Source: Proteinivorax hydrogeniformans (GTDB lineage: Bacteria; Bacillota; Proteinivoracia; Proteinivoracales; Proteinivoracaceae). From it: DNA of 64,000 bases. A program made the translations under genes and the position numbers. Numbering within the stretch: the stretch's first letter is position 1; each line of letters starts with the position of its first letter. Under the pieces are notes generated by a model, which saw only the letters and a list, made by a program, of their open reading frames with translations, had not been told where the DNA came from and ran no database searches. Positions 1-64,000 of this stretch are shown piece after piece. The DNA lies in the NCBI RefSeq assembly GCF_040515995.1, contig NZ_CP159485.1, forward strand, positions 930,001 to 994,000. The letters run 5' to 3'.

Positions 1-19
1 CACTATAGGAGAGGATAAA

Positions 20-1450
20 ATGTATGACGTTGCTATTATAGGCGCTGGTGTAGTTGGTGGCTGCATAGCCCGAGAAATGTCAAAATACAACTTAAAAGTT
101 GTTCTTATTGAAAAAGAAAATGATGTAGCTTGTGGGACTACCAAGGCTAATAGTGCCATTATTCATGCAGGGTATGACCCACAAGTAGGTAGCCTTAAAT
201 CAAAATTAAATTTAAAAGGTAACGATATGTTCGATAAAATAACCCAGGAACTTTCGGTACCATTTAAACGTACAGGCTCACTGGTGTTAGCGTTTAACAA
301 AAATGAGGTTAAAATAATTCAAAAGTTATATGAAAATGGTTTGAAAAGTGGCGTTTTAAATCTGCAAATACTTTCAAAGAAAGAAGTATTAGCAAAAGAG
401 CCTAAAATAAGTGAGCAAGTATCTAAGGCTTTATACGCACCTACAGCGGGTATTATAGGGCCTTGGGAGCTGACTTTAGCATTGGTTGAAAATGCAATAA
501 ATAATGGAGTGGATCTAAAGTTAAACACAAAGTTATTAAACATAGACAAAAAGAGAGATTGTTATGTTCTAAACACAACCAATGAGAGCATTAAAGCAAA
601 GTATATCATCAACGCTGCAGGAGTGCATGCCGATAGGATAAGTAATATGGTAGGTGATAAATCGTTTAAAATTGAACCTAATAGAGGTCAATATCATTTG
701 CTAGACAAAAGTGAAGCAAACACTGTAAGCTCTGTTATATTTCAGTGTCCTACTTTAGAATCAAAGGGCGTGCTAGTGCTACCTACTGTTCATGGTAACT
801 TACTAGTTGGTCCAAATCATGAGTATGTGGAGGGCAAAAACAATTTAAAAACTACTAAACAAGGCCTTGATTATATTATGAGAAAAGGCTCGAAGTCCGT
901 AGAAAAAATTAACTTTAGAAATATAATCACTTCTTTTTCCGGTCTAAGAGCTAAAACTCAAAACGGAGACTTTATCATAGAAGAATCTAAAATAGCAGAA
1001 GGCTTTTTCAACGTAGCAGGCATAGATTCGCCTGGACTATCGGCGGCTCCTGCCATTGCAGAGTATGTGGTTGAATTACTGTTAAAAAAGAATGTCAATA
1101 TATCAAAAAAAGAAAACTTTGTAGCAAATGTAGAGCCCATGACAAATTTTATAACTTTAGATGAACGCAGCAAGCAACAATTGATTAATAAAGATAGTAG
1201 GTATGGAAGAGTAGTTTGTCGCTGTGAAAATGTCACTGAAGGTGAAATAGTCGAAGCAGTTCATAAAGGTGTAGGTGCTTCTACTTTAGATGGCATAAAA
1301 AGGCGGGTAAGGCCCGGGTCTGGTCGATGCCAAGGTGGTTTTTGCGGTCCAAAAGTGATGGAGATAATTGCAAAAGAGACAAACCAAGATATAACCGATA
1401 TAAAAAAAGAAAGGCAAGGGTCATTTATCTTAACTGGTGATACAAAATAA
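20..1450 (+). CDS. FAD-dependent glycerol-3-phosphate dehydrogenase-like oxidoreductase (GlpA/LhgO type) with C-terminal BFD-like [2Fe-2S] domain
   Basis: The 476-aa protein opens with a Rossmann FAD motif (GAGVVG, residues 8-13) followed by a DAO-fold domain of the GlpA/L-2-hydroxyglutarate oxidase type. From about residue 396 it carries a BFD-like domain with Cys400, Cys402, Cys437 and Cys442 (C-x-C and C-x4-C), the usual ligands of a [2Fe-2S] cluster. Homologues oxidise glycerol-3-phosphate or a 2-hydroxyacid under anaerobic conditions. GGAGAGG lies 6 nt before the ATG. The next two genes follow almost without a gap, a trio that in Firmicutes often sits beside glpK and acts as the anaerobic G3P dehydrogenase complex; any glpK would lie upstream, outside the window. 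The substrate is inferred from this gene order, so 2-hydroxyglutarate remains possible. Confidence 0.85.
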   Translation: MYDVAIIGAGVVGGCIAREMSKYNLKVVLIEKENDVACGTTKANSAIIHAGYDPQVGSLKSKLNLKGNDMFDKITQELSVPFKRTGSLVLAFNKNEVKIIQKLYENGLKSGVLNLQILSKKEVLAKEPKISEQVSKALYAPTAGIIGPWELTLALVENAINNGVDLKLNTKLLNIDKKRDCYVLNTTNESIKAKYIINAAGVHADRISNMVGDKSFKIEPNRGQYHLLDKSEANTVSSVIFQCPTLESKGVLVLPTVHGNLLVGPNHEYVEGKNNLKTTKQGLDYIMRKGSKSVEKINFRNIITSFSGLRAKTQNGDFIIEESKIAEGFFNVAGIDSPGLSAAPAIAEYVVELLLKKNVNISKKENFVANVEPMTNFITLDERSKQQLINKDSRYGRVVCRCENVTEGEIVEAVHKGVGASTLDGIKRRVRPGSGRCQGGFCGPKVMEIIAKETNQDITDIKKERQGSFILTGDTK

Positions 1451-1468
1451 AAAGTGGGGGAAAATGAC

Positions 1469-2743
1469 ATGAAAAACTATGAAATCGTTGTTATTGGCGG
1501 TGGTCCAGCTGGGTTAGCAGCTGCCATAGAGGCAAAGAAAAACGGTGCAAAAGATATTTTAGTTGTAGAACGAGATCGAGAGCTCGGTGGCATTTTACAA
1601 CAATGCATCCACAATGGATTCGGGTTACATGTTTTTAAAGAAGAGCTTACGGGACCAGAATACGCAGAAAGATTCATAGAAGAGTTAAAAAAAATGGGGA
1701 TAGAATATAAGCTAGACACCATGGTATTAGAAGTAACAAATAGTAAACAGATCACAGCTATTAATACAGAAGATGGTTTATTGAAAATAAAAGCTAAGGC
1801 TGTTGTTTTGGCAATGGGATGTAGAGAAAGAACAAGAGGAGCTATACAAATTCCAGGCAACAGGCCTGCAGGAGTTTATACAGCAGGAATGGCTCAGAGG
1901 TTTGTTAATATGGAAGGGTACATGGTGGGTAAAAAGGCAGTAATGTTAGGGTCGGGAGATATAGGGTTAATCATGGCCCGCAGGCTTACATTAGAGGGAG
2001 CTACAGTAGAAGCTGTAATCGAACTAATGCCTCATTCTGGGGGATTAAACAGAAATATAGTACAGTGTCTGCATGACTATAATATACCACTATTATTGAG
2101 TCACACTGTAGTAGACATTGAGGGAGAGGATAGGCTAAAAGCTATAAAAATTGCTAAAGTCGACAAAAATCTAACCCCCATACAAGATACAGCTCGCTGG
2201 ATTGAATGTGACACCCTTTTATTATCCGTAGGCTTAATACCGGAAAACGAGCTTTCCAAGGGAGCAGGTGTGCAAATTTGTCCCAAAACTTCAGGACCTA
2301 TAGTTAGCGAAACAATGGAAACAACGGTGGAAGGCATTTTTGCATGTGGTAATGTTGTGCACGTTCATGACCTTGTGGACTGGGTAACAGAGGAAAGCCA
2401 AAAGGCAGGCAAAGCCGCTGCCCAATATGTAAAAGGAAATCTCTCTAGAAAAGACAAAGTTTTAACAACCAAGCCAAAAACAGGGATATCTTATGTAGTT
2501 CCCCACCATATTAACGTAGAAAACCTAAAAACACATTTACAGATAATGTTAAGAGTTTCTGAAGTTAATGAAAAAGCTAAAATATTGGTAAAACTTGATG
2601 GCCAAGTTGTCAATGAATTTAAAAAAGCACACCTAGCTCCTGGAGAGATGGAAACTATAAAAATTCCTAAAAAAAACTTAGCTAAAAAGGTGGGAACCTT
2701 ATCCCTAGAGGTAAAACAAAGGGGTGGATGTAATGAAAGATAA
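1469..2743 (+). CDS. FAD-dependent pyridine-nucleotide-disulphide-type oxidoreductase, second subunit of the GlpA-like complex
   Basis: The product has 424 aa if translation starts at the ATG at 1469, which lies 8 nt after a GGGGG ribosome binding site. The in-frame GTG at 1454 is part of that site and is not a likely start. An N-terminal FAD motif (GGGPAGL, residues 10-16) is followed by the ILQQCIHNGFG segment typical of this family and by a second dinucleotide motif (GSGDIG) near residue 165. The last 100 residues form a beta-rich tail. Family members pair with the GlpA-like subunit and the DUF1667 protein, and pass electrons from the G3P-oxidising subunit to a further acceptor. The start is 18 nt after the upstream stop, and the end overlaps the next gene by 11 nt, so the three are probably co-translated. 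Family is certain; electron acceptor is unknown. Confidence 0.85.
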   Translation: MKNYEIVVIGGGPAGLAAAIEAKKNGAKDILVVERDRELGGILQQCIHNGFGLHVFKEELTGPEYAERFIEELKKMGIEYKLDTMVLEVTNSKQITAINTEDGLLKIKAKAVVLAMGCRERTRGAIQIPGNRPAGVYTAGMAQRFVNMEGYMVGKKAVMLGSGDIGLIMARRLTLEGATVEAVIELMPHSGGLNRNIVQCLHDYNIPLLLSHTVVDIEGEDRLKAIKIAKVDKNLTPIQDTARWIECDTLLLSVGLIPENELSKGAGVQICPKTSGPIVSETMETTVEGIFACGNVVHVHDLVDWVTEESQKAGKAAAQYVKGNLSRKDKVLTTKPKTGISYVVPHHINVENLKTHLQIMLRVSEVNEKAKILVKLDGQVVNEFKKAHLAPGEMETIKIPKKNLAKKVGTLSLEVKQRGGCNER

Positions 2744-3095
2744 GGAAATGATTTGCATTGTCTGTCCTAAAGGGTGTAACCTAAAGGTGATACGTGATAA
2801 AAAAACAGACAATGGTTATAAAGTTTATGGTAATCTTTGCCCGCGGGGAGTTGAATATGGAATAAAAGAGGTGACAAGCCCAACAAGAATAATAACATCT
2901 ACAGTAAAAATCTCAGAAGCTCATCTTCGACGACTGCCTGTTAAGACTGACAAGCCTATACCTAAGGGAAAGATCAAAGAATGTATGAAAGTAATAAACT
3001 CACTAGAAATTAGTGCACCTGTAAAAGCGGGAGATGTACTGGTAGAAAATGTATTAAGCACCGGGTCTAATATAATAGCTACACGAAGTATGTAA
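2733..3095 (+). CDS. DUF1667 family four-cysteine (probable Fe-S) protein
   Basis: This 120-aa protein starts at the ATG at 2733, preceded by GGGGTGG; a longer reading from the GTG at 2724 would use the ribosome binding site as codons. It has an N-terminal Cys cluster (Cys8, Cys11, Cys15, with the motif CIVCPKGC) and a further Cys36 in NLCPRG, the hallmarks of DUF1667. A cluster bound by these cysteines is plausible but unproven. DUF1667 proteins are almost always encoded directly after the two flavoprotein subunits seen here, so it is probably the third, electron-transferring subunit. Its start overlaps the end of the upstream gene by 11 nt. It is the last gene of the operon: an 80-nt AT-rich gap separates it from fxsA. 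Confidence 0.8.
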   Translation: MKDKEMICIVCPKGCNLKVIRDKKTDNGYKVYGNLCPRGVEYGIKEVTSPTRIITSTVKISEAHLRRLPVKTDKPIPKGKIKECMKVINSLEISAPVKAGDVLVENVLSTGSNIIATRSM

Positions 3096-3184
3096 AATTG
3101 TAAGAAAAGAATTACCCTTATTTTATGTAATTTAGGAGGAAAATAAGAATAACAGTATAATATAATATAAAGGATGTGATAAAA

Positions 3185-3589
3185 TTGTTTGCAAAACTGT
3201 TATTTTTATTTACAGCAGTTCCGCTTTTGGAACTTTATTTACTGATTAAAGTTAGCGAACATATAGGTGGATTAGCAACTATTGTGTTAGTGGGAGCTAC
3301 AGGATTTTTTGGGGTTGTGCTTGCAAAGTCGCAAGGATTTTTAGTGTTAAGAAGTCTACAAGGGGACATAAGTCAAGGTTTTATGCCTAAAAATGATATA
3401 TTTGATGGACTTTTTATCTTGGTAGGCGGAGCATTTTTACTAACCCCTGGTCTAATAACAGACTTTTTAGGTTTTTGTTGTTTAATTCCATTTACCAGAA
3501 AAATAATTAAGCAACAAGCTAGAAAATGGTTACAAAAGAAAATGGAAAATGGAGATAATATCATAATTATAAACAATTATAAAAAGTGA
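3185..3589 (+). CDS. fxsA: FxsA family membrane protein
   Basis: The protein has 134 aa from a TTG start at 3185, 6 nt after AAAGGATG; a GTG at 3176 would lie inside that site. It contains three hydrophobic segments near the N-terminus (roughly residues 3-20, 25-47 and 74-98) with the family motif around ATGFFGVVLAKSQG, then a charged lysine-rich tail. FxsA is an inner-membrane protein first named for suppressing exclusion of phage T7 by F plasmid in E. coli; its cellular role elsewhere is not known. The gene appears monocistronic: TATAAT-like sequence lies at 3157-3168 upstream and a hairpin terminator begins within the stop codon. Confidence 0.85.
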   Translation: MFAKLLFLFTAVPLLELYLLIKVSEHIGGLATIVLVGATGFFGVVLAKSQGFLVLRSLQGDISQGFMPKNDIFDGLFILVGGAFLLTPGLITDFLGFCCLIPFTRKIIKQQARKWLQKKMENGDNIIIINNYKK

Positions 3590-3620
3590 AGCGCTTTATT
3601 AAAAGCACTTCACTTTTTTA
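3584..3620. terminator. Bidirectional intrinsic terminator between fxsA and mscS
   Basis: A 14-nt arm (3584-3597) pairs with 3602-3615 with one mismatch around a 4-nt loop, and is followed by a T-run on the + strand. A-rich sequence on the other side lets it serve the convergent mscS gene too. Confidence 0.8.
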
Positions 3621-3640
3621 ATTATTTATGCTGACTTAAG

Positions 3641-4432
3641 TTATTTTTGGATATGAACATCCATTTGTGGATACGGAATGTTTATACCTTCCTTATCAAA
3701 TCTTTCCTTAACAGTTTCCATTAACTCAAAATATAAAGTCCAATAGTTTTCAGACTCACACCATACACGGAAATAAAATACTACTGAGCTATCCCCATGT
3801 TCACCTAACACAATCATTGGTTCAGGCTCTTTTAGTATCAATGGATGCTCTAATGCGATATTATGTAAGACTTGTTTTACTTTCCTTGTGTCGTCATTAT
3901 AGCCGACCCCAAACTTAAAATCTATCCGTCGGGTATCATACGCTGAGTAGTTAATAGCGCTGCTATTTGATAAATTTGCGTTAGGAATAATAACCTTTTT
4001 GTTGTCTGGTGTGGTTAAAATAGTGTAAAAAACTTGAATATCTTTTACCGTTCCAGAGTATCCATTAGCTTCAATATAATCGCCTACTTTAAAAGGTTTA
4101 AGAGCCAAAATAAGAACTCCCCCTGCAAAATTTGAAAGACTACCTTGAAGAGCCAGGCCTATGGCAAACCCAATTGCACTAATAAAAGCAATAAAAGAGG
4201 TCATTTCAACTCCCACCATAGATGCAATACTGATTAGCAATAGGATGTGTAAAATAGTTTTAATAAGAGGGATTAAAAATGATTTTAAAGATGGGTCTAT
4301 ATCAGACTTGTCTATGGAGCTAGCTATAAATTGACTTAACCTCTTTATAAGCGTTAACCCAATAGCTAAAAACAAAACTGCCAATAAAAGCTTACCACCG
4401 TACGATAAAATTACAGCTAGTATATTTTCCAA
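3641..4432 (-). CDS. mscS: Small-conductance mechanosensitive channel (MscS family)
   Basis: This 263-aa membrane protein has three N-terminal transmembrane segments, a glycine/alanine-rich pore helix (GFAIGLALQGSLSNFAGG, about residues 87-104) as in MscS TM3, and then the beta domain beginning KPFKVGDYIE and the cytosolic alpha/beta domain. Such channels open under membrane tension and release solutes during hypo-osmotic shock. The start is a TTG with AAGGAG about 9 nt upstream on the minus strand. Length is close to that of E. coli MscS (286 aa). It is a single-gene unit, convergent with fxsA and divergent from the HAD gene. Confidence 0.93.
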   Translation of the reverse strand: MENILAVILSYGGKLLLAVLFLAIGLTLIKRLSQFIASSIDKSDIDPSLKSFLIPLIKTILHILLLISIASMVGVEMTSFIAFISAIGFAIGLALQGSLSNFAGGVLILALKPFKVGDYIEANGYSGTVKDIQVFYTILTTPDNKKVIIPNANLSNSSAINYSAYDTRRIDFKFGVGYNDDTRKVKQVLHNIALEHPLILKEPEPMIVLGEHGDSSVVFYFRVWCESENYWTLYFELMETVKERFDKEGINIPYPQMDVHIQK

Positions 4433-4618
4433 AAAACTTCACTCCTTACATTGTTATAATACCTTGATTTTAACATGTTTTAAAACAGTTTGTCACATTT
4501 TTTAGAGTTTGGCATACAATAGGATTTTAGGCTTTTTTTGTCGTAAATTAAAGGATATTGGCATTTTGCGGAGAATTAAAAAGTTATAATAGTTTTTTTC
4601 GATAAGGAGTTTTAAATA

Positions 4619-5278
4619 ATGAATAAAGATAAAATTATACTTTTTGACTTAGATGGTACTTTACTTAACACTAACGAATTAATTATTAAATCTTTTCAAC
4701 ACACTTTAAAGAAAGTTTTAGATTTAGAGATGTCGTCTGAGGATCTGACACCTTATTTTGGAGAAACCTTGCAAACTACTTTGCGAAGGTTTGATAAAAA
4801 CAAAGTAGATGAGATGATACAAGTTTATCGGCAATATAACCAACAAAAGCATGATGAGTTGGTAAAGCCTTTTCCAAAAGTTAAAGAAACCTTATTAAGA
4901 CTGAATAACTTAGGGTGTAGGTTAGGGATTATAACTTCTAAATCGAAGAAGATGTGCATAAAAGGACTGGATCTTTTCCAGCTAACGGACTTATTTGATG
5001 TAATTGTGGCTATGGAAGATACTAAGCACCATAAACCTAGCCCTGACCCAATTCTAAAGGCTATGGAAAAATTAAAACTACAACAAAAAAACGATATATA
5101 CTATGTAGGAGATAGCCCTTTTGATATTATTGCGGCTAGAAGTGCCGGCATAGTTCCTATTGGGGTTAAATGGAGTGAAAGGTTTGAGGAGATTAAAGAG
5201 CTTGAGCCTTTGTTAATTAACAGTATTAGCGATATTGAGGACATTGTATCTAAAAGTAACACAAAAATAGCAAAATAA
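4619..5278 (+). CDS. HAD-superfamily hydrolase, PpaX/phosphoglycolate phosphatase-like
   Basis: The 219-aa protein shows all HAD motifs: DLDGT near residue 10 (nucleophile and acid/base aspartates), TSK near 104 for the phosphate-binding Ser/Thr, HKPSP with the lysine near 139, and GDSPFD near 162 for Mg2+. The helical cap after motif I matches the subfamily of PpaX pyrophosphatase and Gph. Likely substrates are pyrophosphate or small phosphate esters; the sequence does not decide between them. AAGGAG lies 9 nt before the ATG. The next gene begins 15 nt downstream, so the two form an operon. Confidence 0.85.
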   Translation: MNKDKIILFDLDGTLLNTNELIIKSFQHTLKKVLDLEMSSEDLTPYFGETLQTTLRRFDKNKVDEMIQVYRQYNQQKHDELVKPFPKVKETLLRLNNLGCRLGIITSKSKKMCIKGLDLFQLTDLFDVIVAMEDTKHHKPSPDPILKAMEKLKLQQKNDIYYVGDSPFDIIAARSAGIVPIGVKWSERFEEIKELEPLLINSISDIEDIVSKSNTKIAK

Positions 5279-5293
5279 ATGGAAGTGAAATAA

Positions 5294-6337
5294 ATGGATG
5301 TGATTAATGAAGAATTAAAAGATCTAGATGTTCAGCAAGTTGAACAGAATTTCCAATGCTCTAAAGACTACAGCTGGAATATCCTTGTTTATACTCCAAT
5401 TTTTATTGTCGCATTAATTTTATATCCAATTAACCCTTTTTTATCTGCTCTATTTTCTTTTTTCACAGCGGTTGGCATATTACTGGAGCTAAAGGGCTAT
5501 GAAGCTCTATCCACCTTTTTACCTAAGAAAGAATGCTCCAACTCTTTGTATTTATATAACCCTAAACCTAAAGGCGCTTTACCAATAATCTTACTGACAG
5601 CTCAAAAGGAGCACCTAGAACCGTATTATAATCTCACTTCAGGTAAACGTTTTAAGAAGAAAATTAAGATGATCTTGGCAACAGCCTTTATATTTACCGG
5701 AATAATTTTTATAGGAGCAATCAGATCTTCTGCCTTTAATAGTGTAGAAGTGATATTTTTTTGGCTAGCACTGCCGGTTTTACTTTTAATGGTCATATCA
5801 TTGGTATCAATTCTTCTTAGTTATCGTTTTAATAAGATAACTAGATATAGCAGTGGGTATGAAACATTAGCAGCAACTGAAATTTTTTCAGAGCTGGTTT
5901 CAAGTGGCAAGGTTACCAATGTACAACTTTGCTTTTTAGCACGAGAGGGAGATAACGGCAATGAGCAGGGAATTGATGAATTTTTGCAAACTAGCCCAGA
6001 AATAGAGCTTGCCATTAACCTCCAAAGTTTGATGGGACAAAAGCTTGAGGTTGTAACAGAAGAAGGAATAACAAATACTGAAAAAGCGTACAAACCCTTA
6101 ATTTTAGAAGGGTATAACGTTTATCGAATTTTGTTTTCTAAAGAGTTGCCTACAACCAATTATAATGGGGTTACAGCTGGTTACAAGCTTTTTAAAAACG
6201 CTATACCAACTATAACGGTTACCGGTAAGGAAATAGACTCTTTTAAATCTAATTCCTTAGATGAGCAATCTTTGGAAAACTATAAGTCTTTTGTTAAAAA
6301 ACTAGTGGAAAATCTAAATAACTTTTACTCGGATTAA
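5294..6337 (+). CDS. Membrane protein with degenerate M28 peptidase-like fold
   Basis: The 347-aa protein has paired transmembrane segments at about residues 30-66 and another pair at about 118-175. The two soluble parts flanking the second pair resemble an M28 zinc peptidase split by membrane helices: a strand like LPIILLTAQKEH where AHYDS would be expected, then SGYETLAATEIFSEL where DNASG-helix would be, and CFLAREGDNGNEQG where the EE-GL-GS metal segment would be. Zinc-binding His, Asp and Glu residues are mostly missing, so I infer a non-catalytic relative. It follows the HAD gene by 15 nt with GGAAGTG as ribosome binding site. The fold is inference from pattern; the transmembrane topology is seen directly. 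No specific function can be given. Confidence 0.7.
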   Translation: MDVINEELKDLDVQQVEQNFQCSKDYSWNILVYTPIFIVALILYPINPFLSALFSFFTAVGILLELKGYEALSTFLPKKECSNSLYLYNPKPKGALPIILLTAQKEHLEPYYNLTSGKRFKKKIKMILATAFIFTGIIFIGAIRSSAFNSVEVIFFWLALPVLLLMVISLVSILLSYRFNKITRYSSGYETLAATEIFSELVSSGKVTNVQLCFLAREGDNGNEQGIDEFLQTSPEIELAINLQSLMGQKLEVVTEEGITNTEKAYKPLILEGYNVYRILFSKELPTTNYNGVTAGYKLFKNAIPTITVTGKEIDSFKSNSLDEQSLENYKSFVKKLVENLNNFYSD

Positions 6338-6372
6338 AGCCTTAAAAGCAAATTGCTTTTAAGGCTTTTTTT
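6338..6372 (+). terminator. Intrinsic terminator after the HAD/membrane protein operon
   Basis: A near-perfect hairpin with arms AGCCTTAAAAGC and GCTTTTAAGGCT (6338-6366) is followed by TTTTTT. Confidence 0.9.
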
Positions 6373-6424
6373 ATGCTAAAAAAAGTTTTGCTGAATATAC
6401 CTTTAAAGATGAGAGGTGATTTTT

Positions 6425-6691
6425 ATGAGGTTAACACAAGTTAAGGCCGGTCAAAGAGCGATCATAAAAAGAATAAATGATAATAAATATAGAGGACAGA
6501 TTACTCGTTTTGGTCTGCTAGAAGGAGTTCAGATTTTGTGTATCAAAAATATCAAAAAAGGCCCTGTTATAGTTAATTTAAACAATTTTCACTTAGCAAT
6601 TGGACAACAATTAGCCAATCAGATAGTAGTTAGGAGGGAAAGCTATGAGAAAGCAGAGGCTAGCTTTAGTTGGAAACCCCAACGTAGGTAA
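6425..6691 (+). CDS. feoA: Ferrous iron transport protein A
   Basis: The 88-aa protein is a small SH3-like FeoA: MRLTQVKAGQRAIIKRI at the N-terminus, a central RGQITRFGLLEGV motif, and a closing strand ending in QIVVRRES. It is thought to support the FeoB Fe(II) transporter at the inner membrane face. The ATG at 6425 follows GAGAGGTGA; the GTG at 6416 belongs to that site. The last 47 nt overlap feoB in another frame, giving FeoA an unusual 15-residue basic C-terminal extension beyond the FeoA core. Confidence 0.88.
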   Translation: MRLTQVKAGQRAIIKRINDNKYRGQITRFGLLEGVQILCIKNIKKGPVIVNLNNFHLAIGQQLANQIVVRRESYEKAEASFSWKPQRR

Positions 6692-8444
6692 ATCTATTTT
6701 TTTTAACTACTTAACAGGTGTTTATGTGGAAGTATCAAACTACCCGGGGACAACAGTAGATATTAGTAAGGGACAGTTTAAAGAATACGAAGTTATCGAC
6801 TGCCCTGGGGTTTATGGAGTATCCTCATATAACGATGAAGAGAAAGTAACACGGCAAGTTGTGTTAGAAAGCGATATTATTTTAAATGTAATTGACGCTA
6901 ACCACTTAGAACGGGACCTGTTTTTAACGCTACAGCTAATAGACCTTGGAAAACCTATGATAATAGCCTTGAATATGGTAGATGAAGCTGAGAAAAACGG
7001 TAGAAAAATAAACTACAGATACTTATCTAAACTTTTAAATATTCCTATTTTACCAACAGTAGCAACAAAGAAAAAGGGATTTAACCTCCTTTTAAAGTCG
7101 ATAAAAAATGCGAAAGTCGGTGCCGGAGATGGAGAATTAATTTCAATGGCATCAAAAAAATTTCCTGCAATCAATCATCAGGAAAGGGTGCTACTTTTAG
7201 AAGAAGACGAAGAATTATTGAAGAAATACAAATTGAAGCAAACAGGGGATAGAGAGAAGATTTACATAAGAAGACGAAAAAGAATTGAAGCCATTACTAA
7301 AAAAGTTGTTACTGAACAACATATAAAAAAAAGTTTTAAGTCTAAGATTGACAACTATCTACTTGATCCCCTGTGGGGTACCGTAGTTTTATTTGCAGTG
7401 TTATATTTAATGTACTTATTTATAGGGGATATTGTTGCCCAGAGGATAGTTGATTTTACAGAAGGAGTTTTGATGGGGGAATATATCCAGCCAAGAATTG
7501 TCGCACTGATAACTACCTTCGTAAACTTTGACTCTTTAATAGGACAACTGCTTGTGGGAGAGTTTGGGGTTTTTACATTAACTGTTACATATCTATTGGG
7601 TCTATTACTCCCCTTGGTCATCGGATTTTACTTACTTTTATCTATTATGGAAGATAGTGGATATCTTCCGAGGGTTGCAGTTCTTCTAGATAAACATATG
7701 ACTAAAATAGGTTTAAACGGTAAAGGTATTATACCCATTATTTTGGGGTTTGGCTGTGTCACCATGGCGATTATATCTACAAGGATATTAGGAAATAAAA
7801 GAGAGCGTACTATAGCTACTTTTCTATTAGCTATTAGTATACCGTGTAGCGCCCAGCTGGGAGTCATTATTGGTATGATAGCCCCATTAGGAGCAAAACA
7901 CATATTTATTTACATTACTGTTATGCTAGCAGTGTTTTGTGTTGTTGGCATACTGCTATCATTGATTGTTCCAGGAAAAACTTCTAATCTTATATTAGAC
8001 CTTCCCACTCTTCGCATGCCTAAACCTAAAAATGTCATAAAAAAAACCTATAGTAAAACCATAGGCTTTTTACAAGATGCTAGCATTTTATTTGCTCTTG
8101 GTGCAGCAATAATTACATTATTACAGTATTTTCAGCTGCTAGAAGTTATTCAAAAATTTTTTTACCCTATAACCGTTAACTGGCTAGACTTACCTAAAGA
8201 GACAGCAAACGCTTTTATTATGGGACTAATACGACGCGATTTTGGTACCGCTGGGCTTTATAACTTATCCCTAACTGCCGATCAAATATTAGTTTCGCTA
8301 ACTACCATTACTCTCTTTACTCCTTGTATAGCCTCGATAATGATAGCTTTTAAAGAAAGAGGTATCTTTATAGGAGCTATTACAGTAGTTTGTAGTATTG
8401 TCATCGCCTTTTTTGTAGGAGGGCTTGTAGCTTTTATAGTGTAG
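6645..8444 (+). CDS. feoB: Ferrous iron transporter B (GTPase-permease)
   Basis: This 599-aa protein couples an N-terminal G domain to a permease that imports Fe(II). Visible G motifs are GNPNVGKS (residues 10-17), the switch II DCPG (52-55) and NMVD (110-113). Two gate regions follow, with GFGCVTMAI and IPCSAQLG carrying the conserved cysteines, and about eight to ten transmembrane helices. It is at the short end of the family (usual 650-770 aa), missing long C-terminal soluble extensions. AGGAGGG lies 7 nt before the ATG, and the start lies inside feoA, so translation is coupled. No feoC is seen downstream. Confidence 0.95.
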   Translation: MRKQRLALVGNPNVGKSIFFNYLTGVYVEVSNYPGTTVDISKGQFKEYEVIDCPGVYGVSSYNDEEKVTRQVVLESDIILNVIDANHLERDLFLTLQLIDLGKPMIIALNMVDEAEKNGRKINYRYLSKLLNIPILPTVATKKKGFNLLLKSIKNAKVGAGDGELISMASKKFPAINHQERVLLLEEDEELLKKYKLKQTGDREKIYIRRRKRIEAITKKVVTEQHIKKSFKSKIDNYLLDPLWGTVVLFAVLYLMYLFIGDIVAQRIVDFTEGVLMGEYIQPRIVALITTFVNFDSLIGQLLVGEFGVFTLTVTYLLGLLLPLVIGFYLLLSIMEDSGYLPRVAVLLDKHMTKIGLNGKGIIPIILGFGCVTMAIISTRILGNKRERTIATFLLAISIPCSAQLGVIIGMIAPLGAKHIFIYITVMLAVFCVVGILLSLIVPGKTSNLILDLPTLRMPKPKNVIKKTYSKTIGFLQDASILFALGAAIITLLQYFQLLEVIQKFFYPITVNWLDLPKETANAFIMGLIRRDFGTAGLYNLSLTADQILVSLTTITLFTPCIASIMIAFKERGIFIGAITVVCSIVIAFFVGGLVAFIV

Positions 8445-8557
8445 ACACAGGTTAAACAAATCTTAGACTTATTTAACATTTTCCCTTTATAAATTATTTT
8501 AAATATACTATAATAATACTATAGTCGAAATATTATACTAACGAAAGAAGGGGAAAT

Positions 8558-9937
8558 ATGGACGTTACCAAAGGGTCATTAAAAAAAGCGGTGATTCTAT
8601 TAGCTCTACCAGTAGTTCTTAGAATGACGCTTCAAATGATAGTAGGAGTTGTGGACTTAGCCTTTATAGGGCAACTAGATAGCACCGAAGCGACAGCAGG
8701 GGTGGGAATGGCAAATCAACTAGTTATGACAACAATAACAGTGGCTACCGCCTTTACTATTGGAACAACAGCTTTAATAGCAAGGTATGTTGGGGCAAAA
8801 GATCCTAAAAAGGCTGGTGAAGTAGCTCAGCAATCAATAGTTCTTACATTTGGATCGGGGGTTATTTTGGCAATATTAGGATCCTTATTTGCAGAACCTA
8901 TAATGAGGTTTTTAGTGGAGAGAGGTGCAGGGGATGGAAATACTGCCGAAGTAGTTAGACAGGGAACGATATATTTAAGAATTATTGTTTTTTCTTTGCC
9001 TCTTATGTTTGTAATGATGAATACAAATGCTATCCTGCAAGGAGCAGGAGATATGAAAACTCCATTATATATAATGATATTTGCTAATGCATTTAATATA
9101 TTATTTGATTGGTTGCTTATATTTGGTATAGGTATTTTCCCTCAGCTTGGAGTAGCAGGTGCTGCTATAGCAACTGGAGGAGCTAGAAGTATAGCAGGAA
9201 TAACAGGAGCAATAGTTTTAACTAGAAACAAACACTTTAAGTTAAAGCTTTTTCAGATAAAATTCGAGAAAAGAATCATACGGGATATCCTTAAAATTGG
9301 GATTCCCTCTGCTGGTGAGCAAGGGGTAAGAAGTAGTGGACAGCTAATTTTCACAATGATAGCTGCCTCTTTAGGCCCTTTAGCGATAGCCTCTAATGCG
9401 ATAGTGTTAAAGGCTATGTCCTTTTCCTTTATGCCGGGATTCGGGTTTGGCTTAGCAGCAACCACCTTGGTAGGTCAAAACTTAGGAGCAGGGAATTATG
9501 AGCGAGCAAAACAATGCGGATATTTGGCCACTAAAATGGCCTTTATATTTATGGCGGGAGTTGGCTTGTTCTTCTTCTTTGGTTCTGACTTAATAGCTAT
9601 GTTCTTTCATAGGGATGAAAGTGTGAGACAAGTTGTATCAGAGTGCATAAAGATACTTGCAATTTCTCAGCCTGCATTGGCTTTTGTAATGGTTATGGCT
9701 GGAGGTTTGCGAGGAGCTGGAGATACAAGGTTTGTCTTATTTACAACCATGGCTGGAACTTGGGGTATGCGAGTAATAGTAGCATATATATTTGCAAACC
9801 ACTATGGCATCCATGGATTATGGTATGCCATGGTTCTAGATAACTTAGTGCGTGCTGTAATGATGTACTATAGGTTCAAAGGTGGAAAGTGGCAAGAAAT
9901 TAAAGTAGGCGACGAATCGATAGCTAAGGCTGGATAA
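8558..9937 (+). CDS. MATE family efflux transporter
   Basis: The 459-aa protein has twelve predicted transmembrane helices in two similar halves and the family's signature features, such as LQGAGDMKTPL near residue 165 and its second-half counterpart LRGAGDTRFVL near 385. MATE proteins export cationic drugs or metabolites using a Na+ or H+ gradient. The ATG follows GAAAGAAGGGG. It stands alone between feoB and a terminator; the upstream AT-rich gap holds an ACTATA/TATAGT inverted repeat (about 8508-8525) that could be an operator, but this is weak. Substrate cannot be told from sequence. Confidence 0.92.
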   Translation: MDVTKGSLKKAVILLALPVVLRMTLQMIVGVVDLAFIGQLDSTEATAGVGMANQLVMTTITVATAFTIGTTALIARYVGAKDPKKAGEVAQQSIVLTFGSGVILAILGSLFAEPIMRFLVERGAGDGNTAEVVRQGTIYLRIIVFSLPLMFVMMNTNAILQGAGDMKTPLYIMIFANAFNILFDWLLIFGIGIFPQLGVAGAAIATGGARSIAGITGAIVLTRNKHFKLKLFQIKFEKRIIRDILKIGIPSAGEQGVRSSGQLIFTMIAASLGPLAIASNAIVLKAMSFSFMPGFGFGLAATTLVGQNLGAGNYERAKQCGYLATKMAFIFMAGVGLFFFFGSDLIAMFFHRDESVRQVVSECIKILAISQPALAFVMVMAGGLRGAGDTRFVLFTTMAGTWGMRVIVAYIFANHYGIHGLWYAMVLDNLVRAVMMYYRFKGGKWQEIKVGDESIAKAG

Positions 9938-9942
9938 TCAAT

Positions 9943-9980
9943 AAAAGGGTACATTTTCTTTTTGGAAATGTACTCTTTTA
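9943..9980 (+). terminator. Intrinsic terminator after the MATE gene
   Basis: AAAAGGGTACATTT pairs with AAATGTACTCTTTT around a short T-rich loop. The following T-run is short. Confidence 0.75.
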
Positions 9981-10107
9981 CTGATTAATATCACAAATTT
10001 TTAACCCAGAAAACGCCAAATTAAAAAGTGGATTTTATGCTAAGAAGATGGTATAATGTAAATAAGTTAAACGTATTATTTAATAAAGTTAATAAAATCT
10101 TAACAAC

Positions 10108-10135
10108 TTGACATCAGAGAAAAAATAATTATAAT
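10108..10135 (+). promoter_or_regulatory. Consensus sigma-A promoter of the 6S-like RNA
   Basis: TTGACA (10108-10113) and TATAAT (10130-10135) are separated by 16 nt, a perfect match to the housekeeping consensus in both hexamers. Transcription should begin near 10143-10147, just where the structured RNA starts. There is no ribosome binding site or open reading frame behind it, which fits a strongly expressed non-coding RNA. Confidence 0.85.
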
Positions 10136-10144
10136 AAGTATATA

Positions 10145-10330
10145 AGAGCGCCTGAGGTGTTCGATACACCTTATAATTTTCAACCTACATTTTGACATTG
10201 GGAGCTTGCGTTTCATCTGTAACACTATGCCTCATTTTGTGGACAGTGGAGCTTGTGAACAGAGCACCCCCCTGAATTAACAGGGTTTTGAAAATTTTAG
10301 GGTATCGGCATTTTGGGTCACATAAAAATA
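10145..10330 (+). ncRNA. ssrS: Probable 6S RNA
   Basis: About 185 nt fold into a long imperfect hairpin as expected of 6S RNA. The closing stem pairs CGATAC and AATTTTCAACC (about 10162-10186) with GGTTTTGAAAATT and GTATCG (about 10292-10312). Inside lies a large bubble, with a small side hairpin CCCTG-AATTAA-CAGGG on its 3' strand, and a terminal irregular stem with paired GGGAGC and GCACCCC. 6S RNA mimics an open promoter and binds sigma-A RNA polymerase in stationary phase. Size, architecture, isolated position and perfect promoter all agree; primary sequence of 6S is poorly conserved, so a different structured RNA cannot be excluded. End points are approximate. Confidence 0.62.
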
Positions 10331-10356
10331 TATAACACAACTTCTAAATTAATTTG

Positions 10357-10387
10357 AAGCGTCAATCACTTGATTGACGCTATTTTT
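10357..10387 (+). terminator. Intrinsic terminator downstream of the 6S-like RNA
   Basis: An 11-bp perfect stem (10358-10368 with 10371-10381, arms AGCGTCAATCA/TGATTGACGCT) is followed by ATTTTT. Confidence 0.9.
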
Positions 10388-10536
10388 ATGATTTAGTAAA
10401 TGCGAAAGTTGGTATACAGTACTAACAAACTGATAGGATAGGGCCAACAGCAAGTTAAAGCATTGTTAGTTAAACTTTATTATGGGCAAACTATAGTTGG
10501 AAAAGTGTATTAATATGTACTTTATTAAATTGACGG

Positions 10537-10565
10537 TTGTCAAACTTTTTAATCTAGAATATAAT
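10537..10565 (+). promoter_or_regulatory. Promoter of the pantothenate operon leader
   Basis: TTGTCA (10537-10542) and TATAAT (10560-10565) are 17 nt apart. Transcription should start near 10572, giving a leader of about 205 nt before the first gene. Confidence 0.7.
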
Positions 10566-10660
10566 GGAACTATCAGGAGCCTACCATAAAAATGGAGGTA
10601 ACCTTAAAAATGTTAATGAATAATTATTATAAAAATACTGCTTAAAGCCTTTTTGGCATG

Positions 10661-10747
10661 AGACAGGCATAATATAGATGTTCCCTACACTTTAAAAGGG
10701 ATATTTATGCGTGTCTATCTGCCATTATTGGAAGATAGATTTTTTTA
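10661..10747 (+). promoter_or_regulatory. Structured leader with intrinsic terminator upstream of the pan operon (possible pan RNA motif)
   Basis: The leader folds into a large stem: AGACA (10661-10665) with TGTCT (10712-10716), GCATAA (10667-10672) with TTATGC (10705-10710), and TCCCT (10682-10686) with AGGGA (10697-10701), with asymmetric bulges between. Its last 3 nt overlap a terminator stem TCTATCT (10714-10720) pairing with AGATAGA (10733-10739), followed by TTTTTTT, so the two are competing structures. A short reading frame (10592-10645, 17 codons, or 11 from the ATG at 10610 behind GGAGGT) precedes them. A conserved RNA called the pan motif, with bulged adenines, is known upstream of panB in Firmicutes; I infer this is such an element but have not aligned it. 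Confidence 0.65.
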
Positions 10748-10778
10748 TTTTATTTTTTAATTTAAAGGAGGGATAATT

Positions 10779-11651
10779 TTGAAAATCGGGTTTATAGGAG
10801 CTGGTAAAGTTGCTAAAGGTTTCGGTATTTATCTGAAAGAAAGTGGACTTGAGCTTTCAGGGTTTTATAGTAGAACACTAGAATCTGCTCAAGAAGCGGC
10901 TAAGTTAACCAATTCTAAATCCTTAGCCTTAGAAGAAGTAGCAAAAAATAGCACAGTCGTTTTTATAACCACTCCTGATGACTTAATTGAAAAAGTCTGT
11001 AATGAAGTAGCAGAACAAGTTGGGTTTTCACAGGGCCAAACAATAGCTCATATGTCAGGAAGTTTAAGTTCTGAACAGTTAAAAATGGCCAAACAGCAGG
11101 GGTGCAACACTTTCTCCCTACATCCTCTTCAATCTTTTGCTGATCCTGTAGCATCAGCAGAGAAGTTAAAAGACACATTTTTTGCCTGGGAGGGCAAAGG
11201 AAACAAAAAAGATATTAGCAATATACTTACCGTCCTTGGAAATAATAACACCGAGATCTCTCCTGAGGATAAATCCTTATATCACAGCGCTGCATGCATA
11301 GCTTCAAACTACTTAGTAACTCTATTAGATTCGGCTATAAAACTGCTAGAAGATACAGGGATAGATAGAGAGCTTTCATGTGAAATCATCAGCAACCTAG
11401 CTACAGGCACAGTTTCAAACATTTCTAATTTGGATACAACCCAAGCATTAACAGGGCCTATTGTCCGGGGGGATGTTTCCACCATATCATCACACCTAGA
11501 TGCCTATGAAAAAAAAGGTTTGCTAGAAATAAAAAATATATATGCACTAATGGGCCTTAAAACATTGGATATAGCAGCAAAACGGGGGTTAAGCCCGGAA
11601 AAAATAGACCATATTAAAAAAATACTAAAGGAGGAAAATTTTAATGAGTAA
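10779..11651 (+). CDS. panG: Rossmann-like/DUF2520 oxidoreductase, probable PanG-type ketopantoate reductase
   Basis: The 290-aa protein begins with an NAD(P)-binding motif ([14 protein letters not shown]), followed by the helical DUF2520 domain that contains the [10 protein letters not shown] and [15 protein letters not shown] signatures. No classical panE is present in the operon, yet panB, panC and panD follow; proteins of this type (PanG, described in Francisella, with homologues in Enterococcus and Clostridioides) reduce ketopantoate to pantoate. Its place as first gene, overlapping panB by 8 nt, strongly suggests this role. Start is TTG, 7 nt after AAAGGAGGG. Family certain; the specific activity is inferred from context. 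Confidence 0.8.
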
Positions 11652-12474
11652 ATTTTCTGTAAGTTCATTTGCAAAAGCTAAGAAAAAAGGTGAAAAGATT
11701 ACTATGCTCACTGCTTATGATTATTCAACAGCTAAACTTTTTGATAATGCAGGGATAGATGCATTGCTAGTAGGTGACTCCTTAGGCATGGTTATGCTAG
11801 GATATGATGACACATTAAAGGTGACAGTAGATGATATAGTTCATCATAGCAAGGCTGTAGCTCGTGGCTGTAAAAATGCAATGGTTGTGGCAGATATGCC
11901 ATTTTTGTCTTACCATGTTAGTAAGGAAGAGTCGATAAAAAATGCAGGTAGGCTTATACAAGAAGGTAACGCACAGGCTGTAAAGCTAGAAGGTGGAATT
12001 GAAATTATCGATAAAGTTGAGGGTATAATTAACGCTCAAATACCTGTAATGGGTCATCTTGGCTTGACTCCTCAATCGGTAAATATCGTTGGAGGGTATA
12101 AGGTTCAAGGTAAATCAGAAAAACAGGCTCAAAAGTTAATAGATGATGCACTAGCTTTAGAGAAAGCAGGCGTGTTTGCTATCGTATTAGAGTGTGTACC
12201 TGCTGAACTAGCTGAAATTGTAAGTGAAAAACTTAAAATCCCTACTATAGGCATTGGCGCAGGGAATAAAGCAGACGGCCAAATCTTGGTATATCAAGAC
12301 ATGCTTGGAATGTATAGTGATATGGCTCCAAAGTTTGTTAAACAATATGCTAACGTCGGTGGGCAAATGGAAACAGCTGTAAAAGATTATATAGAAGAAG
12401 TTAAAGAATCCAATTTTCCTCAAAAAGAGCATTCGTTTACCATAAAAGAAGATGTTCTAAAAAAGCTTTACTAA
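11644..12474 (+). CDS. panB: 3-methyl-2-oxobutanoate hydroxymethyltransferase
   Basis: PanB (276 aa) transfers a hydroxymethyl group from 5,10-methylene-THF to 2-oxoisovalerate, giving ketopantoate, the first committed step of pantothenate synthesis in the cytosol. The metal-binding positions are visible in [18 protein letters not shown] and VKLEGG, and the catalytic glutamate in LECVPAE. Length is typical. GGAGG lies 6 nt before the ATG, inside the end of the preceding gene. It is followed 18 nt later by panC. Confidence 0.97.
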
Positions 12475-12492
12475 TATTAGCGGAGGTTTAAC

Positions 12493-13338
12493 ATGAAAAT
12501 CATTAATTCAATTCATGATATGCAGACATTTTCTCAGCAACAAAAGTCAGACGGAAAAAAAATCGGCTTTGTTCCTACAATGGGATTTTTGCATAAAGGG
12601 CACTTAAGTTTAGTTGAAGAAGCAAAGAAAAGAAATGAGATTGTAGTAGTAAGCATATTTGTTAATCCTACTCAGTTTGGCGAGGGTGAAGACTTCGATA
12701 TTTACCCAAAGGATTTCGAAAGAGACAAGGAAATGTTAGAAAATATGGAGGTAGATGTTATTTTCTATCCGACTGTTGACGAGATTTACCCTAAGTCTTA
12801 TAATACTTATGTTGATGTTTATGGGGTGACCGATAAGTTGTGTGGCGCTTCAAGACCGGGTCATTTTAGAGGGGTTACTACAGTAGTATCTAAGCTCTTT
12901 AATTGTGTACTTCCCGACAATGCATATTTTGGTTTAAAGGATGCACAACAGGTTGTTGTTATCTCTAAGATGGCAAGGGAACTTCATTTCCCTGTAAATA
13001 TAGTCCCATGTCCCATAGTTAGAGAATCCGATGGATTAGCATTAAGTTCTCGAAATGTAAATTTGACAAAAGAGCAGAGAGAGCATGCCACTGTACTTTA
13101 TAAATCGTTAAAAAAGGCAGAGGAAATGATAGAGGATGGTTGTTTAGATGCAAATCAGATTAAACAAGTTTTAAAGGATGAAATAACAACTTATCAAGAG
13201 GCTAGGCTTGATTATATAGAGGTTGTGGATTTTGATACACTTGAAGATGTAAAAACTATACAGGGTAAAACCCTGCTAGCTTTGGCAGTTAAAATCGGCA
13301 AAGTTAGACTGATAGATAATTTAATAGTGGAGGTGTAA
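12493..13338 (+). CDS. panC: Pantothenate synthetase (pantoate--beta-alanine ligase)
   Basis: PanC (281 aa) condenses pantoate with beta-alanine using ATP through a pantoyl-adenylate. The nucleotidyltransferase signatures are present: [10 protein letters not shown] near residue 28 (HxGH), [19 protein letters not shown], and the KMSKS-like SSRNVNL loop near 180. GCGGAGG precedes the ATG. panD starts 5 nt after its stop, so the four genes form one transcription unit. Confidence 0.97.
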
Positions 13339-13343
13339 ATACT

Positions 13344-13727
13344 ATGTTACTAACAATGTTTAAATCAAAAATTCATAAAGCAACTGTTACGGAAGCGGAT
13401 TTGAATTATGTAGGAAGTGTTACTATTGATTCAGATTTGATGAAAGCTGCAAATATACTTCCTCACGAAAAAGTACAGATTGTTAATAATAACAATGGTG
13501 CCAGACTAGAGACATATGTTATAGAGGGGGAGCCAGGCAGTAAGGTTATATGTTTAAATGGTGCAGCAGCTAGGCTAGTTCAACCAGGAGATAACGTAAT
13601 CATTATTTCTTACTGTCAAGTTGATGAAAATCAGGCAAAGGCCCACGAGCCTACTATTGTTTTCGTTGACGAAAAAAACAACATCCAAACTGTAGAAAAT
13701 GGTGAAAAGCACGGCGAAAAAAGATAG
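13344..13727 (+). CDS. panD: Aspartate 1-decarboxylase
   Basis: PanD (127 aa) makes the beta-alanine used by PanC. It is a pyruvoyl enzyme: self-cleavage takes place between Gly24 and Ser25 in the YVGSVTID motif, and Ser25 becomes the pyruvoyl group. Other conserved elements are the N-terminal [19 protein letters not shown] block and [11 protein letters not shown] near residue 75. Length matches the family (about 126). GGAGGTG is 9 nt upstream of the ATG. A terminator follows. Confidence 0.97.
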
Positions 13728-13738
13728 CTAATAAACTC

Positions 13739-13770
13739 AAAAAAGTATCCAGCAGGATACTTTTTGTTTG
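13739..13770. terminator. Bidirectional terminator between panD and the DUF3231 gene
   Basis: AAAAAGTATCC and GGATACTTTTT form an 11-bp stem around AGCA, with T-runs available on both strands. Confidence 0.88.
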
Positions 13771-14247
13771 TTACTGTTTGAATTTAGGTGGCACAATTAA
13801 CCAGTCTTTTTTCTTCATAAGTTTTAAAAGATTTCTTCCGGAATCAACACACTGAGAATGGAATTTAACAAATTGGGTAGCAAGATCTTCGCGAGTAAAA
13901 GATGCCATGGCACCACTAAGACCAATTAGCCCACCTTTTATTTCACCTGTCAAATATTGAGCAATCTCAATATCCTCATAAAAAGATCCTGCAGGAAGAT
14001 CACCTTTAATGCTTGGTTTTGAACTAAAAGAATTTTCCAAGGAAATCCCCTCTTGTTCTAGCATTGACTCCATTTGTTCGAGAATAGGGGCATCCACCTT
14101 ATTAATTTTTGTAGTTAAATATTTCTTCAAATCTTCATCCTTGGCGTGATTTAACATAATTTTGTTAGCGTTTATAGTGAGTTTCATTGTCATTGCACTT
14201 TCCCAAAGGACTGTTGCCTCCATAATATTTAAAGGGTCTTTACTCAA
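13771..14247 (-). CDS. DUF3231 family protein
   Basis: This 158-aa helical protein matches DUF3231 in its layout: an early conserved LWES segment, helices in the middle, GGLIGLSGAMASFTREDLATQF near residue 110, and the C-terminal LLKLMKKKDWLIVPP ending typical of the family. Many family members have two such modules in about 330 aa; this one is a single module. Function is unknown; related Bacillus proteins are reported among spore proteins, and a ferritin-like fold has been suggested. The start is TTG with AAAGGAGAG about 9 nt upstream. It is convergent with panD. Confidence 0.75.
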   Translation of the reverse strand: MSKDPLNIMEATVLWESAMTMKLTINANKIMLNHAKDEDLKKYLTTKINKVDAPILEQMESMLEQEGISLENSFSSKPSIKGDLPAGSFYEDIEIAQYLTGEIKGGLIGLSGAMASFTREDLATQFVKFHSQCVDSGRNLLKLMKKKDWLIVPPKFKQ

Positions 14248-14310
14248 ACTGTCTCTCTCCTTTTACGGTATTTTGTTTTAGTTTAACCTAAAATAAAAAG
14301 AACTATTTAT

Positions 14311-14440
14311 CGCAGAGTCAACTGGCTTTAGACCTTAGCAGTTTGTAAAAAAGCCCATTAATAAAATTTAGGAGCCAAGAGCTAGTAAAAGCTAAATTTG
14401 GTGTTAGAAAGGCAACACTCACTGATGGACTTTCACTTTA
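14311..14440 (+). repeat. Diverged single copy of the 143-bp structured repeat
   Basis: This stretch aligns by eye with the three tandem repeats at 38.7-39.1 kb: it starts CGCAGAGTCAACTGGCT (repeat: CGCAGGTTAACTGGCT), carries AGCTAGTAAAAGC (repeat: AGCCAGTAAAAGC) and ends ACTTTCACTTTA (repeat: GTTTCACTTTA). The 3' hairpin is kept with other bases: GTGTT (14401-14405) pairs with AACAC (14414-14418). It fills most of the 396-nt gap before the FNR-like gene. The rest of the gap shows a TATAAT at 14485-14490 and no gene. Confidence 0.6.
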
Positions 14441-14643
14441 TTATTACATATTGTCTTGATGTTAAGTTTTGGATTGTTTTCTGTTATAATAGTTAATAGT
14501 CGTAGATAATTTCAAAATGAAGACTTTAAAATCAAACAAATAATCTAACCCCTTTTGTTAAAGGTTAGGTTAAAGAAAAAGTGGTTATCTGTAAAGGTAG
14601 AAAAGTTTTGTAGCACCAAGTTAGGTTGGGGAGGGATAGAATT

Positions 14644-15357
14644 ATGGAAAGCTGTGGATGTAGTCAGTGTACTCAACAATATTGTTCTAAAAAGGTATCT
14701 ATATTTCAAGGTCTAAACATAGAATACTTATCAAAAATAAGCTCTAAAGTAAATCATAAGACATTTAAAAAAGGCGAAGTCATTTTTATGCAAGGTGATA
14801 CAACACAAAATCTATATATAGTTAATAGTGGGAAGATAAAAATCTTTAAAGATACCCCCTCAGGAAAGGAACAGATTTTATATATCCTATCCGATGGCGA
14901 TACCATAGGTGAGCTAAGTCTTTTGAAAAAAGAAACAATAAATTACAGTGCGGTGGCTATGGAGAAAACTCGGGTTTGTGTACTGACAGGTCATCATTTT
15001 CAGGAAGTCATTACTCAAAACCCTGACATCATAGTCAAGGTGATGGAAACAGTTGGGGATAGACTGCAAAAGGTAGAAAGCTTAGTACAAAGCTTAGGCA
15101 CAAAAGATGTAGAGGCAAGGCTTGCTCAAACTTTAGCTAGCTTAGCAGAAGAATTCGGTACAGTTAATAATTCCGGGATCAAACTAACCCTTCCTATGTC
15201 TAGGGAAGAACTATCTAACTATGTTGGAGTGGCTAGAGAGACTATAAGCCGAAAGCTTGGAGTGCTACAAGACGCAGGACTTATAGAGCTAATTTCAAAT
15301 AAAAAAATTATTATTAAAGACTTAGAAAAGCTTAAAAAACATTCTTCCCAAGAATAG
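14644..15357 (+). CDS. Crp/Fnr family transcriptional regulator, FNR-like with N-terminal cysteine cluster
   Basis: The 237-aa protein starts at the ATG at 14644 behind GGGGAGGG. It has an N-terminal Cys cluster (Cys4, Cys6, Cys9, Cys14), a cyclic-nucleotide-binding-type beta roll, another cysteine (TRVCVL) near residue 111, a dimerisation helix, and an HTH whose recognition helix VARETISRKLG has the E-x2-S-R pattern that reads TTGAT half-sites in FNR. An O2-sensitive [4Fe-4S] cluster is therefore likely, as in E. coli FNR (three N-terminal Cys plus one inner Cys), though spacing differs. It probably senses oxygen or nitrosative stress. The PadR gene starts 10 nt after its stop. Confidence 0.87.
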   Translation: MESCGCSQCTQQYCSKKVSIFQGLNIEYLSKISSKVNHKTFKKGEVIFMQGDTTQNLYIVNSGKIKIFKDTPSGKEQILYILSDGDTIGELSLLKKETINYSAVAMEKTRVCVLTGHHFQEVITQNPDIIVKVMETVGDRLQKVESLVQSLGTKDVEARLAQTLASLAEEFGTVNNSGIKLTLPMSREELSNYVGVARETISRKLGVLQDAGLIELISNKKIIIKDLEKLKKHSSQE

Positions 15358-15367
15358 GGGGATACAA

Positions 15368-15817
15368 ATGTCAGATAAAGTTATTATAGATTGGGATAAG
15401 GAAGAACAAAAAATCGAAGAAGAATATAAAAAAAAGATGAACCAATTAAAGCAGCGAAAAAAAGAAAGCCAAATGGTAGGAACTATTTTGGCTAAAGGAG
15501 TACTTCCGGTTTTGGTGATGGAGGTCGTCTCTCGTAGTCCTAAAAATGGCAACGAAATTTCTGTAGAAGTAGGAGAGATTACTGCTGGAAAATGGGTCCC
15601 TAGCACTGGAGGAATCTATCCAATACTAAAAAAGATGGAAAAAAAAGGTTATATGGTTTCAAACTGGGATGATCCAGATAAAAGAAACAAAAAAAATTAT
15701 GAAATTACAGAAACGGGTTTAACAGAACTTGCTAATCAAAGAAATGAACTGCTATCAAGTCTTAAACAAACAAAGTTAATCTTTGAAGGAATTGAAAAAT
15801 ATATTATGTCGGAATAA
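15368..15817 (+). CDS. PadR family transcriptional regulator
   Basis: This 149-aa protein has a lysine/glutamate-rich N-terminal helix (residues 1-35), a PadR winged helix from about 45 to 120 with the signature STGGIYPILKKMEKKGYM and a wing ending KKNYEITETG, and a C-terminal dimerisation helix. PadR proteins repress nearby genes, often those for efflux or membrane proteins, and release on ligand binding. It is the second gene of an operon with the FNR-like regulator. The next gene downstream, a TrhA homologue, has a double palindromic operator over its promoter, which makes it the natural target. Confidence 0.88.
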   Translation: MSDKVIIDWDKEEQKIEEEYKKKMNQLKQRKKESQMVGTILAKGVLPVLVMEVVSRSPKNGNEISVEVGEITAGKWVPSTGGIYPILKKMEKKGYMVSNWDDPDKRNKKNYEITETGLTELANQRNELLSSLKQTKLIFEGIEKYIMSE

Positions 15818-15850
15818 AGCTGATTCTTAATAAAAGAGTTAGCTTTTTTT
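15816..15850 (+). terminator. Intrinsic terminator after the PadR gene
   Basis: AAAGCTGATTCTT pairs imperfectly with AAGAGTTAGCTTT around a short A/T loop and is followed by eight T. Confidence 0.75.
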
Positions 15851-15869
15851 TGAACCATAATTACCGGAT

Positions 15870-15928
15870 TTGACATATATTATCACTAGTGATAATATAG
15901 ATGAAAGTATATCAGTAGTGATAATATA
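15870..15928 (+). promoter_or_regulatory. Promoter with two tandem palindromic operators upstream of the TrhA gene
   Basis: TTGACA (15870-15875) and TAATAT (15893-15898) are 17 nt apart. The spacer and -10 box are covered by a perfect 22-bp palindrome (15877-15898, centre CACTAGTG, half-site ATATTATCAC). A second, slightly imperfect copy (15909-15927, ATATCAGTAGTGATAATAT) lies over the transcription start. A dimeric repressor bound here would block RNA polymerase. The PadR protein encoded directly upstream is the obvious candidate. Confidence 0.8.
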
Positions 15929-15947
15929 TGATAGTGAGGTGTAGGAG

Positions 15948-16592
15948 TTGAGGTTTAAAATAAAAGAGCCGGTTAGTACATTGACCCATCTTATTACCTG
16001 TATCTTAGCAGTTATCGGTACAGTGTATTTGATTACAAATGCCAGAGGGGATGCTGTAAAAGCAATATCCATGGCCATATATGGAGTTAGCTTAATTGCA
16101 TTATATGGGGCAAGTTCTGCATATCATTGGGTTAAATCAACGGAAAGAGTAGAAAAAACTTTAAAGAAAATAGACCACCTGGCCATTTTTGCTTTAATAG
16201 CTGGTACCTATACTCCAGTTTTTATGTATGGACTAGAAGGACCTTGGCGGGTAGCAATGCTTTCTACTATCTGGGGGTTAGCCTTAGCTGGAATGGTAGT
16301 AAAGTTCTTTTTCATAAATGTTCCTAGGTGGGTATCTTCGGTTATCTACTTAAGTATGGGGTGGATAGCAATTGTGCCATTTTACCACTTAATTCAAGTT
16401 TACGTAACTGAGGTAATTGTACTAATGATTCTAGGTGGTGTGTTCTATTCTGTTGGTGCTATAGTTTATGCAAAAAAATGGTTCGACTTTATACCTAATA
16501 AGTTTGGCTTTCACGAAAACTTTCACTTATGGGTGATGGCTGGCAGTATAGTCCATTTTATTATGATAGCGCTATTTATCTTGCCTTTATAA
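15948..16592 (+). CDS. trhA: Hemolysin III / TrhA family (PAQR-type) membrane protein
   Basis: The 214-aa protein has seven transmembrane helices and PAQR-type residues: the LTHLITC segment near residue 13, SSAYHWV near 57, DHLAIFALIAGTYTP near 72, and the C-terminal HENFHLWVMAGSIVHF with paired histidines that bind zinc in this superfamily. Bacterial TrhA proteins affect membrane energy balance and fatty-acid composition; the hemolysin label is historical. The TTG start at 15948 is 7 nt after GAGGTG. It is a single gene behind the palindromic operator and ahead of a strong terminator. Confidence 0.9.
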   Translation: MRFKIKEPVSTLTHLITCILAVIGTVYLITNARGDAVKAISMAIYGVSLIALYGASSAYHWVKSTERVEKTLKKIDHLAIFALIAGTYTPVFMYGLEGPWRVAMLSTIWGLALAGMVVKFFFINVPRWVSSVIYLSMGWIAIVPFYHLIQVYVTEVIVLMILGGVFYSVGAIVYAKKWFDFIPNKFGFHENFHLWVMAGSIVHFIMIALFILPL

Positions 16593-16612
16593 CTAATATA
16601 ACTATAAAACAA

Positions 16613-16653
16613 AAAAATCACACATTTGCTTATAGCAAATGTGTGATTTTTTT
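16613..16653. terminator. Strong bidirectional terminator
   Basis: A 17-bp perfect stem (AAAATCACACATTTGC and its complement) encloses TTATA and ends in seven T on the + strand; it also lies at the end of the minus-strand rubredoxin gene. Confidence 0.93.
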
Positions 16654-16813
16654 ATTCATCTATTTCTTCAAAAAGCTCTTTGCCAACCCCACACTCAGGG
16701 CACTCATAATCGTCAGGCAACTTTTCAAAGGGTGTGCCAGGCTCAGCAACACCTTCTTCACCCTGCTTTGGGTCATAAACATACTCGCATACTGTGCAGC
16801 GCCATTTCTTCAT
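16652..16813 (-). CDS. Rubredoxin
   Basis: The 53-aa protein is a canonical rubredoxin, with Cys6-x2-Cys9 and Cys38-x2-Cys41 holding one iron. It is a cytosolic one-electron carrier, commonly for rubrerythrin, oxygen reductase or superoxide reductase. GGAGGTGA stands 5 nt before the ATG at 16813; longer readings from upstream codons would include that site. It is transcribed opposite to the Mur-ligase genes, about 3 kb from the rubrerythrin gene. Confidence 0.96.
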
Positions 16814-16926
16814 TATATTCACCTCCATTCTCATCTAAAAAAAGGAAAATATATTCCTGTGGTAAAAAAGTATATCATAAGATAAAATGAATTTAAAGGA
16901 AAATATAGCAAAAGGAGAGGTTTTAA

Positions 16927-18330
16927 TTGAATTTAACAAGTTCCAAAATAGCTAATATTGTATCTGGTAAATTAGTCGGGGAAAAAAATATCTCTATTGA
17001 TTATATATATTATGATGTTTTAAAGCAGGATAATCCTAAAACACCTTTTTTATATATTCCATATATAAATAGTTATAGAAACATAGACAGCACAAATTTT
17101 ATTTCAAAAATGGCTGCAAAAGGAGCCAAGGGTGTATTGCTAGAAGCAAATCAGCTTAACTTAGTTGAAACCAAAGATTTTTCTTTTTATATAATTGTAA
17201 AAGATCTACAAAAAGCAAGCTTGTCGCTGGCGAAATACTATAGGCAAAATCACGAGGGAAAAGTGATAGCAGTAACGGGAAGCTGTGGTAAAACAACTAG
17301 TAAAGAAATGATTGATTCGGTGCTTAAGTCAGCAAAAACGAGCTCTCTAAAAACTGTTAGAAATATAAATGGATTTGGTGGGACATCCCATGTCTTGTTT
17401 AATGCAAACAAGAAGGATTGGCTAGTAATTGAAGCTGGAGTAAATGGATTAAAAAGACTGCCTTCACTGGCTGAATCTATATCCCCAACCTACTTATTAG
17501 TTACAAACATTAGTAACACTCATTTTGATAGACTGAAGAGTCTTAAGGAAGTAGCGTACCATAAGCTTAAACTAGCTTATACCAGCACTCCCCCAGATAA
17601 AATAGTCTTAAATGGAGATGATCCCCACTTAAAACATCATATAACGGATAAAACTATAACTTTTGGCTTTGGACTGCAAAATAATTATGTTATAAAAGAT
17701 ATCGTTAGTTTAGGAAAGGAAGGAAGTACTTTTAAAATAAAAAAAGATGAAAAAGAGTTTGCTGTAAAGACCCCTTTACTGGGGAAACATAATGTTTTAA
17801 ACGCTTGTGGTGTCTTTGCATTAAGTCACAGTATTGGTTTGCCCGTTAAGCACATAGTGTCTGGAATTAAAGCCTTCTCTGGAATCGTACACGAAAACTA
17901 TGAAACAAGTAAATTAAAGGAAGTTAAAGGTGTTAACTTTTACGATGATACCCAACATTTCAATATTCCTGGACTGAAGTCTGGTTTAGAAACATTCTTT
18001 AGCTTAACACCCAATAAAGGAAATGTAATATTAGGATATGATTATAAATTTAACTCTGAAAACTTCAGCTTTAGGGAGCTTCATCTCGCGCTACTTCCAT
18101 ATATTAAAAAAATTAAAACTCTATATCTTATTGGAGATAAATGGCTAGAACACAAGGATTTTGTTTCAGATATAACTAATGACATACAAATAGTATCAGA
18201 CTGTGAGCAACTTGCAAAATATCTAAAAGAACAACTTAAGCCGGGTGATTTTGTTTATGCTAAGGGAGATTTCCATCAACATTTAAGGAAAATTTTTCAT
18301 CTTATGGAGGTATATGAAGATGTCAATTGA
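16927..18330 (+). CDS. Divergent MurF-like Mur ligase family protein
   Basis: The 467-aa protein has the three-domain Mur-ligase plan: a MurF-like N-domain (residues 1-105), a central ATPase domain with P-loop GSCGKTT (118-124), the NINGFGGTSH and VIEAGVN segments, TNISNTHFDRL near 195, and a C-domain ending in YAKGDFHQHL. These enzymes use ATP to form an amide bond between a carboxylate and an amino compound. Sequence strays from true MurF (NEIG is replaced, and the C-domain is atypical), and there are no other wall genes here. It starts at TTG behind AAAGGAGAGG. It overlaps the next gene, a second Mur-type ligase, so the two likely act in one pathway with unknown product. Confidence 0.82.
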   Translation: MNLTSSKIANIVSGKLVGEKNISIDYIYYDVLKQDNPKTPFLYIPYINSYRNIDSTNFISKMAAKGAKGVLLEANQLNLVETKDFSFYIIVKDLQKASLSLAKYYRQNHEGKVIAVTGSCGKTTSKEMIDSVLKSAKTSSLKTVRNINGFGGTSHVLFNANKKDWLVIEAGVNGLKRLPSLAESISPTYLLVTNISNTHFDRLKSLKEVAYHKLKLAYTSTPPDKIVLNGDDPHLKHHITDKTITFGFGLQNNYVIKDIVSLGKEGSTFKIKKDEKEFAVKTPLLGKHNVLNACGVFALSHSIGLPVKHIVSGIKAFSGIVHENYETSKLKEVKGVNFYDDTQHFNIPGLKSGLETFFSLTPNKGNVILGYDYKFNSENFSFRELHLALLPYIKKIKTLYLIGDKWLEHKDFVSDITNDIQIVSDCEQLAKYLKEQLKPGDFVYAKGDFHQHLRKIFHLMEVYEDVN

Positions 18331-19627
18331 AAAAAGCCTCGACATTATATACTCATTTTATAACAAAGTAGGAAAAAATGTTCCTCTAGACCTTCACGAT
18401 AGTGAATTTAGAAACCCTGATTTTACTAAGCAGCTTCTGTGTCGCTGCGATACCAAGTTAGATATAGGAAAAAACATTATTATAGTCGGCAGTAAAGGTA
18501 AAGGAAGCACAGCGGAAATACTTGCTGAAATTTTAAAAAGACATGGGGCTAGAGTTGGCTTGTTTAAAAGTCCTCATTTGGTAGATTTTAAGGAACGAAT
18601 CCAGGTAAATGGCCAAAAAATAAGCGCAGAAGATTTTAATAGACTGACAACACAGCTAAAAGAACCTATAAATAATGTAGGAAGTAACATAAGCTGGCCA
18701 GGTTACTTAGGGCCAAATGCCATTTTATTGGCTATGGCCTTAAATTATTTTAACGAGCATCAAACTGACTATAACATTTTAGAATCTGGAAGGGGTGGGG
18801 AGTATGACGACACCTTTATGCTGGGAAGGAACATAATCTTTACCCCCATTTTTTTGGAACACAAATATAGGCTAGGAAAAACAATAAAAGATATAGCTCA
18901 AACCAAAATAAATGCACTGAACACAAAAACAACTAACGCCATATGTTCAAAACAAGTAAATGATGTGGTACTCCCACTGTTTAAAAAAAAGGCACATGAG
19001 CATAACATAAGCTCGAAGATATTCGAGCAAGACTTTAGGGTGTCCAGTGTTAAACACAATAAAACCTACACCGAAGCGAGCTTGGAAATCGAAAAGGAAA
19101 TATATAATCTTAACTTTCCTCATATTCCACTATATATTATGGAAAACTTTGCAAATGCTGCAGCAGCAGCTCGCTTTTTTTGTGAAATGGATTTAAATGA
19201 AAAAAAGCTAAACGAGATGTCACACAATCTAACCCTTGACGGTCGGTGTGAAGTAATGACAGTTGAAGATAAGACCTTTATTTTCGACGGGTTGGTAAGT
19301 AGTGAATCTGCTAGGGAAGTTAGTTTATTTATAGATTCATTACCCACAAAGGGAAAAAAAGGTTGCTTGTTAGCTTTGCCAAAAGACAAAGATTTAGAAG
19401 GAGTAGTTGATGTACTTAAGTCTAAGTTTGATCTTTTAATTTTAACAAAGGCCAGCAAAACCCAATATCCATTTGAAAACACTATTTCAAGCTATAATGA
19501 TATTTTAGTATCGGACAACCCAACAGATGGGCTAAAGACGCTATATAATAACAAAATAACTAACATATGTGTCTTTGGTACCCAATCTTTGTTAGGAGAA
19601 GTAAAAAAATATATTCAAACATGTTGA
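18320..19627 (+). CDS. Divergent FolC-like Mur ligase family protein
   Basis: The product has 435 aa from the ATG at 18320 (9 nt after GGAGG; another ATG at 18314 is too close). It resembles folylpolyglutamate synthase: P-loop VGSKGKGST near residues 56-64, then KSPHLVDFKERIQVNGQKI, which is the FolC substrate loop, and ILESGRGGEYDDT replacing the EVGLGGRLDAT block. The usual DDAT and SxxxDH signatures are altered, so it is unlikely to be the housekeeping FolC. It is predicted to be a cytosolic ATP-dependent amide ligase. It overlaps the MurF-like gene by 11 nt. The promoter of rubrerythrin overlaps its stop codon. Confidence 0.8.
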   Translation: MSIEKSLDIIYSFYNKVGKNVPLDLHDSEFRNPDFTKQLLCRCDTKLDIGKNIIIVGSKGKGSTAEILAEILKRHGARVGLFKSPHLVDFKERIQVNGQKISAEDFNRLTTQLKEPINNVGSNISWPGYLGPNAILLAMALNYFNEHQTDYNILESGRGGEYDDTFMLGRNIIFTPIFLEHKYRLGKTIKDIAQTKINALNTKTTNAICSKQVNDVVLPLFKKKAHEHNISSKIFEQDFRVSSVKHNKTYTEASLEIEKEIYNLNFPHIPLYIMENFANAAAAARFFCEMDLNEKKLNEMSHNLTLDGRCEVMTVEDKTFIFDGLVSSESAREVSLFIDSLPTKGKKGCLLALPKDKDLEGVVDVLKSKFDLLILTKASKTQYPFENTISSYNDILVSDNPTDGLKTLYNNKITNICVFGTQSLLGEVKKYIQTC

Positions 19628-19652
19628 CAATATTTATAATGGAATGTATAAT
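19624..19652 (+). promoter_or_regulatory. Consensus promoter of the rubrerythrin gene
   Basis: TTGACA (19624-19629) and TATAAT (19647-19652) have the ideal 17-nt spacing. The -35 box covers the stop codon of the upstream ligase gene. The leader is about 100 nt of AT-rich DNA in which I could not define a clear PerR box. Confidence 0.85.
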
Positions 19653-19762
19653 TTAATCAAGAACAGTTACTAATAGCATTTAATATTATTATTTAATAAG
19701 CATCTAATATTACATAAAATATAATTAACTAAAAAAGAATAAAAAACTTGGAGGGATACATA

Positions 19763-20257
19763 ATGGATAAAAAAACATTAGAAAATTTAAAGGAAGCATT
19801 TGCAGGTGAATCACAAGCTAATAGAAAATACTTAGCTTTTTCAAAGCAAGCAGAAAAAGAAGGACACAAAAATGCTGCAAAAATGTTTAAAGCTGCAGCC
19901 TTGGCAGAAACAATTCATGCCCATTCCCACCTAAAGGCTATGAATGGTATCAATAGTACCGAAGAAAACCTTAAAGAAGGTGTAGAAGGGGAAACATTTG
20001 AGTTTGAAAAAATGTATCCAGAAATGGTAAAAAGAGCAGAAGAAGTTGGAGAAAAGCAAGCAGCTAGATCATTTAAGTTTGCCATGGAAGCAGAGAAAGT
20101 ACATGCTAACCTTTATCAAAAAATGCTAGATAATCTAGAATCAGGCGAAGAGTTTACCTTCCACCTTTGTACAATATGTGGAAATGTAGAACTAAAACCA
20201 GTTGACAAGTGCTTTATATGTGGCGCTGGTTCAAAAGCATTTGAAATAGTAGAATAG
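19763..20257 (+). CDS. Rubrerythrin
   Basis: The 164-aa protein has an N-terminal four-helix diiron domain with the ferritin-like glutamate motifs (AGESQANRKY, ETIHAHSHL, EAEKVHANLY) and a C-terminal rubredoxin-like Fe(Cys)4 domain with CTICG and CFICG. It reduces hydrogen peroxide with electrons from rubredoxin or NADH oxidoreductases, and protects anaerobes from oxidative stress. The ATG at 19763 is 7 nt after GGAGGG. It has its own consensus promoter and terminator, so it is monocistronic and likely highly expressed. Confidence 0.96.
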   Translation: MDKKTLENLKEAFAGESQANRKYLAFSKQAEKEGHKNAAKMFKAAALAETIHAHSHLKAMNGINSTEENLKEGVEGETFEFEKMYPEMVKRAEEVGEKQAARSFKFAMEAEKVHANLYQKMLDNLESGEEFTFHLCTICGNVELKPVDKCFICGAGSKAFEIVE

Positions 20258-20265
20258 TCCCCCCT

Positions 20266-20299
20266 AGAGTAGTTGGTTATAGCCAGCTGCTCTTTTTTT
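20266..20299 (+). terminator. Intrinsic terminator after rubrerythrin
   Basis: AGAGTAGTTGG pairs with CCAGCTGCTCT (11 bp including two G-U pairs) and is followed by seven T. Confidence 0.88.
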
Positions 20300-20366
20300 A
20301 GTTTAATAAAGAACAAGTGCAATAATATCCTTAACTAAGTTGTTTTATAATTAAGGAGGGTCTGAA

Positions 20367-20786
20367 ATGTCATTTTTAAAAATGCTGCTACCTATATTTC
20401 TGCTTGTAACTTTTACTGGCTGTTCGAACACGTATAGTATAGAAAGTTTGAAGGTTGATTTAGAGGAAAAGGGTTATATTGTTAGTTCTTATGAGACTGA
20501 GGAGTTTTTTATCCCAACAAAAACGAAAAGGTTGAAAGTTAACGAGGAAACTTTATACATTTATATGTTCCGCAGTAAATTAAAGATGGAAACAGCAGCA
20601 AGTCAAATTGACCCAAATGGTGCTCACTATACTTCAGGGTCCAAAGTAAAATCTGTTAGTTGGGTGAAGCCCCCTAGCTTTTATAAAAGAGGAAGGATTA
20701 TAGTTCAATATTTTGGAGAAGATGAGAAAGTAATTTCAGACTTAACGGACATACTAGGGGAACAATTCGCTGGAGTCAAAAAATGA
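20367..20786 (+). CDS. Small lipoprotein of unknown function
   Basis: The 139-aa protein has a hydrophobic signal (residues 4-18) ending in the lipobox TFTGC with Cys19 as the lipid-bearing residue. The mature part is a small alpha/beta domain, beginning YSIESLKVDLEEKGY, followed by alternating strands, with no motif I recognise. It would be tethered to the outer face of the membrane. AAGGAGG lies 8 nt before the ATG. It is a single gene between rubrerythrin's terminator and its own. Confidence 0.75.
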   Translation: MSFLKMLLPIFLLVTFTGCSNTYSIESLKVDLEEKGYIVSSYETEEFFIPTKTKRLKVNEETLYIYMFRSKLKMETAASQIDPNGAHYTSGSKVKSVSWVKPPSFYKRGRIIVQYFGEDEKVISDLTDILGEQFAGVKK

Positions 20787-20798
20787 TTGATGTTAATT

Positions 20799-20836
20799 TA
20801 AAAAAGCGCTACGTTTCAAAACGTAACGCTTTTTTA
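20799..20836 (+). terminator. Intrinsic terminator after the lipoprotein gene
   Basis: AAAAAAGCG-TACGTTT arms pair with AAACGTA-CGCTTTTTT. About 6 nt downstream comes ACTTTCACTTTAT, the same 3' tail as in the 143-bp repeat family. Confidence 0.88.
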
Positions 20837-20908
20837 AACTAACACTTTCACTTTATTCAAAATTATATACAATAGATATAAAAGACAAAAATATCATTTA
20901 TATTACGA

Positions 20909-20937
20909 TTGTCTTAAATTTATATTCATGATATAAT
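20909..20937 (+). promoter_or_regulatory. Promoter of the ABC exporter operon
   Basis: TTGTCT (20909-20914) and TATAAT (20932-20937) with 17-nt spacing, 33 nt before the first start codon. Confidence 0.65.
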
Positions 20938-20970
20938 TAGAGTGCCGAAGTAAATAAAGGGGGTACATAT

Positions 20971-22713
20971 ATGGGAAGATTTAGGTATTTGAAAAGTTTT
21001 TTTAAGCAATATAAGTGGTATTATGCATTTGGAATCTTTTGGTTACTTGTTGTAAATGGTATCCAGATGTTTGTGCCTAGATTATTAGGTAATATAACAG
21101 ATCAGTTAGCAGAGGGACTACTAGATGGCTCAGATTTAGTTAGATATGCAATAATTTTAGCTAGTATTGGTCTTCTTATGGGAGTTAGTAGAGCTTTGTG
21201 GAGAATATATATTACAGGTTCTGCTAGGAGGCTGGAATACTTTATAAGAACAAAGCTGTTTTTACATCTGCAAAAGCTGTCTCCAAGCTACTTTAATAGG
21301 ATGAAAACAGGCGACATAATGGCGCACGCAACAAACGATATTAACGCAGTAAGGATGGCGTTTGGCGGCGGTATAATTATGATGACAGACGCTATTGTTT
21401 TAACTGTGATAACCACAATTTTAATGCTTGCACAAGTAGGATGGCAGTTAACTTTAATCGCTATGGTGCCTTTGCCATTTTTGGCTTTAGGCGTTGTCTC
21501 CTTTGGGAAAGTCATTCATAGAAGGTTTAAAAGGGTTCAAGCCGCCTTTTCTTCTATGACAGAGTCGGTGCAAGAAAATCTATCAGGGATTAGAGTGGTA
21601 AAGGCATTTGTACAAGAAGATGAGGAGATAAATAGGTTTAAAAAATCGGCCCAAGAGCATGTAGATAAAAACATTCATTTGATTAAAATATGGGGAGTAC
21701 TACAACCGTTAGTACAAGTAATCTCGACTTTGAGCGTAATTTTGATAATTATGTTTGGTGGTATCGCCGTTATTAACGGAGATATTTCAATTGGTGACTT
21801 TGTAGCTTTCAACACTTACTTGACCCTGCTGATTTGGCCGATGATGGCTATTGGGCACGTTATAAACGTATTGCAGCGTGGCCGCGCTTCAATGGACAGG
21901 TTAAACACAATTCTAGATGAAGAGCCAGATATATATGATGGCGATAACGCCTTAGATGTTGATGTAAAAGGTGATGTAGAGATTAAGGACCTGACATTTA
22001 AATATGAAGACGGAACGGAAGCTTTAAAAAATATAAACTTAAAAATAAAAAGAGGAGAAACCTTAGCTATTATTGGCAGGACAGGGAGTGGAAAGACAAC
22101 TTTAGTGAACTTATTACTTAGATTAGCGAATCCACCTAGAGACACAGTTTTTATAGATGGTGTGGATATAAACGATATAAAGTTGAAGCCTTTGCGTGAA
22201 AGTATTGGGTATGTACCACAAGATAACTTCTTGTTCTCAACAAATATTTCGGGAAATATAGCCTTTGCATTAAAAGACTACGAGCAAAAGCAAGTAGAGG
22301 AAGCGGCAAAGTTTGCTCATGTTTATGACAATATCATCGAGTTCCCGCAAAAGTTTGACACCATGATGGGAGAACGTGGGGTAACATTATCTGGAGGCCA
22401 AAAGCAAAGAGTTTCTATTGCAAGAGCAATAATAAAGGATCCCAACATTCTTATATTAGATGATAGCTTATCTGCTGTTGATACCCAAACGGAAGAAGAA
22501 ATTCTAAGGCAGTTAAAAGATATCATGAAAAGCAGAACCAGCATAATAATTTCCCATCGCGTTTCTACTGTTAAAGATGCAGATGAAATCATTGTAATGG
22601 ATGATGGTGAAATAGTGGAGCGTGGAAATCATGAAGAGCTTGTGGATAAAGATGGGCTTTACGCTAACCTACACTATAAGCAACAATTAGAAGAAAAACT
22701 AGGAAGCGCATAA
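20971..22713 (+). CDS. ABC exporter half-transporter, degenerate-site subunit (BmrC/YheI-like)
   Basis: The 580-aa protein has six transmembrane helices and a C-terminal nucleotide-binding domain with Walker A GRTGSGKTT, Q-loop GYVPQDN, signature LSGGQKQR and Walker B ILILDDSLSAVD. The residue after the Walker B aspartate is Asp rather than the catalytic Glu, so this subunit contributes the non-hydrolysing site, as in heterodimeric exporters such as BmrC/BmrD and TM287/288. GGGGGTAC precedes the ATG. The partner gene follows after 13 nt. Likely role is multidrug or lipid export; substrate unknown. Confidence 0.92.
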   Translation: MGRFRYLKSFFKQYKWYYAFGIFWLLVVNGIQMFVPRLLGNITDQLAEGLLDGSDLVRYAIILASIGLLMGVSRALWRIYITGSARRLEYFIRTKLFLHLQKLSPSYFNRMKTGDIMAHATNDINAVRMAFGGGIIMMTDAIVLTVITTILMLAQVGWQLTLIAMVPLPFLALGVVSFGKVIHRRFKRVQAAFSSMTESVQENLSGIRVVKAFVQEDEEINRFKKSAQEHVDKNIHLIKIWGVLQPLVQVISTLSVILIIMFGGIAVINGDISIGDFVAFNTYLTLLIWPMMAIGHVINVLQRGRASMDRLNTILDEEPDIYDGDNALDVDVKGDVEIKDLTFKYEDGTEALKNINLKIKRGETLAIIGRTGSGKTTLVNLLLRLANPPRDTVFIDGVDINDIKLKPLRESIGYVPQDNFLFSTNISGNIAFALKDYEQKQVEEAAKFAHVYDNIIEFPQKFDTMMGERGVTLSGGQKQRVSIARAIIKDPNILILDDSLSAVDTQTEEEILRQLKDIMKSRTSIIISHRVSTVKDADEIIVMDDGEIVERGNHEELVDKDGLYANLHYKQQLEEKLGSA

Positions 22714-22726
22714 AGGGGGGAAAGAT

Positions 22727-24790
22727 ATGGCTAATAAGAGTTTTCATGAAGAGGAAATGTTAGGAAAAGCTTATGACGGTCGGCTGATGAAAAGATTACT
22801 TAAGTATGCAGCACCATATTGGAAAGCATTTTTGGTATCTATTTTGATGTTGGCCCTTGTAACAGGGATAGAGATTGCTCGTCCATATATCGTTGCCTTA
22901 GCTATTGACGACTATATTTTTACATCCCCCATGGTAGCTTTTGAGCAGGGGGAAGAGCCTAAGGACGGAATTCAGTATAATAACAAAACATTTATAAAAG
23001 AGCGGCACTTAGATGAAGAGTACCCAGGCAGGCCCAGATACCAAATAATGGTTTATGAAGGTGAAAACTATCTAGTGCCATCGACGTTTGAAAGAGAAGA
23101 ATTTACTATTGAAGAAAGACAGGGACAGGTTTTCTTTATAAATGAACACGGAGAGTTCACTGGTGATCTAATGGATGACCAGGTTTACCAAACCTTTCGG
23201 GAATATGATGTCGATGGGTTGATTAGACTAGGAACTATATTTTTAGTTGTTGTGTTACTTGGGTTTGGAGTTAACTACGCTCAGATTTATATTTTACATC
23301 GTACCGCCTTTAGGATTATTTATAATTTGAGGGTGGATATATTTTCCCACCTACAAAAGCTAAACTTAGGCTTTTTTGATAAAAGTCCAGTTGGAAGGTT
23401 AGTTACTCGTGTAACTAATGACACAGAAACTCTCAATGAAATGTTTGTCGGAGTCATGGTTAATGCTTTTAAAGATATATTTATGTTGATAGGTATTATA
23501 GTCGTAATGTTTAGCCTTGATGTACAGCTGGCCTTAATAGTTATGGCTGTACTACCTGTAGTGTTTATATCCAGCATAATATTTAGAATTAAAGCAAGGC
23601 AAGCGTATCGGGATGTACGCACAAAGCTTGCTAGGATAAACGCAAGCATTGCAGAAAACATCTCTGGTATGAAAATTGTACAGATATTTAAACAAGAAAA
23701 TAAAAAGTTCAAAGAGTTTGACGATATTAACCAAGGACACCTTAAAGCTTCTTTAAGGGAAGTGAAAGTGTTTGCCATATTTAGACCGTTTATAGACGTT
23801 CTACACTATTTAGCGCTAGCACTTATAATTTGGTGGGGTGGTGGTTCAGTTATTCAAGGGGCCATACAGTTTGGTGTGCTATATGCGTTTATAAACTATA
23901 TAAAGATGTTTTTCCAGCCAATAAATGCAATTACAGAGAAATATAATATACTGCAATCTGCCATGGCATCGTCGGAAAGAATATTTCAGCTTTTAGATAC
24001 AGAGCCTGAAGTAGTTAACCCTGAAAAGTCAAAAGAGTTAAGGGAAGTAGATGGCTCTATTGAGTTTAAAGACGTATGGTTTGCTTATAATGAAGGTGAG
24101 TGGGTATTAAAAGATGTAAACTTTAAAGTAAACCCCGGCGAGACTGTTGCCTTTGTTGGAGCTACTGGAGCTGGCAAAACCTCTATTATAAACCTTATAA
24201 GTCGTTTCTATGATATTCAAAAAGGTGAGATCTTAATAGATGGTGTAAATGTTAAAGATGTTGATCAAGAAGAGTTAAGAAAGAATATCGGAGTGGTGCT
24301 ACAAGATGTCTTTGTTTTTAGCGGTGATATTAAAAGTAATATCAAATTAAATAATGAACATATAGACGACGATAAAATCAAGGAAATAGCAGAAACGATT
24401 TATGCAGATTCATTTATCGAAAAACTACCAGATGGCTATGACCAGAAGGTACAGGAAAGAGGTTCAACACTTTCTGCTGGACAAAGGCAACTTTTGGCCT
24501 TTGCCCGTGCCTTAGCATTTGACCCATCTATACTAGTACTTGATGAAGCTACGGCAAACATTGATACTGAAACAGAAAGTATAATTCAAGACGCATTAGA
24601 AAAACTTCAAGAAGGCAGGACAACAATTGTAGTCGCCCATCGCCTATCCACTATACAAAACGCTGATAAAATAATAGTAATGCACAAAGGTAAAATCCGA
24701 GAGATTGGAACCCATCAAGAGCTATTAAACAACGGTGGAATTTACCATGATTTATATCAACTTCAATATAAAGAACAATTAGCACAATAA
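22727..24790 (+). CDS. ABC exporter half-transporter, catalytic subunit (BmrD/YheH-like)
   Basis: This 687-aa partner has six transmembrane helices and a complete nucleotide-binding domain: Walker A GATGAGKTS, signature LSAGQRQ and Walker B ILVLDEATANID with the catalytic Glu. Between helices 1 and 2 lies an extra domain of about 95 residues (about 70-165), charged and strand-rich, predicted to be extracellular; BmrD/YheH proteins have an insertion at this place. Together with the upstream subunit it forms an asymmetric exporter. GGGGGGAAAG is the ribosome binding site. The gene ends directly at the first repeat cluster. Confidence 0.92.
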   Translation: MANKSFHEEEMLGKAYDGRLMKRLLKYAAPYWKAFLVSILMLALVTGIEIARPYIVALAIDDYIFTSPMVAFEQGEEPKDGIQYNNKTFIKERHLDEEYPGRPRYQIMVYEGENYLVPSTFEREEFTIEERQGQVFFINEHGEFTGDLMDDQVYQTFREYDVDGLIRLGTIFLVVVLLGFGVNYAQIYILHRTAFRIIYNLRVDIFSHLQKLNLGFFDKSPVGRLVTRVTNDTETLNEMFVGVMVNAFKDIFMLIGIIVVMFSLDVQLALIVMAVLPVVFISSIIFRIKARQAYRDVRTKLARINASIAENISGMKIVQIFKQENKKFKEFDDINQGHLKASLREVKVFAIFRPFIDVLHYLALALIIWWGGGSVIQGAIQFGVLYAFINYIKMFFQPINAITEKYNILQSAMASSERIFQLLDTEPEVVNPEKSKELREVDGSIEFKDVWFAYNEGEWVLKDVNFKVNPGETVAFVGATGAGKTSIINLISRFYDIQKGEILIDGVNVKDVDQEELRKNIGVVLQDVFVFSGDIKSNIKLNNEHIDDDKIKEIAETIYADSFIEKLPDGYDQKVQERGSTLSAGQRQLLAFARALAFDPSILVLDEATANIDTETESIIQDALEKLQEGRTTIVVAHRLSTIQNADKIIVMHKGKIREIGTHQELLNNGGIYHDLYQLQYKEQLAQ

Positions 24791-25930
24791 TTGTCATCCC
24801 GCACGTCATCCTGAGAGCGCAGCCGAAGGATCTAGCCCGCGAGGGCGCAGGAACCACACAAATGACAAACCCATGAGCATGTCAGTTCAGGGTTTGTCAT
24901 TTACTTATGGGCTAAGGTAGTCCTCTGCTGCAGACAGCTTAGAAGTACCCATCTTAGTTGTTGCAATTGCTAGCCCAGACCAGTCACGTATTAGAAGATA
25001 CGCTCCCGCCCTGGTCCATCAACTGCGCCTAGAATCTAGGCACTTCTAAGTAGTCTGGCCATTTGGGTCTCCTTATATGGTTACCACAGTTGATTCCAAC
25101 TTCTAACTACCCACTTCTCACTACTATTACAATACGCCCTGCCAGTAAAAGACAAACCCTTCAGTAGGCTAAGTGGTTTAACCCTATCCAACTATCCAAC
25201 TAACCAACTATCTTACTAGTTTCCTGATGTCATCCTGAGGCACGCCGAAGGATCTAGCCCGCAAGGGCGCAAACCACACAAAATGGCCAAAAACGAACCA
25301 AGCATTTTACCAACCTCTAACTTCTCACCTCTGACTACCATTCTCCCACGTATTAGAAGATACGCTCCCGCCCTGGTCCATCAACTGCGCCTAGAATCTA
25401 GGCATTTCTAACTAGTCTGGCCATTTAGGTTACCACAGTTGATTCCAACTTCTAACTTCCCACTTCTCACTACTATTACAATACGCCCTGCCAGTAAATG
25501 ACAAACCCTTCAGTATGCACAAGCGGTAAAATCTATAGGGGGGATTCCCCAAAATAAGCAGCCAGCATTTTTTCTTGACGTCATCCTGAGCGTAGCCGAA
25601 GGATCTAGCCCAAAGGGCGCAGGACCCACCCAAAACTCAAACCTAGGCCTGGGTCATTTCAGGGTTTGTCATTTACCTCTGGGCTACGGAGTTTCTCTGC
25701 TGTTTCTCCACATGTTCGACACCTTTTGCTTATAAGACGACATATCCATGTCTTTGATGTCAATGAAAGATAGCTTAATGCCAAAGGCTTACTCACAGGG
25801 AGAAAAAACGTATCGAAACAATACGCCCTGCCAGTAAATGACAAACCCTTCAGTAAGCTCAAGCGGTAAACCTATCTAACCAACTACTGTATCTATGACC
25901 AAGCAGAAAGCAAATTTGGAGTGAGTTTCA
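24791..25930 (+). repeat. Cluster of long intergenic repeats (about 360-bp units), no genes
   Basis: This gene-free stretch is built of imperfect tandem units. The element with CGTATTAGAAGATACG and CCTAGAATCTAGG starts at 24987 and again at 25349, a 362-bp period. Each unit holds GTCATCCTGAG...GAAGGATCTAGCC (24794, 25228, 25580 and on), a partially palindromic sequence, and ATACGCCCTGCCAGTAAA-TGACAAACCC blocks. The same sequences appear in reverse orientation at 32.08-32.77 kb. Short open frames here are not supported by ribosome binding sites or codon structure. No transposase is present. Confidence 0.85.
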
Positions 25931-26775
25931 GACCCAGCATGTAGCTAATTTATACGTTTTCGCGGCCAATTGTTTTAGTAATGGTAATCAGTAGTATGAG
26001 GTTAGATGTTAGTAAAAACCACCATAACAAAATAGGGGGGGAGAATCTCCGCAGAGTCATCCCGCACGTCATCCTGAGAGCGCAGCCGAAGGGTCCAGCC
26101 CACAAGGGCGCTAATTTCAAACCCTAATTGGCCACGGTAAACATAACGAAACAAGCTACATGCTTAGTCCAAACCCATTCATATTAGGTGACCATGTAGG
26201 AAAACCCCTGTTTTAAATGCAGCAGGTATAAAATATAGACACTGTTCTTATAAAGTGTATATTATTAGCAAAATCTCCTCCAGTTTAATGAAACCCATTT
26301 ATTTGCAGACCCAGCATGTAGCAAATTTATACGTTTTCGCGGCCAATTGTTTTAGTAATGGTAATCAGTAGTATGAGGTTAGATGTTAGTAAAAACCACC
26401 ATAACAAAATAGGGGGGGAGAATCTCCGCAGAGTCATCCCGCACGTCATTCTGAGAGCGCAGCCGAAGGATCCAGCCCACAAGGGCGCTAATTTCAAACC
26501 CTAATTGGCCACGGTAAACATAACGAAACAAGCTACATGCTTGGTCCAAACCCATTCATATTAGGTGGCATGTAGGAAAACCCCTGTTTTAAATGCAGCA
26601 GGTATAAAATATAGACACTGTTCTTATAAAGTGTATATTATTAGCAAAATCTCCTCCAGTTTAATGAAACCCATTTATTTGCAGACCAAGCAGAATAAGC
26701 AAATTTGGAGTGAGTTTCAGACCCAGCATGTAGCTAATTTATACGTTTTCGCGGCCAATTGTTTTAGCAGTGGTA
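25931..26775 (+). repeat. Tandem direct repeat, unit about 377 bp, two full copies and a partial third
   Basis: The segment starting ACCCAGCATGTAGC occurs at 25932, 26309 and 26721. The first two copies are nearly identical over about 377 bp; the second unit has an extra 35 bp at its end, and the third stops after about 55 bp. Each unit carries one GTCATCCTGAG...GAAGG block. High identity between copies points to recent duplication. I see no gene. Confidence 0.9.
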
Positions 26776-26828
26776 ATCAAGACCCACGCAACGAACCCAC
26801 TTTCCACTTTATTATATTCAGTAAAAAA

Positions 26829-26872
26829 ACGGTTCTGATCATCAAAAGTTGATAATCTGAACCGTATTTTAT
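26829..26872 (+). terminator. Hairpin at the edge of the repeat cluster
   Basis: ACGGTTCTGATCATCAA (26829-26845) pairs with TTGATAATCTGAACCGT (26849-26865), one mismatch, followed by ATTTTATT. It looks like an orphan terminator. The remaining 124 nt up to the next gene hold GCAGGAAAA (26932) and GTCGAA (26953) but no clear promoter. Confidence 0.6.
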
Positions 26873-26996
26873 TACTTTTGGCTAGATATGCCCAGTCTTC
26901 TTTTCATATATTGGAAAATAACAAGTTTTTAGCAGGAAAAAGGTCATTTTAAGTCGAAAAGTACCTTATGGGAAATATAGGGCGGGAGGCGACACC

Positions 26997-27902
26997 ATGT
27001 TTAACCAAATGCAAACCTTAGAATGGCTCATCGAAGACACAAATGACAATGTGCGTTATCTTACTGCTAAAAATATATTGAACATGCCCCAGTGTTCTTT
27101 AAGAACTTTAAAGATCAAACTGAAAAGTGATTCAATATACAAAGAGGTAACCCAAAAACAAAAAGAAGATGGAAGCGTTGGCCATGGTAATGTTTGGGAC
27201 GGCACTCCTTCTACATTGTTGCTTCTTGTTCAACGAGGTTTTGATATCTCGGATCCTAAAATACATAAAGTTTGTAGGCATGTTTTGCAATATCAGGACA
27301 AAAACTATAGATGGGTTGCCATATTGGGGCAATCATCAGAGGAAATTACTCACTGCTATGGGGTGGATAGTTTTTTGTTAAAGACATTACTTTTGGCAGG
27401 TTTTCCACCATTAGACATAAGGATAAGGAAAAGCTTTGCTAAAGTGGTAAAACAGCAAAGTAAAGATGGGGGATGGGGAAAGGGGTGTAAAAAGTTTGAG
27501 CCCAATCAAAGTTGCCCTTATAAAACCCTGCAAGTAATTCAAGCTTTACATTTGGTGCGCTTTCCGCAATACGAAGCAAAACTAAAACAAGGAGTTTTGT
27601 TTTTAAATAATTACCTAAAGGAGAAAAGCCATCACGAGCTAAATTACCTAATATTAAACAAACTAGAGCTCCATATTTTTATCACAATTGCTGTTGAAAT
27701 TCTATCTAAAAGTGAGCTGAAGTGGGCTGAAAATTGGGCTATGAGCTGCTATAATGAGCGGTACTTTGAACCTCCTATTTTGCCAAAAGACAAGTTAACT
27801 AGCCGACCAGATTACATAAGGAATAATCTTACTAAGGAGTTTTTTACATATTATCTAACTTATTTTATGTTAAAAATGCAAAAAAATAAAAACACAAGTT
27901 AG
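26997..27902 (+). CDS. Terpene-cyclase-like alpha/alpha-barrel protein of unknown function
   Basis: This 301-aa helical protein has repeats like those of the squalene-hopene cyclase/prenyltransferase superfamily: QKEDGSVGHG near residue 55, QSKDGGWGKG near 157 and helices LLLLVQRGFD and TLQVIQALHLV between. No DXDD or DCTAE catalytic motif is seen, so it is probably not a cyclase. It may bind a hydrophobic or peptide ligand. GGGAGG lies 10 nt before the ATG. It precedes yjjI/yjjW but has its own terminator. Two Cys/His-containing stretches (EITHCYG; NQSCPYK) might bind metal, but this is guesswork. Confidence 0.6.
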   Translation: MFNQMQTLEWLIEDTNDNVRYLTAKNILNMPQCSLRTLKIKLKSDSIYKEVTQKQKEDGSVGHGNVWDGTPSTLLLLVQRGFDISDPKIHKVCRHVLQYQDKNYRWVAILGQSSEEITHCYGVDSFLLKTLLLAGFPPLDIRIRKSFAKVVKQQSKDGGWGKGCKKFEPNQSCPYKTLQVIQALHLVRFPQYEAKLKQGVLFLNNYLKEKSHHELNYLILNKLELHIFITIAVEILSKSELKWAENWAMSCYNERYFEPPILPKDKLTSRPDYIRNNLTKEFFTYYLTYFMLKMQKNKNTS

Positions 27903-27935
27903 GATCAGTCTAAACTGAACACTTGTGTTTTTTAT
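27888..27935 (+). terminator. Intrinsic terminator after the alpha/alpha-barrel gene
   Basis: AAAAACACAAGT (27888-27899) pairs with ACTTGTGTTTTT (27921-27932); the stem includes the last codons and a 21-nt loop covers the stop codon. Confidence 0.82.
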
Positions 27936-27978
27936 TTCTGTTTTTTTGATATAATAGATTTAAAGGAGGAGTTTAATA

Positions 27979-29478
27979 ATGCAGAAAAAAGAAGAAAAAG
28001 TATTATCTATTATATCAGATACAGCTTTGACAACCGCTCAGAAAAAACACTTTTTATCAGTAGAAGGTGAAAATATTCTTCCAAGAATTAATGTTTCTAC
28101 CTCCACTAAAAAGCTTTATGATGAAGGAGTTCTTTGTGACCTTCATGAAGGGAATGCTCCTTATCGGCCTAGGTATGTTTTGCCTAACTATCAAAAGCTA
28201 TTTGAAAACGGCAGTGAATTTTTAGGGTTAAACCCTCCGCAAGATCTTTTTGAGGCTACTCAAACCCTCTTAATTGCGTACAACCATGTTCCATCTATAA
28301 CCGGCAAACCTGTTTATTTAGGTGATGTAGATAAACTTTTACAACCTTTTACAAAGGGTATGTCCCAAGAAGAAGTTTATAAGATTATCAAGTGGTTTTT
28401 AATCGCTATAGATAGGGTATTAGCAGACGGATTTTGTCACATGAATATAGGACCAGAAAACACGCTAGTAGGAAGACTTATCTTAAAAGCAGAGAGAGAA
28501 TTGAAACAACCAGTGCCTAACATCTCATTAAAGTATTCACCTAAAATCACCGATGATGAACTTTTAGAAGAAGCAGCTAAAACTGCGCTGGTTACGGGTA
28601 AACCTCATTTCCACAATCATCCTCTTATTAAAGAACAGTTAGGTGACTATGGTGTAGTTAGCTGTTATAACAACCTTTTAATAGGAGGGGGCAGCCATAC
28701 CCTGATAAGAATTAACCTTTTAAAGCTTGCTAATAAAAGTGAAAGCTTAGAAGAATATTTGCATGACTTGATACCGGCAGCTGTAGACGCTGCTTCAGAG
28801 CTAGCTAACTCGAGAAACAAATTTTTGGTGGAAGACGCTAAGTTTTTTGAATCTGATTTTCTCGCCCAAGAGGGTTTGATTGATTTAGATAAATTCACAT
28901 CTATGGTAGGTATTTTTGGTTTAGCAGAAGTAGTTAATAAGTTTAGCAAAGGTACGTATGGCAAGGACGAAGAGGCCAATAGCATAGGCCTAAAAATAGT
29001 AGAAAAAATTTATGACCATTTAATGAGTGTAGATGCTGTTTATTGCCAAGGCACAGAAGATAAACTGACTCTACACGCCCAATCTGGCATTTCTGATGAC
29101 ATTGATGAGACACCGGGAACAAGAATCCCAATAGGCGACGAGCCAGAGCTGTATCAGCACTTATGTACAGTAATCCCAATGCACAAATATTTTAACTCTG
29201 GGATAAGTGATATATTTATATTTGATCAAACTGTCAAGGATAACCCAAAGGCCATGTGTGACATAATTAAAGGGGCTATGAAGCAAGGAATCAGAACCTT
29301 TACAGCAAACCAAGAGGATAGCGAGCTTATAAGAATTACAGGCTACCTTATAAAGAGGTCTGACCTAGAAAACTTTAGCAATAACAAGAAAAATCTTCAG
29401 CTATCTGGAAATCTAGGAGCGGAAGCTGTAGTTAATCAGCGGATTTTAAATCGCAAGGTAAGAAAGCTACATGAATAG
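27979..29478 (+). CDS. yjjI: YjjI family glycyl radical enzyme
   Basis: The 499-aa protein belongs to the short glycyl radical enzymes of the YjjI (DUF3029) family. The probable radical site is Gly455 in RITGYL near the C-terminus, and the probable active-site cysteine is Cys229 in VVSCYNNLLIGGGSHT. Length is close to E. coli YjjI (516 aa), much shorter than pyruvate formate-lyase. The reaction is unknown. AAAGGAGG precedes the ATG, and TATAAT lies at 27951-27956. It overlaps its activase by 8 nt. Such enzymes work only without oxygen, in line with the other anaerobic genes here. Confidence 0.88.
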   Translation: MQKKEEKVLSIISDTALTTAQKKHFLSVEGENILPRINVSTSTKKLYDEGVLCDLHEGNAPYRPRYVLPNYQKLFENGSEFLGLNPPQDLFEATQTLLIAYNHVPSITGKPVYLGDVDKLLQPFTKGMSQEEVYKIIKWFLIAIDRVLADGFCHMNIGPENTLVGRLILKAERELKQPVPNISLKYSPKITDDELLEEAAKTALVTGKPHFHNHPLIKEQLGDYGVVSCYNNLLIGGGSHTLIRINLLKLANKSESLEEYLHDLIPAAVDAASELANSRNKFLVEDAKFFESDFLAQEGLIDLDKFTSMVGIFGLAEVVNKFSKGTYGKDEEANSIGLKIVEKIYDHLMSVDAVYCQGTEDKLTLHAQSGISDDIDETPGTRIPIGDEPELYQHLCTVIPMHKYFNSGISDIFIFDQTVKDNPKAMCDIIKGAMKQGIRTFTANQEDSELIRITGYLIKRSDLENFSNNKKNLQLSGNLGAEAVVNQRILNRKVRKLHE

Positions 29479-30196
29479 TTTGTATGTCAATAAAATAATT
29501 GATTTTTCTTTTGTAGATGGGCCAGGAAACAGATTAGCGATTTTTTTGCAAGGATGTAACTTAAATTGTGGATATTGTCATAACCCAGAGACAATACCAG
29601 ATGCCAAAGTAAATTCTTATACAGTACAACAGTTATATGACTATATTGCAAAAAGAAAAGATTTTATTACAGGAATCACAGTATCTGGTGGAGAGTGTAC
29701 GTTGCAGTGGCAGGCTCTAATAGAGTTATTTTCCCTGCTTAAGAGAGAGACCGCACTAACTATATTTATTGATAGTAACGGCAATATAGACAGTGAAGGG
29801 CTATCATATCTTTTGCCTCTAACAGATGCTTTCATGCTAGACATAAAAGCTATTGATGATGATGTACATCATCAAATAACTAAAACTTCAAACGAAGTCA
29901 TACTCGAAACCGTAAGAGCTGTGCATAAACAGAACAAGTTATATGAGCTTAGATATGTTTTGATTCCGGGGATAAATGATAGTGTTGATGATCTTAAAAA
30001 GCTGGCTAACTTCGTTTTATCGTTGGGTGATCACCCTCCTTTGGTTTTGATTCCCTATCGAAACCACGGTGTGAAAGGTCATTTTAAAAGCATACCATCT
30101 ATGGAAAAAAAACAATATAACTATGCAAAAGAGACTTTAAGTAGTCAAGGATTGAAAAAAATAATAGAAAAAAATAATTTTTTTACCAAAAAGTGA
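29471..30196 (+). CDS. yjjW: YjjW family glycyl radical enzyme activase (radical SAM)
   Basis: The 241-aa protein carries the radical SAM motif Cys29-x3-Cys33-x2-Cys36 (CNLNCGYC), preceded by FVDGPGNRLAIFLQG, the usual opening of activases, and by the SGGE motif near residue 75. It would use S-adenosylmethionine to place the radical on Gly455 of YjjI. E. coli YjjW is longer and has a ferredoxin-like insert with extra clusters; that insert is absent here. Its start overlaps yjjI by 8 nt. Confidence 0.9.
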   Translation: MNSLYVNKIIDFSFVDGPGNRLAIFLQGCNLNCGYCHNPETIPDAKVNSYTVQQLYDYIAKRKDFITGITVSGGECTLQWQALIELFSLLKRETALTIFIDSNGNIDSEGLSYLLPLTDAFMLDIKAIDDDVHHQITKTSNEVILETVRAVHKQNKLYELRYVLIPGINDSVDDLKKLANFVLSLGDHPPLVLIPYRNHGVKGHFKSIPSMEKKQYNYAKETLSSQGLKKIIEKNNFFTKK

Positions 30197-30204
30197 AACT
30201 TTTT

Positions 30205-30292
30205 CCCGTTTAAATCGTCTATATATGTGAACGGGTAAAGGGATAAAAAAATAGATCGGAAAGCGAAAGCCGCTTGTTGAGCTGCTACGCGC
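30205..30292 (+). ncRNA. Candidate structured RNA with H-type pseudoknot, before a terminator
   Basis: In the 335-nt gap after yjjW, CCCGTT (30205-30210) pairs with AACGGG (30230-30235). The 19-nt loop contains TCTAT (30218-30222), which can pair with ATAGA (30251-30255) after an A-rich linker, making a pseudoknot. A hairpin AAGCG-AAAGC-CGCTT (30261-30275) and a GC-rich segment follow, and then an intrinsic terminator. The layout is like that of small riboswitches but does not match any class I know. The remainder of the gap up to 30531 is AT-rich with a TATAAT near 30470 and no gene. Confidence 0.4.
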
Positions 30293-30326
30293 AAAAACCA
30301 GCTATCAAAAAGGTAGCTGGTTTTTG
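30293..30326 (+). terminator. Intrinsic terminator downstream of yjjW/structured RNA
   Basis: AAAAACCAGCTA (30293-30304) pairs with TAGCTGGTTTTT (30314-30325), a perfect 12-bp stem ending in T's. Confidence 0.9.
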
Positions 30327-30531
30327 AATATAAAAAAATAAATAGGGCAAACTAATAGGATATTTGTCCTAGAAAATTGAACTAGAATAATGTATTATAT
30401 TACTATAAAGTTTATGTATGGTTTTAGTCATTATTGTTAATAAGATGGCTAGCTACATATATATCATATAATGGGGCATTAAATTTTAATAACCGATTCC
30501 CATTGTTAACAGTTTAAGGAGGGGACAATTT

Positions 30532-31920
30532 TTGAAAAGTACGTTGAAAAGAACATGGCAGTTTATCGCTAAAAACAAACAGAGAATAATGATATTTATA
30601 GCTTCGTTATTCATCCTTTCAGCAGTAGCACAAGCTGGGGACTTTACTCAGCAAGCCTATAATGCTGGCTCCGCTTTTGAGGCATATACACCAACAGGTG
30701 TAGGTGAGGTTGAAGGGGAGGAGTTGGATCCTGAGAATATTTTAGGCTCCTTTGTGAATATCGCTTTTTTGGGATTTGATGATGCCGATGACAGAGAGGA
30801 TTCTTTCTATCGTCCGGATACTATTTTTGTAGCTTCAATTGATATAGAAAAAAACACAGTGGATGTAATAAATATACCTAGAGACACATATGTGAAAATT
30901 GCTAATCGAGGTGGGGGTAAAGATAAAATAAACCATGCCTTTTATTACGGCCAAAGGTATGGACAGGGAACTGACTATGAATCAAAAAAGGAAGAAGGTT
31001 TTCGCTATACTTTAGAAACTATGAGCTGGGTGCTAAGCGATATCCCGATTCATAACTATGTTTCTATAGATATGGATGGTGCTGAGGAAATCGTAGACTT
31101 AATTGGCGGTGTGGAATTTTACGTACCAGGTGATGTTTATAACCGTAGACGGACTAGGTTAAGAATTGAGCAGGGAAAACAAGTTTTAGATGGTGAAAAT
31201 TTTATGTACCTTGCTAGAGATAGGACATCATTACAGGTAAATGATTTTGGACGAATTGAAATGCAAAATCAGCTTATGAAAGCTGCTTTCGAGCAAATGA
31301 TGCAAGCCAAAATGATACCTAAGGTGCCACAGTTATATAGACAGGTAAATGATATGGTGGAAACAGACTTAACCTTTGCTCAAATCACAGCCTTAGCTCT
31401 AGTTGCAAATCAGGTGGACATGGATGATATTAAGTTTCATACCCTGCAAGGTGGGTTTGCTAAGGATGCTAACGGCGTAAGCTACGTAATGCTAAATGAG
31501 CATCAGCGCATATCAGTTATAAAAGAAGTTTTTGGATTTAAGCCTACATGGAGAAATATCGAAATGAAAAACCCTTGGGTAGAGGAAGAAGAAATAGACG
31601 AAGAAGGTGAAGAGGACCTAGGTATCGAAGATGGCCAAGAACCTGGAGATGACGATGACTTTGAAGATGAGCAAGATACAGGTGAAGGTGATGAAGACTC
31701 AGACGGTGATGAAGACTCAAAAGATGAAGAAGATCCAAAAGACGACGAAGATCCAAATGATGAAGAAGATCCAAAAGATGATGAGGATCCAAATGATGAA
31801 GAAGAACCAAATGATGATGAAGATCCAAATGATGACGAGGATCCAGAAGATGATGAAAACGGAGAAGATGAAAACGTAAATAGCGTAGAAAGCAATGAAA
31901 AAGAAACTGAGCAAGAGTAA
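30532..31920 (+). CDS. LytR-CpsA-Psr (LCP) family protein with acidic C-terminal tail
   Basis: The 462-aa protein has a short basic N-terminus, one transmembrane helix (residues 19-36), then an extracellular LCP domain (about 75-290) with the conserved RPDTIFVASID, NIPRDTYV, KINHAFYYG, IDLIGG-like VDLIGGVEFYVP and DGENFMYLARDR segments. LCP proteins transfer wall polymers (teichoic or capsule-like glycans) from a lipid carrier to peptidoglycan. Residues about 345-462 are a low-complexity tail of Asp/Glu with repeated DPNDDE and DPKDDE units. Start is TTG behind AAGGAGGGG. It stands alone between the pseudoknot region and a strong terminator. Confidence 0.88.
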   Translation: MKSTLKRTWQFIAKNKQRIMIFIASLFILSAVAQAGDFTQQAYNAGSAFEAYTPTGVGEVEGEELDPENILGSFVNIAFLGFDDADDREDSFYRPDTIFVASIDIEKNTVDVINIPRDTYVKIANRGGGKDKINHAFYYGQRYGQGTDYESKKEEGFRYTLETMSWVLSDIPIHNYVSIDMDGAEEIVDLIGGVEFYVPGDVYNRRRTRLRIEQGKQVLDGENFMYLARDRTSLQVNDFGRIEMQNQLMKAAFEQMMQAKMIPKVPQLYRQVNDMVETDLTFAQITALALVANQVDMDDIKFHTLQGGFAKDANGVSYVMLNEHQRISVIKEVFGFKPTWRNIEMKNPWVEEEEIDEEGEEDLGIEDGQEPGDDDDFEDEQDTGEGDEDSDGDEDSKDEEDPKDDEDPNDEEDPKDDEDPNDEEEPNDDEDPNDDEDPEDDENGEDENVNSVESNEKETEQE

Positions 31921-31956
31921 ACTAAAAAAAGCTGGGATGTATCTAGCCCAAAAAAT

Positions 31957-32002
31957 AAAAAATGGTTTCAATCATCAAAATGATGATTGGAACCATTTTT
32001 TG
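31957..32002 (+). terminator. Intrinsic terminator after the LCP gene
   Basis: A stem of about 21 bp with one G-T pair (AAAAAATGGTTTC... with ...GGAACCATTTTTT) and a 3-nt loop. Confidence 0.93.
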
Positions 32003-32080
32003 CTGAATGTAATAAAGTTGAATGTAATAAAGTTGAAAGTTGAAAGTTGAAAAGTGAAAGGTGGGGCTCGTGTGTGGGAC

Positions 32081-32775
32081 TTGCGCCCTTGCGGGCTGGA
32101 TCCTTCGGCGTGCCTCAGGATGACTTCAGGAAACTAGTGAGATAGTTGGATAGTTGGATTGTTAGATAGTTGGATAGTTGGATAGGGTTAGACCGTTTGT
32201 ACATACTGAAGGGTTTGTCATTTGCTGGCAGGGCGTATTAGTCATCTGCGTCTTTTTTCCCTGTGAGTAAGCCTTTGGCGTTAAGCTATCTTTCATTGAT
32301 GTCAGAGACATGGACATGTCGACTTATAAGTTAAAGGTGTCGAGCATGTGGAAAAACAGCAGAGGACTACCTTAGCCCATAAGTAAATGACAAACCCTGA
32401 ACTGACCTACTTGGGTTTGACATTAGCGTGGGTCTTGCGCCCTTGCGGGCTAGATCCTTCGGCGTAGCTCAGGATGACTTCAGGAAACCAGTAAGATAGA
32501 AGATGGTTGGTTAGTTGGATTGTTGGATAGAGTTAGACCCCTTGTGCATACTGAAGGGTTTGTCATTTGCTGGCAGGGCGTATTAGTCATCTGCGTCTTT
32601 TTTCCCTGTGAGTAAGCCTTTGGCGTTAAGCTATCTTTCATTGACGTCAGAGACATGGACATGTCGACTTATAAGACAAAGGTGTCGAGCATGTGGAAAA
32701 ACAGCAGAGGACTACCTTAGCCCAGAGATAAATGACAAACCCTGAACTGACCTGATCATGGGTTTTGTCCCTATC
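32081..32775 (-). repeat. Second long-repeat cluster, inverted relative to the first; two 354-bp units
   Basis: TTGCGCCCTTGCGGGCT occurs at 32081 and 32435, a 354-bp period. On the minus strand each unit reads AGCCCGCAAGGGCGCAA, GATCC-TTCGG blocks and TGACAAACCC segments, matching the units at 24.8-25.9 kb in the opposite direction. Just before (32009-32065) lie short direct repeats such as GAATGTAATAAAGTT (twice). TAGTTGGATAGTTGGAT runs are mirrored at 25.19 kb. No gene is visible between 31921 and 32782. Confidence 0.85.
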
Positions 32776-32782
32776 TTCTTTT

Positions 32783-34267
32783 CTAGTTCTTATTTAATAT
32801 AACATGCAGGAAACCTAGCATGGCTGCTATACACAGTGTTAGCACAATATAGTGGTTTATACCTACCCCTACCATAATCGAGCCAATTAAAGCAAAACCT
32901 CCAGGCACTAAAGCATATGGTAACTGAGTATTAACATGATCTATATGCGAACAGTCAGCACCAGCAGAGGATAAAATAGTGCTATCAGAGATTGGGGAGC
33001 AATGATCGCCAAGAACAGCTCCACCAAGTACAGCACCTAAGGCAGCATAAATAAACGACGTAGGACCCGCTACTGCTGTAGCAATAGCAATAGGAACCAT
33101 TATACTAAACGTACCCCACGAGCTGCCCGTAGAAAAAGCAACTAGCGCAGAGATTAAAAACATAGTAACGGGAATTAAAAACATCGGAATTGAACCATCT
33201 GCAACTATATCAGCTATATATGTTCTTACATTTAAATCTCCGATAACTGCTCCGATAGTCCATGCAAGTGCTAAAACAACAATAACACCCATCATAGTTT
33301 TCATTCCATCAACAAAACTCTCAAAAATTTCGCCAAATGGCAGTGTTCTTTTAATGGCATACATCGCAAATGTTATAACAACTGCTATTAAGCCACCGTA
33401 AATTAGCGAAAAGGCTGGGTCACTTTCCGTAAAGGCAACCCATAGACTGATATCTGCGGTAAAGTATCCACCTGTCCATATCATAGCAAGTAAAGTCATG
33501 AACACCAAACTTCCGATTGGAATCACTAAATCCCATACAGTGCTGTTCGAAGAGATTTCTTCTTGTTTAACAGAAGTAGCTCGACTTTGCATCTCTTCAG
33601 CCCTTTTCATCGGACCAAAATCCTTACCGACAATTGCTATGAAAACTACCATTACTAGAGCTAAAATAGCATAAAAATTGAAAGGAATAATAGATATAAA
33701 AGCTGAAAATGGATTTTTATCAATTCCATAACGAGTAAATTCCTCGGCCATGATAGACATAACAAAAGCAATCCAGGTTGACACAGGTGCAATAATACAA
33801 ACAGGAGCTGCAGTTGAGTCTAGAATGTAAGCTAGCTTTTCTCTTGAAACGTTCATTTTGTCAGTGATCGGCCTCATTACAGCACCCACACTTAATGAAT
33901 TAAAGTAATCATCAATAAACATAAGCATTCCTAAAATCCAGGTTGTTAACATAGCACCACGACGGGTTTTTACCCTTTTAGCAGCCCAGTGGCTAAACGA
34001 TATAGTAGCCTTACTACGACTAACCATCCCGATTATACCTCCAAGCAGCAAACAAAACACTATTATAGGAGTATTCCACTTAGGGTCTGCTACACTTTCC
34101 ATTAAAGTGGTGCTTAGATACTCCAAAGTTGATAATGGGTTAAAACCATTGAGCATTAGACCTCCTATAATAATTCCTGACCCCAATGAAAAAATAACTT
34201 GTTTAGTTATAATAGCCATAACAATAGCTATTACCGGAGGCAGTAAAACCAAAATTGAGTTTTCCAT
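32783..34267 (-). CDS. NhaC-family antiporter, probable lysine transporter (LysW type)
   Basis: The 494-aa membrane protein has about eleven to twelve transmembrane helices and the NhaC/DUF-type signatures FIDDYFNSLSVG near residue 117, STGSSWGTFSIMVP near 382 and GDHCSPISDST near 420. By sequence it is a Na+/H+ antiporter relative, but the lysine riboswitch in its leader indicates that it imports lysine; NhaC-like proteins under L-box control are known as LysW. AAGGAGAGTG lies 8 nt before the ATG. The gene's 3' end touches the second repeat cluster. Confidence 0.88.
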   Translation of the reverse strand: MENSILVLLPPVIAIVMAIITKQVIFSLGSGIIIGGLMLNGFNPLSTLEYLSTTLMESVADPKWNTPIIVFCLLLGGIIGMVSRSKATISFSHWAAKRVKTRRGAMLTTWILGMLMFIDDYFNSLSVGAVMRPITDKMNVSREKLAYILDSTAAPVCIIAPVSTWIAFVMSIMAEEFTRYGIDKNPFSAFISIIPFNFYAILALVMVVFIAIVGKDFGPMKRAEEMQSRATSVKQEEISSNSTVWDLVIPIGSLVFMTLLAMIWTGGYFTADISLWVAFTESDPAFSLIYGGLIAVVITFAMYAIKRTLPFGEIFESFVDGMKTMMGVIVVLALAWTIGAVIGDLNVRTYIADIVADGSIPMFLIPVTMFLISALVAFSTGSSWGTFSIMVPIAIATAVAGPTSFIYAALGAVLGGAVLGDHCSPISDSTILSSAGADCSHIDHVNTQLPYALVPGGFALIGSIMVGVGINHYIVLTLCIAAMLGFLHVILNKN

Positions 34268-34303
34268 ATTAAAACACTCTCCTTAATAAAAAATTAAAAA
34301 TAA

Positions 34304-34333
34304 AAAAACAGCCTAGAAATATCCAGACTGTTA
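34304..34333 (-). terminator. Riboswitch-controlled terminator in the leader of the lysine transporter
   Basis: Read on the minus strand, AACAGTCTGG pairs with CTAGGCTGTT (10 bp with two G-U pairs) and runs into T7. It lies between the aptamer and the start codon, as expected for ligand-dependent premature termination. Confidence 0.85.
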
Positions 34334-34371
34334 AAAACAAAGTATTGGATACCCCAACTAAATCCCAAAAA

Positions 34372-34552
34372 GAGATAGCACTCCACAGTAGATACGGGTT
34401 ATCTACTGTGACAGTCTCACAGCTATTAACTGTAAGCCCAGGAGAAAACTTCTATGGACAAAGCCCTCCTTCGGCGGTCATTCCTTTCCTTTTGAATCAA
34501 AGTTTCCATAACTCCTCAAAAGTACTGATAATTTCCGCACCTCTACCTCACT
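34372..34552 (-). promoter_or_regulatory. Lysine riboswitch (L box)
   Basis: On the minus strand the leader has the main invariant blocks of the lysine aptamer: GGTAGAGGTGCGG at the 5' end, AGTACTTTTGAGGAG, TGACCGCCGAAGGAGG, CTGGGCTTACAG, TGTGAGACTGTCACAG and the closing GGAGTGCTATCTC. GGTAG and CTATC close the five-way junction. Lysine binding should favour the downstream terminator and switch the transporter off. The short open frames overlapping it on the + strand are not genes. Confidence 0.95.
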
Positions 34553-34586
34553 GTTTAGTGAGGTACACTATTTAATTGACTATGCT

Positions 34587-34615
34587 AGTTTAACATGGGT
34601 AATCGAAGCAGTCAA
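34587..34615 (-). promoter_or_regulatory. Promoter of the lysine-transporter leader
   Basis: On the minus strand TTGACT (34615-34610) and TAAACT (34592-34587) are 17 nt apart, about 30 nt upstream of the aptamer. Confidence 0.65.
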
Positions 34616-34620
34616 CTGTA

Positions 34621-34655
34621 AAAAAATGCACACAATAGTTAATTGTGTGCATTTT
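34621..34655 (-). terminator. Intrinsic terminator of the aldo/keto reductase gene
   Basis: AAAATGCACACAAT pairs with ATTGTGTGCATTTT (14-bp perfect stem); the T-run is on the minus strand. Confidence 0.92.
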
Positions 34656-34660
34656 AATGT

Positions 34661-35665
34661 TTAATTTTCAAAATCACAGGCAACCTCTTTAAGCATTTCC
34701 CTTATAGGCAATTCATAAGGACACTTAGTTTCGCATAAACCACATTCAGTACAAGCAGAAGCTGGTGTTGGTAATGTTTTATATCGTGGTAGCGCCCAAT
34801 CCTTTAGACCATATCTTTTATGATAACCGTGGAAGATAAAGCATGAATGTATTTTTATTCCCTGAGGACAAGGTTGACAATACTCACAACGGCGGCAAAA
34901 GTTATGTTGAAGCTCATGAATATCCTTTTCCATACCATCCTTTTCCTCATTTGTCATTTCTAAATTATTAGCAGCTGTGACATTTTCAACAACCTGCTCT
35001 ACGCTTTCCATACCAGGTATAGCAACAGTAACAAAATCTTTTTGCAAAATATATTTGATGCTCGCCGTTGGACTAGCAAGAGCCCCACCAGCCATCGGCT
35101 TCATTATGATTGTTGCGACCCCTTTATTAGCAGCCTTTACTAACAAGTCTTCACTTTGAGTTTCTAAGAAATTATAAGGGGCCTGAACTGAAACAAAAGG
35201 ATAAATATCTATCGCCTTTGCCAAAATTTCAGGTCTATGTCCGGTAATACCTATATGCCCTATGTACCCATTTTTTTGTGCTTTAAGTAAAGCCTTAATA
35301 GCACCACTTTCGGGATTAAGCCGTTCTTTTAAATCATCTTCTGACGAAACTAAATGCATCTGATAAAGGTCGATATAATCTCTGCCGAAATTTTTAAGAC
35401 TTTGATATATAGCTTCCTCCATAGACTTTTCATCTTTAGCTGGTGCTTTAGAAGCTAACACCCAGTAGTCTTTATGATTTTTAATTGCTTGTCCAATTTT
35501 TTCTTCACTATCAGTGTACCCCTGAGCGCTGTCAATGAAATTAACGCCTAAATCCTTTGCTTTTGCAATAACTTCTACTGTCTGCTTTGGGCTAATTCTT
35601 TGAATAGGGATACCACCGAATCCTAAGGGGTTAATATTTAAATCAGTGCTGCCGAATTTATTCAA
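34661..35665 (-). CDS. Aldo/keto reductase with C-terminal ferredoxin-type Fe-S domain
   Basis: The 334-aa protein has a TIM-barrel aldo/keto reductase domain (residues 1-255) with the tetrad visible in FIDSAQGY, LASKAP and YQMHLV. The C-terminal 75 residues carry eight cysteines in CRRCEYCQPCP and CTECGLCETKCP, which suit two [4Fe-4S] clusters. This domain combination is widespread in clostridia, where the partner is probably ferredoxin rather than NADPH alone; substrates are unknown. Start is TTG behind AAGGAGGGTG. It lies upstream of the lysine transporter on the same strand but has its own terminator. Confidence 0.9.
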   Translation of the reverse strand: MNKFGSTDLNINPLGFGGIPIQRISPKQTVEVIAKAKDLGVNFIDSAQGYTDSEEKIGQAIKNHKDYWVLASKAPAKDEKSMEEAIYQSLKNFGRDYIDLYQMHLVSSEDDLKERLNPESGAIKALLKAQKNGYIGHIGITGHRPEILAKAIDIYPFVSVQAPYNFLETQSEDLLVKAANKGVATIIMKPMAGGALASPTASIKYILQKDFVTVAIPGMESVEQVVENVTAANNLEMTNEEKDGMEKDIHELQHNFCRRCEYCQPCPQGIKIHSCFIFHGYHKRYGLKDWALPRYKTLPTPASACTECGLCETKCPYELPIREMLKEVACDFEN

Positions 35666-35799
35666 TTAAAACACCCTCCTTAATATTACTTTATGGTAGG
35701 CGCTTGCTAAAAAGTCACCTATCACTTCTTAGAATTATTATAATATTTAACACTACTTTAGGCAAATAGGATTAAAATAAAAAGGTTAATATACATTTA

Positions 35800-35838
35800 A
35801 AGAATAAAAGAATCCCCAGAGGGATTCTTTTATTCTTT
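35800..35838 (-). terminator. Intrinsic terminator of the YlbF-family gene
   Basis: AAGAATAAAAGAATCCC pairs with GGGATTCTTTTATTCTT (17 bp), loop CAGA; the stem overlaps the last codons. Confidence 0.9.
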
Positions 35839-36156
35839 GCTTAACTCTTGAGATACAGTCTCGTTGACCTCTTTCATAAGGTTCTCGAAGTTTTCTTGAG
35901 CTTCAGCCATATTTTTAATGGTAAGGTTAAGCTTCATTTCATTTTGCATGTTTTGAAGCTTCTCCATGTCTGCAGAATCAGGTTGTTGTCCGCTGTATTG
36001 AGCTTCCATTACCTTCTGTTGTAGCTCTTGAAAGTTCTGTACCAAGTCTTGAGCAGTTGGGTCTAACTTAAGTCTAGATTCAGCTGACTTAAGAGCCTCA
36101 AATTGCTCAGAACCTTTAATAAGGTTTGCTAGTTCTTGCGCTTTTTCTTTAATCAA
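35830..36156 (-). CDS. YlbF/YmcA family protein
   Basis: The 108-aa protein is all helical and matches the YlbF family: an N-terminal helix AQELANLIKGSEQFEALKSAE, the central LVQNFQELQQKVMEAQ helix and a C-terminal coiled region. In Bacillus, YlbF, YmcA and YaaT form a complex that affects RNase Y activity, competence, biofilm and sporulation. Here it is a single-gene unit. Start is TTG, 8 nt after GGAGGTG. Which paralogue it represents is not clear. Confidence 0.85.
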   Translation of the reverse strand: MIKEKAQELANLIKGSEQFEALKSAESRLKLDPTAQDLVQNFQELQQKVMEAQYSGQQPDSADMEKLQNMQNEMKLNLTIKNMAEAQENFENLMKEVNETVSQELSKE

Positions 36157-36339
36157 AGTAACACCTCCAATGGTCTTAAGTTTAACATTTCTAGGAAAGA
36201 ATTACAAACCCTTTTTATATCAGGGAATTTTACTAAAATGTAATATTTCGATATAAAGTGAATTGAATTATAAAAATTAGTTTGCTAGTCTAAATATTTA
36301 AGATATACTATAATTAGCAAGGAGTAAGGGGGAATTTAT

Positions 36340-37434
36340 TTGACAAAGCAAGTGTATGTTATAGGAGATATACATGGAAGACTGGACCTTTTAAAACAGT
36401 CCCTAAAACTGGCTAGAATCATCGACAAAAATTCAAACTGGCAAAGAGAGAATATTTTACTTATCCAACTAGGAGACGTCATAGACAGAGGGCCGCAATC
36501 TCTGCAAGTTGTACTTTACTTTCAAAAATTAAAAAAACAGGCAAAATACTTTAATTCAGATATAGAAATACTGCTCGGGAATCACGAATTAATGGCTCTT
36601 TTTGCAGGCATGGGCAATAATTATGCAAAATTTCATTGGTATTTTAATGGCGGAGATGCTGTCTACAGCGAATGGAATCAAGGTCCAGATCCATTAGAAA
36701 GTAAACCTTTAGCTAAGCTTCCACAAAAGTTTTACGATCAATTTTCCCTAAACGGTAACTTTGGAAAAGTGATAAGTCAATATAAAGCAGCAGTAAAATA
36801 TAAAAAAAACCTCTTTGTACATGGCGGAATTGTAAATGAAAAGCGGTCTATTGATGAAATAAATAAAAAGGTACAACAAACAATTACATCGCAAAATAAA
36901 GAAGCCTACCAAAAGGACTTATTTAACAAAACGGGTCCTTTTTGGGCCAGAAACTTCACTGAAAAATCCTTAAAAGATCAATGTTTACGCTACAATATTA
37001 ACAGACAAATCGTCGGCCACACACCTAAAGTTGGGCTAGAAATCTCAAACGATGGCACCCTTGTTTATGCCGATTTAGGAATGAATCAAAATCATTTACC
37101 TTTCATTTTAAGCTTAGAAGAAAAGTATATTAGATTAAAAACAAAGTGTCGCCAGCATAAGCAACTCCTAGCTTCAGAGGGATGTATAAAAATAGTCAGC
37201 AGAGAAAAAAGCTATCCGTTTACAAGACCAAAGTTTAAACCAGGTGACCTAATAGATTTATTTAGCACAGATGACTCTCGGTTTTACGTGCAATTTAAGG
37301 TCTTAAGCATAAATACAGAAAAGATTATATGGTATATAGGAGAGTTTATTTATTATGAAAATGGTAAAAAGACAATAAAACCGGGCAAATGGCCAATTGG
37401 ACATATTGATAAACATGGTATAAAGGCAGAATAA
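36340..37434 (+). CDS. Calcineurin-like (PPP-type) metallophosphoesterase with extra C-terminal domain
   Basis: The 364-aa protein has the metal-binding motifs of PPP phosphatases: GDIHGR (residues 9-14), GDVIDRG (near 45) and GNHE (near 79), then FVHGG and VGHTPK later on. The catalytic domain ends near residue 250. The last 90 residues form a separate, strand-rich domain starting near FKPGDLIDL, which may be a substrate- or nucleic-acid-binding module. Likely substrates are phosphoproteins or nucleotides such as Ap4A. Start is TTG behind AAGGAGTAAGGGGG. TATAAT lies at 36309-36314. Confidence 0.85.
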   Translation: MTKQVYVIGDIHGRLDLLKQSLKLARIIDKNSNWQRENILLIQLGDVIDRGPQSLQVVLYFQKLKKQAKYFNSDIEILLGNHELMALFAGMGNNYAKFHWYFNGGDAVYSEWNQGPDPLESKPLAKLPQKFYDQFSLNGNFGKVISQYKAAVKYKKNLFVHGGIVNEKRSIDEINKKVQQTITSQNKEAYQKDLFNKTGPFWARNFTEKSLKDQCLRYNINRQIVGHTPKVGLEISNDGTLVYADLGMNQNHLPFILSLEEKYIRLKTKCRQHKQLLASEGCIKIVSREKSYPFTRPKFKPGDLIDLFSTDDSRFYVQFKVLSINTEKIIWYIGEFIYYENGKKTIKPGKWPIGHIDKHGIKAE

Positions 37435-37494
37435 TGTCGATGTACCGAGTATAATACACAAATAATTTCAATAAACAACTGGGGAGGAGAAAAC

Positions 37495-38355
37495 ATGGGA
37501 GATACTATTAGGTTTGCAAAAAAAAGTGATAAAGATCAGATGCTAGAGATTTGTCGCAATGTTTGGAATGGCAGGGACTATCTTTTGCGAAGCATAGACA
37601 ATTGGTTAGGGGCAGAAGATGGGCTAGTGGCAGTTGTGGAAAACGATGGCGAAATAAGAGCTTTTTCTAAGTTAGCTTTTTTATACAAAAAGCATGGTTG
37701 GTTAGAGGGCTTACGGGTCAAGGAAGAGCATAGAGGTAAAGGGTATGCCTACCTACTAACTAAATTTTATGTGGAAAAAGCAAAAGAAATGCAGTTAGAT
37801 TCGCTACGCTTTGCAACCCACAAGACAGCAATAGGTAGTATAAAATCAGGTTTAAAATATGGCTTTGATGTAAAGGACAGATACTACTCTGTATTAAGCG
37901 AAGATCCAAAATCCCAACAACAAAAACACAAGGTAGTGCGCTGCACAGACTATAACAGAGCGTTAAATCTTATGCAAAGCGTTGAAGAATATAAGCTTAC
38001 TTATGGACTTTATTTTGACATGCACTGGAAGTTTATCCCTATCGCTGCTGAAACGATAAAACAGCTTTGCCAAAAAGAAAGAGTGCTAATGACTGAAGAC
38101 GGCAAAAGCATAATGGCCTATAAAAAGGAAGGCGATGACGTACGCATTGTATTTTATGGAGGTACAATACAAGGAGTACAAGACCTCTTAACTGAAGTTA
38201 TTAAGGAGCAGCAAGGTCTAGAACTGAAAACTATGCTTATACCGAACTCAAAGCACATAGAAACCTTTGTAAGGTCGGGCTTTCATGAACGAGACCAAAA
38301 AGCAATTGGCAAAGAGCCAAATGCACTATTATTTGAATTTAACCAGTTAAAATAG
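37495..38355 (+). CDS. GNAT family N-acetyltransferase
   Basis: The 286-aa protein begins with a GNAT domain (residues 1-140). The acetyl-CoA-binding signature is seen in LRVKEEHRGKGYAYLL near residue 78 (R-x-x-G-x-G/A). The second half (150-286) is an extra alpha/beta domain that looks like a shortened second GNAT-like fold. Acceptor is unknown. GGGGAGGAG precedes the ATG. It begins 60 nt after the phosphoesterase and may share its transcript. Confidence 0.85.
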   Translation: MGDTIRFAKKSDKDQMLEICRNVWNGRDYLLRSIDNWLGAEDGLVAVVENDGEIRAFSKLAFLYKKHGWLEGLRVKEEHRGKGYAYLLTKFYVEKAKEMQLDSLRFATHKTAIGSIKSGLKYGFDVKDRYYSVLSEDPKSQQQKHKVVRCTDYNRALNLMQSVEEYKLTYGLYFDMHWKFIPIAAETIKQLCQKERVLMTEDGKSIMAYKKEGDDVRIVFYGGTIQGVQDLLTEVIKEQQGLELKTMLIPNSKHIETFVRSGFHERDQKAIGKEPNALLFEFNQLK

Positions 38356-38369
38356 GTATACAATAACCT

Positions 38370-38400
38370 AAACCACCTCAAACTAAATACGAGGTGGTTT
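38370..38400 (+). promoter_or_regulatory. Hairpin that sequesters the Shine-Dalgarno of the 83-aa gene
   Basis: AAACCACCTC (38370-38379) pairs perfectly with GAGGTGGTTT (38391-38400). The right arm contains the GAGGTGG ribosome binding site, 6 nt before the ATG at 38404. It lacks a T-run, so it is better read as a translation-control hairpin than as a terminator of the acetyltransferase gene. Confidence 0.6.
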
Positions 38401-38403
38401 ATA

Positions 38404-38655
38404 ATGTCTATAAAAGAAATAAAACAAAAAACTGTAAATGTGCAACATAAAATACTTCAAGTCCCTGCTCAAGAGTATTTGCAAAAGGTGAACAAGTTTT
38501 CAGATCCGTATAGCCAAGAAGCTTTGCAAAGCTTTACCGCTGACTACCTAAACTCAACAGATGATCAAGGTATAATAGGTATGGTTAGATATAATAAAAG
38601 TGAAGGTGATGTAGTGATAGATGCGGCTATCCGTTATCCCGAAAGACTGTCATAG
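38404..38655 (+). CDS. Small conserved-looking protein of unknown function
   Basis: An 83-aa reading frame with a good ribosome binding site (GAGGTGG). The protein is soluble, with a basic N-terminal strand/helix (MSIKEIKQKTVNVQHK), the segment FSDPYSQEALQSFTADYLN and a strand-rich end. I recognise no family. It comes right after the acetyltransferase and ahead of a terminator. Coding is supported by the ribosome binding site, length and position. Confidence 0.6.
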   Translation: MSIKEIKQKTVNVQHKILQVPAQEYLQKVNKFSDPYSQEALQSFTADYLNSTDDQGIIGMVRYNKSEGDVVIDAAIRYPERLS

Positions 38656-38657
38656 TA

Positions 38658-38692
38658 AATCAATCCAGCGTAAAGCTGGGTTGATTAATTTT
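38658..38692 (+). terminator. Intrinsic terminator after the 83-aa gene
   Basis: AATCAATCCAGC pairs with GCTGGGTTGATT (one G-U pair), loop GTAAA, followed by AATTTT. Confidence 0.82.
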
Positions 38693-38693
38693 G

Positions 38694-39122
38694 CCGCAGG
38701 TTAACTGGCTGTAAGCCCTAACTTTATGTTAAGATACCCATAAATTGTAAGTGAGGACAACAGCCAGTAAAAGCCCGATTGGTTCAACTAACAATCAGTG
38801 AGGAAGAGTCACCTCAATGATTGAAGTTTCACTTTACCGCAGGTTAACTGGCTGTAAGCCCTAACTTTATGTTAAGATACCCATAAATTGTAAGTGAGGA
38901 CAACAGCCAGTAAAAGCCCGATTGGTTCAACTAACAATCAGTGAGGAAGAGTCACCTCAATGATTGAAGTTTCACTTTACCGCAGGTTAACTGGCTGTAA
39001 GCCCTAACTTTATGTTAAGATACCCATAAATTGTAAGTGAGAACAACAGATAAGTAAAAGCCCGATTAGTTCAACTAACAATCAGTGAGGAAGAGTCATC
39101 TCACTGATTGAAGTTTCACTTT
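38694..39122 (+). repeat. Three tandem copies of a 143-bp structured repeat
   Basis: Copies start at 38694, 38837 and 38980, each with CCGCAGGTTAACTGGCTG. Copies 1 and 2 are almost identical; copy 3 has scattered changes. Each copy has inverted arms ACTGGCTGT/ACAGCCAGT (lost in copy 3) and a hairpin CAATCAGTGAG...CTCAATGATTG that becomes fully paired in copy 3 (CTCACTGATTG). All end in GTTTCACTTTA. Diverged single copies lie at 14.31 and 54.13 kb. No reading frame or ribosome binding site is present. Confidence 0.92.
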
Positions 39123-39165
39123 ATGGTATAATTAATTATAAAAAAGAATTGAGGGGGAATAAGCG

Positions 39166-40329
39166 ATGAAAGAGCTAATAAAAAAGGAAATTGAAAAAAT
39201 CCAAGAAGAACTTTATGACATTAACCAGTACATATACGAAAATCCCGAGTTAGGTGATAAGGAGTTTAAAGCTGTGGAGAAACTAGCCTCCTTACTAGCC
39301 GACCACAACTTCGTTATAGACAAAGGTGTAGCAGGTCGCAAAACAGCTTTTAGAGCCACTTTTGATAGTAAAAAAGAAGGGCCTAGCATAGCTTTTCTTT
39401 GCGAGTATGACGCGCTTCCAGGTGTAGGACATGGATGCGGTCATAATATGATTGGTACTATGGGAGCAGCGGCAGGGATAGGTTTAAGTAAAATAGTAGA
39501 ATCTATCGGAGGTAAAATAGTGGTATTAGGCACACCAGCTGAAGAAACAAACGGTGCAAAAGTGGACATGGTAAAAAAAGGGGTTTTTGAAGACATAGAT
39601 CTGGCTATGATTTTACACCCTTCAGCGGGAACATCAACTGAAAGTGGTTCTTCACAGGCTATGGATGCTATACAATTTGAATACATAGGAAAACCTAGCC
39701 ATGCCGCAGCAGCACCACAGAAGGGGATAAACGCGCTAGATGCTGTAATTATGTTGTTTAATGGCATTAACGCATTAAGAGAACACGTAACTAGTGATGT
39801 TAGAATGCATGGAATTATAAAAGAAGGTGGAGAGGCAGCTAACATAGTTCCGGAAAAAGCAGTAGCGCAATTTTACATACGTGCAAAGGAAAGGAAATAC
39901 CTTGACGAAGTGGTGGAAAAGGTAAAAAATATCGCCAAAGGCGCAGAAATGATGACAGGGGCCACTGTCAACATTACCAACTATGAAGCTTCCTACGACA
40001 ACCTAAAGACCAATAAAGAATTATCTTATGCCTTTAGTAAAAATCTAAAACAAGTTGGCATTGAGCATATAGAAAAAGCACAAGAAGGAGCAGGCTCTAT
40101 CGATATGGGGGACGTTAGCCTAGTTTGCCCTGCGATTCACCCTTATATAGGCCTTGACCATCCCAACGTCAATAGCCACTCAAAAGAAATGGCTGATTTA
40201 ACTGTAACCGAGATCGCAAAAGAGAGGCTGATACAAGGAGCTCTAGCTATGGCTTACACCGGTCTTGATGTGATAGAGGACAAAGACCTTTTAGCAAAAA
40301 TAAAAGAAGAGTTTAAAAGAAATAAGTAG
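39166..40329 (+). CDS. M20 family metallopeptidase/amidohydrolase
   Basis: The 387-aa protein is an M20D-type amidohydrolase. Visible motifs are HGCGHN near residue 89 (metal and catalytic), EET near 124, the dimerisation-domain HAAAAPQKGINALDA near 180, and the late HPNVNSH segment. Relatives cleave N-acyl amino acids, p-aminobenzoyl-glutamate or small dipeptides. The start codon follows GAGGGGG. TATAAT lies at 39125-39130, just past the last repeat copy, so promoter -35 sequence is supplied by the repeat itself. Confidence 0.9.
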   Translation: MKELIKKEIEKIQEELYDINQYIYENPELGDKEFKAVEKLASLLADHNFVIDKGVAGRKTAFRATFDSKKEGPSIAFLCEYDALPGVGHGCGHNMIGTMGAAAGIGLSKIVESIGGKIVVLGTPAEETNGAKVDMVKKGVFEDIDLAMILHPSAGTSTESGSSQAMDAIQFEYIGKPSHAAAAPQKGINALDAVIMLFNGINALREHVTSDVRMHGIIKEGGEAANIVPEKAVAQFYIRAKERKYLDEVVEKVKNIAKGAEMMTGATVNITNYEASYDNLKTNKELSYAFSKNLKQVGIEHIEKAQEGAGSIDMGDVSLVCPAIHPYIGLDHPNVNSHSKEMADLTVTEIAKERLIQGALAMAYTGLDVIEDKDLLAKIKEEFKRNK

Positions 40330-40332
40330 CAT

Positions 40333-40378
40333 AAAAAGCAGTTATCCAAAGAAAGAACTTGGATAATTGCTTTTTTAA
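40333..40378 (+). terminator. Intrinsic terminator after the M20 gene
   Basis: AAAAAGCAGTTATCCAA pairs with TTGGATAATTGCTTTTTT (one mismatch). Confidence 0.88.
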
Positions 40379-40426
40379 TAGTAATAATTTAAACTAATGA
40401 TAAGAGAAATGAAAGGATGAAAATAA

Positions 40427-42127
40427 TTGAATATACTGCTTGTAGGAATAAATGCAAAGTATGTACATACCAACATCGCCATACGATATTTACACCAAAA
40501 AATTAAAGATATGACAGATGTAAAAAGCGAAATCTACGAACCTTCCATAAACAACCATCTAGATGAAATCATAACAGAAGTTTACAGAAAAAAACCTGAA
40601 GTAGTTGGGTTTTCTTGTTACATATGGAATATATCAATGGTTTTAAAGATATGTCAAAGTTTAAAGCAGATTTTACCTAACACTGCTATAATTCTCGGAG
40701 GGCCGGAAGTAAGCTATGAAGGAAAAGAGTTTTTTAACCAACATCCATATATCGACTATATAATTAAAGGTGAAGGAGAGGAGAACTTTCCCAAAATAGT
40801 AGGACAATTAGAAGCTGGCTTTAAAGCTTTCAAGATCGATGGAATTTTAACACAAGAACATGATGGAGGATATTACGCTGGCGCTAATGTAACTGATTTG
40901 CCTTTCCCCTATGACGGAGAAGATATGCGTTCTTATAAAAACAAGCTTCTATATTACGAGGCAAGCAGGGGTTGCCCGTTTAACTGCTCTTACTGCCTAT
41001 CATCCACACATAAACAGGTTAAGCTTCTTCCTATAGATAGGATAAAAAAGGAGCTTAAACAACTAGCTCAAACAGATGGGACTATTAAATTTGTTGACAG
41101 AACTTTTAATTGCAAAAATTCACGCACCATAGAAATACTTGAGTTTATAAAAGAGCTTAATACCAACTCAACATTTCACCTAGAAGTAACAGCCCACCTA
41201 CTTTCAAAAGAGGTTTTAAAAATTTTATCCACTATGCCTAAAAACAGGGTTCAACTTGAGATAGGCGTACAATCCACCAACCCTAAGACAATAAAAGAAA
41301 TAAACAGGACTACAGATTTTAATATTCTTAGCGAAAAGGTAAAATCCATTAACGATATGCAAAACATCCATCAGCATTTAGATCTTATAGCTGGACTACC
41401 TTATGAGGATCTTAATAGCTTTCAAAAATCCTTTGATGACGTAATAAACCTAAAACCACATAAGCTACAGTTAGGTTTTCTAAAAATGCTTAAAGGTTCT
41501 AAAGTTAAAAAAGAGGCGGAAAAGCATGGCTATAAATATAACAAATTCCCACCCTATGAGATATTAGAAAACAACTATATGAGCTATAGTGACATAAGCT
41601 ACTTAAAGGATATAGAAGAAGTTGTAGAAACTTACTACAACAGTCATAAATTTGATTATACCTTAGCTTATATCCTAGGAAAATACAGTAGCAAGTTCAA
41701 ATTTTTTGAAGAGTTACATAGTTTTGTTGCAGAAAAGGGGCTTTTAAATAAAAACTTATCACATGACAATAAGTTTGCGATTTTATTAGAATTTGGGCAG
41801 CAAAAATTCGATAGTGTAGTTTTAGAAGAGCTACTTATTTTTGACTATCTACAACATAAAAGAACCCATAGTTTGCCTAGCTTTTTTCGCCAACAAAATA
41901 AGCTAAAAGAGAAGGTCTTCGAATTCTTAAAAGAAGAAAAACACATAGCAGCGCATCTTCCAAACCTTGTAGGTAAAAGACCGACAGAAATTTATAAAAA
42001 AATTATGGTGGAAAAGTTTGACTATAACCCAGTTCATTGCAAAAAGGAAACTGTCTATATTTTGTTCGATTACACTGAAAAAACAGGATTATTTGAGCAA
42101 CCAGCCATTCATTTAATTCAGCTTTAG
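40427..42127 (+). CDS. B12-binding radical SAM protein (DUF4080 type)
   Basis: The 566-aa protein has an N-terminal cobalamin-binding-type domain (residues 1-130, opening MNILLVGINAKYVHTNIA), a radical SAM barrel with the CPFNCSYC cluster motif near residue 184, and a DUF4080 domain at the C-terminus. The family's reactions are not known; the domain plan suggests a B12-dependent radical methylation or rearrangement. The N-domain lacks a clear DxHxxG, so cobalamin may bind base-on or not be coordinated by histidine. Start is TTG behind AAAGGATG. Confidence 0.87.
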   Translation: MNILLVGINAKYVHTNIAIRYLHQKIKDMTDVKSEIYEPSINNHLDEIITEVYRKKPEVVGFSCYIWNISMVLKICQSLKQILPNTAIILGGPEVSYEGKEFFNQHPYIDYIIKGEGEENFPKIVGQLEAGFKAFKIDGILTQEHDGGYYAGANVTDLPFPYDGEDMRSYKNKLLYYEASRGCPFNCSYCLSSTHKQVKLLPIDRIKKELKQLAQTDGTIKFVDRTFNCKNSRTIEILEFIKELNTNSTFHLEVTAHLLSKEVLKILSTMPKNRVQLEIGVQSTNPKTIKEINRTTDFNILSEKVKSINDMQNIHQHLDLIAGLPYEDLNSFQKSFDDVINLKPHKLQLGFLKMLKGSKVKKEAEKHGYKYNKFPPYEILENNYMSYSDISYLKDIEEVVETYYNSHKFDYTLAYILGKYSSKFKFFEELHSFVAEKGLLNKNLSHDNKFAILLEFGQQKFDSVVLEELLIFDYLQHKRTHSLPSFFRQQNKLKEKVFEFLKEEKHIAAHLPNLVGKRPTEIYKKIMVEKFDYNPVHCKKETVYILFDYTEKTGLFEQPAIHLIQL

Positions 42128-42196
42128 AAAAATGACACTTCGCTAGAGGCTATCTATTAAAAAAGTTCTATATCTTTGATCTTGGGGGGGATTAAA

Positions 42197-43747
42197 ATGC
42201 GGTGGAAGATACATACAAAAGACAGAGTGGGAATGGTACTAGACGTATTGAACATCTTCAACATCCATGAAGTAAACATTCAAGCTATGGAAGTTCTTCC
42301 TAAAGAAATTTTTATTAAGTTTGATACACAACCTAGGCAAGACAAGTTAAAAAAAGAGTTAGAAGCTGATCGGGATATTGAATTTATCGAAGAAATTACT
42401 GTACTTCCTATAGAAAAAAAAGAAAGGCAGTTATCGGAAACTATAGAAGCTGTTTCCGAGGGAATCATGTCCATCGACCAGCAGGGGAGAGTAAATGGAT
42501 TAAATCAAGCGGCCCAAAACATTTTAAATCTATCAGGGGAAAATAGTTTGGGGAAACATGTCAGTAAGGTACTAAATAAAGATGTGCCTATGTTAAGGAC
42601 TCTAAGAACTGGAAAAGGCTACGAAAACAAAGAAATGATTTTAAACATTAACAACAGTCAGGTCCACTACATAACTACAGGAAAACCTATAAAAGATGAT
42701 TATGGAAACACAATGGGTGTTGTGGCAACAATGCAAGACATGAGACAGGTGAGACAGCTTGTGTATTCTCTAACTAAACCTAACGATATCACCTTTGACC
42801 AGATTGTCTTTAACAGCGAGAAAATGACCCAAAGAGTTGAACTAGCAAAACTATCTGCAAGAAGTGAGGCCACTGTTCTTATACAAGGGGAAAGTGGCAC
42901 AGGAAAAGAGTTGTTCGCTAGAGCTATACATAACTATAGCGAGAGAAATAAACAACCCTTTGTTCCAATAAACTGTGCAGCTTTACCCCATGCACTTTTA
43001 GAAAGTGAGCTTTTTGGATATCAAGGGGGAGCTTTTACAGGAGCAAGAAAAGAAGGAAAGCAGGGACTATTTGAGTTTGCAAAAGGAGGAACTGTTTTTT
43101 TAGACGAAATCGGCGATATGCCTATGCATATCCAGGTCAAAATCTTGCGAGTTCTTCAAGAAAAAACAATCAGGCGTATCGGGTCAAATCATGAGATACC
43201 TATAGATGTTAGAGTCATTACAGCAACCAACAAGCCACTTCAGGAGCTGGTAAACAATAATAAATTTAGAGAAGACTTATATTATAGAATTAATGTAATT
43301 CCTATAAATATACCACCACTTAGAGAAAGGGCAGAGGATATTACAATCCTCGCAGAGTATTTTTTGGACAAATATCAAACTGTTATGGATAAGCACGTCG
43401 GAACATTTAGCGAAAAAGCAAGGCAGTCACTCTTTAGTTACTATTGGCCGGGAAATGTAAGAGAGTTAGAAAATGTAATAGAACGTGCAGTTATACTAAC
43501 TCCCATAAATGAAGATATTGATGTATATGCTTTAAATTTAGAGCAAAAACTAAGCGAAGAAACCGACGATGGCAAAACGTTAAAAGAAAAAACAGATGCA
43601 TTCGAAAAGAAGCTTTTGCTAGAAGCTGCAAAAAAACATCAAACGACTAGGAAAATTGGAAACGCTTTGGGAATATCCCACACAGCTGTTAGAAAGAAGC
43701 TAAAAAAGCACAGGGTGGAAACAATAGTTTACAAAAACGGAAACTAA
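42197..43747 (+). CDS. Sigma-54-dependent activator with ACT-PAS-AAA+-HTH architecture (TyrR-like)
   Basis: The 516-aa protein starts at the ATG at 42197 behind GGGGGGG. Domains in order: ACT (1-75), PAS (about 80-190), AAA+ (about 200-430) and a Fis-like HTH (about 470-510). Walker A is GESGTGKE, and GAFTGA, the sigma-54 contact motif, is intact; DEIGDMP and WPGNVREL are also present. Unlike E. coli TyrR, it should be a true sigma-54 activator. ACT domains bind amino acids. The downstream methionine gamma-lyase gene has a matching promoter and dyad, so this regulator probably senses an amino acid to turn on that gene. Confidence 0.9.
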
Positions 43748-43794
43748 AGTTTACACCTATTGTAGCAACAACAAAGGATTTTAGTAAATTTAAA

Positions 43795-43830
43795 GGGGTT
43801 ATGTGGAAACCTTTATTTCCGCATGGCCCC
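43795..43830 (+). promoter_or_regulatory. Large dyad, probable upstream activating sequence for the sigma-54 activator
   Basis: GGGGTTATGTGGAAA (43795-43809) is mirrored by TTTCCGCATGGCCCC (43816-43830): half-sites differ only by three C/T transitions. The centre is about 85 nt upstream of the expected transcription start. An RNA of this sequence could also fold (15 bp with G-U pairs), but no T-run follows, so a terminator is less likely. Confidence 0.65.
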
Positions 43831-43871
43831 TGTTAAATCTTGTGAAACCTAAAGGCATAGGGTAGAAATGT

Positions 43872-43886
43872 TGGTATGAATATTGC
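43872..43886 (+). promoter_or_regulatory. Sigma-54-type (-24/-12) promoter of methionine gamma-lyase
   Basis: TGGTATGAATATTGC matches the TGGCAC-N5-TTGC pattern at the invariant -24 GG (43873-43874) and -12 GC (43885-43886), with exact spacing. Transcription would start near 43897. Confidence 0.75.
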
Positions 43887-43922
43887 AACAGTTAATAGCA
43901 AAAGAATTTAGGAGGTATCATT

Positions 43923-45098
43923 ATGACTAAAAAACATGATTTTAAAACTTTAGCAGTGCACGCTGGTCAAAAGCCAGACAAGCTTCATGGTGCGTTAGCA
44001 ACTCCTTTGTATCAAACATCTACATTTGTATTTGATAACGTTCAACAAGGTGCAAATCGCTTTGCCGGTGAAGAATCGGGTTACATTTATACTCGTTTAG
44101 GTAACCCAACACAAGCGGTGTTAGAAGAGAAGATGGCAGCACTTGAAGGTGGGGAAGCTGCTTTAGCTTTTGGATCTGGCATGGCAGCAGTTTCTGCAGT
44201 GCTTATGTACTTCTTAAAAGGTGGCGACCATGTAGTACACTCTGATGCTATTTATGGCTGTACTCATTCATTTTTACATGAAATAATTTGCGACTATAAT
44301 GTTTCTGCCACATCTGTAGATACATCCGATGTTCAAAAAGTTAAAGAAGCAATTAAACCAAATACTAAGGCTATTTACCTAGAAACTCCAGCAAACCCGA
44401 CTATGAAGCTTTGTGATATCGAAGCAATCAGTAAAATTGCTAAAGAAGCGGGAGCTGTTGTTATCGTTGATAATACCTTTATGTCTCCATACCTGCAAAG
44501 TCCACTAGAGTTAGGTGCTGACGTGGTTCTTCACAGTGCAACAAAATATATAGGTGGACATGGTGATGTTGTCGCTGGAATTTTAGTTGGTAGTAAAGAG
44601 ATTATGGACGGCATTAGAATGACAACGTTAAAAGATATTGGTGGTATAATTGCACCATTTGACGCATGGCTTCTAATTAGAGGTCTAAAGACTTTAGCTG
44701 TAAGAATGGATAGAACTTGTGAAAACGCTCAAAAGGTAGCTGAGTATTTAGAGCAGCACCCTGCAGTTGAAAAAGTACACTACCCAGGACTTCCAAGCTT
44801 CCCACAGCATGAACTTGCTAAAAAGCAAATGAAAGGCTTTAGCGGGCTTATTTCTTTTGAACTAAAAGGTGGATATGATGCAGGAGTTAAGCTTATGAAC
44901 TCTGTTAAGCTATGCCAGCTAGCAGTTAGCTTAGGTGATGTTGATTCTCTAATTCAGCACCCAGCGTCGATGACTCACTCTGTAGTACCAGAAGAAGAAA
45001 GATTAGAAGCAAAAATCACCCCTGGACTAGTTAGATTGTCAGTGGGTATAGAGGATGTAGAAGATATTATAGAAGATTTAGATCAAGGTATAAGCTAA
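43923..45098 (+). CDS. Methionine gamma-lyase (Cys/Met metabolism PLP enzyme)
   Basis: The 391-aa protein is a gamma-family PLP enzyme: YTRLGNPT near residue 60, the internal aldimine lysine in HSATKYIGGHGD near 210, and SLGDVDSLIQHPASMTHS near 340. The cysteine in DAIYGCTHSFLH (equivalent to Cys116 of Pseudomonas MGL) favours methionine gamma-lyase over cystathionine gamma-synthase or -lyase. It would split methionine into methanethiol, 2-oxobutyrate and ammonia; 2-oxobutyrate can be oxidised by PFOR-type enzymes. TAGGAGG precedes the ATG. Control by the upstream ACT-PAS activator via sigma-54 is inferred. Confidence 0.88.
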   Translation: MTKKHDFKTLAVHAGQKPDKLHGALATPLYQTSTFVFDNVQQGANRFAGEESGYIYTRLGNPTQAVLEEKMAALEGGEAALAFGSGMAAVSAVLMYFLKGGDHVVHSDAIYGCTHSFLHEIICDYNVSATSVDTSDVQKVKEAIKPNTKAIYLETPANPTMKLCDIEAISKIAKEAGAVVIVDNTFMSPYLQSPLELGADVVLHSATKYIGGHGDVVAGILVGSKEIMDGIRMTTLKDIGGIIAPFDAWLLIRGLKTLAVRMDRTCENAQKVAEYLEQHPAVEKVHYPGLPSFPQHELAKKQMKGFSGLISFELKGGYDAGVKLMNSVKLCQLAVSLGDVDSLIQHPASMTHSVVPEEERLEAKITPGLVRLSVGIEDVEDIIEDLDQGIS

Positions 45099-45180
45099 AT
45101 AAAAAATGTTGAGAGCACTAGCTCTCAATAAGAATCCCCCTACCGGGTAGCGGGCCACGCAATAAATATTTTTTCTATAT

Positions 45181-45226
45181 ACAACAAAAAGAACCCTAAT
45201 TAAGTTGATTAGGATTCTTTTTGTTG
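45181..45226. terminator. Bidirectional terminator between methionine gamma-lyase and the minus-strand small genes
   Basis: ACAACAAAAAGAACCCTAAT pairs with ATTAGGATTCTTTTTGTTGT around TAAGTTG. Another 8-bp hairpin (TTGAGAGC/GCTCTCAA, 45109-45128) and a short GC-rich patch lie between it and the gene. Confidence 0.85.
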
Positions 45227-45481
45227 TTTGCTTTTTTCACAAAGCTCTAAACCCCTTCTTATCTGTTCATCGGCCATCATTAACGCCATGATGATAGTTT
45301 TGGTATAGGCATTGGTCTTTTCAATAAAATCGATATCAAAATCTTTACCAGTGGTTTTGCTTCTTAATGCCTTGATTTGTACTTTTAGCAGGTCTGTTAG
45401 CTGCTCTTCAAGCTTTATGCCAGCTTCTATGACACTAGCACCAATAGGGAAAAACTCATCTTTGTATTTCGATTTTTCCAT
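45209..45481 (-). CDS. Small helical protein of unknown function
   Basis: A 90-aa, mostly helical protein (KDEFFPIGASVIEAGIKLEEQ; later a helix IIMALMMADEQIRRGLELC). No family recognised. ATG is preceded by GAGGTGAGGCGG. It lies 53 nt downstream of another small minus-strand gene and probably shares its function; a spore-related role is guessed from that neighbour. Confidence 0.6.
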   Translation of the reverse strand: MEKSKYKDEFFPIGASVIEAGIKLEEQLTDLLKVQIKALRSKTTGKDFDIDFIEKTNAYTKTIIMALMMADEQIRRGLELCEKSKQQKES

Positions 45482-45502
45482 GCCGCCTCACCTCTTATGT
45501 AT

Positions 45503-45528
45503 AGGGAGTCTAATATGTTAGACTCCCT
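45503..45528 (-). terminator. Hairpin between the two small minus-strand genes
   Basis: AGGGAGTCTAA and TTAGACTCCCT form an 11-bp perfect stem with a 4-nt loop. The minus-strand T-run is poor, so it may only attenuate or protect RNA. Confidence 0.5.
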
Positions 45529-45534
45529 TTTAAT

Positions 45535-45834
45535 TTAACAATGTTTTTTCTTCTTTTCTTTATCGGTTAGTTCCATTACATTTTCAAGCTTGAATTGAAG
45601 TAACATTTCCTTTTTAATAACTGCTTCTAAATTCTTTTTAACACTTTTATTTAGTTCAAGTAGCTCCTCGAAACTAGCGCACTCCATTCCTTTTTGTAGC
45701 TTCTCACCTTCAGCATTAATTATATGAGCTAGACCTAACTCTTCTAATGCTATTGAAGCTAATAGTAGGTTAATTACCTCTTCTCTAGTTATATCAATAT
45801 CAGGTTTAATATCAGGAATATTTGGCATACCCAT
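45535..45834 (-). CDS. Small protein with [19 protein letters not shown] motif (spore-surface-like)
   Basis: The 99-aa protein starts at the ATG at 45834, 8 nt after AAAGGAGGG. Its N-terminus is [20 protein letters not shown], followed by a long helix [25 protein letters not shown] and a second helix ending [15 protein letters not shown]. Proteins with this helix pair occur in many spore-formers, often in several copies or as the end domain of collagen-like surface proteins; this is from memory. Function is unproven. Confidence 0.7.
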
Positions 45835-46088
45835 GTCTTCTATCCCTCCTTTCATTATCTATATATTCTAGTGGAGCCAAATATGTCACTTTTTTTAAGG
45901 GTAAATTGATAATTCCACACAAGTCCCTGTTAACCCTGACAAGTAGCTTTATTTTCAACCAACTCTTTCATAAAGAATTAAACATTAACGAGAGGGGCAC
46001 TTTCTGCTCTCCACCATCAACTTTTATAGTATAAATCTTCCTAAAAAGGACAATCTATATTTTAATACTTTTTTTCGAGGAGATAGAC

Positions 46089-46772
46089 ATGAAAATAAAG
46101 GTTTTAATTCTAACTATTTTTCTTATTTTTTGCAGTACACATATACACGCCCATGAGGGTATTTTTATAGATAGGGATATAAGTACAATAGATAAAAGCT
46201 GGCAGGTAGAAGACATACAACATTCTAAAGCTATATACAGTGAGCTAACAGAAGAGTATGAAGTGCAATTTTTTAAATTTGAAGGTCAAAAAGGAGATAA
46301 ATACTACTCGCAGATTCTAATACCGCAAATCGAGGGAAACCACAACTTTATGGTCAACAAGATTTTAATAGGAGAAGGATTTCCGGCACTAAACAAAGGC
46401 TATGATGAGATTTTGCCTGATCAGTATGGAGGCATACCTATAGCCCCAGGAAATAGCAGAGAGGAGTTTTTTGAACCATTTACTCAAACTTCATATTATA
46501 AAAAACAACAGTTTTCAATGGACTTAGAGCAGGATGGTACTTACTACATAGCTGTGTTCAACCCTCACGGTCAAACTGGGAAGTATGTATTAGCTATTGG
46601 AGAAGAAGAAGATATGTCTGCTTCAGAGCTGCTTTGGTATCCTGTAACATGGTTTAAGGTAAACTGGTGGTTTAGTCCATTTAGGCCGTTAATAATGTCA
46701 GTTATAGTTATTTCACTAATTTTTGTTTGCGCAAAAATTATTCAAACAATAAGAAAGAGAAAAATAAGCTAA
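46089..46772 (+). CDS. Exported, membrane-anchored protein of unknown function
   Basis: The 227-aa protein has an N-terminal signal peptide (residues 1-21, cleavage likely after HIHA), an extracellular strand-rich domain (22-190) with motifs GDKYYSQILIPQI and GTYYIAVFNPHGQTGKYVLAIG that look like a bacterial pre-peptidase-type jelly roll, and a C-terminal transmembrane helix (198-218) with a basic tail. It probably binds a ligand at the cell surface. GAGGAGA is 8 nt upstream. It is monocistronic. Confidence 0.7.
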   Translation: MKIKVLILTIFLIFCSTHIHAHEGIFIDRDISTIDKSWQVEDIQHSKAIYSELTEEYEVQFFKFEGQKGDKYYSQILIPQIEGNHNFMVNKILIGEGFPALNKGYDEILPDQYGGIPIAPGNSREEFFEPFTQTSYYKKQQFSMDLEQDGTYYIAVFNPHGQTGKYVLAIGEEEDMSASELLWYPVTWFKVNWWFSPFRPLIMSVIVISLIFVCAKIIQTIRKRKIS

Positions 46773-46801
46773 TCTTTACTTTTCTTTTGAACAGACAAAA
46801 A

Positions 46802-46852
46802 GAGCTGTCCCTTATAGGATAAAAAATTCCTATTTAGGGACAGCTCATTTTA
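46802..46852 (+). terminator. Terminator hairpin before the gerA operon
   Basis: GAGCTGTCCCT and AGGGACAGCTC enclose a second stem ATAGGA/TCCTAT; CATTTTAT follows. Confidence 0.75.
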
Positions 46853-46966
46853 TAAATTGGTGAAAATCTATGAAAGTATAAAAATATTTGCTAATGAAAA
46901 ATCATGATGTTGTGCATAATAAACTTAGAGTTTTTTAAGTTATTTATTGCAAAAGAGGTGCTAACA

Positions 46967-48574
46967 ATGGACTTTAAAAAACCAAAAAAAGGAAAACCCA
47001 TCGAAAAAGAAGTAGAAGATTCAATTGAGGAAAAAGGACTTGTGTCCACAACCTTAGAGGTTAATACTAAACATTTAGAAACTATATTTGAAGATACTAT
47101 GGACTTTATTTTACGGCCTATGGCTATGGGAGCTAGGGGAGAACTTAAGATGGCCGTAGGTTACCTTGAAACCATGACAGACAATATATCAATCAGCAAT
47201 TATTTCTTAGAAAAATTATCTACATACAACTATAATGTTCCAGAAAAAGCAGAAGAAAAGTTTAAAGACCTAGGAAAGATACTCGAATCTATCCCTGCGG
47301 CTTTAGATATAGAGGAAAGTGATAAGTGGGATGATGTACTAGAAGGAATTGTAGAAGGAAAAGCAGCCTTTTTCCTAGAGGGATATAACAAGGCGTGGAT
47401 TGTGGAAGCTCGAATGTGGCAGGAGAGGGCTGTGGCAGAGCCACAGGTGGAGGCTGTAGTTCAAGGGCCTCGAGAAGGGTTTGTTGAGGGCCTGCAGACA
47501 AACGTAAGCTTGATAAGACGAAGATTAAGAACTCAAGATCTGATGACAAAACCAATAACCGTCGGAACCACAGCTAATACAAACATAGTAATTTGCTATC
47601 TAAAAGGGGTGGCTGACGAAAAACTAGTTGAAGAGGTTGAAAAGCGAATCCAAAAAGTATCGATAGAAGGGGTAATTTCCGGTAATGTAATAAACGAAAT
47701 GATCGAAGATACCCCCATGACCCCCTTTAAAACAATTGCAACCACTGAAAGACCAGATAAAGTGGCAGCCAGTCTGTTAGAGGGCAGAGTGGGTATCATT
47801 ACAGAAAACACCCCATTGGCTATGATTGTGCCCTCTGTCTTTTGGCAGTTTTTTCAATCTAGCGAAGATTATTATGAAAGGTTTCCTATAGCAACATTTA
47901 ATAGGGTAATGCGCATGTTTTCCTTTGTTTTGGTGTTGGCATTGACCGCCTTTTACGTTGCTATTGCAACATATCATCAGGAAATGATTCCAACACAGCT
48001 GGCAATTACGATGTCATCAATAAGAGAACCGGTACCCTTTCCAACTGTGGTGGAAGCACTATTACTAGAAGGAATACTTGAGGCCTTGCGAGAGGCAGGG
48101 CTTAGACTGCCTTCAGCTGCCGGGCAGGCTGTGGGTATAGTTGGGGCTCTAGTTATGGGGCAAGCAGCTGTTGAAGCTGGGTTAGTCTCACCCCAGATGG
48201 TAATTATAGTTGCCGCAGCAGGGGTATCTTCATTTTTAATTCCTGATTTTTCTTTTGTTATTTCTCTTAGGTTATTAAAGTTTTTGCTTATTTTATTAGC
48301 TAGCATCTTTGGTATTTTTGGATTAGTTATGGGCCTTATAGGCATAATGCTGCACTTAAATGCTCTTCAGAGCTTTAATGTTCCATTTATGTCGCCTGTG
48401 ACTCCATTTAAACTAAGAGATATGAAGGATATCTTTGTTAGGGCGCCATGGTTTGCTATGGGTAAGAAAGGCCCGTCTTCTGACGATGATCAGCAATCTG
48501 AAGTTAAGGATTCAAATGAAGAGGACAACGAACAATATGGTGGTGAAGAAAATGACGAAGATGCTGACAAATAG
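46967..48574 (+). CDS. gerAA: Spore germination protein, GerA family A subunit
   Basis: The 535-aa protein has an N-terminal hydrophilic domain (1-290, with ERAVAEPQVEAVVQGPREGF, the family's best-known block), then five or so transmembrane helices (about 300-490) and an acidic cytosolic tail (DDDQQSEVK onward). GerAA subunits form the nutrient-gated channel of the spore inner membrane. The ATG at 46967 follows AAAGAGGTG; an upstream in-frame start would add an unrelated hydrophobic stretch. Order here is A, C, B. It overlaps the C-subunit gene. Confidence 0.92.
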   Translation: MDFKKPKKGKPIEKEVEDSIEEKGLVSTTLEVNTKHLETIFEDTMDFILRPMAMGARGELKMAVGYLETMTDNISISNYFLEKLSTYNYNVPEKAEEKFKDLGKILESIPAALDIEESDKWDDVLEGIVEGKAAFFLEGYNKAWIVEARMWQERAVAEPQVEAVVQGPREGFVEGLQTNVSLIRRRLRTQDLMTKPITVGTTANTNIVICYLKGVADEKLVEEVEKRIQKVSIEGVISGNVINEMIEDTPMTPFKTIATTERPDKVAASLLEGRVGIITENTPLAMIVPSVFWQFFQSSEDYYERFPIATFNRVMRMFSFVLVLALTAFYVAIATYHQEMIPTQLAITMSSIREPVPFPTVVEALLLEGILEALREAGLRLPSAAGQAVGIVGALVMGQAAVEAGLVSPQMVIIVAAAGVSSFLIPDFSFVISLRLLKFLLILLASIFGIFGLVMGLIGIMLHLNALQSFNVPFMSPVTPFKLRDMKDIFVRAPWFAMGKKGPSSDDDQQSEVKDSNEEDNEQYGGEENDEDADK

Positions 48575-49676
48575 TTTAACAAAAAAACTAAGAAGGATTG
48601 CAGCCTTTCTGTTAATTATAGCGATAACGATTCCCTCCTCGGGTTGCTGGTCAAGAAGAGAGTTAGAAGACCTTGCTTTTGTTTTGGCTATGGGAGTTGA
48701 AGAAAATGATAACGGCATTAAAATACTAGCTCATATCGGCCAAGAAGGGGGAGGGGATATGGAGGACGAAGAAGGTGAGGGTGCCCTCGTTATAGAGGGA
48801 GAAGGAAAAACAATCTCTGATGCCTTTGATAACCTGTTTTCTAAAACTAATAAACGCCCCTATCTAAATCACTTGAAGGTGATTGTGCTAAGTGAAGAAC
48901 TAGCTAGAGAAGGTATAGAACCTATAATGGACTTTTTTAGAAGAGACATTAGGGTTCGGGGCAATACAACAGTTATGATAGCCAAAGAAGATAGCTTAGA
49001 AGAAGTGTTAGAATTTGAACCTGAGTTAGGAACTCAACCTGCTTTGCTTTTAGAAGAAACCTTTAGGTACAACTGGGAACGTTCTAGAGCATATAAAAAG
49101 GACTTTTTTGAGGTGGTCACTGACATTTTAGAGGAAGATAGAGAACTGTTTCTACCTATGGTTGATGTTTCAGAGGAGGAGCAGCTAATAATATCAGATA
49201 CCGCAGTCTTCAGAGGCTATGAAATGGTTGAGGTGTTAAATAACAAGCAAAATTTAGGCCTTATGTACCTGCGACAACAAGTACGTCACGGAACGCTAAC
49301 CTTAGAAGTTGACGAAGAAGAATTTGTTTCACTTACTATCCTTGGTACAGACGTCGAAATCACGCCAGTAGAAGTAGAAGGTCAGTTAACCTTTCAAATC
49401 GAAATCGACCAGACTTTATCGATTACCGAAAGTCATACCGAAATGGATATAGATGAGTTAGAGGATTTAGCTAGTAGATTTATCCAACTGACGGTTCTGG
49501 ACACAATAAACATTGCTAAGAAAGCAGAAACTGACTTTTTAGGGTTTGGAACGCTATATAGAAGGACAAACCGGCAACAATGGTCTGCGCAAAAGTGGCA
49601 AGAGCAATTCCCGCAAATTGAAGTGATAATAGATGTAGAGACAAATATCGAAAGCACAGGTCAAATTACAGCTTAA
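48552..49676 (+). CDS. gerAC: Spore germination lipoprotein, GerA family C subunit
   Basis: The 374-aa protein begins with a signal and lipobox (IPSSGCW, Cys near residue 27) and continues with the Ger(x)C domains, marked by RRELEDLAFVLAMGVE, the LNHLKVIVLSEELAREG block and a C-terminal domain with LGFGTLYRR. The mature protein is anchored outside the spore inner membrane and assists the A and B subunits. The ATG at 48552 lies inside the end of gerAA (23-nt overlap), behind GGTGGTGAAG; an ATG three codons later is also possible. Confidence 0.9.
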   Translation: MTKMLTNSLTKKLRRIAAFLLIIAITIPSSGCWSRRELEDLAFVLAMGVEENDNGIKILAHIGQEGGGDMEDEEGEGALVIEGEGKTISDAFDNLFSKTNKRPYLNHLKVIVLSEELAREGIEPIMDFFRRDIRVRGNTTVMIAKEDSLEEVLEFEPELGTQPALLLEETFRYNWERSRAYKKDFFEVVTDILEEDRELFLPMVDVSEEEQLIISDTAVFRGYEMVEVLNNKQNLGLMYLRQQVRHGTLTLEVDEEEFVSLTILGTDVEITPVEVEGQLTFQIEIDQTLSITESHTEMDIDELEDLASRFIQLTVLDTINIAKKAETDFLGFGTLYRRTNRQQWSAQKWQEQFPQIEVIIDVETNIESTGQITA

Positions 49677-49688
49677 GGAGGCGATAGC

Positions 49689-50837
49689 ATGGAAAAAGGA
49701 AATTTGGTGGCAGGCGAGATATTTTTTGCATCCATAAGTGTGGTGCTAGCGTCTGCAGTGTTGTTTTTGCCGTTTCTAATGGCAAAAACCGCCTTGCAAG
49801 ATGCGTGGATATCAGTTCTTGTTGGCACTGCGGTAGCTGTACCATTTGTTATGATTAGCATATCTCTTCTGCTAAAGTTTCCCGAAAAATCAATAATAGA
49901 GATTCTAGATGAGCTATTAGGAAGTATAGCTGGTAGAATAGTTGGTGTAGTATATGCCGTAACATTTTTGCTATCGTCGGCGCTTATAACTAGGCAGCTG
50001 GAGGAATTTATGGTTATATCCTTAATGCCTGAGACACCGGCTATTGCCATACGAGTGTTGTTTATGATAGTAGTTTATATGGGGATATACGAAGGGGCCT
50101 TGCCAATTGTAAGAACTAATGTCTATGTGATGCCGGTCGGGTTTATAGTAATTTGTTTAGTGATACTGTTAGCAACTCCTAGCATGACAGTTGAAAACAT
50201 AACCCCAGTTCTAGAAGGGGGAATGATGCCGGTGCTAGAAGCAGCATTTTTGGGGTTCGCCTGGCTATGTCAAATCCCCCTTGTTCTACTAGTATTTTTT
50301 AAATATCTAAATAAGGACAAGTTAAAGCCGATGCTAAAGTACAAGGGGGCTTTAACTGTAGTCGCTGTTGGAGTAGCTCTTCTTTTAGGAGCCCTATCCA
50401 CCATGGCGATTTTTGGCCCCCAGCAAACTTCCACAATGTATTATCCTTCATTTAATATGGCTCGAATCATATCAATAGGAGGTTTTTTAGAGCATATAGA
50501 GGTTATTTTTGTCGGTGTTTGGATAGCTGCAGCTTATATAGCAACTACACTGTTTGGGTTTATGGCAATAATCACAATAACTCAGATAATCGGGATAGGA
50601 GACTATAAAAAGATAGTGCTACCTACAACTGCAGCTTTACTGGTGTTACCTGGGTTTATAATTAGGGATGTAAGTCATTTAATATTTGTGCTAGATAGCT
50701 ACTTCCCTATAACCATGATTGCTTTAGGGGCAGCTGTACCTTTAATTCTTCTACTACTTGCAGCTGCTAAAAAAAGTGGACAACCAGAAGATGAACAAAA
50801 AACCGAAACTAGCGAGCAATCTGCAACTGCTGAGTAA
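49689..50837 (+). CDS. gerAB: Spore germination protein, GerA family B subunit (permease-like)
   Basis: The 382-aa protein has ten transmembrane helices of the APC-type endospore permease family and would bind the germinant amino acid or sugar. Typical elements are GEIFFASISVVLASAVLFLP at the start and FMVISLMPETP near residue 110. AAGGAGG is 7 nt before the ATG; 12 nt separate it from gerAC. The last 20 residues are acidic and cytosolic. Confidence 0.92.
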   Translation: MEKGNLVAGEIFFASISVVLASAVLFLPFLMAKTALQDAWISVLVGTAVAVPFVMISISLLLKFPEKSIIEILDELLGSIAGRIVGVVYAVTFLLSSALITRQLEEFMVISLMPETPAIAIRVLFMIVVYMGIYEGALPIVRTNVYVMPVGFIVICLVILLATPSMTVENITPVLEGGMMPVLEAAFLGFAWLCQIPLVLLVFFKYLNKDKLKPMLKYKGALTVVAVGVALLLGALSTMAIFGPQQTSTMYYPSFNMARIISIGGFLEHIEVIFVGVWIAAAYIATTLFGFMAIITITQIIGIGDYKKIVLPTTAALLVLPGFIIRDVSHLIFVLDSYFPITMIALGAAVPLILLLLAAAKKSGQPEDEQKTETSEQSATAE

Positions 50838-50851
50838 AACTAAACAATAAA

Positions 50852-50895
50852 AAGTGGACAAGACTTCTAATAAAGAACTCTGTCCACTTTTTTTG
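50852..50895. terminator. Bidirectional terminator after the gerA operon
   Basis: AAAAAGTGGACA pairs with TGTCCACTTTTTTT, with an inner partial stem; it also overlaps the 3' end of the minus-strand flavoprotein gene. Confidence 0.88.
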
Positions 50896-51964
50896 AGGCA
50901 AATGTGTTGGTCATTTTTGATAACAGGTAGATAATATTAATATTTGTTCTAGTAACAAGCGACCTAAATCCCGGGGTTTTAACAACCTCAAAGGCACGAT
51001 CAAAGTCCTCATCTCTAAACTTATCTACATATCTTCTCATCATTAATAGTTGCTGATTTCGCCTAAGCCACATATGAGTAAGTTCTGTAAAATCCTTTCC
51101 CTTGATGATGCTTTGGGCTGCAGCAGCCCCGCTTGCTAAACATTCAATAGAACCAAAAGCAAATAACGGATCTATAAAGCCACCTGCCAGTCCCACAAAA
51201 TATAAGTTTCCTAATTGATGTTTACTAATATGTCCGATGTTATGGGGCGTTTCATAAAATTCTTCATACTCCACATCCCAGCCCAATGAATCGATAAACT
51301 TATCCCAACACAACTTTGCTCCATATTCTCCGACTTCTAGCATATTTAGAATTAGCGAGCCTTTTCTGTCATTCCACGGCACAAAATAACCATAACCACT
51401 TTGTGAATAGGCTTTTTCCATCCACATACCTACGGTTTTGGGGTCAAAGTTGCCCTTTACCGTTGCTCCCCTTACATAACCGGATATATCCGTATTCCAA
51501 ATGCCGCAAAGCTTTGGAATCTCCGGCGTTCCGGTGGCGACTACAACATGGTCATAATCTCTAGCTAGCTCTCTAAAGTTTGTGATGGATTCATATTGTA
51601 TCTCTGTTTCTATGTGAGCCTTAAGCTGAGAAGTTATCGCTCTCTCATCGGGTCCTGAAAGGAAGATATATCCCAGTTTTCCTTCTAAGGTAGCTGAGTT
51701 ATTAGCTGTATAAAAATTAACCCGTCTGATTTCTTCCATAGCCCTTAAATTAAGCCCATACTTCTCTTTTAGGTGTATAACAGGGTCTTGTACCGGTCTA
51801 TACATGAGATTAATCCAGCCTAGTGTATGATTAAATCCACGAGAACCGGTTTGTTTGGCCATCTCAAAAATGTCAGGAGAAACCCCCATCTTCTCAAGTT
51901 CGTATGCACATGCTAATCCTGCAACACCTGCTCCCATGATAGCTATTCTAGGTGTTTTTTTCAT
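50867..51964 (-). CDS. Geranylgeranyl-reductase-like FAD oxidoreductase, copy 2
   Basis: The 365-aa protein has an N-terminal FAD motif (MGAGVAGLACAYELEK) and a C-terminal GLAGGFIDPLFAFGS block that resembles the flavin-binding segment of geranylgeranyl reductases and related halogenase-like flavoproteins. It is about 60% identical by eye to the gene before it, so the pair arose by tandem duplication. Start ATG overlaps the upstream stop by one base (TAATG) behind GGAAGGTG. Substrate unknown; a polyprenyl or carotenoid-type lipid is possible. Confidence 0.8.
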   Translation of the reverse strand: MKKTPRIAIMGAGVAGLACAYELEKMGVSPDIFEMAKQTGSRGFNHTLGWINLMYRPVQDPVIHLKEKYGLNLRAMEEIRRVNFYTANNSATLEGKLGYIFLSGPDERAITSQLKAHIETEIQYESITNFRELARDYDHVVVATGTPEIPKLCGIWNTDISGYVRGATVKGNFDPKTVGMWMEKAYSQSGYGYFVPWNDRKGSLILNMLEVGEYGAKLCWDKFIDSLGWDVEYEEFYETPHNIGHISKHQLGNLYFVGLAGGFIDPLFAFGSIECLASGAAAAQSIIKGKDFTELTHMWLRRNQQLLMMRRYVDKFRDEDFDRAFEVVKTPGFRSLVTRTNINIIYLLSKMTNTFASKKVDRVLY

Positions 51965-53082
51965 TACTTTTCACCTTCCTTTGGGTGAAGAACTGTGTCA
52001 ATCTTTTTAGATACTAAAGTATTAGCCACGTTAGAAAGTAAGCTAATTAAGTTAACGTTAGCTCTAGTTGCCAACGTCCTAAAACCGGGTGTTTTTAGAT
52101 AATCTAGCATCTTATCAAAATCCTCATTTGAAAATTTATCTACATATCTTCTAAGTCGTAATGAACTGTGATTTCTTTGAAGCCACAACTTAACTTCTTT
52201 GTTAAAATCTGCCCGCTTTGCAATATGCTTTGCTGCAGCCCCTCCACTTTCAATTGTAGCGATGTTACCAAAAGCAAAAAGAGGATCTAAAAATCCGCCA
52301 GCAGCACCTGTAAAGATAAGGTTATCGTATATGTGCCTTTCTAGGTGCCCAAGGTGATGAGTTTTTTCCCAAATCTCTGCAATCTCTATATTCCAATTTA
52401 TATCATCTAAAAACCTTTGCCAACAGGTGTCGGCACCCTGAACTGTGACCTCTAACATATTTAATATAAGTGAACCTTTTCTATCACTCCATGGCACAAA
52501 ATATGCATAGGCATGTTGTGCATACTCGGTGTTAAACCACATTACTATTGTTTGGGGATCAAAATCTCCATAAACAGTGGCTCCCCTAACATAACCAGCA
52601 ACATCGGTTTTCCATAAGCCGCAAAGCTCAGCAATATCAGAATTTCCGTTAGCGATAACAACATGCTCATAATCCTCAGCTAAATCCCTAAAATTTACCA
52701 CTTCACTAAACTTAATAGGAGTTTTTATTTTAGGCAATAATTGATAATATAGGGAGCGTTTATCCGGACCGGAAAGATGAATATACCCCAAATTACCTTC
52801 TAAGGTTGCGGAATTGTTATTTGAATAAAAGTTAACTCGACGTATTTCTTCAATAGGCCGTAAATTAAAGCCATATTGCTTTTTAAGATAAACTAGCGGA
52901 TCCTTAATAGGCCTATACATCACCTTCATCCAACCAACTGTATGATTGATGCCCTGGCCACTAACTTCATCCATAATTTCAAAAACATCTGGGGTTATTC
53001 CGAATTTTTCAAGCTCATAGGTACAGGAAAGTCCCGCAATTCCCGCTCCCATTATCGCTACTTTTTTCTTATTTTTGGACAT
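51964..53082 (-). CDS. Geranylgeranyl-reductase-like FAD oxidoreductase, copy 1
   Basis: This 372-aa paralogue shows MGAGIAGLSCTYELEK at the N-terminus, RRVNFYSNNNSATLEGNLGYIHLSG-like shared blocks (near residues 80-105), and GAAGGFLDPLFAFGN near 260. It is the first gene of a two-gene minus-strand operon. AGGAGGTAATTA precedes the ATG. Key motifs differ a little between the copies (GAAGGF against GLAGGF; ANGNSD against ATGTPE), so the two may have separate substrates or form a heterodimer. Confidence 0.8.
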   Translation of the reverse strand: MSKNKKKVAIMGAGIAGLSCTYELEKFGITPDVFEIMDEVSGQGINHTVGWMKVMYRPIKDPLVYLKKQYGFNLRPIEEIRRVNFYSNNNSATLEGNLGYIHLSGPDKRSLYYQLLPKIKTPIKFSEVVNFRDLAEDYEHVVIANGNSDIAELCGLWKTDVAGYVRGATVYGDFDPQTIVMWFNTEYAQHAYAYFVPWSDRKGSLILNMLEVTVQGADTCWQRFLDDINWNIEIAEIWEKTHHLGHLERHIYDNLIFTGAAGGFLDPLFAFGNIATIESGGAAAKHIAKRADFNKEVKLWLQRNHSSLRLRRYVDKFSNEDFDKMLDYLKTPGFRTLATRANVNLISLLSNVANTLVSKKIDTVLHPKEGEK

Positions 53083-53120
53083 AATTAATTACCTCCTGTG
53101 TTTATTATTTGAAATAAACC

Positions 53121-53149
53121 CATAAAAAATAAGCTTCAAATTTTGTCAA
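53121..53149 (-). promoter_or_regulatory. Probable promoter of the flavoprotein pair
   Basis: On the minus strand TTGACA (53149-53144) and TTTATG (53126-53121) are 17 nt apart, about 38 nt before the start codon. Confidence 0.5.
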
Positions 53150-53170
53150 AAATAAAAAAGGCAATATCTC

Positions 53171-53198
53171 TTGACATTAGATGCAAAAATGGTATAAT
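53171..53198 (+). promoter_or_regulatory. tRNA promoter
   Basis: TTGACA (53171-53176) and TATAAT (53193-53198) with 16-nt spacing, 18 nt before the tRNA. Confidence 0.85.
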
Positions 53199-53216
53199 AT
53201 ATTTTGTAATTATTTC

Positions 53217-53292
53217 GGGGATGTAGCTCAGCCGGGAGAGCGCATGTCTGGCAGACATGAGGTCAGGGGTTCGATCCCCCTCATCTCCACCA
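53217..53292 (+). tRNA. tRNA-Ala (anticodon GGC)
   Basis: A 76-nt cloverleaf with acceptor arms GGGGATG and CATCTCC, D arm with AGCTCAG, anticodon stem CATGT/ACATG holding the loop CTGGCAG (anticodon GGC), T arm GGGGTTCGATCCCC and an encoded CCA end. It reads GCC and GCU. Confidence 0.97.
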
Positions 53293-53303
53293 AAATAAAA
53301 CAC

Positions 53304-53339
53304 AAACCCTTCTCATTTAATTTGAGAAGGGTTTTTTTA
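53304..53339 (+). terminator. Terminator of the tRNA
   Basis: AAACCCTTCTCA pairs with TGAGAAGGGTTT and is followed by T's. Confidence 0.92.
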
Positions 53340-53420
53340 TATGCCTCATTATAAGAGAATCACACAACCTCTCCTTTATTCATAGGATAATTAACTGTGA
53401 AAAATGGAGGAGGTTATCAG

Positions 53421-54065
53421 TTGAAAGTATTAACTGTTTTTTTAATGATTATTATGGGGTTTTCTGTGTTTGCTGCAGGATGCTCCCAAAATAATGTGGA
53501 AACTTTTGAAGAAGAGGCTCTAGAGTTAAAAGAAGGCACTGAGAAGGAGCAACAAGAAGACAACGAAGAAATAATAAAACAAGAGGAAGAAGTTGAAGAA
53601 GTAGTAGACCAAGACAAAGAAGCTGAAGAAGTAGTAGCACAGGATAATAATCAATTTGATATAGTAGAAGTTTTAAAAGAGGTTTATGCACCACTAGACT
53701 ATTTTTACAACAACTTAGACAATGATTGTACTAAGTCATCATACGGAGTGGGGTTACCTAAAAAATATAATACACGAAAAAAGCTGTTAGAATTCTTTCA
53801 AACAACAATGTCCTACGATGTGGCAGTTGCCTGGGTTGACTATTTAGTTCAATATGATCAACAAAATGATGTATACTATATCTCCCCTAGTGGACGATGG
53901 GCTACTATCCATGATTACATTCCCCAAATAACTATTTTAGAAAAAACCGATACAAGGATAATTGTAGAGGAGTACTATGATGATGATTTTGAACCATACA
54001 CAACAATAACCCACATAGAAATAAGGCCTGACAACACTTATATATGGATAATGGATTATGAGTAA
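53421..54065 (+). CDS. Lipoprotein with acidic linker and a small C-terminal domain, unknown function
   Basis: The 214-aa protein starts at TTG (53421), 7 nt after GGAGGAGG, and has a lipobox FAAGC with Cys21. A Glu/Gln-rich linker (about 25-75, with repeats such as EEVVDQDKEAEEVV) leads to a C-terminal domain (80-214) with YAPLDYFYNNLDNDC and a strand-rich end finishing IWIMDYE. The fold is not recognised. It would sit on the outer face of the membrane. The reading from the GTG at 53397 would use the ribosome binding site as codons. Confidence 0.75.
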   Translation: MKVLTVFLMIIMGFSVFAAGCSQNNVETFEEEALELKEGTEKEQQEDNEEIIKQEEEVEEVVDQDKEAEEVVAQDNNQFDIVEVLKEVYAPLDYFYNNLDNDCTKSSYGVGLPKKYNTRKKLLEFFQTTMSYDVAVAWVDYLVQYDQQNDVYYISPSGRWATIHDYIPQITILEKTDTRIIVEEYYDDDFEPYTTITHIEIRPDNTYIWIMDYE

Positions 54066-54110
54066 ACATAAACGCCCCCCTACCTGGTAATGTAGGGGGC
54101 GTTTATGTTT
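54064..54110. terminator. Very strong bidirectional terminator
   Basis: AAACATAAACGCCCCC-CTAC (54064-54083) pairs with GTAGGGGGCGTTTATGTTT (54092-54110), around 19 bp. Confidence 0.9.
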
Positions 54111-54125
54111 AAGCTATTATAACTG

Positions 54126-54212
54126 GGCATTAGAATGAAATTTTAAACAAAGCCCTCTGGTTCAACAACAATCAGCGGCAGAAAGCACGCTGCTTAATGA
54201 AACTTCACTTTA
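54126..54212 (+). repeat. Diverged partial copy of the 143-bp structured repeat
   Basis: It matches the 3' two thirds of the repeat: AAAGCCCTCTGGTTCAAC (repeat AAAGCCCGATTGGTTCAAC), ACAATCAG, and the end ATGAAACTTCACTTTA. The hairpin inside has other bases (AGCGGC at 54174-54179 with GCTGCT at 54189-54194) yet still pairs. Confidence 0.7.
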
Positions 54213-55688
54213 TCAAACTAATTTAGGTAAAACCCTATGCTTTGTAGCTTGTTCAAAGCTATATGCTAGCTCAACTAACCTGTGCTCTGTAAAAGCCTTT
54301 CCCGTAAAAGTAACACCCATGGGCTCTCCGTCCTTCGTATATCCTCCTGGTACAGTAATGGATGGATAACCTGCCTTAGCCGGCAGCTGTGCTCCATAGT
54401 TAGAAGGAAACAGCAAAGCGTCTAACTTATGCTCCTCGATGACAGCATCTATACCGCCTTTTTGTGAATAATGTTGATCTCTGATAAGTTCGATCAAGTA
54501 TTTACTTTGATTTAAAGTCCCATTTGTGTTTTCGCTCATTTCTAAATGATTTTGACCGTACTTTAAGGCGATTTCTTTATTTTCTTCGTTAAACTTTATA
54601 ACATCTTTTAAAGTCCTTACCGGCACTTGAGTAGGTTTTGTCCCGCTTAAATAAGCGTTAATTCCATGTTTAAATTCATAAAATAAAGTATCATACCCCA
54701 AAGGTTTTTGGGGAGAAGGCATTTTAAGATTATCAATAATCACAGCTTTGCAACCTTGGATGTCTTTTATAGCAGTTTCCAAAATTTTAAGTTTTTCTTC
54801 GTTTAAATGCTGATAAAACTCCCGACAAACTCCAATTTTTGCATTCTTTAAACCATCCTTTTTAAAAAAGGATAAAAAATCTACACCTACACCTGGTGGT
54901 ATAGTCTGTGTTGCTGCGTCCATTTCATCAGTTCCCATAATAACACTTAAAATCGTAACAGCGTCAGCTACACTTTTAGCCATAGGTCCAGCAGTGTCCT
55001 GAGTGTGCGATATCGGTATAATACCGCTACGACTAACCATACCAACAGTTGGTTTAATACCTACAAGAGAATTTTGACTAGAGGGGCTTAAAATAGAACC
55101 CGAGGTTTCTGTGCCTATAGCAGCACAGGCGAGGTTTGCAGCCACAGCCGCCCCAGAACCTGAGCTTGACCCACCAACATCTATTGTGCCTAACCCATAT
55201 GGATTTAGAACCTGTCCTCCTAAGGAGCTATATCCGTTGGGCATCTCGCTAGACATAAAATTAGCAAATTCAGTAAGGTTTGCTTTTCCTAAAATTATAG
55301 CTCCTGCTTGTTTTAGTTTTTTTACTAAAAAAGCATCTTCTGCAGGATAGTTATCTTTTAAAGCTAAAGTCCCAGCACTTGTGCGCATTTTGCCTGCAGT
55401 ATCGATGTTATCTTTGATAACCACCGGGATTCCATGCATCAAGCTACGGGGGCCCTTCTTTTGCCTCTCCTTATCTAAGGATTCCGCTTCAAAAATAGCA
55501 TTAGGATTAAGCTCTCCAATTGAGTTGATATTAGGGCCGGACTGATCATAGAGGAAAATCCTTTTTAAATAAATCATAACAATTTCTTTTGCCGTAGTTT
55601 TACCTGACTCCATAGCGGCTTGAAGCTCCATAATTGACTGCTCTAAAACCTTGCTATCATCTAAAAAGCCTAAACGGTTTTCACTCAT
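54213..55688 (-). CDS. Amidase (amidase signature family)
   Basis: The 491-aa protein is an amidase-signature hydrolase with the Ser-cisSer-Lys triad: Lys92 in VVIKDNID, the cis-Ser in GGSSSGSG (172-179) and the nucleophile Ser in TETSGSI (about 198). It is not part of a gatCAB cluster and its N-terminus and C-terminus match generic amidases rather than GatA. It would release ammonia from a carboxamide. GAGGTGA precedes the ATG. It is followed by the repeat and terminator. Confidence 0.9.
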   Translation of the reverse strand: MSENRLGFLDDSKVLEQSIMELQAAMESGKTTAKEIVMIYLKRIFLYDQSGPNINSIGELNPNAIFEAESLDKERQKKGPRSLMHGIPVVIKDNIDTAGKMRTSAGTLALKDNYPAEDAFLVKKLKQAGAIILGKANLTEFANFMSSEMPNGYSSLGGQVLNPYGLGTIDVGGSSSGSGAAVAANLACAAIGTETSGSILSPSSQNSLVGIKPTVGMVSRSGIIPISHTQDTAGPMAKSVADAVTILSVIMGTDEMDAATQTIPPGVGVDFLSFFKKDGLKNAKIGVCREFYQHLNEEKLKILETAIKDIQGCKAVIIDNLKMPSPQKPLGYDTLFYEFKHGINAYLSGTKPTQVPVRTLKDVIKFNEENKEIALKYGQNHLEMSENTNGTLNQSKYLIELIRDQHYSQKGGIDAVIEEHKLDALLFPSNYGAQLPAKAGYPSITVPGGYTKDGEPMGVTFTGKAFTEHRLVELAYSFEQATKHRVLPKLV

Positions 55689-55815
55689 ATAATCACCTCA
55701 ATATTTCGTTTGTAGAAACATTCTACATTTTGAGTCTAAATACCTTTTTGCAGTGAGGGTGATTTTTTTGCTGCTATTTTTTGGTCGCTCTTAAATGACG
55801 AGAAGTATGGGGAAT

Positions 55816-55856
55816 AGAAGCTGAGACAAAATACTTGTCCCAGCTTCTTTGTTTTT
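55816..55856. terminator. Hairpin at the end of the FmdE gene
   Basis: AGAAGCTGAGACAA pairs with TTGTCCCAGCTTCT (one mismatch). T's follow on the + strand; the minus-strand T-run is weak. Confidence 0.6.
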
Positions 55857-56383
55857 TAGTAGACGCGAGTGTATTCTTCAAAACAATCAACGCAAGCTTT
55901 TTTACCGTCAAATAGCCGAATGCGGTGTTCTGCTGCACCTTCTTTACATAACTCACAAATCACAGTGTTAAATAACTTCGCTTTTTGAGGTAGAGGTTGT
56001 TTAACTTCCTTTATTTCAAACAAATCCTCTTCAGCACTATTTAATAAAAACTTCTGTTTCTCATCTCTTTTGGTAGGTCCGCCAATGTCCCTGCGAAATA
56101 CCAACCTAAACTCTTTTTTTGAGTCGCGACTGTAAAAGCTGTATGCAACTTTTCCGTGGTCTTTATATATTAAATTGCCTTTTCCAAAAGTGCATCCTAA
56201 AACAACTTGGATTCCATCTACTCCACAGGCGTCATTTTCAGTAATGCACACTATCTCCTCATCGTTAGCGCTTTTGCCATCAAACAACTTTCGAGCAAGC
56301 ATAGCGGCCTTATACCCGATGGTTAACCCAGGACAAATATGTCCATGAAACTTAACGCACTCATCCCATAATTCATTATTCAT
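55856..56383 (-). CDS. FmdE family protein with C-terminal zinc-finger-like motif
   Basis: The 175-aa protein has the FmdE signature HGHICPG (residues 13-19) and ENDACGVDGIQVVLGCTFGKGN near 50-70, with a cysteine shared by the family, then a C-terminal treble-clef-like motif with CELC and CVDC. FmdE is named after a subunit of formylmethanofuran dehydrogenase, but most homologues occur without that enzyme and their role is unknown, possibly linked to molybdenum or tungsten enzymes. GAGGGATAAC precedes the ATG. No such enzyme is encoded in the window. Confidence 0.85.
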   Translation of the reverse strand: MNNELWDECVKFHGHICPGLTIGYKAAMLARKLFDGKSANDEEIVCITENDACGVDGIQVVLGCTFGKGNLIYKDHGKVAYSFYSRDSKKEFRLVFRRDIGGPTKRDEKQKFLLNSAEEDLFEIKEVKQPLPQKAKLFNTVICELCKEGAAEHRIRLFDGKKACVDCFEEYTRVY

Positions 56384-56551
56384 GTTATCCCTCGTTTCTT
56401 TGTTTTGATAATTACAAATTCTAGTTACACCATTAAATTTCCTGCTTTTACATTCGACTAATTAATAAGATATTTTGTCAAAAAAGAAGGAATTACAATT
56501 TGAGTGACAAATATAAATATTAGGAGTAGTTAAAAAAGGAGGGTGTTAATT

Positions 56552-58231
56552 TTGGGTTATATTACTTATGGGATAAAGAAGGCTTCTCACAGCGTCTCTA
56601 ACAGCATAAGAAAAATGAAGAGCTCCCCAGACTATGTTAGGTTTTTTTTAGAAGGTGAATACACAGATTTAAGGGAGTCTAAGCAAAATTTTATTAGAAG
56701 AAAGATCAAAAAGCCTAAACAAAACCTACAAGAGCTATGTGAACAAATAGAACAGGTTGCAAATGACCATAGGGTAAAAGGGATGATACTGGTTATAAGG
56801 CCAGACCTTCAGCTGTCAATAGCTCAGATACAGCAGCTTAGAGACACCTTGCATAATAGCAGGCTAAAAGGCAAAAAAATAATTTCATATTCCTACCGAT
56901 ATAACACCAACACTTACTACCTAGCTTCCTTAGCTGACAGGATTCTGCTCCAACCGGGTGGAGAGGTAACACCGCTAGGTTTAAAAACAGGGTCTATGTT
57001 TTTTAAGGCAGCACTAGATAGGCTTGGCATAGAAATGCAAATGTACAACGTTACCCCATATAAGTCAGCAGCAGATGCAATGACAAAAACAACAATGACA
57101 GAAGAAGTAAAGAAGATGAATAATTGGCTCTTAGACTCTATATACGATGAAATTTTGACTGCAATCTCAAAAGGTAGAAAAATCAGCTTAGATGAAGCTA
57201 AATACGCCATAGATAACTCTCCATATACAGATGTAAAAGCTAAAAAAGCTAAAATCATTGATAAAGTGCTAAATGAAGAACAAATTTATAGTTACCTTAA
57301 CGAAACTGAAGGCAAGAAAATAACCATCAAAAACTTTAAAGAAGCGCAAAAATCTCTTTTAAGGCCAGCTCCTAAAAGAGCCAAAGATTATATAGCGTTA
57401 ATAAAAGTGGAGGGAAACATAATAGACGGCAAAAGCTCAAACCCTCTTTTTAACTTCCCTATACCTATTTTAGGTGGTCAAAAAGTTGGAGATATAACTG
57501 TAGTGGATCAAGTCCGAAAAGCTCAAAGCGATAAAAGGGCAAAAGCAGCAGTTATCTATATTGATTCAGGAGGTGGCTCTGCCACATCTTCAGAAGCAAT
57601 GGCGTCGGCTATAAGAGAGTTGTCAAAGAAAAAACCAGTTGTAGCGGTGATGTCCTCAGTTGCTGCTTCTGGAGGCTACTATGTAGCCACAGCCGCAGAC
57701 TGGATTATAGCTCAACCTAGTACTGTAACAGGCTCAATAGGAGTAATTACCGGCAAAGTGGTTAATAAAAAAATGCTAGAAAAACTTTTGCTAAACTATG
57801 AAAGTATAACCCGTGGAGAGAATGTAGAAATGTCAGAAGGCGCAAATAGATTTAGTAAAGTACAAGAAGAAAAAGTTAAAGAGTCCTTATTTAGAATTTA
57901 TGATGTATTTTTAGACAGAGTAGTTGACGGCCGTAGTATGCTCAAAGAAGAAGTTGAGAAAATAGCAGGTGGAAGAGTTTGGACAGGAAAACAAGCTTAC
58001 GAAAAAGGTCTTGTCGATGACTTAGGTGGCTTAGAAACAGCTTTAAGAAAAATATACAACCTGACATCACTCGATAGTACCACACCTGTAAAAGAAATAC
58101 CGTTTAAAAAGGAGCAATTTAAAGAACCTCTACCTACTACTGCGTCTATGCTAAACCTTGCTTTAGAGGACCTTAAAAAGCTAGAAGGATGCAACCTATA
58201 TGCCTCTCCCATGCTCTGGGTAAAAAAATGA
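56552..58231 (+). CDS. sppA: Signal peptide peptidase SppA, long (two-domain) form
   Basis: The 559-aa protein has two ClpP-like domains as in E. coli SppA: the N-terminal one holds the probable catalytic lysine (YKSAADAM near residue 170) and the C-terminal one the nucleophile serine (SVAASGGYY near 377). The N-terminus lacks an obvious transmembrane helix, unlike classical SppA, so a cytosolic or peripheral enzyme is likely. Start TTG at 56552 follows AAAGGAGGGTG; a GTG at 56543 is part of that site. It would cleave leftover signal peptides or other short peptides. The preceding 168-nt gap is AT-rich with no feature. Confidence 0.87.
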   Translation: MGYITYGIKKASHSVSNSIRKMKSSPDYVRFFLEGEYTDLRESKQNFIRRKIKKPKQNLQELCEQIEQVANDHRVKGMILVIRPDLQLSIAQIQQLRDTLHNSRLKGKKIISYSYRYNTNTYYLASLADRILLQPGGEVTPLGLKTGSMFFKAALDRLGIEMQMYNVTPYKSAADAMTKTTMTEEVKKMNNWLLDSIYDEILTAISKGRKISLDEAKYAIDNSPYTDVKAKKAKIIDKVLNEEQIYSYLNETEGKKITIKNFKEAQKSLLRPAPKRAKDYIALIKVEGNIIDGKSSNPLFNFPIPILGGQKVGDITVVDQVRKAQSDKRAKAAVIYIDSGGGSATSSEAMASAIRELSKKKPVVAVMSSVAASGGYYVATAADWIIAQPSTVTGSIGVITGKVVNKKMLEKLLLNYESITRGENVEMSEGANRFSKVQEEKVKESLFRIYDVFLDRVVDGRSMLKEEVEKIAGGRVWTGKQAYEKGLVDDLGGLETALRKIYNLTSLDSTTPVKEIPFKKEQFKEPLPTTASMLNLALEDLKKLEGCNLYASPMLWVKK

Positions 58232-58238
58232 TAAGAAA

Positions 58239-58275
58239 GTAGAGGCTTTGGCACAAGCGGTGCCGAACCCTCTAC
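58239..58275 (+). other. T-less hairpin after sppA
   Basis: GTAGAGGCTTTGGCAC pairs with GTGCCGAACCCTCTAC with inner mismatches. It lacks a T-run. The rest of the 420-nt gap up to PFOR holds several TGTTATAACA-like short palindromes and the promoter listed next, but no gene. Confidence 0.55.
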
Positions 58276-58594
58276 CAAGTAGTAGATATTCTAATAATGA
58301 TTATAAAAGTATGAACTTTTCTCAGGGTGTTTCATTATTTTAAAAAAACTGTACCATAAACTATAAAGTTATGATATTATATATACAAGGTGCTCAAAAA
58401 GCAATAAAATCACTGTGTTATAACAAATTGTTCATATTTGGAGGAACAGATTCTATTATACAACAAATAACTGTTTCAAAAAATATTAAATGTGTTACAT
58501 ACTTCACGTGGTCTACACTCTGATATAAAGGCTTTGTGCTATGCTATAACAGTACAGAAAAATATGTTTTTTCTAAAAATTTACTACCTTTACA

Positions 58595-58624
58595 TTGTTT
58601 AGTATAGTCAGCCTGTTATATAAT
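58595..58624 (+). promoter_or_regulatory. Probable promoter of the PFOR gene
   Basis: TTGTTT (58595-58600) and TATAAT (58619-58624) are 18 nt apart, 30 nt before the start codon. Confidence 0.55.
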
Positions 58625-58653
58625 CAAAAAAATACCAAAGGGGGTTTTTGAAA

Positions 58654-61600
58654 ATGTCTAAAAAAATGCAGACCATGGATGGCAATACTGCTGCATCTTA
58701 CGTATCTTACGCATTCACTGATGTAGCTGCAATCTATCCAATAACTCCGTCTTCAGACATGGCAGAAAAAGTTGATGCTTGGAGTGCGGAAGGTCGAAAA
58801 AACATTTTCGGTCAAACAGTAAGAGTAAGTGAGTTACAATCTGAGGCAGGTGCTGCTGGTGCAGTACATGGATCGCTTCAGGGTGGTGCTCTGACAACTA
58901 CCTTTACTGCTTCACAAGGCTTACTTCTAATGATTCCTAACATGTATAAAATCGCAGGAGAGCTTTTACCTACAGTTTTTCACGTAAGTGCTAGAGCTGT
59001 TGCTGGGCATGCACTATCTATATTCGGTGATCACTCCGATGTTATGGCTACAAGACAAACAGGTTTTGCTATGCTAGCTTCCGGTAGCGTTCAGGAGGTT
59101 ATGGACTTAGCTGGTGTTGCACATCTATCTTCAATTAAATCAAGAATTCCTTTTGTACACTTCTTTGATGGATTTAGAACATCACACGAAATGCAAAAGA
59201 TTGAAGTAATCGACTATGAAGATTTTTCAAAATTAGTGGATTACGATGCATTAAAAGCTTTCAGAGATAGAGCGCTAAACCCTGAAAGGCCAGTTCTTAG
59301 AGGTAGTGCGCAAAATCCTGATATATTCTTCCAGGCAAAAGAAGCTTCTAATAGGTTCTATGATGAAGTTGATGACACAGTTAACGAATATATGCAAGAA
59401 ATATCTAAGCTCACAGGTAGAGAGTATAAGCCATTTTCATACTATGGTGCTGAAGATGCAGAAAGAGTTATCGTAGCAATGGGCTCTGTCACTCAAACTG
59501 CAGAGGAAACTGTTGACTACTTAAACTCTAAAGGCGAAAAAGTTGGTCTAATCAAAGTTCACTTATATAGACCGTTTTCACCAAAATACTTCTTCAACGT
59601 TCTTCCAAAGACAGTTAAGAAAATCTGTGTTCTTGATAGAACAAAAGAGCCAGGAGCAATTGGCGAGCCACTTTACCAAGACATTCGCACACTTTTCTTT
59701 GAAAGCAAAGAAGCGCCTGTAGTAATTGGAGGCCGCTATGGATTAGGCTCTAAAGACACTACGCCATCTCAAATCAAAGCTGTATTCGATAACCTTAAAG
59801 AAGAGCATAAAAATAGATTTACAGTTGGTATCGTAGATGATGTAACTAACACTTCTTTAGAAGTAAAAGATAAAATTAACACAGTTCCTAAAGGAACCGT
59901 TAGATGTAAGTTCTGGGGTCTTGGCTCAGATGGTACAGTAGGTGCGAATAAATCCGCCATTAAAATCATCGGAGACCATACCGACATGTATGCACAAGGA
60001 TACTTCTCCTATGATTCTAAAAAGTCGGGTGGGGTGACAATATCACACCTTCGTTTTGGAAAAGAGCCTATCAAATCCACCTACCTTATCGATCAAGCTG
60101 ACTTTATCGCATGTCACAACCAGGCTTACGTTGATAAATACGACGTGCTTAAAGGCCTTAAGCCAGGTGGAACCTTCTTATTAAACTGTCTGTGGAGCCC
60201 TGAAGAGCTTGAGGAGAAACTACCAGCTCATATGAAGCGCTACATCGCAGAAAATGACATCAAATTCTATATCCTAAATGCTTACGATATCGCTGGGAAG
60301 ATAGGACTAGGAAACAGAATTAACATGGTTATGCAGTCTGCATTCTTTAAACTAGCAGATATAATTCCTGTTGATGATGCCATGAAATACCTTAAAGACG
60401 CGATTTTAACTAGCTACGGTTCTAAAGGTGAAAAAATCGTTGAGATGAACAACAAGGCTGTAGATGAAGGTATCGGCGCCCTTGTTTCTATAGATGTTCC
60501 AGCTAGCTGGAAGGATGCTAAGGGTGAAGAAAGTAAAGAGCAAGATGTTCCAGACTTTATTAAAAACATCCTTATCCCAGTTAACGCTCAAGAAGGCGAT
60601 AGCTTACCAGTTAGTACCTTTGTAGGAGCAGAAGATGGTACGCTAATGCAAGGATCCTCTAAATATGAAAAACGTGGTATAGCAGTAGATGTACCTTGCT
60701 GGCATATGGATAACTGTATCCAATGTAACCAATGTTCATATGTATGTCCACACTCAGCAATTCGTCCGTTCTTAGTTGACGAAGATGAGGAAAAGAAAGC
60801 TCCAGCTTCATTTGAAATGAAGCCGGCTATGGGCAAAGACTTTAAAGGTCTAAAATACCGTCTTCAAGTAAGTCCTCTTGACTGTACTGGTTGTGGCAAT
60901 TGTGTAGATACCTGCCCTGCTAAGAAAAAGGCTATCACTATGCAGCCACTAGAAACCCAAATTTCAGAAAAAGATAACTGGGAATTTGCTGTTACCTTAA
61001 CAGACAAATCAGACCGTACAAACATTGAGACATTAAAAGGCAGCCAGTTTGCACAACCTCTAGTGGAATTTTCAGGAGCATGTGCAGGCTGTGGAGAAAC
61101 CCCATATATCAAGACTATTACTCAGCTATTTGGCGATAGAATGATGATTGCTAATGCTACTGGATGTACCTCTATCTGGGGGGGAAGTGCGCCATCTACA
61201 CCTTATTGCACAAACTCTGAGGGCAAAGGTCCAGCTTGGGCAAACTCTCTATTTGAGGACAATGCAGAGTATGGTTATGGTATGGCCTTAGCTTCGCTTC
61301 AAACAAGAAGCAAAATTAAAGACTTAATGGAACAAGCGATGGAATCAGGAATTTCTACTGAACTTAAAGATGCATTTACTACTTGGATTGAGAACAAAGA
61401 AGACGGTAAAGGCTCCAAAGAAGCCACCATGAACCTTCTGCCACTTCTTGAAAAAGAAGCTGACAATAAGCTTGTAAAAGAAATCATCGACAAAAAAGAC
61501 TTCCTAATTAAGCAATCTCAGTGGATCTTTGGTGGAGACGGCTGGGCTTATGACATCGGCTATGGCGGTTTAGACCATGTGCTAGCTTCTGGAGAGGATG

Positions 61601-62163
61601 TAAACGTTTTAGTTGTTGATACTGAAGTTTACTCTAACACTGGTGGTCAGTCATCTAAAGCATCCCCAACAGCAGCGATTGCAAAATTTGCTGCATCAGG
61701 TAAGAAAACCAGCAAAAAAGATCTTGGTGCAATGGCTATGAATTACGGTTATGTTTATGTTGCACAGGTAGCTATGGGAGCGGACAAAAACCAATTCCTA
61801 AAAGCTATAAAAGAAGCGGAAAGCTACAAAGGTCCTTCTATCGTCATAGCATATGCTCCATGTATTGCACACGGTATTAAGGATGGAATGGGACGTACTC
61901 AAAATCAACAAAAAGAAGCAGTTGAAGCGGGATACTGGCACATGTATAGATTCAACCCAGAACTTAAAAAAGAAGGTAAAAACCCATTTGTTATGGACTC
62001 TAAAGAACCAACAAAACCATTTAGAGACTTCTTACTAAGTGAAGTAAGATATAACGCCCTTCTAAAAACCAATCCTGAAACTGCTGAAGATCTATTTGCA
62101 AAATCCGAGGAAGATGCAAAAGAAAGATATCAGCGTTATCTAAACCTAGCTAACCAAAAATAG
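58654..62163 (+). CDS. nifJ: Pyruvate:ferredoxin (flavodoxin) oxidoreductase
   Basis: The 1169-aa single-chain PFOR decarboxylates pyruvate to acetyl-CoA and CO2, giving electrons to ferredoxin. Domains in order: TPP-pyrimidine domain (1-250, AAIYPITPSSDMAEK), transketolase-like domain II, the gamma domain (about 410-620), an 8-Cys ferredoxin domain (CIQCNQCSYVCP and CTGCGNCVDTCP, about 685-760), and the TPP-binding domain (CAGCGETPYIK; GDGWAYDIGYGG near 960), with a C-terminal extension. The ATG at 58654 follows AAAGGGGG. It is monocistronic and is a hub of fermentation here. Confidence 0.97.
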   Translation: MSKKMQTMDGNTAASYVSYAFTDVAAIYPITPSSDMAEKVDAWSAEGRKNIFGQTVRVSELQSEAGAAGAVHGSLQGGALTTTFTASQGLLLMIPNMYKIAGELLPTVFHVSARAVAGHALSIFGDHSDVMATRQTGFAMLASGSVQEVMDLAGVAHLSSIKSRIPFVHFFDGFRTSHEMQKIEVIDYEDFSKLVDYDALKAFRDRALNPERPVLRGSAQNPDIFFQAKEASNRFYDEVDDTVNEYMQEISKLTGREYKPFSYYGAEDAERVIVAMGSVTQTAEETVDYLNSKGEKVGLIKVHLYRPFSPKYFFNVLPKTVKKICVLDRTKEPGAIGEPLYQDIRTLFFESKEAPVVIGGRYGLGSKDTTPSQIKAVFDNLKEEHKNRFTVGIVDDVTNTSLEVKDKINTVPKGTVRCKFWGLGSDGTVGANKSAIKIIGDHTDMYAQGYFSYDSKKSGGVTISHLRFGKEPIKSTYLIDQADFIACHNQAYVDKYDVLKGLKPGGTFLLNCLWSPEELEEKLPAHMKRYIAENDIKFYILNAYDIAGKIGLGNRINMVMQSAFFKLADIIPVDDAMKYLKDAILTSYGSKGEKIVEMNNKAVDEGIGALVSIDVPASWKDAKGEESKEQDVPDFIKNILIPVNAQEGDSLPVSTFVGAEDGTLMQGSSKYEKRGIAVDVPCWHMDNCIQCNQCSYVCPHSAIRPFLVDEDEEKKAPASFEMKPAMGKDFKGLKYRLQVSPLDCTGCGNCVDTCPAKKKAITMQPLETQISEKDNWEFAVTLTDKSDRTNIETLKGSQFAQPLVEFSGACAGCGETPYIKTITQLFGDRMMIANATGCTSIWGGSAPSTPYCTNSEGKGPAWANSLFEDNAEYGYGMALASLQTRSKIKDLMEQAMESGISTELKDAFTTWIENKEDGKGSKEATMNLLPLLEKEADNKLVKEIIDKKDFLIKQSQWIFGGDGWAYDIGYGGLDHVLASGEDVNVLVVDTEVYSNTGGQSSKASPTAAIAKFAASGKKTSKKDLGAMAMNYGYVYVAQVAMGADKNQFLKAIKEAESYKGPSIVIAYAPCIAHGIKDGMGRTQNQQKEAVEAGYWHMYRFNPELKKEGKNPFVMDSKEPTKPFRDFLLSEVRYNALLKTNPETAEDLFAKSEEDAKERYQRYLNLANQK

Positions 62164-62173
62164 ATAACTAACT

Positions 62174-62204
62174 AAAAACCCATTGCCATCGGCAATGGGT
62201 TTTG
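62174..62204 (+). terminator. Terminator of the PFOR gene
   Basis: AAAACCCATTGCC pairs with GGCAATGGGTTTT, loop ATC. Confidence 0.9.
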
Positions 62205-62357
62205 CTATAAGTATAATGCCTCATAAATTAGAATAAGTATAATAATAGTCAAAGCTGGGAATCCTACTGTAGTGGTGTAACCTGCCTCTATTTGACAATT
62301 AAAGGTATAGACTATATAATCATGCCAAAACCAAATATACAAAGGGGGTTTAAACAT

Positions 62358-62663
62358 ATGGGAACACTTAAGAAAATATTGTTAGCCGGTTTAGGAACTG
62401 CCACTTATACCTATGAAAAAGCTAATGAAATGGTAGATGAAATGGTGGATAAAGGTGAGCTAACGGTTCAACAAGGCAAAGAATTAAATCAAGAGCTAAA
62501 AAACAAATTTAGTCAAAAAGCAAACCAAACATCTGAGGAATTTGTAGAACTAAACACCGTTAAAGCGCTTATAGATAAACTAAACCTGGCCAAAAAAGAA
62601 GACATCGAACGACTAGAGGCTAGAATTGAAAAGCTAGAGGGGGAAGAAGATACCTTGTCATAA
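62358..62663 (+). CDS. Phasin-like / PhaF-type small helical protein
   Basis: The 101-aa protein starts at the ATG at 62358 behind AAAGGGGG. It opens with a short hydrophobic segment (LLAGLGTATYTYEKAN), then a long amphipathic helix with ELTVQQGKELNQELKNKF, and a C-terminal coiled coil (KKEDIERLEARIEKLE). This layout matches small phasin-family proteins often called PHA-synthesis regulators, although no PHA gene is here. Its stop lies in a hairpin with the start of the UbiB gene. It probably works with UbiB at membranes. Confidence 0.75.
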   Translation: MGTLKKILLAGLGTATYTYEKANEMVDEMVDKGELTVQQGKELNQELKNKFSQKANQTSEEFVELNTVKALIDKLNLAKKEDIERLEARIEKLEGEEDTLS

Positions 62664-62673
62664 AGGTATCTTC
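62646..62673 (+). promoter_or_regulatory. Intercistronic hairpin between the phasin-like and ubiB genes
   Basis: GAAGATACCTT (62646-62656) pairs perfectly with AAGGTATCTTC (62663-62673). The stem includes the last codons, and its right arm holds AAGG, the only Shine-Dalgarno-like sequence before the ubiB ATG at 62680. Confidence 0.6.
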
Positions 62674-62679
62674 TAAGCT

Positions 62680-64000
62680 ATGGAGACTAAAACAAATAGA
62701 CAAAGGTTTCAACAGATTGTTTCGGTATTTGTTAAACACGGCGTGAAAGATGGAGTGGCAAATCCTCGCCAGATAAGAAAAGCTTTTGAAGAACTAGGAC
62801 CAACCTTTATAAAAGTAGGTCAAATACTTTCAACAAGACCGGATATTTTATCTCCTGAATACATAAATGAATTTCAAAAATTACAAGACAAAGTTCAAAA
62901 GTTAGATGAAGACCAAGTAAAACAAATACTAGAAAAAGAGATAAATATCGATGTATACACAGAGTTTAATCACTTTGAATTAGAACCGCTAGCTACAGCT
63001 TCGATAGCGCAGGTGCATACAGCAGAACTAAAAAGCGGTGAAAAAGTAGTACTTAAAATAAAAAGGCCTAAAATAGAAAAAGCTATGGCCCAAGATCTTC
63101 ATATTTTAAAAAGGTTAACTTTATTTTTGCAAATCCTCCCTAATCTAATAAGAACCGAAGTTATTAAAGCTGATGAAATGATAGAAGAGCTATGGGAGCA
63201 CTTATTACAGGAGTTAGACTTTATAAACGAGGCAAAGAACATAAAAAAGTTTCATGAAAACAACAAAGAATTTAAATTTATAAAAACCCCAAAAGTAATT
63301 GAGCAATATACTACAAGAAACTTATTAGTTTTAGAATATATAGACGGTATTAAGCTTAGTGATACTAAGCTGCTAGAAGAAAAGGGGTACTATCTAGACG
63401 ATATAATCGAAAAACTCGCCTATAGCTTTGCTCATCAAGTGCTAGAGGATGGCTTCTTTCACGGAGACCCGCACCCCGGTAACATTATAATATCAAATAA
63501 TAAAATAGCATTTATTGACTTCGGTGCCATGGGCACAATTTCTCGGGGACAACGAAATGATTTCAATATGCTTCTTAATTCAATAGTGACTAACGATATA
63601 GACAAGATGCTAGAAAGCATACTGCGAATAGGAGTTGTCAAAGGTCCTATTGATAAAACTCGACTATCTAATGACCTAGAGGTTATTTATAACAGCTATG
63701 CCAATCAACCTATCAACGAAATAGATGTAGTAACAGCTATCCAAGATAATTTTGATGTTTGTCTAGATAATAACATAGCTGTCCCTAAAAACGTCGCTTT
63801 GCTAGCAAAAGCTATGCTAACCTTAGAGGGTGTAATATCAGAGATTACACCAGAATTTAATGCCATAGAGTTAATAGCGCCATATGCTCGAAAGCAAATG
63901 TTAAAACCAGAGAACATAAAAAAAGAGACATTAAATCAAATAAAAGGCCTGTATAAAACCGCCTCAGCAGGTCTAAAGATACCTCAAACTATGCTCGATG
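62680..64000 (+). CDS. ubiB: ABC1/AarF/UbiB family protein kinase-like ATPase (partial, runs off the window)
   Basis: At least 440 residues are present with no stop before the end. The family motifs are clear: FIKVGQILSTRPD (KxGQ), the alanine-rich nucleotide loop ATASIAQVHTAEL, VLKIKRP (Lys), ELDFINEAKN, HGDPHPGN (catalytic loop) and DFGAMG. UbiB proteins act in isoprenoid quinone metabolism or lipid handling; in an anaerobe without known quinones the role may be in lipid transport. Start ATG at 62680 is 17 nt after the phasin-like stop and has no strong ribosome binding site. The C-terminal membrane part is likely missing from the window. Confidence 0.9.
   Translation, partial: METKTNRQRFQQIVSVFVKHGVKDGVANPRQIRKAFEELGPTFIKVGQILSTRPDILSPEYINEFQKLQDKVQKLDEDQVKQILEKEINIDVYTEFNHFELEPLATASIAQVHTAELKSGEKVVLKIKRPKIEKAMAQDLHILKRLTLFLQILPNLIRTEVIKADEMIEELWEHLLQELDFINEAKNIKKFHENNKEFKFIKTPKVIEQYTTRNLLVLEYIDGIKLSDTKLLEEKGYYLDDIIEKLAYSFAHQVLEDGFFHGDPHPGNIIISNNKIAFIDFGAMGTISRGQRNDFNMLLNSIVTNDIDKMLESILRIGVVKGPIDKTRLSNDLEVIYNSYANQPINEIDVVTAIQDNFDVCLDNNIAVPKNVALLAKAMLTLEGVISEITPEFNAIELIAPYARKQMLKPENIKKETLNQIKGLYKTASAGLKIPQTMLD

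Follow-up and report, generated by a model that had tools for sequence, protein, structure and literature searches.

Palindrome-associated transposable elements (PATEs) are defined by palindromes close to their termini together with a lack of target duplication and of terminal repeats, and invasion by other small repeats is frequent among them (PMC3119063). The group A IStrons of the IS200/IS605 family use TTGAT, ATTAT or TTTAT as targets, and they too have neither duplication nor terminal repeats (PMC4227781). The bcr1-3 repeats of Bacillus cereus are often transcribed inside UTRs (PMC3446304). Here we describe a real, widespread and covarying two-hairpin repeat of mobile DNA, found as a tandem array and as diverged copies in a 64-kb stretch of the Proteinivorax hydrogeniformans genome (the window). 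We consider it a small non-autonomous mobile DNA element of ∼130–155 bp, behaving as an IS200/IS605-type PATE would, a reading to which we assign a probability of about 0.6.

Copies in the window and their two-hairpin design

TRF detected a tandem array at 38690–39123 of the window, with a period of 143, 3.0 copies and 97% matches. A sequence-only reading of this DNA had described three tandem units of 143 bp at 38694–39122, and the units do follow one another head-to-tail from 38694, 38837 and 38980; the start stands, but the array runs to 39123 since the third unit has 144 bases. Copies 1 and 2 (38694–38836 and 38837–38979, both on the plus strand, from TRF and the covariance model) are identical, and copy 3 (38980–39123, plus strand, from BLAST and the covariance model) has ∼95% identity to them, differing at a few sites and being one base longer. 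To the left lies the pentamer TTTTG (38689–38693, plus strand), which by its sequence and the left-flank tables is a relaxed form of the T-rich target described below, and the right terminus is TTTAT (39120–39124, plus strand). The array does sit in front of an M20 peptidase gene, with a small unassigned ORF of 83 aa, itself following an acetyltransferase gene, on the other side; no ORF of at least 80 aa overlaps it.

Related single copies had been proposed at 14.31–14.44 and 54.13–54.21 kb. Both exist, although in diverged form: the covariance model R1, for which we used eight full copies and excluded the 14-kb and 54-kb sequences, recovered 14314–14440 (E 0.0013) and 54120–54212 (E 0.0014) within the 64 kb. 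The former (14310–14440, plus strand) has TTTAT at each end and the latter (54120–54212, plus strand) is a decayed copy consisting chiefly of the H2 and right-end half. A possible relic of hinge and right end, of low confidence, lies at 10439–10480 on the plus strand (E 0.0084 with the model from full copies). The window also holds a 345-bp unit in 1.9 tandem copies (32074–32753, 91% matches) that is unrelated to the two-hairpin element and, above Rfam gathering scores, a Lysine riboswitch (34368–34553), a 6S RNA (10146–10323) and a pan motif (10575–10670), the last ∼110 bases before an ORF starting at 10779.

Each full copy comprises two hairpins separated by a short hinge, on the plan [TTTAT]-left lead-H1-hinge-H2-CACTTTA(T), with TTTATCCCGCATTAACGGGC at the left end and GTTCAACTAAC...GAAGTTTCACTTTAT at the right. 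The base stem of H1 is 9 bp long and its inner stem is CCCCAC(C/T)T/A(A/G)GTGGGG, and H2 pairs CAATCAGTGGGGG with CCCCCACTGATTG above AACT/AGTT. In copy 1, on the plus strand, the H1 arms are ACTGGCTGT (5′, 38704–38712) and ACAGCCAGT (3′, 38760–38768), placed by folding and by stem covariation across genera; the conserved hinge between the hairpins, AAAAGCCCGATTGGTTC, occupies 38769–38785; and the two sides of H2, placed by folding and covariation, are AACT-AA-CAATCAGTGAGG (5′, 38786–38803) and CCTCAATGATTG-A-AGTT (3′, 38812–38828). H2 is as first described, with a G.A mismatch in copies 1 and 2 and full pairing of CAATCAGTGAG with CTCACTGATTG in copy 3. Folded as RNA, single units gave z scores of −3.6 to −9.3, and none of 200 shuffles was as stable.

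Selection on base pairing, probably in DNA

The sequence-only reading had taken pair-preserving change as a sign of selection on an RNA or a cruciform, and had proposed searching the genome and its relatives with a covariance model. A search of this kind found further copies in the genome and in relatives, and covariation across copies exceeds that of shuffles. We aligned 58 full-length copies on sequence only (alignment A5), in which the 36 pairs are 93.6% standard, against 84.5% when shuffled. Two-sided changes occur in 26 of the 36 pairs (13.1 shuffled) and in 154 cells (42.2 shuffled), values that none of 500 shuffles reached. The covariation score across the 58 copies is 0.239, compared with 0.091 for shuffles and at most 0.062 for slid controls, so that displacing the partner by 1–3 bases destroys the signal. 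Pair 14–93 illustrates the range of variants (GC 35, TA 16, AT 4, CG 3), whereas the outer H2 bases give no information because the search pattern fixed them in most copies. Covariation within the P. hydrogeniformans genome alone is weaker, yet present. The variant hairpins at 14.4 and 54.2 kb, first offered as examples of compensation, belong to decayed copies and prove little by themselves, but the wider sampling shows true compensation. Selection on the base pairing of H1 and H2 is thus strongly supported.

Left end and hinge also appear to be coupled across the family: the second base after the left pentamer (TTTAT-C-X) is tied to the base before GATT, A going with T in 14 of 15 copies, and C accompanying any of G, C or T in all 94. 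This coupling is suggestive, since related species share ancestry, and a simple helix between left end and hinge is not established because the common C–C case is no pair, although A–T and G–C would be.

An RNA helix tolerates G–U far better than A–C. Among non-Watson–Crick cells we counted 54 A–C against 38 G–T in A5, and 92 A–C against 130 G–T in Ornithinibacillus gellani; as A–C departures are about as frequent as G–T, no RNA strand stands out. Orientation is random with respect to neighbouring genes called by a simple ORF rule, the upstream gene being on the same strand in 44 of 87 cases (p 1.0) and the downstream gene in 51 of 87 (p 0.13). Rfam gave no match to the repeat beyond chance ones at either gathering or relaxed thresholds, and the plus strand of the array carries nothing that resembles a promoter. 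An intrinsic terminator was rejected as there is no T-run after H2 on the plus strand. A DNA hairpin fits better than an RNA, given the near parity of A–C and G–T, the random orientation and the demonstrable insertion of the element as DNA at sites that have empty counterparts, and RNA function is not supported. More generally, pair-preserving change in a bacterial repeat can stem from DNA transposition and need not imply a functional RNA.

Insertion sites, distribution and arrays

Two insertions in Virgibacillus proomii have empty counterpart sites in a relative, G076 (at one of the two: filled, ...ATTTTTATTTAT[CCCGC..CACTTTAT]AGAGCATG; empty, ...ATTTTTATTTATAGAACATG). The net gain is the element including one TTTAT, and insertion took place just 3′ of TTTAT. 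A 5-bp duplication would look no different from the favoured model at empty sites taken by themselves, given that the element's right end also reads TTTAT. Across copies the left target is variable and T-rich, mostly TTTAT, and the right end is fixed as CACTTTA(T). Among 42 O. gellani arrays and singletons, found by covariance model without selection on ends, left departures (TTTTT, TTTCT, TTTTC and similar) mostly face an ordinary TTTAT on the right, with one mirrored case (TGTAT/TGTAT). This pattern fits a left target and a right end owned by the element. The unmirrored departures argue against target duplication, although they could partly reflect later mutation, and we see no clear duplication. 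Terminal inverted repeats are absent, the left end TTTATCCCGCATT (or TTTATCGCAGGTT) and right end AAGTTTCACTTTAT not being inverted copies of each other, and an ordinary TIR-type MITE was rejected for want of inverted termini. None of 87 sites lies inside an ORF call, and the ∼150-bp units have no coding capacity.

The P. hydrogeniformans genome (2.83 Mb) holds the repeat at 22 places by BLAST and 25 by covariance model, some of the latter being antisense shadow matches, and has two further tandem arrays (2603237–2603703 and 2780870–2781149). A genome of the same genus (G001) gave 16 covariance-model matches. One from another family (G058) gave 23, many of which are a different repeat of ∼320 bp with an H2-like module. 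The exact two-arm H2 pattern occurs in at least 120 stretches of genome contigs, and the genera among the matches listed are Bacillus, Virgibacillus, Oceanobacillus, Ornithinibacillus, Lysinibacillus and Sporosarcina, with Paenibacillus-labelled genomes and some Clostridia. Evenly sampled genomes from the Bacilli order of V. proomii had a match in 30 of 120 cases, and those from the phylum of P. hydrogeniformans in 7 of 299, its own genome included; G119 of the order sample and G338 of the phylum sample share coordinates for several matches and may be one genome. With at most 150 candidates per genome scored, G066 had 137, G076 149 and G064 at least 150, some of which may be antisense shadow matches. 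Several Bacillaceae carry more than 100 copies, and related genomes can have none at all or far more than 100. No match to the element was found in viral contigs or phages, and plasmids (PLSDB) gave matches in five records only. One of these, the enterobacterial plasmid CP079755.1 of Klebsiella grimontii, matches the right-end half of the Bacilli element over 64 bp (221561–221624; locus L227:3001–3064), ∼1.2 kb from a restriction endonuclease gene.

Mean identity in O. gellani is 95% within an array and 86% between arrays, and for 61 of 68 array members the nearest copy lies in the same array, from which it follows that arrays grow or homogenise locally. Across 102 O. gellani copies, departures from consensus amount to 1.2% in the conserved core against 13.7% for the rest, and between array neighbours the figures are 1.0% and 6.5%; we delimited the core by eye and drew on copies among the best-scoring, so the contrast should be read as an upper estimate. 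Within O. gellani the H1 stem hardly varies in sequence, so that much of the covariation lies between lineages. No two dispersed O. gellani copies sampled exceeded 95% identity, which gives no sign of recent mobility there, a point against the reading favoured here. Other short hairpin repeats have inserted in the hinge or H2 loop of some family members (L178:1750–2260, L143:1880–2390, L118:3960–4200, L085, L089 and L150:4124–4305), those in L178 and L143 being arrays of ∼50-bp hairpins, and V. proomii copies have also been invaded by other small repeats.

Mobilisation, rival explanations and known systems

The most likely reading is that the element travels by single-strand transposition as a PATE-like passenger. 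A transposase of the HUH/Y1 type, acting on single-strand DNA and provided in trans, would bind the two hairpins on one strand and cut 3′ of TTTAT at both ends, and the excised strand would be joined to a new TTTAT. Ending in TTTAT, the element would recreate its target at the right edge, which would permit head-to-tail insertion, and unequal recombination or slippage could then lengthen and homogenise the arrays.

In P. hydrogeniformans one Y1 transposase gene is intact, within a palindromic frame of its own, and a second is broken. Y1_Tnp matches were present in 22 of 25 further repeat-bearing genomes scanned; O. gellani (at least 150 element matches), G067 and G072, which are drafts without contigs below 3 kb, gave none. 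None of 70 Y1_Tnp loci checked is framed by the ends of the element, the fragmentary Y1 locus L220 having three partial copies nearby in the wrong order. There is no LE-gene-RE composite in 0.93 Mb around copies, and long copy spacings were rejected as composite elements, being insertions of other DNA, including several hairpin-rich repeats. The element's own-genome Y1 genes, RAYTs, IS200 copies and the TnpB of G058 were likewise rejected as partners since their ends do not match. Two RAYT-type Y1 genes of the sister genome G001 (L073, G001:C1:464258; L075, G001:C1:2845357) each lie between tandem arrays of structured repeats that differ from this element and measure 170–180 bp. In the high-copy structured repeat of ∼320 bp (ATAAACAGGATT...CATCGGATAAA) in G058 (L062, L064 and L067), a CAGGTGGAGT hairpin carries the H2-like module on its tip, and a version lacking the module follows a TnpB gene (L069).

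The same element could be moved by another mechanism, a site-specific recombination-like process that uses TTTAT as a crossover site or duplicated target, as proposed for the B. cereus bcr repeats. Although TTTAT at both ends, the head-to-tail units and the failure of any Y1 transposase among the loci checked to match all speak for such a process, we hold it unlikely: departures from TTTAT on the left are common and mostly unmirrored on the right, and recombination at TTTAT alone leaves the strong selection on two hairpins unexplained. It is rather unlikely that this is a Firmicutes-wide bipartite hairpin family in which the left end, the hinge and an H1 stem particular to each genome evolve together with a trans-acting factor that is no Y1 transposase. 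That would make it either a new mobility system based on single-strand DNA or an element that, once transposed, was retained for a role in the cell, the latter because single copies stay under selection. Mobilisation of a REP-like repeat by a RAYT-type Y1 transposase encoded elsewhere, as apparently happens to other tandem repeats of the genus, is clearly unlikely; no RAYT locus examined has the element on both sides and O. gellani is without any Y1_Tnp match, even if G001 holds two RAYT-like genes within arrays of other repeats and P. hydrogeniformans carries its intact and broken Y1 genes.

Retention for an RNA function, as a small RNA or cis element spread by transposition, would be in keeping with the stable folds, the strong covariation, a core whose rate of change is 12-fold below that of the loops (in 102 copies from a single genome, a sample skewed to high scores) and the transcription of bcr1-3 within UTRs. 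Yet G–T shows no clear excess over A–C, orientation is unbiased, Rfam and the plus strand of the array yielded neither a family match nor a promoter-like site, and copy number differs greatly among related genomes, some having none and others well over 100, and we regard this explanation as quite improbable. Very improbable is that the repeats are decaying and that their pairing derives incidentally from a handful of master copies that differ in their stems, without continuing selection. The near-uniform H1 stem of O. gellani would suit such an origin, but the contrast in that genome between core and loops, both against consensus and between array neighbours, speaks against it.

These repeats pose a concrete question as to the enzyme that moves them. 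They extend over several lineages of Firmicutes and can number more than 100 in a genome, but Rfam has no entry for them. Their covarying stems, coupled left end and hinge, and T-rich target offer a natural, sequence-rich test of single-strand DNA hairpin recognition.

That no known element matches, as the sequence-only reading had it, holds for Rfam, and no match to the core sequence appeared in the open literature searched; it does not hold for the kind of element, since PATEs (PMC3119063), like bcr1-type repeats (PMC6542083), have a closely similar design. REP elements with RAYTs are also dispersed intergenic palindromes linked to Y1 transposases, but REPs are single palindromes of 20–40 bp (PMC3733652), whereas the present element is a 150-bp two-hairpin unit without a linked RAYT, and no RAYT gene at the loci examined is flanked by it. 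B. cereus bcr1 resembles it by description, as an intergenic, high-copy, MITE-like repeat of 147–167 bp with a stable fold and a TTTAT motif, such as we find at the element's ends; by contrast, bcr1 is reported only from the B. cereus group (PMC6542083, PMC3446304, PMC2267715), and the consensus of our element has no DNA-level match on B. cereus-group plasmids in PLSDB (E 0.01). With IS200/IS605 elements, including group A IStrons, it shares insertion 3′ of T-rich pentamers (TTTAT, ATTAT), two subterminal hairpins and target specificity at the 5′ end only, but it lacks tnpA and tnpB and its right end is CACTTTA(T) rather than TCAG (PMC4227781); no Y1 HUH transposase lies inside the element in the 0.93 Mb around copies. 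PATE palindromes match identifiable IS605-type transposons, whereas no such partner was found in the genomes reached here, neither among the 70 Y1 loci nor beside the single TnpB of G058, and we therefore call the element PATE-like and not a PATE. Its tandem arrays of up to six units and the coupling of left end and hinge are absent from the parts of the PATE descriptions available to us (PMC3119063, PMC7290912). The PATEs of Haloquadratum walsbyi and IS605 hosts make no target duplication, on which our element gives a mixed picture, its left departures being mostly unmirrored but one mirrored; they share with it a lack of coding capacity, palindromes near both termini, the absence of terminal inverted repeats, high divergence between copies and frequent invasion by small repeats (PMC3119063, PMC7290912).
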